Below are positions 1 through 36,885 of a DNA stretch of 36,885 bases, in pieces. The notes beneath the pieces are model-generated. The model did not search any database and was not told the DNA's origin. It was given only the letters and a program-made list of their open reading frames with translations. The stretch covers positions 1 to 36,885 of the forward strand of contig CADBIY010000015.1 in assembly GCA_902794895.1 (NCBI GenBank). The letters are read 5' to 3'. The stretch comes from Candidatus Avelusimicrobium vaccinum. Lineage in GTDB: Bacteria > Elusimicrobiota > Elusimicrobia > Elusimicrobiales > Elusimicrobiaceae. The number at the start of each line of letters is the position of its first letter. Position 1 is the stretch's first letter. Made by a program: the position numbers and the translations under genes.

Positions 1-544
1 TTGTCTGTCCGTCTATACTTAGTTCCAACGTATGGGGGTGGTACGAAAAAACGGTTTTCGCACCGATCTTAAAATACGGCCATTTGCCGCGCGCACCCGT
101 TGCGCCATGCTCCATAAATTTCCAAGCAATATCGGCTTCAATACCAACTCCGGCCAAATTCAAAAATAATTCCCCGTTGGCGGTCCCTGTATCGCAAAGC
201 GCGCGCTCGGCACGTTGTAACCGCATGACGGCTTCTTCAAATAATAGCGGCATACCGATTTCACGCGCGAGTCCGTTTCCCGAGCCGCGTGGGATGATTC
301 CCAATGCCGTTTGGCTGCCCAACAAGCCACGGGCGGTTTCGTTAATCGTGCCGTCTCCGCCAATGGCAACTACATTTTCAAAACCCAAAGAAACCGCTTC
401 ACGGGCCAGTTCCGTAGCATGCCCGGGCGCTTTGGTAAGGCGCATGTCCGCCCCCGGAAAATTGAGTTGAATCGTTCTTGCCAAATGATCTAAATCAGGC
501 GGATTTTTGCCACTTTTGGGATTTAGAATGAAACGAATTTTCAT
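1..544 (-). CDS. Diacylglycerol/sphingosine kinase-family lipid kinase, 3' part cut off by window edge
   Basis: The reading frame begins at ATG 544 and runs off the left edge, so only about 181 N-terminal residues are visible. It opens with MKIRFILNPKSG, the usual start of the DAGK catalytic domain (YegS/BmrU type), followed by a nucleotide-binding GGDGTINE motif near residues 72-79 and IPRGSGNGLAR near 95-105, both hallmarks of this fold. Members phosphorylate diacylglycerol or related lipids with ATP at the inner membrane; the exact lipid cannot be told. Its ATG overlaps the TGA of the upstream membrane-protein gene as ATGA, so the two are translationally coupled in one operon. A ferric or NAD kinase relationship is only distant: the NPKSGK start favours a lipid kinase. 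Confidence 0.85.
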   Translation of the reverse strand, partial: MKIRFILNPKSGKNPPDLDHLARTIQLNFPGADMRLTKAPGHATELAREAVSLGFENVVAIGGDGTINETARGLLGSQTALGIIPRGSGNGLAREIGMPLLFEEAVMRLQRAERALCDTGTANGELFLNLAGVGIEADIAWKFMEHGATGARGKWPYFKIGAKTVFSYHPHTLELSIDGQT

Positions 545-888
545 AAATTTTTTACATCATCTTTAGAAAGGTGTTGTTCTTTTTTTAATAACGCTTCATA
601 AATACGTTCTATTTTTAGAAAATTGCATCCTATGGAAGCCAATTTCCCGCCAACGGATACCATAAATATCATAAAAATAGCGAATAAACCTAAATTGGCC
701 AAGGTATTAAAATTAGTCATAGGGAAGGTCATAATACCCATTTGTGTTTTTAAATTCATATCCGTCAGTTGTACTACGGGTGCCACTGCTTGCCCTCCAA
801 CAAATACCTTATACATACTGAGGACGGCAAATAATATAAATAAAACTCCTATACAAAGAAATAAATAACCCGTAATTTTATGTTGCAT
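541..888 (-). CDS. Small two-helix inner-membrane protein, unknown function
   Basis: This 115-residue protein has two clear hydrophobic segments, about residues 7-30 and 65-88, separated by a polar loop, and ends in a charged, Lys/Glu/Asp-rich tail (residues 92-115). That pattern suggests a two-pass membrane protein, possibly with the tail in the cytoplasm. I do not recognise the family. The start is supported by an AAAGGAG ribosome binding site and an extended -10 promoter just upstream. The stop overlaps the ATG of the lipid kinase downstream (ATGA), so the two are made from one message and may act together in membrane lipid metabolism; that link is inference from position only. Confidence 0.75.
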   Translation of the reverse strand: MQHKITGYLFLCIGVLFILFAVLSMYKVFVGGQAVAPVVQLTDMNLKTQMGIMTFPMTNFNTLANLGLFAIFMIFMVSVGGKLASIGCNFLKIERIYEALLKKEQHLSKDDVKNL

Positions 889-908
889 ACATTCTCCTTT
901 CTTTTTTT

Positions 909-917
909 ATTATAACA
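909..917 (-). promoter_or_regulatory. Extended -10 promoter (TGTTATAAT) for the small membrane protein gene
   Basis: On the minus strand TGT is followed by a perfect TATAAT, then a short A-rich leader and an AAAGGAG ribosome binding site before ATG 888. No good -35 is visible, which fits a TGn-dependent promoter. Confidence 0.6.
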
Positions 918-961
918 AAACAGGTACTTGATGTGCTGATGCTCGGCGAAATCTTTAAATT

Positions 962-970
962 TGATATACT
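962..970 (+). promoter_or_regulatory. Extended -10 promoter (TGATATACT) for alaS
   Basis: TGA plus TATACT lies 28 bases upstream of the alaS start; predicted transcription start is near 977. The -35 region is not consensus. It is divergent from the promoter of the membrane protein gene, about 50 bases away. Confidence 0.5.
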
Positions 971-998
971 TTATATATATCCATTGAAAGAAGGTTTT

Positions 999-3605
999 AT
1001 GAAAACAAGTACAGAAATTCGGAACAGTTATTTACAATTTTTTAAACAGAAAGGGTTACCGGTATTACCTTCCAGTTCCCTGGTGCCGCATAATGATCCT
1101 ACGCTTTTATTCACTTCTGCGGGGATGGTGCAGTTTAAGGCTAATTTTTTAGGAATTGATAATTCACTCAAAAATGCTGCTACATGTCAAAAATGTGTAC
1201 GTACTACGGATATTGACAGTGTGGGTTTTACCGAACGTCATTTAACCTTTTTTGAAATGCTGGGCAATTTTTCATTTGGCGATTATTTTAAGAAAGAGGC
1301 CATTGCCTGGGCGTGGGAATATCTTACCCAAGTCTTGGGGTTACCTGCAGATAAACTCTACGTCAGTATTTACAAAGGCGGAATTGCCCCGCGGGATGAA
1401 GAAGCCTATCAGGCTTGGTTGCAATATGTCCCGAAAGAACGGATTTTTGAATTAGACGAAGCCGATAATTTCTGGACGATGGGCCCGACCGGACCTTGTG
1501 GTCCGTGCACCGAAATTTATTTTGATTTCGGGGATAAAGGATGCAAAAATCCGCATTGTGATATTACGTGTGATTGCGGACGCTTTGTAGAAATTTGGAA
1601 TATTGTTTTTGAAAGTTATAACCGCCAAGAAGACGGCTCGTTAAAACCGCTTCCGCACAATAACATTGATACCGGGATGGGGCTCGAACGGTTGTGCATG
1701 GCACTGCAAAAAGCCAAAAATGTATTCGGTACCGATCTGTTTACCCCGCTTATGCATCAAGCCAAGAAAGACTTGCAGATTAAAGGAGAAACCAAAGCGG
1801 AAGAATCGGCCTTGCGTATTATTGCAGACCATGTGCGCAGTTCCAGTTTTTTAATTGCAGAAGGTATTTTGCCTGCTAACGACGGACGCGGGTATATTTT
1901 ACGCCGCTTAATCCGTCGTGCAGCGCGCTATGCCAAGTTAATGGGCAATGAAAAGCCGTATTTGTATACGCTGGTGCCGGTGGTGCAGCAGATTTTTGCT
2001 GGATTGTATCCGGAAATTGATAAAAACTTGCAACATATCCAAGATGTGTTAAAACAAGAAGAAACCACTTTTTTAAAAACACTGGTTACCGGGGAGGAAA
2101 AATTAGCAGAACTACTTTCCACGGGTGCGAAGACTATTGCTGGCGAAGACGCTTTTCATTTACACGAAACGTACGGTTTCCCGCTGGAACTTACCAAAGA
2201 AATTGCGGCTGCGAAAGGCGTGCTTGTCGATGAAGAAGGTTATAAAGTCGCCAAGGAAACCGCGCAAGAAAAAAGCCGTTCGTACGCAGATGAATTTACG
2301 AAAGGGAAAGTGATTACTTTCCAAAAAATAGAAAACACCGTCCCTGCCACGCAATTTACCGGGTATGATACGTTAAATCAAAAAGCAACGGTGTTGGTAT
2401 TACTTAATGAACAATTTGAATTTGTCGATTCGTTGGACGGAACAGGATATGCTGTTTTCGACGTTTCCCCTTTTTATGCGGAATCCGGTGGTCAAGTAGG
2501 CGATACCGGACGGATTTTGTGTGACGGTCGTGAAATAGCCCATGTGTTGGATACGCAAAAACCGTTAGGCAAAGTATTTGTTCATAAAGTACAGGGATCG
2601 TTGAAAAAAGGTACATCCGTAGAGTTGCGTGTAGATGAAGCCCGCCGCAAACGCTGTATGGCTAACCATAGTGCCATCCATTTAGTCAATGCGGCGTTGC
2701 GCCAGGTATTTGGACCCACCGTACACCAAAGCGGGTCGTATGTATCGCCGGAACGGTTTCGTTTTGATTATACGTTATCTAAAACTCCCGGTGCTGCGGA
2801 ACTTGCAAAAGCATGGGAAATTGCCAATGCCGCGGTAGCACATTCCCTGCCGGTTACATGCCAAACCCGTCCGTTAGCGGATGCCGAAAAACTGGGTGCG
2901 GTAACCTTGTTGGGAGAGACGTATGCCGATCCGGCCCGTTTCGTGCTGATGGGGGGAGATTTTGAGCATCCGGAGCAAAAATACAGTTTAGAATTGTGCG
3001 CGGGTACCCACGTAAAAAATACGGCAGAGGTAATGACGGTGCTCGTATTGAAAGAAGGCTCCGTTTCTGCCGGGGTTCGCCGCATTGAAGGAATTGCCGG
3101 CCCGGCTGCCATTGAATATTTAAAATCCATTCAAACCCAAACGGAACAGTTGGCGGCACGATTGGAAGTACCAACGAAAGATGTTTTTAACCGCATCCAT
3201 GCAATTATGGATGAATTGAAAGAGGTCAAAAAACGGTACGAAGATTTCCGCCAAAAAGCGTTAGCAGCCGGCGGTGTCAACGAAATGACGTTGACTTTGC
3301 AAAACGGCACGACGGTTATCTTGCGCAAAGCAGATGATGCCGAACCCAAGGAACTGCGCAATATTGCGGATACAATTGCCCAAAAACATAAACAGGCACT
3401 TGTGATTGTTACGTGCGACCGGGACGGAAAACGTTCTTTTGTGGTAAAAACGGCCGGGAAATTACCGAATACCGACGCCGTAACCGTTGCTAAGCAATTA
3501 GCGGCTGATTTGAATGGGCGCGCCGGTGGCCGGGCTGATTTTGCCCAAGGCGGCGGAGAAGCCAAAAAGCCGATGGAAGAATTGTTAGACTCGCTAAAAG
3601 TGTAA
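999..3605 (+). CDS. alaS: Alanine--tRNA ligase
   Basis: AlaS charges tRNA-Ala with alanine using ATP and clears mischarged Ser/Gly through its editing domain. The 868-residue length is normal. The N-terminal class II catalytic core opens with a STEIRNSYLQFF segment and contains CQKCVRTTD and GFTERHLTFFEMLGNFSFGDYFK. The middle carries the editing zinc site: HSAIH (the HxxxH motif) and CAGTH. The C-Ala domain ends with GGRADFAQGGG, close to the usual glycine-rich tail. I start at ATG 999 because GAAAGAAGG precedes it; an in-frame ATG at 933 would add 22 residues lying over the promoter. The gene stands alone between its own promoter and a strong terminator. Confidence 0.98.
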   Translation: MKTSTEIRNSYLQFFKQKGLPVLPSSSLVPHNDPTLLFTSAGMVQFKANFLGIDNSLKNAATCQKCVRTTDIDSVGFTERHLTFFEMLGNFSFGDYFKKEAIAWAWEYLTQVLGLPADKLYVSIYKGGIAPRDEEAYQAWLQYVPKERIFELDEADNFWTMGPTGPCGPCTEIYFDFGDKGCKNPHCDITCDCGRFVEIWNIVFESYNRQEDGSLKPLPHNNIDTGMGLERLCMALQKAKNVFGTDLFTPLMHQAKKDLQIKGETKAEESALRIIADHVRSSSFLIAEGILPANDGRGYILRRLIRRAARYAKLMGNEKPYLYTLVPVVQQIFAGLYPEIDKNLQHIQDVLKQEETTFLKTLVTGEEKLAELLSTGAKTIAGEDAFHLHETYGFPLELTKEIAAAKGVLVDEEGYKVAKETAQEKSRSYADEFTKGKVITFQKIENTVPATQFTGYDTLNQKATVLVLLNEQFEFVDSLDGTGYAVFDVSPFYAESGGQVGDTGRILCDGREIAHVLDTQKPLGKVFVHKVQGSLKKGTSVELRVDEARRKRCMANHSAIHLVNAALRQVFGPTVHQSGSYVSPERFRFDYTLSKTPGAAELAKAWEIANAAVAHSLPVTCQTRPLADAEKLGAVTLLGETYADPARFVLMGGDFEHPEQKYSLELCAGTHVKNTAEVMTVLVLKEGSVSAGVRRIEGIAGPAAIEYLKSIQTQTEQLAARLEVPTKDVFNRIHAIMDELKEVKKRYEDFRQKALAAGGVNEMTLTLQNGTTVILRKADDAEPKELRNIADTIAQKHKQALVIVTCDRDGKRSFVVKTAGKLPNTDAVTVAKQLAADLNGRAGGRADFAQGGGEAKKPMEELLDSLKV

Positions 3606-3626
3606 TAATAAGATTAGGTAAAGTTA

Positions 3627-3660
3627 AGAGGCCCCGGATATATCAATCGGGGCCTCTTTT
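3627..3660 (+). terminator. Intrinsic terminator after alaS
   Basis: A perfect 10-bp GC-rich stem (3627-3636 with 3648-3657), an 11-base loop and a following T run. The convergent methyltransferase gene ends at 3661, so the hairpin may work in both directions, though the minus-strand T run is weaker. Confidence 0.9.
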
Positions 3661-4572
3661 TTAATCTGGAACAGCGTATAAAACAGTTTCATCCGGACAA
3701 AAACTGCAACTATAATGTCGCACGTATAGTTTATAATTAAGCCCTAAGGATAAAATCCATTCCGGAATATCTATCATATCTTGGTCGGAATGATAAATAC
3801 AGATAGCTAAAGTAGGTCTGTTTTTACGAATCGTTTTTTCGGCTCCTTTAAGTGCATTTAGCTCGGCCCCTTCAATATCCATTTTTAAGAAAGTCATTTC
3901 GGCGCATTCTGGGCACTTATCAATCATTACTACATTCACTTGTACCGGAATTTGGGTTGAATATAAGCCGCGGGAAACTTGGGTCTGTTCTAGTTTAGAA
4001 CTCGTTAAATTGCCTGTATAAAAAGGAAGGGTGTCTTGTTTATTCCATACTCCGGCTTGAATACAGGTACACTTCTTAAACGATTTTTCTTGTAGAATGG
4101 AAAAGTTTCTGGGATCCGGATCAAAAGCAACGATATGTTGGTAAGAATGGTGTGTAAGCTCTCTGAATTCCTCTATGGTATCTCCTGTGTAAGCCCCGCA
4201 ATCTACAAAACATTCATAGGAATTTAAATGAATAATATCTTTGGGGAAATATTGGCTTCCTGTGGAAAAAATCGGTGGTATCTTCAAATAACTTCGTAGT
4301 TGAATCAGTCGGTTGTATACGTGCTTAGATTTTCTATCCGCCAAATTTTGGACAATTTTATTGACTCGCTCTTGGTTTTGTCCAAAAAAAATACGGCTTT
4401 GTTTCGAAGCGTTGATGAGGGCATCCGTAGGTTGCGCATGGTTCAGTTCGGTTAAATGGAAGAAAAACAATAGTCGATATACCGGGGGGAAAAATATAGA
4501 GTCTTGTATCTTTTTGGTAACCCAATTGCCGACCAGACTATGCCGGAGAAATTGTTTAATTTTATAAATCAT
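3661..4572 (-). CDS. FkbM-family SAM-dependent methyltransferase
   Basis: The 303-residue product has the FkbM methyltransferase pattern in its second half: FVDCGAYTGDTIEEF (SAM-binding loop, about residues 118-132), an acidic IVAFDPDP strand, then FLKMDIEGAE followed by LKGAEKTI, and a late LAICIYH segment. FkbM enzymes usually O-methylate sugars or small molecules, often in surface polysaccharide clusters; the substrate here is unknown. The first 100 residues are not conserved to my eye. It lies alone, with its own promoter, between the alaS terminator and tRNA-Tyr, with no glycosyltransferases around it. Its codons look more A/T-rich than those of its neighbours, consistent with later acquisition but not proof. 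The ATG lacks a strong ribosome binding site. Confidence 0.85.
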   Translation of the reverse strand: MIYKIKQFLRHSLVGNWVTKKIQDSIFFPPVYRLLFFFHLTELNHAQPTDALINASKQSRIFFGQNQERVNKIVQNLADRKSKHVYNRLIQLRSYLKIPPIFSTGSQYFPKDIIHLNSYECFVDCGAYTGDTIEEFRELTHHSYQHIVAFDPDPRNFSILQEKSFKKCTCIQAGVWNKQDTLPFYTGNLTSSKLEQTQVSRGLYSTQIPVQVNVVMIDKCPECAEMTFLKMDIEGAELNALKGAEKTIRKNRPTLAICIYHSDQDMIDIPEWILSLGLNYKLYVRHYSCSFCPDETVLYAVPD

Positions 4573-4643
4573 TTATAACGATCCCAATAAATAGTGTTAG
4601 GAGAAGATGCGCTGTCATTTTTATGTCAAATTCTTTTGTTTGT

Positions 4644-4673
4644 ATTCTATCATAAATTAAAATAAATATACAA
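4644..4673 (-). promoter_or_regulatory. Promoter for the FkbM methyltransferase
   Basis: Minus strand: TTGTAT (4673-4668), 18-base spacer, TAGAAT (4649-4644) preceded by TGA, giving an extended -10. It leaves an untranslated leader of about 65 bases before ATG 4572. Confidence 0.5.
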
Positions 4674-4710
4674 TAAACAGAAGCACTCTTCCCTCCTTTC
4701 TTTCTATAAA

Positions 4711-4738
4711 CAAAAAACCGCCCCAAAGGGACGGTTTT
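4711..4738 (-). terminator. Intrinsic terminator after tRNA-Tyr
   Basis: Minus strand: an 11-bp stem (4738-4728 with 4724-4714, one T-G wobble), a 3-base loop and a TTTTTT run, starting six bases after the tRNA 3' end. The stem has G/C-rich centre and A/T outer pairs. Confidence 0.85.
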
Positions 4739-4744
4739 AAGTTT

Positions 4745-4828
4745 TGGTAGGGATAGGATTCGAACCTATGTAGGGCGTAGCCCGACGGTTTTACAGACCG
4801 TTGCTTTTGACCACTCAGCCACCCTACC
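4745..4828 (-). tRNA. tRNA-Tyr (GTA)
   Basis: Minus strand: acceptor GGTAGGG pairs with CCCTACC, the anticodon arm ACGGT-CTGTAAA-ACCGT gives anticodon GTA, and a long variable arm (class II, as expected for bacterial tRNA-Tyr) precedes a GGTTCGAATCC T-arm. The discriminator is A. The 3' CCA is not encoded; AAA follows instead. Length 84. Confidence 0.95.
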
Positions 4829-4860
4829 GATAAATTTTACTTAAACAACTAGGTACATAT

Positions 4861-4869
4861 ATTATAACA
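4861..4869 (-). promoter_or_regulatory. Extended -10 promoter (TGTTATAAT) for tRNA-Tyr
   Basis: Minus strand TGT plus TATAAT, with predicted start near 4854, about 26 bases before the mature tRNA 5' end. Confidence 0.5.
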
Positions 4870-4941
4870 AAAAAAATCTTTTGTGTCCCGGTTTTTAAAA
4901 AAATTATTGGGAATTTGCAGTCGGTTTTATCCTATTAAAAA

Positions 4942-4950
4942 TGCTAAAAT
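4942..4950 (+). promoter_or_regulatory. Extended -10 promoter (TGCTAAAAT) of mutS, placing +1 at the start codon
   Basis: TAAAAT at 4945-4950 is followed by exactly six bases and then ATG 4957. With normal spacing transcription would begin on the A of the ATG. No ribosome binding site is present in front of mutS, in agreement with a leaderless message. Confidence 0.5.
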
Positions 4951-4956
4951 ATCCAT

Positions 4957-7518
4957 ATGAAACAAACCGCACTTACTCCTTTGATGAAACAATATTACGA
5001 GATTCGGGCCCAATACCCCGGCATTGTCCTTTTCTTCCGATTGGGCGATTTCTATGAAATGTTTGACGAGCAAGCCAAAGAAGTAAGTGCACTTTTGGGC
5101 CTTACGCTTACCGCGCGAAACGGAACCCCTATGTGTGGCATTCCCTATCATGCGGCTAACACCTATATTACACGCTTGCTTGCGGCCGGAAAGAAAATCG
5201 GCATTTGTGAACAAACCAGTTCCGTGATGGATAAAAACACCAAACTCTTTGAGCGCAAAGTAATTCGTGTAATTACGCCGGGAACGCTGATGGAAGAATC
5301 GCTGTTGGAAGCCAATCAGGCCAACTATTTAGTATGTTTGGAAATTAATGCCAAAGGCTGGGCCTTGGCCTGTGTAGAAGTTTCTACCGGAGAATTTTGG
5401 GTGAATCAAAATGACCAGGATGATTCGCTTGCTAATTTAGCGGCGGCTTTGGCGGCTATAAATCCGGCAGAAATTATAGGGGATAAGAAATCATTAGAAG
5501 GGTTGAAACAAAAGGTCATGTTGCCCGGCACGCTTACATTGACCGAACAAGCCGTTTTTGATGGCAATTTTACGTTGCCGGATACTTGGCCGGCTCTTTG
5601 CGCGTGGACAAATCACCGCCGTGCACTGGCTTGCGCATTACAAATTGTGCGTTACCTGAATGCCACGGAGCCTAGTTTTAATACCGTATTAATTCCTTCT
5701 TACCGGGAATTACAAGATTGTTTGCAAATTGATGAAAACGCGGTAGCCTCGTTGGAATTGGTAAAAAGTCAGGAAGGGGGCCGCCGTGGAAGTTTATGGG
5801 CCTTACTGGATAAAACCTGTACGGCCATCGGGAGCCGAAAATTAAAAGAATGGTTGCTCCATCCATTAATGGATCCGGCGGAAATTGCACAACGGCAAGA
5901 TGCGGTGGAAGGATTTATTAAAAATCAGAGTGCTTTGGCCGATTTAGGCGCGTTGCTGGATAATATCGCCGATATGGAACGTATCATGACCCGCACCGCA
6001 ACGGGCACGGCTTCCCCTAAAGATTTAGCCGGACTTCGCTTATCGCTGCTCAATGTGGATGCAATTGCGCGTTGGTTTGTTACTTATCAAGCGCTGGTTC
6101 CGCATTTAAGCACTTTATTTCATGAACACGAAACCGCATTAAAACAGATGGCGCGGCTGCTGTACGAATCCATTGACGAAAATCCACCGTTGCATTTGTC
6201 TGACGGGCACGTTGTGCGTGCCGGTTATAATGCGGAATTAGATGAATTGCGCTCTCTGAAAGAAAATACAAACCGTACGTTAGAAGAAATTGCCGCCCGC
6301 GAGCGTGAAATAACAGGAATTACCAATTTGAAAGTCGGTTTTAATTCTGTTTTTGGTTATTATTTTGAAGTAACCAAAAGCCATATTTCCAAAGTTCCCT
6401 ATCACTATGTCCGCAAGCAAACGCTTGTGAATGCAGAGCGGTTTATTACAGAAGAACTTAAAAAGTTGGAAGATAAGATTTTAAATGCCGAACAGCGTAT
6501 TATCCGGTTAGAAAGTTCTCTTTTTGACGAAATACGGAAAACGTTATCCGGGCAAATTAATCATGTAAAAGTATTTGCGAAAATCGTAGCGGAACTGGAT
6601 GTATATCGTTCATTAGCATTGGTTGCTATGAAAGGTAATTACACGCGTCCGGTGGTGGATAACGGAACCGAAATTCACTACGAACAAGGCCGCCATCCGT
6701 TGGTGGAAGCCACTTTGCCCGCCGGAAGTTTTGTTCCAAATTCACTACAGATTGGTACGGCAGACAACCAAATTATGTTGATTACCGGGCCCAATATGGG
6801 TGGGAAAAGCGTATTTCTAAAACAAACCGCTCTTATCGTTATTTTGGCGCAAATGGGAAGTTTTGTTCCGGCGGTTTCGGCTCATATCGGGATTGTAGAT
6901 AAAATTATGACGCGTATCGGAGCGCATGATGCGCTTAGCCGCGGCAATTCAACGTTCATGGTAGAAATGAATGAAACGGCCCATATTTTGGCTTCCCTTA
7001 CTCCACGCAGTTTGATTTTATTGGATGAAGTCGGGCGCGGAACCTCCACGTTTGACGGAATTTCTATTGCATGGGCTATTGTGGAGTATTTATATAAACC
7101 GCATGGCGGCGCGAAAGTACTGTTTGCCACCCATTATTTTGAACTGATTGATCTGGAAAATAAATATGCCCGCGTGCGCAACTATCACGTGGAAGCACGG
7201 GAATATCAAGATGAAAACGGACATAATAAATTGGCTTTTCTGTATCAAATTCTGCCGGGTGCTGCAGACCAATCTTATGGGATTCATGTGGCGGAATTAG
7301 CCGGGCTGCCCGCGGCTTGTACGGTGCGGGCTAAAAAAGTGTTAAAAGATTTAGAATCTAAAAAAGGGGCCAAAATTTCGGCCAAAGAACAGGATATGGT
7401 GAAAGATTTGTTTTCATCGCCGATTGTGGAAGAAATTAAATTAACAGATCCGGATAAACTTTCGCCGATGGCGGCCCTTCAGTTAATTTGCGAATGGAAG
7501 AAACGTATCAATGAGTAA
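4957..7518 (+). CDS. mutS: DNA mismatch repair protein MutS
   Basis: MutS binds base mismatches and small loops in duplex DNA and, with ATP, recruits MutL. The 853 residues match the usual length. The mismatch-reading Phe-x-Glu motif lies in GDFYEMF near residue 30, inside the N-terminal MutS-I domain. The lever/clamp region contains VGFNSVFGYYFEVTKS. The ATPase domain has Walker A GPNMGGKS (611-618), Walker B LLDEVGRGTSTFDG (D690, E691) and ATHYFEL. No ribosome binding site precedes ATG 4957, and the -10 box is only six bases away (see promoter). The 3' end overlaps mutL by eight bases, so the repair pair is translationally coupled at the head of a long housekeeping run. Confidence 0.98.
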   Translation: MKQTALTPLMKQYYEIRAQYPGIVLFFRLGDFYEMFDEQAKEVSALLGLTLTARNGTPMCGIPYHAANTYITRLLAAGKKIGICEQTSSVMDKNTKLFERKVIRVITPGTLMEESLLEANQANYLVCLEINAKGWALACVEVSTGEFWVNQNDQDDSLANLAAALAAINPAEIIGDKKSLEGLKQKVMLPGTLTLTEQAVFDGNFTLPDTWPALCAWTNHRRALACALQIVRYLNATEPSFNTVLIPSYRELQDCLQIDENAVASLELVKSQEGGRRGSLWALLDKTCTAIGSRKLKEWLLHPLMDPAEIAQRQDAVEGFIKNQSALADLGALLDNIADMERIMTRTATGTASPKDLAGLRLSLLNVDAIARWFVTYQALVPHLSTLFHEHETALKQMARLLYESIDENPPLHLSDGHVVRAGYNAELDELRSLKENTNRTLEEIAAREREITGITNLKVGFNSVFGYYFEVTKSHISKVPYHYVRKQTLVNAERFITEELKKLEDKILNAEQRIIRLESSLFDEIRKTLSGQINHVKVFAKIVAELDVYRSLALVAMKGNYTRPVVDNGTEIHYEQGRHPLVEATLPAGSFVPNSLQIGTADNQIMLITGPNMGGKSVFLKQTALIVILAQMGSFVPAVSAHIGIVDKIMTRIGAHDALSRGNSTFMVEMNETAHILASLTPRSLILLDEVGRGTSTFDGISIAWAIVEYLYKPHGGAKVLFATHYFELIDLENKYARVRNYHVEAREYQDENGHNKLAFLYQILPGAADQSYGIHVAELAGLPAACTVRAKKVLKDLESKKGAKISAKEQDMVKDLFSSPIVEEIKLTDPDKLSPMAALQLICEWKKRINE

Positions 7519-9400
7519 AATTCAAGTATTAGATGCCCAAACTGCCGGGAAAATTGCCGCCGGAGAAGTGATCGAACGTCCGTCCGGCGTGCTTAAGGAA
7601 CTATTGGAAAATTCCATTGATGCCGGGGCAACCCAGATTTCCATTGATATTTCCGGTTCCGGCAAAGATCTGATACGCATTCATGATAATGGCAGTGGCA
7701 TGTCGGAAGAGGACTTGGAAAAAAGTGTACTTCGTCATGCAACCAGTAAAATTCATTCGTTTGACGATTTAGAAAAACTACATACTTTTGGATTTCGCGG
7801 AGAAGCACTCTATTCGGTGGCGGCTATTTCGCGCATGACATTAACCAGTTTTAACGGGGAAGGAACGGGCCACCGGTTGGAACTTCACGCAGGAAAGATC
7901 ATGGCTAAAAGTCCGGCCCCGGCAATCTTGGGAACGACTGTAGAAATTAGAGATTTGTTCTATAACACGCCGGCCCGTCTTAAATTTTTAAAAAGTGATT
8001 CGTATGAGAGGGCCTGTTTATTAAAAGTAGTAGAAGAAAGTGCCCTCGCCAATTTAACCGTAGGTTATCACGTACGGATCAATGGGCGCGAAGTATATAA
8101 TTTACCTGCCCAAACAGGGGAACTCCCTTCCTCGGTCATCTGTCGGGCCAAAATCATTTTAGGAGATGAAGTGGCCCAAAGTTTATTATATCGTCCGTTT
8201 GAGGAAATGGGACTGCATCTTTTTATTACGCCGGTTGAAAAATTAGTGTCTGTTCGGGATATGCAGTATGTATTTATTAATCGCCGGCCCATTGAATCAA
8301 AAACGGTACAACAGGCTATTTACAAAGCCTATCAAAATGCCCGTTCCAAAGACCGCCATCCGGCCTTTTTGGTGTACTTGCAAATGAACCCCGGCGAATT
8401 TGATGTCAATATTCATCCGCAAAAACGGGAAGTACGTTTTATCAATGACAACCAAATTTTTGGTCGGATTATGCATGCGGCCGGGGAAACTGTTTTTGCG
8501 GCTTCCCGTCCGGTGGAAGTAGCGGCAATTCAGCAGCCGGTTCATGAAAAAATTTCATTACCTATATCTGCGCAGCCTTCCACGCCAAATGCTATTTTCC
8601 CCTCCTTTGAAAAACAAACAGATCCCGAACAACAATACCAACCGCTTCCGGCCACCTTATTAAAACCGAAGCCGCAAGTTTCATTAAGCGAGACCGAGGA
8701 ACCGGTAGGCTATACGGCTCGTCCGGTCAATTTGCCGGCAGAAACAGAAACAACCCAACCGGGAATCACTCCGCAACAGGTTCCGTTTGATGCAGGGACC
8801 CCTGCCCAAACTCCGGTATGGTTTGAAGGACCGTATCGATATTTGGGGCAACTGCAACGCAGTTATTTGCTGTTTGAAAACCCGCAAGGGCTGATTTTAA
8901 TTGACCAGCATGCCGCGCAAGAACGGGTACTTTTTGAACATTATTTGGATGCATTTGATAACCGCAAAGTTTTGGTGCAAAAACTTTTATTTCCACTTCA
9001 TGTAGATTTGCCGCCTTCCAATGCCCAGACCTTGTTATCTTGGACAGATTGGCTGAAAACGGCCGGATTTGAAATTGAGCCTTTTTCTGCCCGGACGGTT
9101 TTGGTACATACGCGGCCGCATATGATCCGGTTCAAAGAAGATGATTTGAAGGAATTTATTGTTTCATTGGCTCAATTAGTAGATGATCCCTCCAAATCTA
9201 CCGAAACACTCAAACGCCGTATGGTGGCGATGCTGGCTTGCAAAAAAGCTATTAAAGCGCATGACCAAATCTCTGCGGCTGAAGCCGAGGCCTTGTTGTC
9301 CAATATGCAAAAATGCAAAGACGGTATGCATTGCCCGCATGGCCGCCCGTGCGTGGCACAACTCAAGATGAAAGATATAGATAAGTTGTTTGGAAGATAA
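7511..9400 (+). CDS. mutL: DNA mismatch repair endonuclease MutL
   Basis: MutL links MutS to strand removal. The 629-residue protein has the N-terminal GHKL ATPase motifs ELLENSIDAGA, IHDNGSGM, ATSKI and GFRGEAL, then DVNIHPQKREVRF, a Pro/Gln/Thr-rich linker (about residues 345-435) and a C-terminal dimerisation domain. That domain carries DQHAAQERVLFE (465-476), which fits the DQHA-x2-E-x4-E endonuclease metal motif, plus ACKKAIKAHD near 575 and CPHGRPC (608-614). It is therefore the nicking type of MutL found in bacteria that lack MutH. It starts inside the mutS stop region (8-base overlap). A gap of 171 bases follows before hpt. Confidence 0.98.
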   Translation: MSKIQVLDAQTAGKIAAGEVIERPSGVLKELLENSIDAGATQISIDISGSGKDLIRIHDNGSGMSEEDLEKSVLRHATSKIHSFDDLEKLHTFGFRGEALYSVAAISRMTLTSFNGEGTGHRLELHAGKIMAKSPAPAILGTTVEIRDLFYNTPARLKFLKSDSYERACLLKVVEESALANLTVGYHVRINGREVYNLPAQTGELPSSVICRAKIILGDEVAQSLLYRPFEEMGLHLFITPVEKLVSVRDMQYVFINRRPIESKTVQQAIYKAYQNARSKDRHPAFLVYLQMNPGEFDVNIHPQKREVRFINDNQIFGRIMHAAGETVFAASRPVEVAAIQQPVHEKISLPISAQPSTPNAIFPSFEKQTDPEQQYQPLPATLLKPKPQVSLSETEEPVGYTARPVNLPAETETTQPGITPQQVPFDAGTPAQTPVWFEGPYRYLGQLQRSYLLFENPQGLILIDQHAAQERVLFEHYLDAFDNRKVLVQKLLFPLHVDLPPSNAQTLLSWTDWLKTAGFEIEPFSARTVLVHTRPHMIRFKEDDLKEFIVSLAQLVDDPSKSTETLKRRMVAMLACKKAIKAHDQISAAEAEALLSNMQKCKDGMHCPHGRPCVAQLKMKDIDKLFGR

Positions 9401-9571
9401 TTATACTCTCTTTTCTAGAATTGCTTTGGGAGTTTTCCATATTACGATTTTATGTAATTCACAAAAACTGCTGGCTGAAAAACCTATGTTCGAAGTAAAA
9501 AAAGGTTTGATGGCTTTTCTTTCTCCTTAAAAAAAGGTATCCTTTATATATATTTTCTATTGGGAGGGCTT
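9401..9571. other. Intergenic gap between mutL and hpt
   Basis: I see no gene, convincing terminator or clear promoter here. There is a 14-codon open frame from ATG 9484 and an A/T-rich stretch (9541-9560) with -10-like hexamers in front of hpt. The long operon may simply continue through it. Confidence 0.4.
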
Positions 9572-10099
9572 ATGCCTGAAAATCCGGTGTTGGAACGTAT
9601 TTTATTTTCGGAAGAACAACTTGCTAAACGGGTGGCGGAACTCGGCCGCCAAATTTCTGCGGATTATCGGGGTAAACAACCTTTATTTGTCGGGATTTTA
9701 AGAGGATGTATTTTGTTCTATTCGGATTTGATGAAGAATATAAGTGTGGACTGCAATATGGATTTTATGTGTTTGTCCTCTTATTCCGGCACGTCCAGTA
9801 CCGGACAAGTGCGTACCATGTTGGATTTGCGCGAAAGCATCAAAGGCCGCCATGTGGTAGTGGTAGAAGATATTGTGGATACCGGGCTTACGCTGGATTA
9901 CCTGATGGGTAATTTGAGAAGCCGCGGGGCTGCCAGCATTGAAATTTGTTGTTTGTTGGATAAGCCGTGCAACCGCAAAGCGGATGTTCATCCGAAATAT
10001 GTGGGTTTTACCGTAGAAAATGAATTTGTAATCGGGTATGGGCTCGACTATAACGAGTTGTACCGTAATTTGCCGTATATTGGGGTGTTTAGAAAATAA
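9572..10099 (+). CDS. hpt: Hypoxanthine (guanine) phosphoribosyltransferase
   Basis: The enzyme joins hypoxanthine or guanine to PRPP to make IMP or GMP, a cytoplasmic purine-salvage step. The 175-residue size is typical. The PRPP-binding signature VVVVEDIVDTGLT lies at about 95-107 (EDIVDTG 99-105), and the early FVGILRGCILFYSDL segment and the SSYSGT loop fit the type I phosphoribosyltransferase fold. ATG 9572 is chosen because GGGAGGG lies five bases upstream; the in-frame TTG at 9560 would include the ribosome binding site. The stop codon shares one base with the ftsH start (TAATG), the hpt-ftsH order seen in many bacteria, where TilS often precedes; no tilS is present here. Confidence 0.95.
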   Translation: MPENPVLERILFSEEQLAKRVAELGRQISADYRGKQPLFVGILRGCILFYSDLMKNISVDCNMDFMCLSSYSGTSSTGQVRTMLDLRESIKGRHVVVVEDIVDTGLTLDYLMGNLRSRGAASIEICCLLDKPCNRKADVHPKYVGFTVENEFVIGYGLDYNELYRNLPYIGVFRK

Positions 10100-12039
10100 T
10101 GAAAAACAAACCGTCTAACAATCGTAAAATCGTTTCAATCGGTCAAATCGCCGGATGGTTGGCCGTTTTTGTAGTATTGATTTTATTTTTTAACAAATCC
10201 GGCACTAAAGAAACTACACTGGATTATTCTGCGTTCAAGCAAAAAGTGGCTACCGCGGAAGTGGCAGATTTAACCGTTGCTCCGTCTATTATTTCAGGAA
10301 TGTACAAAAATGATAAAGGCCAATTTGTACCTTTTAAAACGGTACGTATGGAAGATCCTAATTTGGTGCAGGAACTTTCGGCGGCTAAAGTTACTTATAA
10401 GGCCGAACAGGATCGCAGTTGGATTGGAAATATTTTATTTAATGTATTGTGGATTGTCCTTTTAATTGGATTATGGTGGTTTATTTTTATCCGTCCGCAA
10501 CGCAGTGACGGCAAAAGTGCCATGAATTTTGCCCGTTCGAAAGCGAAAATGCAGGATCCTTCCAAACAAACGGTTACCTTTAAAGATGTAGCCGGTTGTG
10601 AAGAGGCCAAAGAGGAATTGGAAGATGTTATCAAGTTTTTAAAAAATCCTAAAAAATTCCAAAGATTGGGTGGCAAATTACCGAAAGGCGTTTTATTATA
10701 CGGGGCTCCCGGCACCGGGAAAACCTTACTCGCTAAAGCCGTAGCCGGCGAAGCGGGGGTAGCCTTTTTTTCGGCTTCTGCCTCGGAATTTGTAGAAATG
10801 TTTGTCGGGGTGGGGGCGGCACGTGTGCGCGATTTGTTTGAACAGGCCAAAAAAAATTCACCCGCCATTATTTTTATTGATGAATTAGATGCGGTCGGCC
10901 GCAGACGTTTTGCCGGTATTGGCGGCGGACATGATGAACGGGAACAAACGCTCAACCAATTGTTGATTGAATTGGATGGATTCGAAAGCAAACAAGGTAT
11001 TATTTTAATGGCTTCCACCAACCGTCCGGACGTGTTGGATCCGGCCCTCATTCGCCCCGGACGTTTTGACCGCCACATTTCCGTTCCGGCCCCGGATTTG
11101 AAAGGACGGGAAGAAATTCTAAAAGTGCATGCAAAAAAAGTGAAACTGGCCCCGGAAGTGGACTTGAAAACAGTGGCAAAAGGGACCCCCGGTTTTGTAG
11201 GTGCTGATTTAGCAAACGTCATCAACGAAGCAGCCATTTTGGCGGCCCGTGCCGATAAAGAAGCGGTCTCTTCCAACGATTTGGATGAAGCCGTGGAACG
11301 TGTGCTAGCTGGTCCGCAAAAAAAGAGCCGCATTATTTCTAAGCATGAACAACATGTAATTGCCGCGCACGAAGTGGGGCATACTATCGTGGCTCGCTTA
11401 ACCAATCATTCCGATCCGGTACATAAAGTAACTATTATTCCGCGGGGGCAGGCATTGGGATATACTTTGCAATTGCCGCTGGAGGATAAATTCTTGACCA
11501 GTAAATCGGAATTATTAGACAAAATTTGTATTTTGCTCGCGGGCCGTGCCGCTGAGGAAATTGTTTTTGGCGAAATTACATCCGGCGCCAGTGATGACCT
11601 GAATAAAACAATGGCCTATGCCCGCAAAATGGTCGTGGAACTCGGTATGAGTGAAAAACTGGGCCCGATTGCTTTGCCAAATGGAGACGACGGAGAAGTG
11701 TTTTTAGGGCGTGATTTATCCCGCCATAAAACATATTCCGAAGAATTGGCGCGCATTATTGATGAGGAGATCCTTACTTTAATCCGGACCTCTTATGCAC
11801 GCGCAAAAGAAATTATAACCAGCCATCGAATTGCTTTTGATAAGTTAGTAGAAACACTACTTCAAAAAGAAGTAGTGGAAGCAAATGAAATTGATGAAAT
11901 TTTAGGTTTAAAACCGGTTGCTAAGGAGCAAACCACCCCGGAAAAACCGGCAACAGATACACAAGCCACCCCCAAAGAGGAACCGAAGGCGCCGAAAGCC
12001 ACCAAGCCGGAGGCACAACAAGCGGGGCTCTTTGATTAG
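10099..12039 (+). CDS. ftsH: ATP-dependent zinc metalloprotease FtsH
   Basis: FtsH is a membrane-anchored AAA protease that unfolds and degrades membrane and regulatory proteins. The 646 residues show a first membrane helix (about 12-30), a short extracytoplasmic domain, a second helix (about 110-132), then the AAA module with Walker A GAPGTGKT (202-209), Walker [12 protein letters not shown] and the second region of homology [18 protein letters not shown]. The zinc motif HEVGH is at 424-428, with the third ligand expected in SGASDDL. The last 45 residues are a Pro/Lys/Thr/Glu-rich tail. It is coupled to hpt by a one-base stop-start overlap and has only a weak ribosome binding site of its own, so it likely depends on hpt translation. 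Confidence 0.98.
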
Positions 12040-12098
12040 TTTGTGTAAGTTGTTTACGGTTGTATTCTGTCATACGAAAGCAACTGGAAGGAGTGAAT

Positions 12099-13451
12099 AT
12101 GGGAAAATATTTTGGTACGGATGGTGTTCGTGCCATAGCCGGGCAATTCCCGCTAGTAGATGATTTTGTTGAAAAATTAGGCTATGTGTCGTTGCGTCAG
12201 TTGCAAGCATATGCTCAAGATGCACATTTAAAACCTCAAGTGATCATTGCGCAAGATTCACGTGCATCCGGTCCCACCATTTTGTCCGCGTTGGAAAAAG
12301 GAATCCGTGCCAGCGGCGCAGATGTAATTAGTATCGGGATTTCCCCGACTCCCTCGGTTGCTTATTTGGTGCAGAAAACAGGCAGTTTATGCGGAGTGGT
12401 TATTTCTGCAAGCCATAATCCCGCGGAATTCAACGGAATTAAATTTTTTACCAACCAGGGTACTAAATTGCCGGAAGAATTAGAAAATGCCATTGAAGCG
12501 GAAATAGAAACCCTCCAAACAGTTCCTGCTCCAACAGGTAAATTTACGGAAGATTTTTCGTTAGTTAAAGAATATGAGAAATTTTTAATTTCCACGGTAG
12601 ACCGTTCTTTGTTGGAAGGGACGAAAATTGTACTTGATTGTGCCAACGGGGCCAGTTCTAAAGTGGCGGTAAATGTATTTGCCGGCTTAGGAATGAATAT
12701 CACGGTAACGGCTGCCAAGCCGGACGGTACCAACATTAATAAAAATGTGGGTGCATTGCATACGCAGTTTATGCAGGATTTGACAGTAAAAGAACAGGCC
12801 TTTATGGGGTTTAGTTTTGATGGAGATGCCGACCGCGTTATTGCTTCGGATGAGAAAGGCCGCCAATTAGATGGCGATAATATCATTGCCTCTTCCGCAC
12901 TTTGTATGAAAGAACGGGGCGAACTAACCTCCAATAAAGTCGTGTTAACCATTATGGCTAATTTAGGCTGCATCAACTACCTGCAAGAAAACGGAATAGA
13001 GGTAGAATTGACCACCGTGGGCGATAAATATGTGTCGGAAGCCTTAGAAAAAGAAAATTTGTCGATTGGAGGGGAAACTTCCGGTCATATTATTTTTCGT
13101 CGGTTTACAAACACCGGAGATGGTATTTTATCCGCGTTACAGTTTTTGCAACATGTAAAACGTTCCGGTAAACCGGCTAGTTATTATAGAGATCAATGGG
13201 AAAAATATCCCAGTCAGTTAAAAGCCGTTCCCGTTACTGCAAAACCTGCCTTGGATTCGTTAGACGGTTTTTTGCCCGGAGTTGCTGCCCTGGAAAAACA
13301 AATGAACGGCAAGGGACGTGTGATTGTGCGTTATAGCGGAACGGAGCCGAAATTACGTATTTTAGTAGAAGGAAAAGATGCCAAAATGGTAAGCGAAGTA
13401 ATCGAACAAATAGAAAACTTATACCTGCAAAAAGCGGGAGGTTTAAAATGA
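12099..13451 (+). CDS. glmM: Phosphoglucosamine mutase
   Basis: GlmM converts glucosamine-6-phosphate to glucosamine-1-phosphate on the route to UDP-GlcNAc for peptidoglycan and lipopolysaccharide. The 450-residue protein starts GKYFGTDGVRAIAG, typical for GlmM rather than other phosphohexomutases. The phosphoserine loop SASHNP is at 103-108 (Ser105), the metal loop DGDADR at 241-246, the sugar loop GGETSGH follows, and the phosphate-binding RYSGTEPKLRI lies near the C-terminus. ATG 12099 is preceded by GGAAGGAG; the in-frame upstream start at 12060 lacks one. It overlaps pdxJ by ATGA, and glmS, which makes its substrate, lies one gene downstream. Confidence 0.97.
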   Translation: MGKYFGTDGVRAIAGQFPLVDDFVEKLGYVSLRQLQAYAQDAHLKPQVIIAQDSRASGPTILSALEKGIRASGADVISIGISPTPSVAYLVQKTGSLCGVVISASHNPAEFNGIKFFTNQGTKLPEELENAIEAEIETLQTVPAPTGKFTEDFSLVKEYEKFLISTVDRSLLEGTKIVLDCANGASSKVAVNVFAGLGMNITVTAAKPDGTNINKNVGALHTQFMQDLTVKEQAFMGFSFDGDADRVIASDEKGRQLDGDNIIASSALCMKERGELTSNKVVLTIMANLGCINYLQENGIEVELTTVGDKYVSEALEKENLSIGGETSGHIIFRRFTNTGDGILSALQFLQHVKRSGKPASYYRDQWEKYPSQLKAVPVTAKPALDSLDGFLPGVAALEKQMNGKGRVIVRYSGTEPKLRILVEGKDAKMVSEVIEQIENLYLQKAGGLK

Positions 13452-14164
13452 CTTTGAAATTAGGTGTAAATATTGATCATATTGCCACGTTGCGTCAAGC
13501 CCGTCGGGAAGCGTATCCGGATCCAGTAGATGCAGCCGCGGTCTGCTTGAGCACCGGGGCGGATTATGTGGTAGTCCATTTACGCAAAGATGCACGCCAT
13601 ATTCAAGAAAAAGATGTTGCCCGCTTATGTAAAAATTTTCCCGGACAAATTCATCTGGAATGTTCCTGTTCTCCCGATATGGAAAAAACGGCTTTAAAAT
13701 ATAAACCGTTTTCTGTGTGTATCGTGCCCGAAGAACCGGGGGAAGTAACCACTACCGGCGGATTAAAATTTACTCCCAAAACCACCAAACGTTTGCTGGA
13801 AATGATCGAGCATTTACATAAAAAACATATTCGCGTCAGTTTATTTGTCAGCCCGACGGCGGCCGATATTCGTACCGCCGCTAAATTGGGGGCGGATATC
13901 GTGGAATTGTGCACTCGTGATTACAGCGAAGCCAAGAACGCAAAACAAACACAAAAGTTGTTGCAAGATTTGGCTTTGGCAACTTTGCTGGCCAATGAAT
14001 TAGGATTGGAAGTACATGCAGGTCACGGGTTGGACTACCATAATGTACTGGCCGTAGCCGATATTGGCGGAATGACTTGTATGAATATCGGATTTTCAAT
14101 CATTACCCGCTCTATATTTGCGGGCTTACCGGTTGCTGTTAGTGAAATGAAAGGGCTATTATAA
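13448..14164 (+). CDS. pdxJ: Pyridoxine 5'-phosphate synthase
   Basis: PdxJ condenses 1-deoxyxylulose 5-phosphate with 3-amino-2-oxopropyl phosphate to form pyridoxine 5'-phosphate, the last ring-forming step of the DXP-dependent vitamin B6 route. The 238-residue length is normal. The N-terminal KLGVNIDHIATLRQARR is diagnostic, followed by the active-site HLRKDARHIQ region, HLECS, FVSP and AGHGLDYHNV, all in the positions expected for this TIM barrel. Its ATG overlaps the glmM stop (ATGA), so it is coupled. PLP is needed by NifS in this window. Presence of PdxJ fits a Gram-negative organism with the DXP pathway. Confidence 0.97.
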   Translation: MTLKLGVNIDHIATLRQARREAYPDPVDAAAVCLSTGADYVVVHLRKDARHIQEKDVARLCKNFPGQIHLECSCSPDMEKTALKYKPFSVCIVPEEPGEVTTTGGLKFTPKTTKRLLEMIEHLHKKHIRVSLFVSPTAADIRTAAKLGADIVELCTRDYSEAKNAKQTQKLLQDLALATLLANELGLEVHAGHGLDYHNVLAVADIGGMTCMNIGFSIITRSIFAGLPVAVSEMKGLL

Positions 14165-14173
14165 GAGGAAACT

Positions 14174-16015
14174 ATGTGCGGAATTATCGGTTATGTAGGT
14201 ACCAAAAATAGCGTGCCCTATATTATTGATGGATTAAAAAAATTAGAATACCGCGGGTATGACTCCGCCGGTATTTCTATTTTACAGGACGGAAAATTGG
14301 TGACAGTCCGTGCCGTAGGAAAAGTAGCCGAATTAGAAAAAGCCGCTTTGGTTCAAAACCCACAGGGGACAAGCGGAATAGGACATACCCGTTGGGCTAC
14401 CCATGGCAGACCTAGCGAAGAAAATTCACATCCGCATACCGATTGTAGCGGAGACATTGTGGTAGTACATAATGGAATTATTGAAAATTATTTAGCGCTC
14501 CGTTCTAAATTGGAATCACTGGGACACCGTTTTAAAAGTGAGACTGATACCGAAGTAATTGCGCATCTGATTGAAGAAAATCTGAAACATGTAAAACATA
14601 GCGATAAAGAACTGTGTTTATTAAAAGCAGTCCAGAAAACGAATAAAGAAATTTCCGGCGCCTTTGCGTACGGCGTATTATGGGCGCAAACACCCGGTTT
14701 ACTGATTGGTGTTAAAAATCAAAGCCCCATGGTAGTAGGTATCGGAAAAGAAGAAAATTTTCTAGCCTCCGACGTCCCTGCATTTTTAAAACATACGAAC
14801 AAGGTGCTTTTCTTGGAAGATGGCGAAATGGTGTTGGTCCATGCTAAAAAAGTGGTTGTGCTGGATAAAGACGGGAAGGAAAAAAAATTTAAAACCGTTA
14901 AAATTGCCTGGGACCAGCAAAAAGCCGAAAAAGGCGGATATGAGCATTTTATGCTTAAAGAAATTTATGACCAGCCTCAGGCCATTGAAGATACCTTGCG
15001 CACGGCCCGTGCCGATTTTGGAAAAATTCTGGGACTGGATACCAACGGTTTACGTGGATTAACCGAGGTTCATATTATTGCTTGCGGAACAGCGTATCAT
15101 GCCGGATTAGTTGGAAAATATTATATTGAACAGTTTGCCGGAATCCCGGTAAGTGTGGATTTAGCAAGTGAATATAAATATCGTACGGTTCCGCACCATA
15201 AAGGTACGTTAGCCATAGCCATTAGTCAATCCGGGGAAACGGCGGATACAATTGGGGCGATTAAAAAAGCCAAAGAATTAGGTTTTCGTACGTTAGCGAT
15301 CTGTAACGTGTTGGGGTCTACCCTTACTCGTGTTTGCGATAGTACTTTCTTTACGCATTGCGGTCCGGAAATCAGTGTCGCTTCCACAAAGGCCTTTACC
15401 AGCCAAATTACGGCTATGTATGCACTCGCTATTTCTTTGGGGCATGCCAATGGCAATATCAGCAAAACGCTTTTTGATAAATTATACAGAGAACTGATGC
15501 ATTTGCCCCAAGCCATGAGTGAAGCCGTTAAAATGGAATATGAGGTGCGGCATTTAACCCGTAAAATTTACAAAGCCGACCGGTTTATCTTTTTAGGGCG
15601 CCATGTCAATTTCCCGATTGCCTTGGAAGGTGCTTTAAAATTAAAAGAAGTTTCTTACCGGAGCGCGGAAGGTTTTGCTGCCGGAGAAATTAAACATGGA
15701 CCCATTTCGATTATAGATAAAGGAACTCCGGTATTTATGCTTATGCCCCAGGATCATCTGTTTGAAAAAATGCTCTCTGCTTGCCAGGAATGCCGTGCGC
15801 GGGGGGCTTTTGTCGTAGCAATTACGACCGAAAACGGGGCCGCGGAAGCAAAAAAAGTAGCCGACAAAGTATTACTTGTTCCGCAAGTCAGTGAATTTTT
15901 ACAACCGGTTTTAGATATCGTTCCTTTGCAGTTTTTGGCCTATTGGATTGCTAAACGGCTAGATTGTAATATTGATCAGCCGCGTAATTTGGCCAAAAGT
16001 GTAACGGTGGAATAA
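14174..16015 (+). CDS. glmS: Glutamine--fructose-6-phosphate aminotransferase (isomerizing)
   Basis: GlmS makes glucosamine-6-phosphate from fructose-6-phosphate and glutamine, the entry to amino-sugar synthesis. The protein starts MCGIIGYVG, so the catalytic Cys becomes residue 1 after Met removal; the class II glutaminase domain continues with YRGYDSAGI, HTRWATHG and the HNGIIENY loop. Two SIS domains follow, with ISQSGETADT and STKAFTSQ in the first and an EGFAAGEIKHGP segment in the second, and the chain ends with the conserved PRNLAKSVTVE. At 613 residues it is full length. AGAGGAA precedes the start. No ribozyme-like leader is present; only nine bases separate it from pdxJ. Confidence 0.98.
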   Translation: MCGIIGYVGTKNSVPYIIDGLKKLEYRGYDSAGISILQDGKLVTVRAVGKVAELEKAALVQNPQGTSGIGHTRWATHGRPSEENSHPHTDCSGDIVVVHNGIIENYLALRSKLESLGHRFKSETDTEVIAHLIEENLKHVKHSDKELCLLKAVQKTNKEISGAFAYGVLWAQTPGLLIGVKNQSPMVVGIGKEENFLASDVPAFLKHTNKVLFLEDGEMVLVHAKKVVVLDKDGKEKKFKTVKIAWDQQKAEKGGYEHFMLKEIYDQPQAIEDTLRTARADFGKILGLDTNGLRGLTEVHIIACGTAYHAGLVGKYYIEQFAGIPVSVDLASEYKYRTVPHHKGTLAIAISQSGETADTIGAIKKAKELGFRTLAICNVLGSTLTRVCDSTFFTHCGPEISVASTKAFTSQITAMYALAISLGHANGNISKTLFDKLYRELMHLPQAMSEAVKMEYEVRHLTRKIYKADRFIFLGRHVNFPIALEGALKLKEVSYRSAEGFAAGEIKHGPISIIDKGTPVFMLMPQDHLFEKMLSACQECRARGAFVVAITTENGAAEAKKVADKVLLVPQVSEFLQPVLDIVPLQFLAYWIAKRLDCNIDQPRNLAKSVTVE

Positions 16016-16016
16016 C

Positions 16017-16364
16017 ATGAAAGTCCTTGGAATCGGGACCGATTTGGTAGAAGTAAAGCGGATTGAATCTTTCGCAAAAAAAACGGGTGCGTTAGAACGT
16101 ATTTTTGCACAAGAGGAAATTGCATATTGTTTATCCCGCAAAAATAAATATGAACATTTGGCGGTGCGTTTTGCGGCCAAAGAAGCCGTGTTTAAAGCCT
16201 TGCCTTTTGACGGGGTTGCATTTAAAAACATTACCGTTAGTAATTTGGAAAATGGCCGTCCGGAAGTACGAATCGCAGATCCCCGTGCGGACGGACTGAC
16301 TATTTTTATTTCGCTTTCACACACGCGTCATTATGCAACGGCACAAGTGGTGGTTACCCAATGA
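16017..16364 (+). CDS. acpS: Holo-[acyl-carrier-protein] synthase
   Basis: AcpS transfers 4'-phosphopantetheine from CoA to a serine of acyl carrier protein, activating it for fatty-acid synthesis. The 115-residue size is typical. The magnesium-binding Asp9 sits in GIGTDLVEVKRIESF, and the second motif FAAKEAVFKAL holds Lys55 and Glu56. The C-terminal SLSHTRHYATAQVVV matches the end of the fold. The gene begins one base after the glmS stop and its own stop overlaps the nnrD start (ATGA). An acpS-nnrD pair is common in bacteria. Confidence 0.96.
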   Translation: MKVLGIGTDLVEVKRIESFAKKTGALERIFAQEEIAYCLSRKNKYEHLAVRFAAKEAVFKALPFDGVAFKNITVSNLENGRPEVRIADPRADGLTIFISLSHTRHYATAQVVVTQ

Positions 16365-17257
16365 AATTAATTACAACGGACTGGGTGCGCAAACATTTGC
16401 CTCCTCGTAAAGAAGATGCCCATAAGGGCACGTTTGGCCGCGTATTAGTGGTGGCCGGTTCACATCGGATGTGCGGAGCCGGGTATTTATGTGCATTAAG
16501 TGCCTTGCGGGCCGGTGCCGGACTGGTTGCTTGGGCGTTGCCGGACCGATTACAGCCTTCGTTTGCAGCGGCCTTACCGGAAGTAATTACGGTTCCGTTG
16601 CCCTGTACGAAAGAGGGTGTTATATCCGCTCAAGCACAAACAAAATTAAAACACTTTTGTACTCAATTTACACCTTCGGTGATTGCGGTTGGCCCAGGCA
16701 TGGGGAAAAGTCCGTTGTTACGGTTTATTTTGGAAAAAGTACCGGTCCCCTTAGTCGTTGATGCAGATGCACTTAATTTTATAGCAACACATAGAACCGT
16801 TAGATTGCCGGATAACCGGCCTTGTATTTTTACCCCGCATCCCGGAGAGATGGCACGATTATTGGGGTCGGCAGTCGCCCAAACGGATAGTATTCGTCAA
16901 TCCCAAGCAGAAGAATGGTCGTGTAAAACAGGGAATGTGGTGGTATTGAAAGGCAACGGGTCTTTGGTGGCCGGGAAGGGAAAATTGATTAAAAATACTA
17001 CGGGTGGTCCGGCTTTAGCGAAAGGGGGAAACGGGGATGTCTTAACCGGAATAATTGCCGGATTATGGGGGCAGTTGGGCACTGCAAGCAACTTTGATTT
17101 CGACACTTCTTGGCAGGCGGCTGTATGTGGCGTTTATATTCACGGCTTGGCCGGTGATTTAATGACACGGGATAAAACTTCTTATGGTGTGTTAGCAAGT
17201 GAGGTGGCCAATCGGGTGCCGATTGCTATCAAACAAATTTTAGAGACAAGGAGATAA
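16361..17257 (+). CDS. nnrD: ADP-dependent (S)-NAD(P)H-hydrate dehydratase
   Basis: This enzyme repairs hydrated NADH or NADPH, using ADP (or ATP) to restore the normal cofactor. The 298 residues cover only the YjeF C-terminal, ribokinase-like domain; the N-terminal epimerase domain that is fused in E. coli is absent from this gene and I see no separate copy in the window. Supporting motifs are GRVLVVAGSHRMCGAGYL near residue 25, GPGMGKSP, PHPGEMARLL, KGNGSLVA and the NTTGGPALAKGGNGDVLTG nucleotide site with its catalytic Asp. It overlaps acpS by four bases, and its last codons AGG AGA form the ribosome binding site of the next gene. Confidence 0.94.
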   Translation: MKLITTDWVRKHLPPRKEDAHKGTFGRVLVVAGSHRMCGAGYLCALSALRAGAGLVAWALPDRLQPSFAAALPEVITVPLPCTKEGVISAQAQTKLKHFCTQFTPSVIAVGPGMGKSPLLRFILEKVPVPLVVDADALNFIATHRTVRLPDNRPCIFTPHPGEMARLLGSAVAQTDSIRQSQAEEWSCKTGNVVVLKGNGSLVAGKGKLIKNTTGGPALAKGGNGDVLTGIIAGLWGQLGTASNFDFDTSWQAAVCGVYIHGLAGDLMTRDKTSYGVLASEVANRVPIAIKQILETRR

Positions 17258-17259
17258 GT

Positions 17260-18165
17260 ATGAATCTAACGACGATTCTTTATGCGGTACTTGGAATAGT
17301 AGGCATCTTGGCAATTATTAGTTTGCTGGTGGTATGGTTTTGTATGCACGCCGCTAAAAAAGTATTACATCCGGTTTCTAAACGTAAACCTTTAGATGCT
17401 TGGCCGGACCAATTTGGCATTGCTTATGAGAATGTTACTTTTAAAACGGAAGATAAAGTGCAACTGAAAGGTTGGTTTATTCCTGCGGAAGAAGAATCGA
17501 ATAAAACTATCATTTTGATGCATGGTTGGGGAATGAACCGTTCCGATATTTTCAAGAACACACACTTTTTGCACGATTTGGGTTTTAACTTGTTCTATTT
17601 TGATTTTCGGGCGTTGGGTGAAAGTGGCGGAAAAACCAGTTCTATCGGTTATTTGGAACTGAAAGATATTCAGGCTGCGATTCGTTTTTTAAAAGAAACA
17701 CGCCCGCAATTTTGTGAAAAAATTGGTTTATATGGCTTGTCTATGGGCGGTATGGTAGCCCTGTGCGAAACTGCCCGCAATCCGGAAATTTCCTGCGTGG
17801 TTGCGGAGGCTTCTTATTATTCTTTCCGGCGGGTGGTATCCCGCTGGGCATGGGTACATCACCATATTCCGTACTTTCCCTTGCTACCGATTATTTTACA
17901 CTATATCCGTAAAAATTTGGGAGTTAATCCGGAGCGGTATAGTCCTAAATATAATATCCCTAAAATTGCTCCCCGGCCGGTATTTTTGATTCATGGACGG
18001 TATGATAACTTAGTGCCCGCTGCACAGGCAAAATTGCTTTACAAAAAAGCAGGAGATCCAAAAGAAATTTGGTTGGTTCCCGGTGCCAAACATAATAAAT
18101 GTGCGGAAGTCGGAGGCTTTGAATACAAACAAAAACTGGCTGATTTTTATCGGAAATATTTATAA
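17260..18165 (+). CDS. Membrane-anchored alpha/beta hydrolase (serine hydrolase)
   Basis: The 301-residue product has one N-terminal membrane helix (about 5-28) and then an alpha/beta-hydrolase domain. The oxyanion segment LMHGWGMNRSD is followed by the nucleophile elbow GLSMGG with Ser161, the acid in HGRYDNLVP and the histidine in GAKHNKC, giving a complete Ser-Asp-His triad. It resembles the Bem46/YqkD type of membrane-linked hydrolases of unknown substrate. The start lies two bases after the nnrD stop, with the ribosome binding site inside nnrD, so it ends the operon; a terminator follows the stop codon directly. Whether the domain faces the cytoplasm or periplasm is not clear. Confidence 0.9.
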   Translation: MNLTTILYAVLGIVGILAIISLLVVWFCMHAAKKVLHPVSKRKPLDAWPDQFGIAYENVTFKTEDKVQLKGWFIPAEEESNKTIILMHGWGMNRSDIFKNTHFLHDLGFNLFYFDFRALGESGGKTSSIGYLELKDIQAAIRFLKETRPQFCEKIGLYGLSMGGMVALCETARNPEISCVVAEASYYSFRRVVSRWAWVHHHIPYFPLLPIILHYIRKNLGVNPERYSPKYNIPKIAPRPVFLIHGRYDNLVPAAQAKLLYKKAGDPKEIWLVPGAKHNKCAEVGGFEYKQKLADFYRKYL

Positions 18166-18191
18166 AAAAGCCCGCTTTATGCGGGTTTTTT
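18166..18191 (+). terminator. Terminator-like hairpin between the hydrolase gene and gph
   Basis: CCCGC (18171-18175) pairs with GCGGG (18181-18185), loop TTTAT, flanked by an A run on the left and TTTTTT on the right that extend the stem. It sits only six bases before the gph start codon, so it may also affect gph translation. Confidence 0.8.
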
Positions 18192-18197
18192 CAAAAG

Positions 18198-18863
18198 ATG
18201 ATACAATTAATTATTTTTGATTTAGACGGAACATTATTAAACACATTGGACGATTTGGCCGCTGCGGCCAATGCCGCGTTATGCACGTGCGGATTTCCGA
18301 CACGCAGCCTGGAAGAAGTGCGGCAATTTGTGGGAAACGGCGTTGCTAAATTATTAGAACGCGCTTTGCCGGAAAAAGAAAAAACAGCAGAAAATTTAGC
18401 ACGTATAAAAAATGCTTTTTTTTCATACTATGATCAGCACTTATGGGATTATACGCACCCTTATGAAGGGATACAAGAGGTACTTACTGCACTGCAACGG
18501 CATCATATAAAATTAGCCGTTGCCTCTAATAAATACCAAGCGGCGGCAGAACGGCTGATAACCTATTTTTTCCCGGATATTTCCTTCGTTGCGGTGTTGG
18601 GACAACGGGAAAATATTCCCACGAAACCGAACCCTCAAATTGTTTTTGATATTTTCCGCATAACCGGGATAAATCCAAAAGATGTTTTATATGTTGGCGA
18701 CTCTGCGGTAGATATGCAGACGGCGCAAAATGCCGGGGTGCAAGCGTGTGGAGTAACTTGGGGATTTCGTTCGCGAAATGAACTGGCGAGTTGCCAACCG
18801 AACTATTTAATTAACGAGCCTTCACAACTTTTAGAGATACTAAACCAACGCATTCGCAATTAA
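18198..18863 (+). CDS. gph: Phosphoglycolate phosphatase-like HAD hydrolase
   Basis: The 221-residue protein is a HAD phosphatase: motif I IIFDLDGTLLNTL has nucleophile Asp8 and acid Asp10, motif II is in AVASNKY, and motif IV VLYVGDSAVDM precedes VTWGFRSRNEL, a segment typical of Gph. The helical cap lies at about residues 16-80. The likely substrate is 2-phosphoglycolate, for example from DNA repair, but close HAD relatives act on other phosphosugars. No ribosome binding site is visible: a terminator-like hairpin ends six bases before ATG. It converges on the glycerate kinase gene, and their 3' ends overlap by 24 bases. The overlap and shared three-carbon chemistry may be coincidental. Confidence 0.85.
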   Translation: MIQLIIFDLDGTLLNTLDDLAAAANAALCTCGFPTRSLEEVRQFVGNGVAKLLERALPEKEKTAENLARIKNAFFSYYDQHLWDYTHPYEGIQEVLTALQRHHIKLAVASNKYQAAAERLITYFFPDISFVAVLGQRENIPTKPNPQIVFDIFRITGINPKDVLYVGDSAVDMQTAQNAGVQACGVTWGFRSRNELASCQPNYLINEPSQLLEILNQRIRN

Positions 18864-19946
18864 ACGTAAATAACGGGTCGGATGCGTTTGGGCATCCCGT
18901 TCATTTTTGGAAAAATCGGTAAGGACGGCAATTTGCTGCGGAGCCAGCGGTTGTTTTTTAAGAGCATTTTCTTCAATCTGTCCGCAAATAAATAAGATGC
19001 GCTTTTTATATTTTTTCGCTAATTGTAATACTGCTAGCGGGGCTTTTCCGTAGAAAGTTTGCTTATCTAATTTTCCTTCACTTGTAATGATAAAATCGGC
19101 ATGACGGATTCGTTGTTCCAGCGGTGTATGCTGCATGAGGAAATCGGAACCTAACCAAAGTTCTGCACCAAAACAACCCGTCAGTCCGGCCCCGATGGCC
19201 CCAGCCGCCGCTGTGCTGGGTTGATGGGAAATAGAACGTTTTGTAGAGCGGAAAATAGCCCGTGCCCAACTAGCCATGGCTTTATCTAATAACTTCACTT
19301 GGTTTGCGTCGGCTCCTTTTTGCGGTCCAAAAATTTTGGCAGAACTTTTAGGCCCCAGCAACGGATTAGTAACATCTGCTACACCAATTATTTTTACGCC
19401 GCGGAATTTTTTTTGTAAAGGGGATAAATCTAATCGGCTGATTTGTAAAAGAGGTTGTGCTCCGAGAGGGATGACCTCGTTTTGGCGATTTTTTAGTATG
19501 GCTCCGCAAGCCTGTGCCATACCGGCCCCGCCGTCATTACAGGCCACTCCGCCTAATCCCACATAAATTGTTTTCGCCCCGGCCTTTACGGCTTTATGGA
19601 GCATTTGGCCAACTCCATAGGAAGAAGCATGTAATACATCTAATTTGTTTTTAGGGGTATTTCCTAACCCGCATATTTTGGCGGTTTCCAGCACAGCAAT
19701 TTTTTTTTCGGGCAAAAATAAAAAAGGAACGCGGTGATTTTGCAGGAAGGCATCTTTGGCCACACCGTATTTTCGCCGGGCTTGCGGATAAAGAGAAGCG
19801 AAAAATTCTAAGAAACCGTCTCCCCCATCACTTAAACAGAAACTTTGGACGGTATGTTTTTTTTGTAATACAGGCTGAATGGCACGCACAAAATCTACTG
19901 CGCTTAACGAACCTTTTAACGTATTAGGTGCCAGTAAAATCCGCAT
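18840..19946 (-). CDS. Glycerate kinase (GckA/GlxK type I family)
   Basis: The 368-residue protein phosphorylates D-glycerate with ATP. It starts MRILLAPNTLKGSLSA, followed by LSDGGDGFLEFF, VGLGGVACNDGGAGM, ADVTNPLLG, GPQKGA and FIITSEGKLDKQTFYGKAPLAV, the diagnostic order of the bacterial glycerate kinase family (most members give 2-phosphoglycerate). ATG 19946 is chosen because it overlaps the stop of the upstream barrel-protein gene by one base (TAATG); a start at 19958 would add four residues. The 3' end overlaps the convergent gph gene by 24 bases. Co-transcription with the secreted barrel protein gives no obvious functional link. Confidence 0.92.
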   Translation of the reverse strand: MRILLAPNTLKGSLSAVDFVRAIQPVLQKKHTVQSFCLSDGGDGFLEFFASLYPQARRKYGVAKDAFLQNHRVPFLFLPEKKIAVLETAKICGLGNTPKNKLDVLHASSYGVGQMLHKAVKAGAKTIYVGLGGVACNDGGAGMAQACGAILKNRQNEVIPLGAQPLLQISRLDLSPLQKKFRGVKIIGVADVTNPLLGPKSSAKIFGPQKGADANQVKLLDKAMASWARAIFRSTKRSISHQPSTAAAGAIGAGLTGCFGAELWLGSDFLMQHTPLEQRIRHADFIITSEGKLDKQTFYGKAPLAVLQLAKKYKKRILFICGQIEENALKKQPLAPQQIAVLTDFSKNERDAQTHPTRYLRLIANALV

Positions 19947-21250
19947 TAGAATTTCCAACTGAGTTGGGCTTGGATAACGGTATTAGAAGAAGCCGATTTT
20001 TTTAATTCATCCTGGCGGGAAGCAAATACTTGACGTACTTCTAGCCCGATCATTAAATCATCCACCCACGTTTCTACACCGACGCCTGCCGCTCCGGCAA
20101 AACCGTTAGATTTAATGGTATGGCTGGCACGTTCTCCCCGGTAGTTCAGGGAAAGCATTTCATAGGAAGCGGACCCCGTTAAATAAAAAGCAAACCGGTC
20201 TTTCGGGTTAATATAATAATGCGCCGCCGCACCGAAAGAAAGTATTTGCCCATTGGTTGAAACGGTTGGATCCGGATACTTGGCCGGGTCGGCTTGCACA
20301 ACGGGATCATAATCCGTAAAAGAATGGTTGGGGATATTCCCAATGGCGGCCGTGGGCCCTAACCAAAGACGGCTTTCTTTAATCCGCCATAAAAATTTAC
20401 CGGATACTAATACACTGGTTCCGCCTACATCCAAAGCATCTTGTTTCTCGGAAACGGCGGAATTATCTAAGGTTAAATCCAGCGGCATAGCCCCGGCTTG
20501 AATGGAAAAATATTTAGAATAATTTTTTTCAATATGTTTGACGGGCTCCGTTTTTTTGGGAGACTGTTTTGCATTTTTGGCTTGTAATTCTTTTTTGGCT
20601 TGCGCTGCATATTCCTGTTGGGATACGGCACCCGTTTTTACATTTTTCAAGAAGGCTTCTTCCTCACTCATGGGGCGGGGTGCGGCTTGAATCGCGGGTT
20701 GGGCTTGCGGTGTTTGTACCTGTCCGTTGACAACGGTTGCATTTTGGGCATTAAAGACTTGGTTGATATCCGCATCAAAGTTAAGACCGCCTGCGGCTTC
20801 TACCGTTTTAGGGGTACCGGCCGGTATGACTGCTGTCGCTGCGGCTATGGCTTTTTGCTCTTCTATTTTTTGTTCTACGAATTCTTGTTGTGCATTTTGG
20901 CCGCGGTTATAATCATAGGCTTCAATGGAAACGACTTGCGGAACGTCCACATTCACGGTGGTTCCGTCATCAGTTTGTAATTTGATATTAAATTCGTCCA
21001 TGTCCAAAATGATACCGACTAATTGGGAACCGCCTTTTAAAATCAAACGGTGTTTATCCGGTAAAATTTCTTCAATTTCGCGTTGATTGAGGGTGATATT
21101 CCCGTAAGAAGTGGCTAAATTTAAGGTATATTCGGTTTGGGATAAAATAGAACCGCTGACTAAGGAGCCGTCTTTCATTTTAAGTGTTTCGGCCGTCGCG
21201 GGGAACGAAAGGAAAAATAAAAATAAGAAAAGAATGAATGGTTTCTTCAT
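19946..21250 (-). CDS. Secreted protein with two Sm-like repeats and a C-terminal outer-membrane barrel-like domain
   Basis: I do not recognise this 434-residue family. It has a signal peptide (1-20, cleavage after ATA). Residues about 21-64 and 65-110 look like two copies of a small beta-rich unit, each opening with a KMKDGSLVSGSI or LKGGSQLVGII strand and continuing into DEFNIKL-type strands; this resembles Sm-like (LSm) folds. A Gln/Ala/Glu-rich linker (about 112-245) follows, then roughly 180 residues of alternating beta strands ending in LSWKF, with a C-terminal Phe as in outer-membrane beta barrels. The combination suggests a barrel with a periplasmic Sm-like head. No clear promoter was found; a strong hairpin ends 28 bases upstream. 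It is coupled to glycerate kinase. Confidence 0.75.
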   Translation of the reverse strand: MKKPFILFLFLFFLSFPATAETLKMKDGSLVSGSILSQTEYTLNLATSYGNITLNQREIEEILPDKHRLILKGGSQLVGIILDMDEFNIKLQTDDGTTVNVDVPQVVSIEAYDYNRGQNAQQEFVEQKIEEQKAIAAATAVIPAGTPKTVEAAGGLNFDADINQVFNAQNATVVNGQVQTPQAQPAIQAAPRPMSEEEAFLKNVKTGAVSQQEYAAQAKKELQAKNAKQSPKKTEPVKHIEKNYSKYFSIQAGAMPLDLTLDNSAVSEKQDALDVGGTSVLVSGKFLWRIKESRLWLGPTAAIGNIPNHSFTDYDPVVQADPAKYPDPTVSTNGQILSFGAAAHYYINPKDRFAFYLTGSASYEMLSLNYRGERASHTIKSNGFAGAAGVGVETWVDDLMIGLEVRQVFASRQDELKKSASSNTVIQAQLSWKF

Positions 21251-21277
21251 AGTTTACTTCAAAAATGTGAAAATTGA

Positions 21278-21308
21278 AAAGCGGTACGCATTATTTGCGT
21301 ACCGCTTT
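21278..21308 (-). terminator. Strong hairpin terminator after the Cys-cluster membrane protein gene
   Basis: A perfect 13-bp stem (21278-21290 with 21296-21308) and 5-base loop begin four bases after the stop codon at 21312, with TTTTCAATTTT following on the minus strand. It separates this gene from the barrel-protein gene. Confidence 0.8.
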
Positions 21309-21311
21309 AAA

Positions 21312-21638
21312 TTATTTAGTTTCTTCTTGTGCAGCAGGTGCTTCTTGCGTAGAGCAGCAGCACGGAGCCACTGCTTGTTTAATTTTGCGAAGCACTTTGA
21401 GTATTTTGGCTACCGTTAAAAATCCTACGGCTAATGCCAAATCACTGAATACATAATAGGCCACCATAGCCCACATTTCAGCCCCGGTAATGGTGGGGTG
21501 TCTGAAAATGACCACCGCTTGATAAATGGCATAGCAGAAAGCGAGGTAAAAAAGTCCTAAAAATAGGAAATATAAACCTCTCAAGCACAACCAGTTATGC
21601 GGAAACCATTTTGCATATTTGCAGCAACATTTAGACAT
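21312..21638 (-). CDS. Small membrane protein with cysteine clusters at both ends, unknown function
   Basis: The 108-residue product begins MSKCCCKYAKW and ends near APCCCSTQEAP, so three adjacent cysteines occur at each end. Between them are hydrophobic segments at about 20-44 and 55-80, predicting two membrane passes with both ends on the same side, plausibly the cytoplasm. I do not recognise a family. The start is well supported: AAAAGGAGTG lies just upstream, and an extended -10 promoter sits at 21684-21692. It has its own promoter and its own terminator, so it is a single-gene unit. The cysteines could bind metal or form disulfides; that is speculation. Confidence 0.75.
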   Translation of the reverse strand: MSKCCCKYAKWFPHNWLCLRGLYFLFLGLFYLAFCYAIYQAVVIFRHPTITGAEMWAMVAYYVFSDLALAVGFLTVAKILKVLRKIKQAVAPCCCSTQEAPAAQEETK

Positions 21639-21683
21639 AGTTTCACTCCTTTTCCAAATAGGGCGCTAAACCCTTATACTTTT

Positions 21684-21692
21684 ATTGTATCA
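21684..21692 (-). promoter_or_regulatory. Extended -10 promoter (TGATACAAT) of the Cys-cluster membrane protein gene
   Basis: Minus strand TGA plus TACAAT, 46 bases upstream of ATG 21638. It lies just after the recN stop codon. Confidence 0.5.
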
Positions 21693-21717
21693 AAACAAAG
21701 CCTAAAACGGGTAAATT

Positions 21718-23385
21718 TTAGAGATTACGGTGCTTGCGTGCCGTTTGCAGTAATTCTTGCGCGTGGCTATAGGCGGCGGACTGTTTATTCGAATTTCCGC
21801 CAAGCATGCGGGCAATTTCCTGCGTGAGAGGTTCGCCGTCCAGCGGGGTAATATGTACCTGCGTGGTATTGTGAACGGCTTGCTTTTGCACATGGAAATT
21901 ATGATCTGCATAGGCTGCCACTTGCGCCAAATGTGTAACGCAGAGTACTTGGCGGCCTTGGGCCGCCTGAACTAATTTTTGCCCCACCAGTAGTCCCGTT
22001 TCTCCGCCGATCCCGGCATCTACTTCATCAAATACCATGACCGGTACTGTGGGAGCAAGTACTGTTTTTAACCCTAACATCACACGGGAGATTTCACCGC
22101 CGGATGCAATGTTTTTAAGCGGGCGCAAGGCTTGCCCGGGATTTGGGGAGAATAAGAATTCCACTTTATCTGCCCCGTTTGGGCCCATACTTTCTTCATC
22201 CATTTCTACGGATACGGAAAATTTAATTTGGTTGAAACCCAACGGACGGATTTGCTCGGTAATGAGTGCCGCCAGTTTTTGGGAGGCTTTCATACGTTTA
22301 TCATGGAGGGCGCGCGCGGATTGCAGTAAATCACTTTGTACGTGAGCCAGTTCGTTTTGTAAATCTTGCTCTTGTTCTTCGGCATGTTGTAAATGTTGGA
22401 TTTTTGTTTTTAATTCTTGTGCCGTGCGTAACACGTCGGTCAGTTCCGGGCCGTATTTGGCTTTTAAACGTTTTAGTTTTTCGTGGCGCTCCAGCATTTT
22501 ATCCAAAGCATCCGGTTGCAAATCAAAATCATCTTTATAAGATCCTAATGTGGCCGAGGCATCTTCCAGCGCGGTTAACGCATTTTTAAGTTCATCACAA
22601 ACACTGGTTAAATTGCCGTCCAGTGCTTCCATGCTTTCCAGTAATTTGACGGCTTTGGCCGTACGTGCAGTAGCGGAATTTTCCGCATTGTAAAGTTGCT
22701 CATACGCATTTTCCGCCAGTTCTAAAAGTCGGCCTGCGTGTTTCAGTTTCGGTAAATTTTGCTCCAATTGCAATTCTTCATCTTGGGAAGGATGTGCATG
22801 CTCAATTTCCTGTAATTGATAGGAATATAAGTCTAATAAACGGTTTTTTTCCTGCTCGCTTAAACGGAGCGCTTCCAAGCGGGCACGCAATGTTTGGGCA
22901 TGCTTATAAAGTTGTTGAAACTGATCCACCTGTTTATCTAGCCGGGCAAACTGATCCAGTAACGTTAAGTGAACGCTAGAATGAAGTAAACTCTGGTGGT
23001 CATGTTGTCCGTGAAAATCTACAAGAAGTTGGCCTAGTTTTGATAAGGAAGCAACTGTTATCGGTCGACCGTCCAGGTATGCTTTGCCTTTGCCTTTACG
23101 GTCCAGTTCCCGCCGTAAAGTGAAGACATCTCCGGTGATTTGATATTCCTGGCGAAGCGGTTGAGCAAGGACGTCGCTTGTAAAAGTAGCGGACACTTTT
23201 AGCCGGTCGGCACCGTCTTTAATCAAAGAAACATCCCCGCGGGCTCCCAATGTAAATCCAAGAGCCTCAATGACAATGGATTTTCCGGCCCCGGTTTCCC
23301 CGGAAAAAACGGAAAGTCCTTCCCCAAAAGTTAGGGTAAGTTGGGAGATAATGGCAAAGTTTTCAATCGTTAATTCGTTTAACAT
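21718..23385 (-). CDS. recN: DNA repair protein RecN
   Basis: RecN is an SMC-like ATPase that helps repair double-strand breaks. The 555-residue protein has an N-terminal Walker A GETGAGKS (29-36), the LVDFHGQHDHQSLL segment, a long coiled-coil region (about 150-370), the ABC signature IASGGEISRVMLGLK and Walker B VMVFDEVDAGIGG, ending with THLAQVAAYADHN. ATG 23385 is chosen because GGGGAG lies upstream and because it overlaps the nadK stop by seven bases; an in-frame TTG at 23400 would swallow that ribosome binding site. The nadK-recN order is common in bacteria. Confidence 0.97.
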   Translation of the reverse strand: MLNELTIENFAIISQLTLTFGEGLSVFSGETGAGKSIVIEALGFTLGARGDVSLIKDGADRLKVSATFTSDVLAQPLRQEYQITGDVFTLRRELDRKGKGKAYLDGRPITVASLSKLGQLLVDFHGQHDHQSLLHSSVHLTLLDQFARLDKQVDQFQQLYKHAQTLRARLEALRLSEQEKNRLLDLYSYQLQEIEHAHPSQDEELQLEQNLPKLKHAGRLLELAENAYEQLYNAENSATARTAKAVKLLESMEALDGNLTSVCDELKNALTALEDASATLGSYKDDFDLQPDALDKMLERHEKLKRLKAKYGPELTDVLRTAQELKTKIQHLQHAEEQEQDLQNELAHVQSDLLQSARALHDKRMKASQKLAALITEQIRPLGFNQIKFSVSVEMDEESMGPNGADKVEFLFSPNPGQALRPLKNIASGGEISRVMLGLKTVLAPTVPVMVFDEVDAGIGGETGLLVGQKLVQAAQGRQVLCVTHLAQVAAYADHNFHVQKQAVHNTTQVHITPLDGEPLTQEIARMLGGNSNKQSAAYSHAQELLQTARKHRNL

Positions 23386-24212
23386 GTGCGTTCTCCCCAA
23401 TTCAATTTACGGTTCAGTACGGTAAAAAAATCTCGCCTTGGAGGACATACTAGCAAGGCGGGGTGTTTGAAAATTTGAATTTCCAGTCTCGCGCCCGGTT
23501 CTAATGATAAATTGGTTTGCCCGTCTAGCGAGAGCAGTGCCCGGTCTTCGGCATAGTCTAAGACGGGGGTTAATTGTAATTTGCCATCAGCCGGTAGTAC
23601 CAACGGGCGTTGATGTAACGAATGCGGACAAATGGGAGTAACAACAAAAACATGGACGGAAGGTTCTACAATGGGTCCGCCTGCCGCAAGCGAGTAAGCC
23701 GTAGATCCGGTAGGGGTAGAAATAATAACCCCATCCCCGTAATAGGGGGGAATTTTGGTATCGTTCCAAGCGGCAGATACCATTAAGGTGCGCGGAGCGG
23801 CGGCCCGCAAAATACAGTCGTTAAACGCAGTAAAAAATTGAGAAGATTTCCCGGGGAGGAATAATTTTACTTGCAACATGGGACGTTGTTGGATGGTGCA
23901 GGATCCCTCCAAAAATTGCGCTAACGTAGCACAAGCATCCTCTTTTTCGCAGGCTGCCAAAAAACCCAACGTACCGCAATTAATACCAAAGACCGGGATT
24001 TGATGAGGTGCCGCATACCGCATGCATTTTAGAAGCGTGCCGTCTCCCCCCAGGCTAATGAGCAAGCCGACCGGATCCCACGTCTTAAAATCATTGAACG
24101 AAGTGATAATCTGTGCATTACAATTGTAGGAATACAGATGATTTTTCACTTTTTCCGCGAGGGGCCTGTTTGTTTCTTTGGCCAAAAAAATAATTGCTTG
24201 CGAAATTTTCAT
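23379..24212 (-). CDS. nadK: NAD kinase
   Basis: NadK phosphorylates NAD+ to NADP+. The 277 residues contain the GGDGTLLKCMRYA motif near 55, the INCGTLGFLA segment, the catalytic and substrate-binding DGVIISTPTGSTAYSLAAGGPIV and the VTPICPHSLHQRPLVLP motif, all canonical. There is no ribosome binding site before ATG 24212; instead a TGCTACAAT box ends six bases from the start codon, so the message may be leaderless. The 3' end overlaps recN. It is divergent from nifU, with both promoters in a 93-base gap. Confidence 0.96.
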   Translation of the reverse strand: MKISQAIIFLAKETNRPLAEKVKNHLYSYNCNAQIITSFNDFKTWDPVGLLISLGGDGTLLKCMRYAAPHQIPVFGINCGTLGFLAACEKEDACATLAQFLEGSCTIQQRPMLQVKLFLPGKSSQFFTAFNDCILRAAAPRTLMVSAAWNDTKIPPYYGDGVIISTPTGSTAYSLAAGGPIVEPSVHVFVVTPICPHSLHQRPLVLPADGKLQLTPVLDYAEDRALLSLDGQTNLSLEPGARLEIQIFKHPALLVCPPRRDFFTVLNRKLNWGERTC

Positions 24213-24218
24213 ATTTAC

Positions 24219-24227
24219 ATTGTAGCA
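24219..24227 (-). promoter_or_regulatory. Extended -10 promoter (TGCTACAAT) of nadK, placing +1 at the start codon
   Basis: Minus strand TACAAT (24224-24219) followed by six bases and ATG 24212. Same geometry as at mutS. Confidence 0.5.
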
Positions 24228-24277
24228 ATTTGCAACCTGGGGGGATAGGTGTTACTGATTCGTTCATTTTGGGGAAA

Positions 24278-24286
24278 TGATATAAT
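24278..24286 (+). promoter_or_regulatory. Extended -10 promoter (TGATATAAT) of nifU
   Basis: TGA plus a perfect TATAAT, then an AAGGAG ribosome binding site at 24293-24298 and ATG 24306. No clear -35. Confidence 0.6.
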
Positions 24287-24305
24287 ATAAATAAGGAGAT
24301 TTCGT

Positions 24306-25157
24306 ATGTGGGATTATACAGATAAAGTAATGGATCATTTTAAAAACCCGCGCAATGTAGGAAGTATTGAACAAGCAGACGGTACCGGGCAGGTAGGAAG
24401 CCTGGTTTGCGGGGATGCACTGCGTTTAACGATTAAAGTAAATAAAGAAACAGACGTGATTGAAGATGCAAAATTTGAAACATTCGGTTGTGCCAGTGCG
24501 ATTGCCTCTTCCTCTATTTTAACGGAAATGGTGAAAGGAAAAACCATTGCCGAGGCTTCTAAAATTACCAATCAGGATATTGCAGATGCATTGGGTAGTT
24601 TGCCGGCTGAAAAAATGCATTGTTCGGTCATGGGTATGGAAGCGTTGGAGGCGGCGGTAAAAAGTTACCGCGAAGGCGGCAAACCGGTTATTTTTGAACA
24701 GGAAGCGGAAAAAATTGTTTGCCATTGTTTTAATGTTTCCGAGGAAGCCATTATTAAAGCCATCCGTACCAACCATTTAACTACAGTGGAAGATGTTACC
24801 CATTTTACTAAAGCCGGTGGGGCATGCGGTAAATGCAGGGGTGAAATCCAACAAATTTTAGATAAAGTAAATAATGCGGCCTCGTGCCCGGTTCCAACGG
24901 CTTTAAAACCGTTTAATGAAATGACGTTGGTGGAGAAAATCCGCAAAATTGAAAAAGTATTAGAAGATGAAATCCGCCCGAAACTGAATATGGACGGGGG
25001 GTCGGCCGAACTCGTTGATTTTGACGGCAAGGTCGTCAAAGTCCGTCTGGTGGGGATGTGCAGCGGATGTGCGGGTGCGCAAGGAACTTTAAAAAATTTT
25101 ATTGAGAAAGTTATTCAAGACAAAGTATCCGCTGATTTAACGGTAGAACAGGCGTAA
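24306..25157 (+). CDS. nifU: Fe-S cluster assembly scaffold NifU (three-domain type)
   Basis: NifU builds Fe-S clusters on a scaffold using sulfur from NifS and passes them on. All three domains are present in 283 residues: an IscU-like N-terminus with Cys35, Asp37, Cys62 and Cys106; a central [2Fe-2S] BFD-like domain with CHCF and CGKC; and a C-terminal Nfu domain with CSGC. The Cys numbering matches classical NifU. The start has a good AAGGAG. It lies two bases upstream of nifS. No nitrogenase or other nif gene is in the window, so I infer a general housekeeping role, as in several anaerobes and epsilonproteobacteria. Confidence 0.95.
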   Translation: MWDYTDKVMDHFKNPRNVGSIEQADGTGQVGSLVCGDALRLTIKVNKETDVIEDAKFETFGCASAIASSSILTEMVKGKTIAEASKITNQDIADALGSLPAEKMHCSVMGMEALEAAVKSYREGGKPVIFEQEAEKIVCHCFNVSEEAIIKAIRTNHLTTVEDVTHFTKAGGACGKCRGEIQQILDKVNNAASCPVPTALKPFNEMTLVEKIRKIEKVLEDEIRPKLNMDGGSAELVDFDGKVVKVRLVGMCSGCAGAQGTLKNFIEKVIQDKVSADLTVEQA

Positions 25158-25159
25158 TT

Positions 25160-26332
25160 ATGGAGCACGTGATTTACTTAGACAATAATGCTACCACACA
25201 ATGTGTGCCGGAAGTGGTTGCGGCCATGTTACCTTACTTCACGGAGCAATACGGCAATGCTTCCAGCATGCATACGTTTGGCGGACAAAACCGTCGTGTA
25301 ATTGATGCAGCCCGGCACCAAGTGGCGCAATTAATCGGGGCGGAATATGATGACGAAGTTATTTTTACCGCTTGTGCTACCGAAAGTGATAATACGGCTA
25401 TTTCTTCCGCAGTGCGCGGTTTTAAAAATAAGAAGCATATTATTACCTCTGCTGTAGAACATCCGGCGGTGATGGAACCTTTCAAACAATTAGAATCGCA
25501 AGGATACCGGGTAGATTATATCGGGGTGGATGAAAAAGGACGTTTTAATTTGGACCAATTAAAACAAGTGATTGATGAACAGACTGCATTGGTTAGCGTC
25601 ATGTGGGCCAATAGCGAAACAGGGACTATTTTCCCCATTGCCGAAATTGCCCAAATTGCGCATGAACACGGTGCTTTGTTCCATACGGATGCTGTTCAGG
25701 CGGTGGGAAAAATTCCGGTAAACGTAAAAGCAGTCGGAGTGGATATGCTTTCTTTATCAGCACACAAATTTCATGGTCCTAAAGGGGTAGGAGCACTCTA
25801 TGTAAAACGCGGGACACGCTTTATGCCTTTTATGGTGGGCGGACATCAGGAAAAACACCGCCGGGCTGGCACAGAAAATGTACCGTATATTGTAGGCCTT
25901 GGTAAAGCGGCGGAACTGGCTGCAAAACGCCTGGCTGATGGTACCCCTGCAAAAATTGCTGCTTTGCGCGATCAATTGGAACAGGGAATTATCTCCACGA
26001 TTGAAGATGTAAAAATAAACGGGGATCCGGAACATCGTGTTCCCAATACCACCAATATCAGTTTTGGGTATATTGAAGGGGAATCGATTTTGATGTATTT
26101 AAACGATTTTGGGATTTGCGCTTCCTCCGGGTCGGCATGTACGTCCGGATCGTTGGAGCCGTCGCATGTGTTACGGGCCATGGGCGTTCCTTTTCAGTTT
26201 GCGCATGGATCTATTCGTTTTTCCCTATCGGATCAAAATACAAAGGCCGATATTGAGAAAGTTCTTCACGAATTGCCGCCGATTGTTAAGCGCTTGCGTG
26301 AAATTTCGCCGTTTTCGCGTTTTGCAAAGTAG
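25160..26332 (+). CDS. nifS: Cysteine desulfurase NifS
   Basis: NifS is a PLP enzyme that removes sulfur from cysteine and hands it as persulfide to NifU. The 390-residue protein has the N-terminal YLDNNATT motif, the aspartate-containing FHTDAVQAVG, the PLP lysine Lys203 in LSAHKFHGPKG, and the catalytic loop SSGSACTSGSLEPSHVL with Cys327, followed by RFSLSDQNT. This is the NifS/IscS class I type. It begins two bases after nifU and depends on coupling, as its own ribosome binding site is weak. A hairpin with T-rich tail follows. Confidence 0.96.
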   Translation: MEHVIYLDNNATTQCVPEVVAAMLPYFTEQYGNASSMHTFGGQNRRVIDAARHQVAQLIGAEYDDEVIFTACATESDNTAISSAVRGFKNKKHIITSAVEHPAVMEPFKQLESQGYRVDYIGVDEKGRFNLDQLKQVIDEQTALVSVMWANSETGTIFPIAEIAQIAHEHGALFHTDAVQAVGKIPVNVKAVGVDMLSLSAHKFHGPKGVGALYVKRGTRFMPFMVGGHQEKHRRAGTENVPYIVGLGKAAELAAKRLADGTPAKIAALRDQLEQGIISTIEDVKINGDPEHRVPNTTNISFGYIEGESILMYLNDFGICASSGSACTSGSLEPSHVLRAMGVPFQFAHGSIRFSLSDQNTKADIEKVLHELPPIVKRLREISPFSRFAK

Positions 26333-26337
26333 TCATA

Positions 26338-26364
26338 CCGCGGCTTTACAGCCGCGGCTATTTT
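26338..26364 (+). terminator. Terminator-like hairpin after nifS
   Basis: A perfect 8-bp GC-rich stem (26338-26345 with 26350-26357), a TTAC loop and a CTATTTT tail. It ends 11 bases before the start of the next gene, which has no ribosome binding site of its own. Confidence 0.7.
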
Positions 26365-26368
26365 ATTT

Positions 26369-27811
26369 ATGAAAAAAAGTTTTATCATTCTATTTTTGTT
26401 AACGCTGGTTTTTCCGTTGTTTGGAAAAACCCTGGTGTTTTATCATACCAGTGATGCACATGGCTTTTTTTATCCTCAAAAAGGCGTAGGCGGTTATGCG
26501 GCCTTAGCGGCTTTATTGGAACAGGAAAAAAATCCGTTTTTATTGTTAGACAGCGGGGATTTTGCCAACGGCACGGAAGAAACAAAAAAAACGAAGGGAT
26601 TGGCGGCGGTGGAATTAATGAATGCGGTCGGCTATCAAGCGGCTACGATTGGAAATCATGAATTCGATTTTAAAGATGAAGGATTGGTTCCTATGCTTAA
26701 AAAGGCAAAGTTCTCCGTTTTGGCAGCGAACTTGCGCGAAAAAAAGACGGATCATTTGCCCTCCTGGGCCAAAGCCTATGAAATTTTTGAAGTGGGCGGA
26801 GAAAAAGTGGCTGTAATTGGTTTGGCGAACCGTCACCCTACCAAAGCAACAAAGCAATATTATTTCACAAAACCGCTCGCTGCTTTTGCTTCGGCCCTAC
26901 AGCAAGCGGAAAAAGAAAATCCTTCCGTAGTTGTTGTACTCGCACATGATTCTCTGGCGGATTACCGCAATGGAATTTTGCCGTATTTGGGAAATCTTGC
27001 CAAAAAATATTCCGGCCGGGTGCATGTGATATTAGGCGGTCATGCCCATAAAATTTTTCAAAACGAGTTTATAAACGGAGTGCTGTTTGCTGAAAGTGGT
27101 TGCTATTTAAAAAATGTTACCAAAATTACAGTTGAGTTGAATGACGAAACAGGCAAGGTGGTTTCGCTTTCTTCCCAATTAATTCCCTTGCAAATTTCCC
27201 AAACGGGTACGGATTTAAAAATAGCAACCTTGGCTGACCGTTATAAGGATATGGCCCTGGAAACCGTGATCGGTACTGCAGGGGCGGATATTTCCCAAAA
27301 TCCGGTCCGAAAAACGGAAAAAGATTCTCCGTTGGATGATTGGATCAGTGATTTGGGCCGCCGCTACACGCAAACTGAAATTTTTATTCATAATACCGGC
27401 GGTACACGTATTAGTTTAGAAAAAGGTCCTATTACCCAACGCACGTTAATCGATTTGTTTCCTTTTGAAGATAAAATGGTGCGTATGGAAATAACCGGCG
27501 AGCAACTAAAAAAATTTATCCGCTCGGGCCTAACTCCTTGGAATAAATATGTTTATTCAGGGCTTCAAATTTCATATTCCGTATCTAAAAAGGGATTTGT
27601 TAAAGATTTGCAAGTATTATTGAATGGACAACCTATTGAAAATAAAAAAACTTATACGGTAGGCACCAATTCTTATATTGCAAAACTGCGTGCGTTTGCC
27701 GGGGTAGATAAAAAATCTGCCGGTGATAAATCGGTACGCCAGTTAGTAGCAGAAGCATTTCAAGAAGCAGTAGTGTATCCCCCGGACACCGGGCGCATTA
27801 TTCTAAAATAA
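26369..27811 (+). CDS. Secreted 5'-nucleotidase/metallophosphatase, paralogue 1
   Basis: This 480-residue protein has a signal peptide (about 1-19) and the two domains of the UshA/5'-nucleotidase family. The metallophosphatase part keeps all predicted metal ligands: Asp29 and His31 in SDAHG, Asp64 in DSGD, Asn96-His97 in GNHEFD, a His in LAHDS and the GGHAH pair. The C-terminal domain has NTGGTR and LFPFEDK, the usual substrate-binding motifs, but the late loop near TNSYIA lacks the usual GGxGY signature that paralogue 2 keeps. It likely hydrolyses nucleotides or UDP-sugars in the periplasm; exact substrate unknown. It follows a terminator-like hairpin closely and shows no ribosome binding site. 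First of three tandem copies. Confidence 0.88.
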   Translation: MKKSFIILFLLTLVFPLFGKTLVFYHTSDAHGFFYPQKGVGGYAALAALLEQEKNPFLLLDSGDFANGTEETKKTKGLAAVELMNAVGYQAATIGNHEFDFKDEGLVPMLKKAKFSVLAANLREKKTDHLPSWAKAYEIFEVGGEKVAVIGLANRHPTKATKQYYFTKPLAAFASALQQAEKENPSVVVVLAHDSLADYRNGILPYLGNLAKKYSGRVHVILGGHAHKIFQNEFINGVLFAESGCYLKNVTKITVELNDETGKVVSLSSQLIPLQISQTGTDLKIATLADRYKDMALETVIGTAGADISQNPVRKTEKDSPLDDWISDLGRRYTQTEIFIHNTGGTRISLEKGPITQRTLIDLFPFEDKMVRMEITGEQLKKFIRSGLTPWNKYVYSGLQISYSVSKKGFVKDLQVLLNGQPIENKKTYTVGTNSYIAKLRAFAGVDKKSAGDKSVRQLVAEAFQEAVVYPPDTGRIILK

Positions 27812-27820
27812 GGAGCGTGT

Positions 27821-29284
27821 ATGAAAAAAATAAGTGTGTTAGTGGCTTTACTCGTTTTGCCGATACTGTTAGCGGCTAAAACTGTTACGATTTATCACAC
27901 CAGCGATACGCATGGATTCTTCTATCCCCAAGAAGGCCAGGGCGGTTTTGCGGCATTAAGCGCGGTGTTAAAACAAGGGCCGAAAGATTATTTATTGTTA
28001 GACAGTGGGGATTTTGCCAACGGAACGATTGAAACAAAGCGGTCTAAGGGTTTAAAGGCCGTTGAATTAATGAATGCGGTTGGCTATGACGCTTCTACGA
28101 TTGGGAATCATGAATTCGACTTTAAAGAAGCGGCAGTGGCACCTATGTTACAAAAGGCAAAATTTGCTATATTGGCGGCCAATTTTTTTGAAACGGATAC
28201 CTTAAAACACCCTGTGCCGGTGAAACCGTACAAGATTTTTACACGAAACGGCGTAAAAATTGCCGTGATCGGACTGGCTAACCGGACCCCTACCAGCCCG
28301 ACAACACATTATACGTTCACAAAGCCGTTGGATGCATTAGACCAGGCTTTAACCGAAGTGGAAAAAGAAAATCCGCAAGTGGTGGCGGTAATTGTGCATG
28401 ACTCTTTACAAGATGATAAACATGGTACCCAACCGTATGTAGGAGAGATTGGCAAAAAATATTCCGGCCGCGTACAACTTGTTTTTGGCGGACATGCCCA
28501 TAAAATTGTGCAGAACGAAAAAATCAATGATGTGTTATTTGTAGAAAGCGGTTGTCATGTGCAAAATGTCAGTAAAGTAACAGTAACAACAGATGATAAA
28601 ACCGGCCGTTTTCTAAAGGCCCAATCCGAACTGATTCCTTTAACGGTTAGTAAAACCGGAGAAGATAAACAAATTGCCCAACTTGCGGAATCTTTGCGCG
28701 AGCCCGGCGTAGATGAAGTGGTGGGAACGATTGAAGAAACATTAGCCAAAACGTCTCCGGTTGCTTCACACAAAGATACTCCGCTGGATAACTGGATTGC
28801 TGATTTGGGCAAGGCATATAGTGGGGCGGATGTTTTTATTCACAATCTGGGAGGTACGCGTGTAGAAATGAAAGCGGGTCCTGTTACCAGACGCGACTTA
28901 ATTGATATTCACCCGTTTGAAAATACCATTTCTCAAGTGGAAGTGAACGGGCGGTTTTTAAAGCGTTTTGTAAAAACCAGCCTGGTTCCGCGTAACTTAT
29001 ATGCTTATTCCGGTTTGGCGGTTACTTATAAAGTCAACAAAAAAGGCAAGGTGAAAGATTTGCATATTTGGATCAATCAAAAACCGATTAAAAATCGCCA
29101 AAAATATATTATTGCAACAAATACCTATATTGCCGAAGGCGGTAGTGAAGGGTATTTGTTTAAACAAATACCGTCCAGCCGTAAAAAACAGTTGGGAACC
29201 AAAACCATTCGCGATTTGTTGGAAGATGGCCTGCGCCAAGGGGATGTTGTTCCCGCGCCGACAGGTCGTGTGGTGCAATTATAA
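27821..29284 (+). CDS. Secreted 5'-nucleotidase/metallophosphatase, paralogue 2
   Basis: Closely similar to the preceding gene along its whole 487 residues, with a signal peptide (about 1-19) and intact motifs SDTHG, DSGDFANG, GNHEFD, VHDS, GGHAH and, in the C-terminal domain, NLGGTR and IHPFEN. It also keeps the GGSEGY loop after the TNTYIAE segment, as in UshA-type enzymes. The long shared block DSGDFANGTxETK and ELMNAVGY shows recent tandem duplication. AAGGAG precedes the start, nine bases after the stop of paralogue 1, and its own stop shares one base with the next start (TAATG). Confidence 0.9.
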   Translation: MKKISVLVALLVLPILLAAKTVTIYHTSDTHGFFYPQEGQGGFAALSAVLKQGPKDYLLLDSGDFANGTIETKRSKGLKAVELMNAVGYDASTIGNHEFDFKEAAVAPMLQKAKFAILAANFFETDTLKHPVPVKPYKIFTRNGVKIAVIGLANRTPTSPTTHYTFTKPLDALDQALTEVEKENPQVVAVIVHDSLQDDKHGTQPYVGEIGKKYSGRVQLVFGGHAHKIVQNEKINDVLFVESGCHVQNVSKVTVTTDDKTGRFLKAQSELIPLTVSKTGEDKQIAQLAESLREPGVDEVVGTIEETLAKTSPVASHKDTPLDNWIADLGKAYSGADVFIHNLGGTRVEMKAGPVTRRDLIDIHPFENTISQVEVNGRFLKRFVKTSLVPRNLYAYSGLAVTYKVNKKGKVKDLHIWINQKPIKNRQKYIIATNTYIAEGGSEGYLFKQIPSSRKKQLGTKTIRDLLEDGLRQGDVVPAPTGRVVQL

Positions 29285-30780
29285 TGCATAAGATTTGCCG
29301 TATTATAGGGGGACTTTTCTTTTTAAGTGGGTTGTTGATGGGTTGTGTCCAAGAACAAACTACACCCATTCACCTCTTTTATACGGCAGATACCGAAGGA
29401 TTTTTTTATAGCCGTCCGGAACCTCGGTGGAATAACCGGGAAACGGGCGGCTATGCTGTTTTGAAAAGTTTTTTGGAAAAACAAACGGAGCCCTTTTTAC
29501 TTTTAGACGGCGGAAATTGGTTTGGCTCTTCCCCGGAGAGTGCCATGACTCAAGGGGCCTATATAACCCCCTTATTACAAGCAGTGCCTTTTTCTGCGGC
29601 AGCCGTTACGGAGAACGATTTTGTTTTCGGCTGGCCTGCTTTGCGAAGTGTTATACGTACACAAAAATTTCCATTTATAGTTTCTAATGTTACCTTGGAT
29701 AATAAAATTCCGTGGCCCATGCATAATTACCAAATTTTTACACAACACGGTGTTAAAATTGGATTGTTAGGGATCGTTAACCCGCAAGTACTTGAAAAAC
29801 ACAAAGCACGTTTAACCGGATTTGTGGCTAAAGACCCGATAGAAACCAGCCGGGAAATAGTTTCTTTATTGCGAGGAAAAGGCGTAGATTATATTGTTGT
29901 GCTCAGTTCGTTGGGAGAATCCGACCAACGCTGGACGGATACTGCGTTAGCCGCAGAAGTAACCGGCATTGATTTAATTTTAAGTGCTAATAAAGGCATA
30001 GAGCGGGCTGAGGTGGAAGAAGTCAATCATACACCGATTGTATATCCGGGATCCCGATTGGATAGTATTGCGCATATTACGCTTACTTTTACAAGCAGTA
30101 AACAATTAAAAAAAATTGATTTTGAAGACATTGTTCTTTTTCAAGATACTTACGGGGCGGATGAAAAATTGTCGGAGCATATTCGGCAAATACGGGAAAC
30201 TACCCGCCAGAAAATGACCGCTCGCCTTACGCAAGTAGAGCAAGACGTAACACATGATTTGGCGGATGAATCCCAATTAGGGGATTTGTTGGCTGATTGT
30301 TTGCACCGTTGGGCCAAATTGGATGGAGCGGTATTAAACTCGGATTCTTTACGCAGCCCGTTCGTTAAAGGCGTTATTAGCGAATATGATCTTTATAATA
30401 CTTATCCCTACGGAGATAACATTACTTTTATTACAATTCGCGGCAAAGATTTTATTCGCGCATTAGAAGCCAGTTTGGAAACGAAAGATAATTTTCCGCA
30501 AATTGCCGGCTTTTCCGTTTCGTATAATCCACAGGGCCCTCTTGGTAAAAAAATCCGGCAAGTAATTCTAGCAAACGGACGCATCCTTCGCCCGGAAGAA
30601 AAATACCGTTTTGCAGTAACCGATCATATTTTAGCGGGCGGGTTTGGACATGATCTTTTTATTAACTCGCTAGAATTTAAAAACACATTTGTAGAAGCCC
30701 GTCAAATTATGCGTTCGTGCTTGTTGCGGCAAAAAATAGTTGCCGTGCCGGCTAAAGGACGTTGGAAGAAAATAAAATGA
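29284..30780 (+). CDS. Lipoprotein paralogue of the 5'-nucleotidases, predicted catalytically dead
   Basis: The 498-residue product starts with a lipoprotein signal ending in LLMGC (Cys21), so it should be lipid-anchored. The two-domain nucleotidase layout is kept, but the metal sites are not: SDxHG has become ADTEG (Asp36 kept, His to Glu), DSGD is DGGN, GNHEFD is TENDFV, the HDS histidine is replaced by Ser, and GGHAHK aligns with SANKGI. In the C-terminal domain NxGGTR is NSDSLR and the FPF-type motif is YPY. The gene is intact, not a pseudogene, so I infer a binding or partner role rather than hydrolysis. It overlaps the gene before it by one base and dusB after it by four. Confidence 0.85.
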   Translation: MHKICRIIGGLFFLSGLLMGCVQEQTTPIHLFYTADTEGFFYSRPEPRWNNRETGGYAVLKSFLEKQTEPFLLLDGGNWFGSSPESAMTQGAYITPLLQAVPFSAAAVTENDFVFGWPALRSVIRTQKFPFIVSNVTLDNKIPWPMHNYQIFTQHGVKIGLLGIVNPQVLEKHKARLTGFVAKDPIETSREIVSLLRGKGVDYIVVLSSLGESDQRWTDTALAAEVTGIDLILSANKGIERAEVEEVNHTPIVYPGSRLDSIAHITLTFTSSKQLKKIDFEDIVLFQDTYGADEKLSEHIRQIRETTRQKMTARLTQVEQDVTHDLADESQLGDLLADCLHRWAKLDGAVLNSDSLRSPFVKGVISEYDLYNTYPYGDNITFITIRGKDFIRALEASLETKDNFPQIAGFSVSYNPQGPLGKKIRQVILANGRILRPEEKYRFAVTDHILAGGFGHDLFINSLEFKNTFVEARQIMRSCLLRQKIVAVPAKGRWKKIK

Positions 30781-31739
30781 ACGAAATCCATCCGTTGAAA
30801 ATAGGTTCCGTTGTGTGTGCCAATAATTTAGTGCTTGCACCTATGGCCGGAATTACAGACAGTCCCTTTCGCGTGCTTTGTTTGCGCGGCGGTGCGGGAC
30901 TGGTGTGTGCGGAAATGGTTTCCGCACATGCGCTTCATTACGGAAACGCAAAAAGCGGCCGGATGTTGCAAGTAAATCCGAAAGAGCACCCGGTTTCCAT
31001 GCAAATTTTTGGTTCGGATGAACAAACGATTGCGCAGGCCGCGCGTAACGCCGAACAGGCCGGAGCAGATATGGTGGATTTAAATGCAGGCTGTCCGGTT
31101 AAAAAAATTAATAAAGCCGGGGCCGGATGCGTATTGATGAAAGATGAATTAAAATTGGGCCGTTTGATAGAATCTGCCGTGAAAGCCGTCAAAATTCCGG
31201 TTACGTTAAAGACGCGAATTGCGCTCAATCATCAGGAAGTTTTAGGGGCACGGTTGGCAAAATTAGCCGAAAATTGCGGTGCGGCGGCGGTTACGTTGCA
31301 TGCCCGTGCGGCGGTGGATGTACATAGCGGGGAACCGAATGTGGAAGCGTTGGCCCAAGCATGTGCCGCAGTAAAAATTCCGGTCATTGGTAACGGCGGG
31401 GTTACAAGTGCCGCGCGCGTAAAAGAGTTTATAGAAGCAGGTTGTTCGGGCGTAATGATTGGGCGCGGCGCCGTGGGAAATCCGTTTATTTTTCAAGATA
31501 TTATGGATGAACTTGCCGGACGGACTCCGCAACAACACACTCCACAAAAGCGGTTAGAAATTTATCAAGCACTTATTGAAGAAAATGTGGCCTATTACGG
31601 CGAACGGATTGGGGTTAACCGCAGCCGCAAGACTGCCGGATATTGGATTAAAGATTTCCCGAACGCGTCAGAAGTGCGGGGCCAATTTGTACGGTTAGAC
31701 ACGCTAGCGGAAATTCAGGCACTTTTTGCAGACGTATGA
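30777..31739 (+). CDS. dusB: tRNA-dihydrouridine synthase
   Basis: This flavoenzyme reduces specific uridines of tRNA to dihydrouridine with NADPH. The 320 residues form the Dus TIM barrel: APMAGITDSPFR at about 19-30, QIFGSDE, the catalytic cysteine in DLNAGCPVKKI, TLKTRI, TLHARAAVDVHSG with its binding histidines, IPVIGNGGV and GVMIGRGAVGNPFIF. The motif set fits DusB, though Dus subtypes are hard to separate by eye. ATG 30777 overlaps the previous stop as ATGA; the in-frame TTG at 30762 would extend into the upstream gene. Last gene of the nucleotidase operon; no terminator is visible before the promoter at 31760. Confidence 0.93.
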   Translation: MNEIHPLKIGSVVCANNLVLAPMAGITDSPFRVLCLRGGAGLVCAEMVSAHALHYGNAKSGRMLQVNPKEHPVSMQIFGSDEQTIAQAARNAEQAGADMVDLNAGCPVKKINKAGAGCVLMKDELKLGRLIESAVKAVKIPVTLKTRIALNHQEVLGARLAKLAENCGAAAVTLHARAAVDVHSGEPNVEALAQACAAVKIPVIGNGGVTSAARVKEFIEAGCSGVMIGRGAVGNPFIFQDIMDELAGRTPQQHTPQKRLEIYQALIEENVAYYGERIGVNRSRKTAGYWIKDFPNASEVRGQFVRLDTLAEIQALFADV

Positions 31740-31759
31740 AACAAATGTAATTTGCATTG

Positions 31760-31768
31760 TGCTATAAT
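31760..31768 (+). promoter_or_regulatory. Extended -10 promoter (TGCTATAAT) in front of the GIY-YIG unit
   Basis: TGC plus perfect TATAAT, predicted start near 31775. It lies outside the inverted repeats, about 30 bases upstream of the left one, so it belongs to the host locus and may be an old rplM promoter. Confidence 0.5.
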
Positions 31769-31799
31769 AAACTAATTCAACCACATACAAATAACGGCG

Positions 31800-31833
31800 T
31801 GCGTGGAAGATGCTGAAACAAGTTCAGCATGAC
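31800..31833 (+). repeat. Left inverted palindromic repeat of the GIY-YIG unit
   Basis: Outer part TGCGTGGAAG, then a perfect 8-bp hairpin ATGCTGAA-ACAAG-TTCAGCAT, then GAC facing the gene. A T-rich stretch follows, so it could also act as a terminator on the plus strand. Confidence 0.85.
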
Positions 31834-31858
31834 TTTTCTTTTGATGGATTTACTAAAT

Positions 31859-32134
31859 ATGCCTTTTATTTATATCCTTACAAACAAAACAAATCAGGTT
31901 CTGTATGTAGGAGTTACCAATAATTTAACGCGGCGTTTGTATGAACATCAGCAGAGAATACAAGACGGATTTTCTAAACAATATAATTTATGCAAATTAG
32001 TATATTGTGAAAACTGTGCCAGTATGGTGGATGCTATTGGCAGAGAAAAGCAGTTAAAAAGATGGCATAGAAACTGGAAACGCAATTTAATAACTAAGCA
32101 TAATCCTACTTGGAAGGATTTGTTAGCTTCTTAA
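31859..32134 (+). CDS. Small GIY-YIG nuclease-superfamily protein
   Basis: The 91-residue protein is one minimal GIY-YIG domain. IYIL (4-7) and YVG (16-18) form the two signature strands, Arg25/Arg26 in NLTRRLYEH supply the catalytic arginine, and Glu63 in GREKQLKRW the metal-binding glutamate; the end KHNPTWKDLL is typical of the YhbQ-like stand-alone family. All key residues are present. I start at ATG 31859 (MPFIYIL), the usual family start; an in-frame ATG at 31829 lies inside the left repeat. No strong ribosome binding site is seen. Being enclosed by inverted palindromes suggests the nuclease may act on, or mobilise, these repeats; its biological target is unknown. Confidence 0.88.
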   Translation: MPFIYILTNKTNQVLYVGVTNNLTRRLYEHQQRIQDGFSKQYNLCKLVYCENCASMVDAIGREKQLKRWHRNWKRNLITKHNPTWKDLLAS

Positions 32135-32143
32135 AATTATTAG

Positions 32144-32177
32144 GTCATCCTGAACTTGTTTCCGGATCTTCCACGCA
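32144..32177 (-). repeat. Right inverted palindromic repeat of the GIY-YIG unit
   Basis: Inverted copy of 31800-31833 with three substitutions. GAC again faces the gene. Its hairpin is ATCCTGAA-CTTGT-TTCCGGAT with one mismatched pair; the G-C pair at stem position 3 of the left copy is C-G here. Confidence 0.85.
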
Positions 32178-32184
32178 AAGGTTG

Positions 32185-32207
32185 TTGCCTTTACTACAAT
32201 AAGGCAA
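32185..32207 (+). terminator. Hairpin upstream of the rplM promoter, possible weak terminator
   Basis: TTGCCTT (32185-32191) pairs with AAGGCAA (32201-32207), nine-base loop. Only AAAATTT follows at a distance, so termination is doubtful. It overlaps the rplM -35 region. Confidence 0.3.
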
Positions 32208-32234
32208 GACAAAATTTACAAACTTTTATATAAT
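32206..32234 (+). promoter_or_regulatory. Promoter of the rplM-rpsI operon
   Basis: AAGACA (-35, 32206-32211), 17-base spacer, perfect TATAAT (32229-32234). Predicted start near 32241 leaves a leader of about 70 bases. Confidence 0.6.
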
Positions 32235-32253
32235 ATATAGGAAACCACGAGTC

Positions 32254-32289
32254 ATTAAGACAGCGGCCACCACTCCGCTGCGCATTAAT
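32254..32289 (+). promoter_or_regulatory. Candidate ribosomal-protein leader hairpin before rplM
   Basis: CAGCGG (32261-32266) pairs with CCGCTG (32275-32280), loop CCACCACT; an outer ATTAA/TTAAT helix (32254-32258 with 32285-32289) closes an asymmetric internal loop. It ends eight bases before the GG of the ribosome binding site. L13-S9 operons in other bacteria are known to have autoregulatory leaders; this one I do not recognise as a named class. Confidence 0.45.
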
Positions 32290-32310
32290 TACAAAAGGTA
32301 GAAACAAAAC

Positions 32311-32736
32311 ATGACAAAAACTTTTTTACCTTCCGTAAAGGAAGTAGAAACCACCCGGAAATGGCATCATATTGATGCATCCGGTCAAACCTTGGGCAGA
32401 TTGGCAACCCGTATTGCCGTACTGCTGATGGGCAAACATAAAAAAACGTATACGCCCCATATGGACTGCGGTGACTTCGTCGTCGTAACCAATGCCGGTA
32501 AAATTAAACTCACCGGTAAAAAAATGGAGCAAAAAGTGTATTTCTCGCACTCTGGTTATGCCAAAGGCGCCAAAGAAACGCCGGTCAAACGCGTGCTTGA
32601 AAACAACCCGACCCGTGTGCTGGAATTGGCCGTCAAACGCATGTTAGACGAAAACAAACTCCGCGCGCCGCGCATGAAACGCTTGCGCTTATTCGCCGGC
32701 GAAGAACATACCTTCACCGAACGCATGGGTAAATAA
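32311..32736 (+). CDS. rplM: 50S ribosomal protein L13
   Basis: L13 is an early-binding protein of the large ribosomal subunit. The 141 residues show KWHHIDASGQTLGRLATRIA, LMGKHKKTYTPHMDCGDFVVV, KIKLTGKKMEQKVYFSHSGY and AVKRML, the standard L13 sequence order. The start has an AAAAGG site and a structured leader upstream. rpsI follows after 11 bases, the near-universal pairing. Codons favour C-ending forms (AAC, CGC, GTC) more than most genes in the window, as expected for high expression. Confidence 0.98.
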   Translation: MTKTFLPSVKEVETTRKWHHIDASGQTLGRLATRIAVLLMGKHKKTYTPHMDCGDFVVVTNAGKIKLTGKKMEQKVYFSHSGYAKGAKETPVKRVLENNPTRVLELAVKRMLDENKLRAPRMKRLRLFAGEEHTFTERMGK

Positions 32737-32747
32737 GAGGGATTTTT

Positions 32748-33143
32748 ATGAATAATACGAAAGACTTGAAAACCGGTAGAAGAAAAACTTCCGTTGCCAC
32801 GGTATCTTTACTAAAAGGCAAAGGAAACATTACCGTAAATGCCAAATCGTTAGATGAATATTTTGGCAACAATGCCCGCTGCAAAGCCGCTGTAAAGGCT
32901 CCGCTCGTGGTTACCAACACCGAAAAAGAATATGATGTGACCGCTAAAGTATTAGGTGGCGGTGTATCTTCTCAAGCCGGCGCGTTGCGCCACGCGATTG
33001 CCCGCTCTTTGGCGGCCGTGAGCGAAGACTTGAAAAAAGCCGTCAAAAAAGCCGGCTACTTAACGCGCGATCCCCGTATGGTGGAAAGAAAGAAACCCGG
33101 TCAACCCGGTGCGCGCAAACGCTTCCAATTCTCCAAACGTTAA
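32748..33143 (+). CDS. rpsI: 30S ribosomal protein S9
   Basis: S9 belongs to the small subunit and its C-terminal tail reaches toward the P-site tRNA. The 131 residues include TGRRKTSVATVSL, SLDEYFGNNA, GGGVSSQAGALRHAIARSL and DPRMVERKKPGQPGARKRFQFSKR-type ending with the conserved terminal SKR. A GAGGG site precedes ATG. It is co-transcribed with rplM and followed by a strong terminator. Confidence 0.98.
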   Translation: MNNTKDLKTGRRKTSVATVSLLKGKGNITVNAKSLDEYFGNNARCKAAVKAPLVVTNTEKEYDVTAKVLGGGVSSQAGALRHAIARSLAAVSEDLKKAVKKAGYLTRDPRMVERKKPGQPGARKRFQFSKR

Positions 33144-33170
33144 TCGTTGGTTGGAAACGGAATATATTTC

Positions 33171-33203
33171 AAAACTACCCTGCTTGCGGCAGGGTAGTTT
33201 TTT
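33171..33203 (+). terminator. Intrinsic terminator of the rplM-rpsI operon
   Basis: Perfect 13-bp stem (33171-33183 with 33189-33201), loop TTGCG and a continuing T run. Confidence 0.92.
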
Positions 33204-33286
33204 CTGTGTTAGTTTATGATTGCACTAATAGTTGTTTGAAATGAAACAGCGTACGGAAAGAATAGGTAATTAATAGGATAAAAAAA

Positions 33287-33361
33287 TGGTGCCGAGGGAC
33301 AGGATCGAACTGTCGACACCTGGTTTTTCAGACCAGTGCTCTACCACTGAGCTACCTCGGC
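33287..33361 (-). tRNA. tRNA-Phe (GAA), CCA encoded
   Basis: Minus strand: acceptor GCCGAGG pairs with CCTCGGC; D-arm GCTC-AGTGGTA-GAGC; anticodon arm CTGGT-CTGAAAA-ACCAG gives GAA; T-arm GACAG-TTCGATC-CTGTC; discriminator A and an encoded CCA. A run of seven T residues follows at once and may end transcription. Confidence 0.96.
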
Positions 33362-33372
33362 ACTACCTAAAT

Positions 33373-33401
33373 ATATTATCAAATTTTAAAAGACGAGGCA
33401 A
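33373..33401 (-). promoter_or_regulatory. Promoter of tRNA-Phe
   Basis: Minus strand: TTGCCT (33401-33396), 17-base spacer, TAATAT (33378-33373) preceded by TGA, giving an extended -10. Transcription would start about five bases before the mature tRNA. Confidence 0.5.
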
Positions 33402-33403
33402 GA

Positions 33404-33847
33404 TTAGAATTTTGTGTGTGATATTAAGAGCGTGAGGGCTTGTTCCAAAAAAGTTTGATCTTCCGGCGTAAAACGGTTTTTAATGGGAGCATCTATATCC
33501 AGTACACCCCATAAGTTTTCGTTTATGATAATGGGGATGACAATTTCGCTTTGGGAGGCACTGTCGCACGCAATATGCCCGGCAAAGGCATGTACATCTG
33601 CAACGACAACGGTTCGTTTTTTTTCAGCGGCAGCCCAACAGACTCCTTTGCCGCGTTTAAGCCTTGTGCAAGCCACTTTGCCTTGAAACGGCCCGAGGAC
33701 GAGTTCGTCCCCGATTCGCCGGTAAAATCCCACCCAGTTTAGTTGGGCCAGTTCGTTAAAAATAAACGCGGAAAAATTTGCCAAGTTGGCCCAGAGATCC
33801 GTTTCCGTTTCCAGTAATGCTTGTAATTGCTTGAGCCGTAATAACAT
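33404..33847 (-). CDS. msrC: Free methionine-(R)-sulfoxide reductase (GAF-domain fRMsr)
   Basis: The 147-residue protein is a single GAF domain of the fRMsr/YebR type, which reduces free methionine-R-sulfoxide through cysteine chemistry. The three family cysteines are present: in GKVACTRL, GKGVCW and HIACDSASQSEIVIPI. NWVGFYR and GVLDIDAP also match. ATG 33847 is chosen over the in-frame TTG at 33862 because the family usually starts near this point. There is no ribosome binding site, but TACAAT ends six bases upstream, as at mutS and nadK. The gene is a single unit, divergent from the Kor operon; an oxidative-stress repair role fits an anaerobe. Confidence 0.92.
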   Translation of the reverse strand: MLLRLKQLQALLETETDLWANLANFSAFIFNELAQLNWVGFYRRIGDELVLGPFQGKVACTRLKRGKGVCWAAAEKKRTVVVADVHAFAGHIACDSASQSEIVIPIIINENLWGVLDIDAPIKNRFTPEDQTFLEQALTLLISHTKF

Positions 33848-33853
33848 ATTTTT

Positions 33854-33859
33854 ATTGTA
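33854..33859 (-). promoter_or_regulatory. -10 box of msrC, placing +1 at the start codon
   Basis: Minus strand TACAAT, then AAAAAT, then ATG 33847: the same six-base distance as at mutS and nadK. TG directly abuts the hexamer rather than being one base away. Confidence 0.45.
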
Positions 33860-33877
33860 CAAAACATCAGTGAATTA

Positions 33878-33906
33878 TTGCACAGTCCGTACAAAAGACA
33901 TATACT
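33878..33906 (+). promoter_or_regulatory. Promoter of the korDABC operon
   Basis: TTGCAC (33878-33883), 17-base spacer, TATACT (33901-33906). A second TATAAT at 33908-33913 overlaps the start region. The leader of about 45 bases ends in a TTAGGAGA ribosome binding site. Confidence 0.6.
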
Positions 33907-33957
33907 TTATAATAGGGTGTAACCGGACTATTTTTTCACCGGCCCCTTAGGAGACTT

Positions 33958-34167
33958 ATGCCAAGAATTGAGGTAGACGCCAACCGCTGCAAAGCGTGTT
34001 ATTTGTGCGTGCATGTATGCCCGAAAAAATGTTTGGGCAAATCAAAAACGATTAGCAAAAAAGGATACTTCCCTGCGGAGCAAGAACGCCCGCAAGATTG
34101 TATCGGGTGCAAAATGTGCTATGTAATGTGTCCGGATGTGGCCATTACGGTACTAAAAGATGAATAG
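33958..34167 (+). CDS. korD: 2-oxoacid:ferredoxin oxidoreductase, ferredoxin-like delta subunit
   Basis: This 69-residue protein has two [4Fe-4S] motifs: CKACYLCVHVCPKKC (Cys11, 14, 17, 21) and CIGCKMCYVMCP. It is the small electron-transfer subunit of a four-subunit 2-oxoacid:ferredoxin oxidoreductase and would pass electrons from the TPP site to free ferredoxin. It has a strong TTAGGAGA site and leads the operon, followed by the alpha, beta and gamma subunits, the common D-A-B-C order. The gene symbol is by position; the complex may equally be a VOR (branched-chain) type. Confidence 0.9.
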   Translation: MPRIEVDANRCKACYLCVHVCPKKCLGKSKTISKKGYFPAEQERPQDCIGCKMCYVMCPDVAITVLKDE

Positions 34168-34179
34168 GATTTTTTATTT

Positions 34180-35346
34180 ATGACCGAAAAAACATTACGA
34201 AAAGGAAACGAAGCGCTTGCCGAAGGAGCCATTCGGGCCGGGGCCCGTTTCTTTGCCGGGTATCCCATTACCCCGCAAAATGAAGTGCCGGAATATATGT
34301 CTGCTTATATGGCCGATGCCGGTGGAGCCTTTGTACAAGCCGAAAGCGAAATTGCCGCTATCAATATGGTGTACGGTGCGGCCGCTACCGGTACCCGCAG
34401 TATGACATCTTCTTCTTCGCCGGGTATCAGTTTAAAACAAGAAGGGATTACTTATTTAGCCAGTGCCGATTTGCCGTGTTTGATTGTAAACGTCATGCGC
34501 GGCGGTCCGGGGCTGGGCAGCATTAGTGGCGCGCAAGGGGATTATTTCCAAGCCACGCGCGGCGGCGGTAACGGGGATTATCACGTGATTGTCCTTGCTC
34601 CGAACTCGGTGGAAGAATTGGGTAATTTCCCAAAACTCGGTTTTGAACTGGCCGAAAAATACCGCATGCCTTGTATGATTTTAGCCGACGGAATTTTAGG
34701 ACAAATGATGGAAAGCATGTCTTTCAATTTTGACCCTATTGACCCGAACAAACTCGGCAAGTTTGACTGGGCGGTAGATATTCATAAAAACGGACGTGCC
34801 AAAAACAATGTGTTTTCCTACAAAGGCGATAACCTGATTGCCGACGTAGTAGAACGTGCTAAACGTTATGGCCTGATTGAACAAACAGAACCCCGCTTTG
34901 AAGAACGCAATACCGAAGATTGCGATGTGCTGTTGGTGGCCTACGGGCTTTCTTCCCGTGCGTGTTTGGAAGCCGTAAACCATGCCAAAGAAGCCGGCCT
35001 TAAGGTAGGACTTTTCCGCCCGATTACGCTTTGGCCGTTCCCGTCCAAACGCTTGGCGGAACTTTCCAAAAAAGTAAAAGCCATTTTAACAGTGGAACAA
35101 AGTTTAGGCCAACTGGTGCAAGATGTTAAACTAGCGGTTAACGGTCAAGCTCCGGTTTATTTGCAGGCCTATCCGGCCGGTGGCCAGCCTGACGGCGCGG
35201 CTATTTTAACCGGAGTGCGCTCGTGCTTAAACGGTGGCAAAGAAGGACTTTTTGATTTACACGAACATGCCGCCGGGTTTACCTATGAGTGTAAGCGGGA
35301 TTTATCGCTCGGTGTGCAGGGCGACCGCAAGGGGGAAACAAAATGA
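34180..35346 (+). CDS. korA: 2-oxoacid:ferredoxin oxidoreductase alpha subunit (KorA/VorB type)
   Basis: The 388-residue subunit binds the pyrimidine side of TPP and part of the active site. KGNEALAEGAIRAGARFFAGYPITPQ is the diagnostic opening; it continues with AESEIAAINMVYGAAATGTRSMTSSSSPG, NVMRGGPGLG and a C-terminal transketolase-like part with LLVAYGLSSRA and GLFRPITLWPFP. The complex converts a 2-oxoacid, CoA and oxidised ferredoxin to acyl-CoA, CO2 and reduced ferredoxin. Substrate choice between 2-oxoglutarate and branched-chain 2-oxoacids cannot be settled by eye. The stop overlaps the next start (ATGA). Confidence 0.93.
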   Translation: MTEKTLRKGNEALAEGAIRAGARFFAGYPITPQNEVPEYMSAYMADAGGAFVQAESEIAAINMVYGAAATGTRSMTSSSSPGISLKQEGITYLASADLPCLIVNVMRGGPGLGSISGAQGDYFQATRGGGNGDYHVIVLAPNSVEELGNFPKLGFELAEKYRMPCMILADGILGQMMESMSFNFDPIDPNKLGKFDWAVDIHKNGRAKNNVFSYKGDNLIADVVERAKRYGLIEQTEPRFEERNTEDCDVLLVAYGLSSRACLEAVNHAKEAGLKVGLFRPITLWPFPSKRLAELSKKVKAILTVEQSLGQLVQDVKLAVNGQAPVYLQAYPAGGQPDGAAILTGVRSCLNGGKEGLFDLHEHAAGFTYECKRDLSLGVQGDRKGETK

Positions 35347-36089
35347 GTACAATTTTGGCAAAAAAACCCGCCAGTTTAACCGATTTGCCGATGCATTATT
35401 GCCCCGGTTGCGGGCACGGCATTGTGCATCGTTTAATGGCGGAAACATTTGATGAACTTAATATCGCAGACCGCGTAATCGGCGTAGCCCCGGTGGGGTG
35501 TGCCGTATTTGCCGATTCGTATTTCGCGTGTGACTGTGTGCAAGGCGCGCACGGCCGCGGCCCGGCGATTGCCACGGGTATTAAACGTTCCAAACCGCAA
35601 GCCATTGTATTTTCGTATCAAGGCGACGGCGATTTGGCTTCTATCGGTATGGCGGAAATTGTACACGCGGCGGTTCGCAGCGAAAACATTACCGTCATCT
35701 TTATTAACAACGCTATTTACGGTATGACGGGCGGCCAAATGGCACCGACTACCCTGGTGGGGCAAGTTGCTACGACGGCCCCCAAAGGACGCGACCCGAA
35801 ACTCCAGGGTTGGCCGATTAACATGTGCGAAATGCTCGCGCAGATTACCGGCTCTAAATACTTAGCACGCGTGGCGGTGGATAGCCCGCAAAACGTGTTA
35901 AAAGCCAAACAATGTATTAAAAAAGCCTTTGAAAACCAAGTCAACGGAGTGGGATTTTCCATGGTGGAAGTTTTATCCCAATGCCCGACGAACTGGCACG
36001 CCAGTGTGGAACAAGCACTGGAATTTGTGCGTACTAAAATGATGCCGCAATATCCGCTGGGTGTTTTTAAAGACGAGGGGGCCAAGTAA
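35343..36089 (+). CDS. korB: 2-oxoacid:ferredoxin oxidoreductase beta subunit (TPP-binding)
   Basis: The 248-residue subunit binds the TPP diphosphate and magnesium. HYCPGCGHGIVHRL is the diagnostic start; GDGDLASIGMAEIVHAA contains the GDG metal motif and is followed by the usual IFINNAIYGMTGGQMAPTT segment. It overlaps korA by four bases and precedes korC by one. The codons in this operon lean to C-ending forms, as in rplM, which suggests strong expression and a central role in fermentation, probably of amino acids. Confidence 0.94.
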   Translation: MSTILAKKPASLTDLPMHYCPGCGHGIVHRLMAETFDELNIADRVIGVAPVGCAVFADSYFACDCVQGAHGRGPAIATGIKRSKPQAIVFSYQGDGDLASIGMAEIVHAAVRSENITVIFINNAIYGMTGGQMAPTTLVGQVATTAPKGRDPKLQGWPINMCEMLAQITGSKYLARVAVDSPQNVLKAKQCIKKAFENQVNGVGFSMVEVLSQCPTNWHASVEQALEFVRTKMMPQYPLGVFKDEGAK

Positions 36090-36090
36090 T

Positions 36091-36624
36091 ATGTATCAAG
36101 GAATTCGTATTGCAGGTTTTGGCGGTCAAGGCGTTGTTTCGGCCGGTATTTTACTGGCACAAGCAGGCGTAGAAGATAAAAAGAACGCCAGTTGGTTGCC
36201 TTCGTACGGCCCGGAAATGCGCGGGGGTACGGCGAACTGCTCGGTCGTAGTTACTGACGGAGAAGTCTATACGCCGATTGTGTCCGCCCCGGAAACGGTG
36301 ATTGTCATGAACGAGCCGTCTCTGCCTAAATTTGAGCCGCTCTTAAAAAAAGGCGGGCTTTTAATTTTAAACAGTTCGCTTATCAATTCACGCCCCACGC
36401 GCACCGATATTAAAACAGTCTGTGTGCCGTGTAACGAGATTGCCCAAAAATTAGGCATGGACCGTATTGCCAATTTGGTCGCTTTAGGGGCATTTATTAA
36501 ACTGACCGGTGCAGTAACATTGGAAAGTGTAGAACACGCGATGAAGAAAGTATATAAGCGTGCTAAGCCGGAAATGCTGGAGTTAAATAAAAAGGCCTTG
36601 CAAGCCGGTTTTGATGCCGTGTAA
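36091..36624 (+). CDS. korC: 2-oxoacid:ferredoxin oxidoreductase gamma subunit
   Basis: The 177-residue subunit starts with the glycine-rich RIAGFGGQGVVSAGILLAQAG and has SWLPSYGPEMRGGTANCSVVV and the VIVMNEPSL segment, all typical of the gamma chain that helps bind CoA. ATG 36091 lies one base after the korB stop; the longer in-frame start at 36061 would overlap korB without a ribosome binding site. It completes the four-subunit set and is followed by a terminator. Confidence 0.94.
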   Translation: MYQGIRIAGFGGQGVVSAGILLAQAGVEDKKNASWLPSYGPEMRGGTANCSVVVTDGEVYTPIVSAPETVIVMNEPSLPKFEPLLKKGGLLILNSSLINSRPTRTDIKTVCVPCNEIAQKLGMDRIANLVALGAFIKLTGAVTLESVEHAMKKVYKRAKPEMLELNKKALQAGFDAV

Positions 36625-36650
36625 AAAAGAAGATGTTTAGCAATGCAAAG

Positions 36651-36680
36651 ACCCCGGGTATAACCCCGGGGTTTCTTTAT
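36651..36680 (+). terminator. Intrinsic terminator of the korDABC operon
   Basis: An 8-bp GC-rich stem (36651-36658 with 36665-36672), six-base loop and a TTTCTTT tail. Confidence 0.88.
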
Positions 36681-36696
36681 GTTTTTCAGGACCCGC

Positions 36697-36724
36697 TTGA
36701 CTTGTCGTTTTTTTTTGGTAAAAT
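36697..36724 (+). promoter_or_regulatory. Promoter of the pilin-like gene
   Basis: TTGACT (36697-36702), 16-base spacer that is mostly T, then TAAAAT (36719-36724) preceded by TGG. The best -35 in the window. Predicted start is at about 36731, the first base before the leader's outer helix. Confidence 0.65.
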
Positions 36725-36730
36725 TTTTCT

Positions 36731-36819
36731 ATATTGGATGAGGGGGAATGTATCCCCTGTTATTAAAACGCTTATAAAGGCGTTTAAATAAGAAATAGTC
36801 ATTTATATCCAATAAGGAG
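36731..36819 (+). promoter_or_regulatory. Structured 5' leader of the pilin-like gene, junction-like fold
   Basis: TATTGGAT (36732-36739) can pair with ATCCAATA (36807-36814). Between them are two hairpins: GGGGA-ATGTA-TCCCC (36743-36757) and AAACGC-(8)-GCGTTT (36766-36785). The closing helix ends on the first base of the AAGGAG ribosome binding site (36814-36819). I do not recognise a named riboswitch class. Confidence 0.5.
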
Positions 36820-36824
36820 AACGT

Positions 36825-36885
36825 ATGAACCAACGGAAAAAGAAAGCGTTTACCCTGACGGAATTATTAGTAGTGGTAGTCATTA
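36825..36885 (+). CDS. Type IV pilin-like (prepilin) protein, cut off by window edge
   Basis: Only 20 residues are visible before the right edge. They form a class III prepilin signal: a short Lys/Arg-rich leader (MNQRKKKA), a predicted cleavage before FTLTE with Glu at mature position 5, and the start of a hydrophobic helix rich in Val. This is the mark of type IV pilins and type II secretion pseudopilins, processed by a prepilin peptidase; which of the two cannot be told. An AAGGAG site precedes the start and the gene has its own promoter and a long structured leader, implying separate control. Confidence 0.85.
   Translation, partial: MNQRKKKAFTLTELLVVVVI

Follow-up and report, generated by a model that had tools for sequence, protein, structure and literature searches.

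The locus between dusB and rplM in Candidatus Avelusimicrobium vaccinum is probably a compact nuclease-REP unit, in which the gene for an Ssn-type nuclease lies between two copies of a palindrome that the enzyme would recognize and cut and may spread. Comparisons among genomes show that the nuclease gene and its GTC-tagged palindromes form one transferable unit of ~370–400 bp, which is located at many unrelated sites in many phyla. By the same comparisons, the presence of the unit is accompanied by many orphan palindromes in the genome. The window analyzed here is a stretch of 36,885 nucleotides (contig C15) from a genome of 1.45 Mb (G000).

Architecture of the locus and the encoded nuclease

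The gene (31859–32134, + strand) encodes a single-domain GIY-YIG nuclease of 91 aa (PF01541, E = 5.6e-17). Its left neighbor is dusB, encoding tRNA dihydrouridine synthase B (30762–31739, + strand; TIGR00737, E = 4.6e-90), which is also the neighbor in relatives with an empty site. Its right neighbor is rplM, encoding ribosomal protein L13 (32311–32736, + strand; TIGR01066, E = 1.2e-51). An earlier note on this DNA described two 34-base inverted repeats with three mismatches around the gene, and a repeat search recovered the same arms (31800–31833 and 32144–32177; 34 nt, 31/34 or 91% complementary, with 310 nt between them). Each repeat is composed of a GTC tag, a 21-bp palindrome, and a 10-bp tail. 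The left arm reads TGCGTGGAAG + ATGCTGAA-ACAAG-TTCAGCAT + GAC, and the right arm reads GTC + ATCCTGAA-CTTGT-TTCCGGAT + CTTCCACGCA. The left palindrome (31810–31833, − strand) has an 8-bp stem, a 5-nt loop, and a gene-facing GTC tag at 31831–31833, which reads GAC on the + strand. Its outer non-palindromic tail is located at 31800–31809 (− strand; TGCGTGGAAG, or CTTCCACGCA on the strand of the GTC tag). The right palindrome (32144–32167, + strand) has its gene-facing tag at 32144–32146 and one mismatch in the stem, and its outer non-palindromic tail, CTTCCACGCA, occupies 32168–32177 (+ strand). On both arms the tags are inside and the tails outside, which confirms the symmetric placement of the non-palindromic parts claimed before. 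When folded as single-stranded DNA, the left hairpin reached −7.1 kcal/mol (z = −3.8), and the right hairpin was weak (−2.3, z = −0.9) with one stem pair broken. This pair is intact in the sister genome, G039.

The catalytic Arg and Glu were said in the earlier note to be intact in the 91-residue protein. The PF01541 match and the conservation of R25 and E62 in relatives support this statement. With the codon at 31862 as the start of numbering, the residues conserved across 15 relatives include Y4, Y15, G17, R25, H29, E62, and N81. An alternative in-frame ATG at 31829 would extend the protein to 101 aa and would place the start at the palindrome edge. The AlphaFold2 model shows a GIY-YIG fold with a pLDDT of 92.6. 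A sequence search against the PDB gave no significant match; by Foldseek, the best match was the UPF0213 protein 1zg2 (BH0048; probability 1.00, E = 1.8e-3), followed by Slx1 and the N-terminal domain of UvrC. Assignment to a defense system was not accepted because the PADLOC matches (JetD and PDC-S14) were weak and partial only. The genes of G000 and G039 differ at three positions, and all three differences change the amino acid; strong purifying selection is unsupported. Because of these changes and the stem pair lost from the right hairpin, the unit in G000 could be at the start of decay. The enzymes of the genus cluster with one from an uncultured Elusimicrobium sp., and the nuclease locus of a genome from the same order matches a named Elusimicrobiota MAG at 100% identity; these relatives assign G000 to the Elusimicrobiota.

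The leader of rplM (window 32226–32310) is strongly conserved in relatives (GAAACCACGAGTCATTA ... GCGGCCACCACTCCGC ... TAATTACAAAAGG), and a nested stem is possible. A comparison of this leader with Rfam gave no match at the gathering threshold, and no base pair with both sides changed was found in the stem across relatives. The segment could be a candidate for an L13 autoregulatory leader.

Insertion sites, borders, and distribution

The gap between dusB and rplM is about 125–185 bp long and empty in most relatives (about 20). A gap of 572 bp with the unit was found only in G000 and its sister G039, and a few other relatives have longer gaps filled with other DNA. No relative was found to keep the gene at this place without repeats around it. 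The earlier note had proposed that an empty gap in relatives would give the exact borders of the unit. The empty gap is present, but divergence of the intergenic sequence prevents an alignment good enough to give the borders; they were therefore read from other pairs of loci. The 18 nuclease loci in the genus represent at least ten different sites. At one of them (L058), the unit starts about 10 nt past the upstream gene's stop codon and is followed by a stretch resembling a terminator, and its flanks are also too diverged for borders. At G004:C7 and G037:C5, the nuclease unit is located between the same two neighbor genes. In G011:C12, which has these neighbors too, the nuclease is about 1 kb away, apparently past the right neighbor, and this may be a preferred region.

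Borders were compared between loci that share the nuclease and have unrelated flanks (37 comparisons, partly non-independent). Similarity stopped no more than 3 nt from the left GTC in 30/37 and no more than 4 nt from the right GTC in 29/37. Units with the outward layout have a median length of 376 bp (quartiles 364–404). In 92 of the 96 unit ends of the family, GTC is preceded by C or T. Target-site duplication was absent from 44/48 outward units of the family, and none longer than 3 nt was found. A classical IS or MITE was rejected for this reason. A GIY-YIG homing endonuclease was also rejected, since the gene is intergenic with palindromes on both sides and no recognition site of its own within a gene or intron is interrupted. 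Palindromes lie on both sides at 74 loci; of these, 49 have outward tags, 13 have inward tags, and the others show a mixed arrangement. The GTC tags of the window unit face inward, which is the minority layout, and its ends may therefore be the tails instead of the tags.

In the 1.45-Mb genome, the pattern GTCATNCTGAACTNGNTTCNGNATCT with up to 3 mismatches gave 40 matches, and a reversed control pattern gave none (copy numbers of palindromes are taken from pattern searches throughout). The matches include the two window copies and about 23 further sites. The repeats are not unique to this locus. Of the complete units and orphan palindromes that the earlier note envisaged at many loci, the orphans were found, but only one complete unit is present in this genome. 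Many orphan sites are ~98-bp dimers with outward tags and the arms CTGAACTTGATTCAG and CCAAACTTGATTTGG, and the tail-like sequence ATCTTCMACG recurs next to many orphan palindromes. A larger intergenic repeat of up to ~390 bp encloses about 15–16 of the 23 orphan sites; therefore, the copies there are not independent dimer insertions. This repeat is lineage-specific, being nearly restricted to G000 among eight genomes tested. Separate copies of its two halves exist as well; a palindrome marks the junction, in the manner of mosaic REP arrays, and the halves look as if recombined there. An example of the repeat, with a 98-bp palindrome dimer, is L026 (G000:C1:20310-20700). When empty copies of the repeat were sought within G000, the flank halves in the matched copies abutted a palindrome. 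Most orphans in G000 have the loop CTTGA and a second arm of the type CCAAA...TTTGG, and the palindromes of the resident nuclease have the loop CTTGT. Most of the orphans fit slightly better to the palindromes of a different nuclease of G039 (L081) than to those of the resident. Their sequences thus suggest that an earlier nuclease may have made the orphans in G000.

A close homologue of the nuclease was found in 13 of 49 genomes of the genus. The number of palindromes per genome ranges from 1 to 51 with the nuclease (n = 13) and from 0 to 7 without it (n = 36); some nuclease-free genomes hold a few palindromes, up to 7. At least 8 palindromes are present in 9/13 nuclease genomes and in 0/36 of the others (Fisher, 3.5e-7; Mann-Whitney, 7e-8; kinship is ignored in both). 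A search for a Y1/RAYT transposase (PF01797) in the G000 genome found none, and RAYT was rejected as its mobilizer on this ground. The transposase was likewise absent from each of the palindrome-rich genomes G004, G011, G037, G038, and G039, and of the eight genomes of the genus with the most palindromes, six have no Y1 transposase. A locus in G045 (L084; C2:65000-68260) contains a regular array of palindrome pairs with a period of about 101 bp, which adjoins the nuclease gene, and a Y1 transposase frame with one interrupting stop is located about 0.8 kb away. In the sister family (f2), a palindrome of the type CCGGC...GCCGG is commonest in G062 (34 copies), and the nuclease of this genome is flanked by that type. 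The same is true of the nuclease of G073, which ranks third in copy number (11). G067, with 14 copies, lacks a close homologue of the nuclease.

For a wider survey, the family alignment was scanned against 84,980 species genomes, and the best 80 homologues were taken. They belong to more than ten phyla, including Pseudomonadota, Bacteroidota, Chloroflexota, Planctomycetota, Nitrospirota, Spirochaetota, Omnitrophota, and Patescibacteria. GTC-tagged palindromes are located on both sides in 45 of these 80 and on one side in 14, and several of the remaining homologues have imperfect GTCATT...AATC palindromes that were missed by the strict hairpin test. In DNA up to 250 bp from the gene, perfect hairpins of any sequence have a density of 3.86 per kb, compared with 0.38 per kb at distances above 800 bp. 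Of the 153 near hairpins, 127 bear a GTC tag that continues with AT or AC. For GTC-tagged hairpins, the densities are 4.11 per kb near the gene and 0.16 per kb far from it, which is a 26-fold difference. The type of palindrome tracks the type of nuclease on the tree, with 25 changes versus 40.9 in shuffled data (0/200 as low) and a rank correlation of 0.29 (0/1000 permutations), although so short a protein gives a nuclease tree of poor resolution.

Some homologues are located on plasmids or in contigs classed as viral. In IMG/VR, 34 viral-classed contigs with homologues were observed (L196–L229), and about half of them have tagged palindromes. The homologues in L220–L229 and similar contigs have no palindromes nearby, and a palindrome-free branch of the nuclease may exist. 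On plasmid p1 of Planktothrix agardhii (L232, 16859–21113), a homologue with GTCATTCTGAGTGAAACGAAGAATCTC repeats is located between an MmeI-type restriction enzyme and the DISARM gene drmA. The palindromes of this class have stem mismatches and were missed by the strict hairpin search.

Proposed mechanism and alternative explanations

We propose that the enzyme would bind the palindrome once extrusion has turned it into a single-stranded hairpin, as could happen on the template of the lagging strand or in DNA entering by transformation, and would cut the hairpin beside the GTC tag. We infer such binding and cutting by analogy with the Neisseria relative described below and from the unit ends at the tag. 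After cuts at one or both hairpins, repair by the host or strand switching would copy single palindromes, dimers, and on occasion the whole unit into new intergenic places, and both palindromes and units are presumed to spread in this way. GIY-YIG enzymes hydrolyze DNA and form no covalent link with it; therefore, the joining must fall to the host. The nuclease-REP unit would be a functional parallel of REP/RAYT and not a transposase. Since the same package of enzyme and hairpins is found in many phyla, the nuclease family is so far the strongest candidate for the agent that cuts these widespread orphan repeats and perhaps spreads them. A stronger version is less likely than not: the unit would be a self-spreading element that depends on a hydrolytic single-strand nuclease and host repair and not on a transposase, and such units would be the long-missing mobilizers of GTC/CGTC-tagged palindromes across phyla.

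The main rival is a role in the service of the host. A domesticated Ssn would regulate DNA uptake by cutting incoming single-stranded DNA at the repeats, and the palindromes would be kept as its sites and would not have spread through its action. A role in uptake is reported for Ssn in N. meningitidis; a ComEC homologue is encoded in the G000 genome, and the gonococcal relative lies within dRS3 arrays. However, the patchy presence in the genus (13/49), the differing sites, and the sharp ends of the unit look like those of a mobile passenger, and the homologues on plasmids and viral-classed contigs also argue against this explanation. We regard it as rather unlikely, and it is not exclusive of the preferred reading.

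In another explanation, the palindromes would be spread by other machinery, such as RAYT, an IS, or recombination of larger repeats, and the nuclease gene would only mark old insertions. Mosaic REP arrays are known to spread through recombination, and most copies in G000 are inside the ~390-bp repeat, of which separate halves exist too. However, no Y1 transposase was found in G000 or in the five palindrome-rich genomes named above, and the 10- to 26-fold enrichment of hairpins around this gene over the flanking DNA extends over many phyla. This explanation is considered improbable. A role as RNA elements of the nuclease transcript (terminators or mRNA stabilizers), with the enrichment of the palindromes reflecting local regulation, is very improbable: the left palindrome with the T-rich sequence after it scores as terminator-like and the unit at another site starts just past a stop codon, but one terminator-like match compares with 0.9 expected in shuffles, and terminators need neither palindromes on both sides, mostly with outward tags, nor the same tag in all phyla, nor similarity ending at the tag.

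Comparison with known systems

The nuclease-REP unit resembles the REP/RAYT system (REPtron, TnpA-REP) in that the enzyme gene is flanked by hairpin repeats, which are also present as orphans and dimers. In both systems the tag adjoins the hairpin and no target duplication is formed. They differ in the tag and the enzyme, which are GTAG and an HUH-Y1 transposase in REP/RAYT and GTC and a GIY-YIG nuclease here. The earlier note had recognized a REP/RAYT-like layout with an enzyme other than a transposase; the layout holds, the gene encodes a GIY-YIG protein, and the genome is without a RAYT. The window enzyme shares its fold with the UPF0213/YhbQ-type proteins (1zg2) and the GIY-YIG domains of UvrC and Slx1. 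Distant GIY-YIG homologues from the same order (L074–L080) differ from it in having no tagged palindromes nearby.

The closest parallel is the Neisseria protein Ssn. The enzyme of N. meningitidis was reported in 2025 to be a site-specific single-stranded DNA nuclease of the GIY-YIG superfamily. It is said to act on a sequence with hundreds of genomic copies and to affect transformation, and its family is reported to include thousands of homologues with differing specificities. The homologue in N. gonorrhoeae, whose locus we take to be that of the published Ssn, has about 45% identity to the window enzyme over 87 aa and is located among dRS3 repeats (CCGTCATTCCCGCGCAGGCGGGAATC). Because this homologue is flanked by dRS3, the window enzyme was placed in the Ssn nuclease family. 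From its sequence, it is probably a new member that acts on CGTC-class REPs. Both are small single-domain GIY-YIG proteins with intact catalytic residues (conserved Y, YxG, R, E, and N here), and in both cases a repeated palindrome, here the putative substrate, surrounds the gene and has many genomic copies. The window enzyme is homologous to a Neisseria protein that lies amid dRS3/NTS repeats. It differs in its host phylum, Elusimicrobiota, in the sequence and loop of the palindrome, and in its organization as a single compact unit rather than in large arrays. This kind of system is not wholly new, since a GIY-YIG family whose cognate sites are repeated has been described in Neisseria. The borders of the unit and the empty sites are reported here from sequence.

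The CGTC-tagged REPs have a stem of 8–9 bp starting with AT, a loop of 4–5 nt, and an unpaired tail that is usually CCA, and they mostly form dimers (Di Nocera et al. 2013, PMC3733652). They include dRS3 of Neisseria and RPE-4 and RPE-6 of Rickettsia, apparently lack a dedicated transposase, and were reported without an associated enzyme (PMC3733652). The window palindromes share the GTC tag at the end, an 8-bp stem starting with AT, a loop of 5 nt, dimers in opposite orientation, and an intergenic location. In contrast, the window copies have AGTC and GGTC instead of the strict CGTC/TGTC/CCTC tag, their tail is CTT and not CCA, and they are associated with a GIY-YIG nuclease. CCA is the commonest tail in the wider nuclease family (82/148). 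We regard the window palindromes as a close variant of the CGTC-tagged REPs. The present data link these widespread small bacterial repeats to a single small nuclease family that spans more than ten phyla. Within the genus, the presence of the nuclease predicts the number of palindromes, and RAYTs are not needed there. The question of what spreads or maintains CGTC-type REPs can thus be put to the test with a protein of 91 aa and a hairpin of 26 nt.
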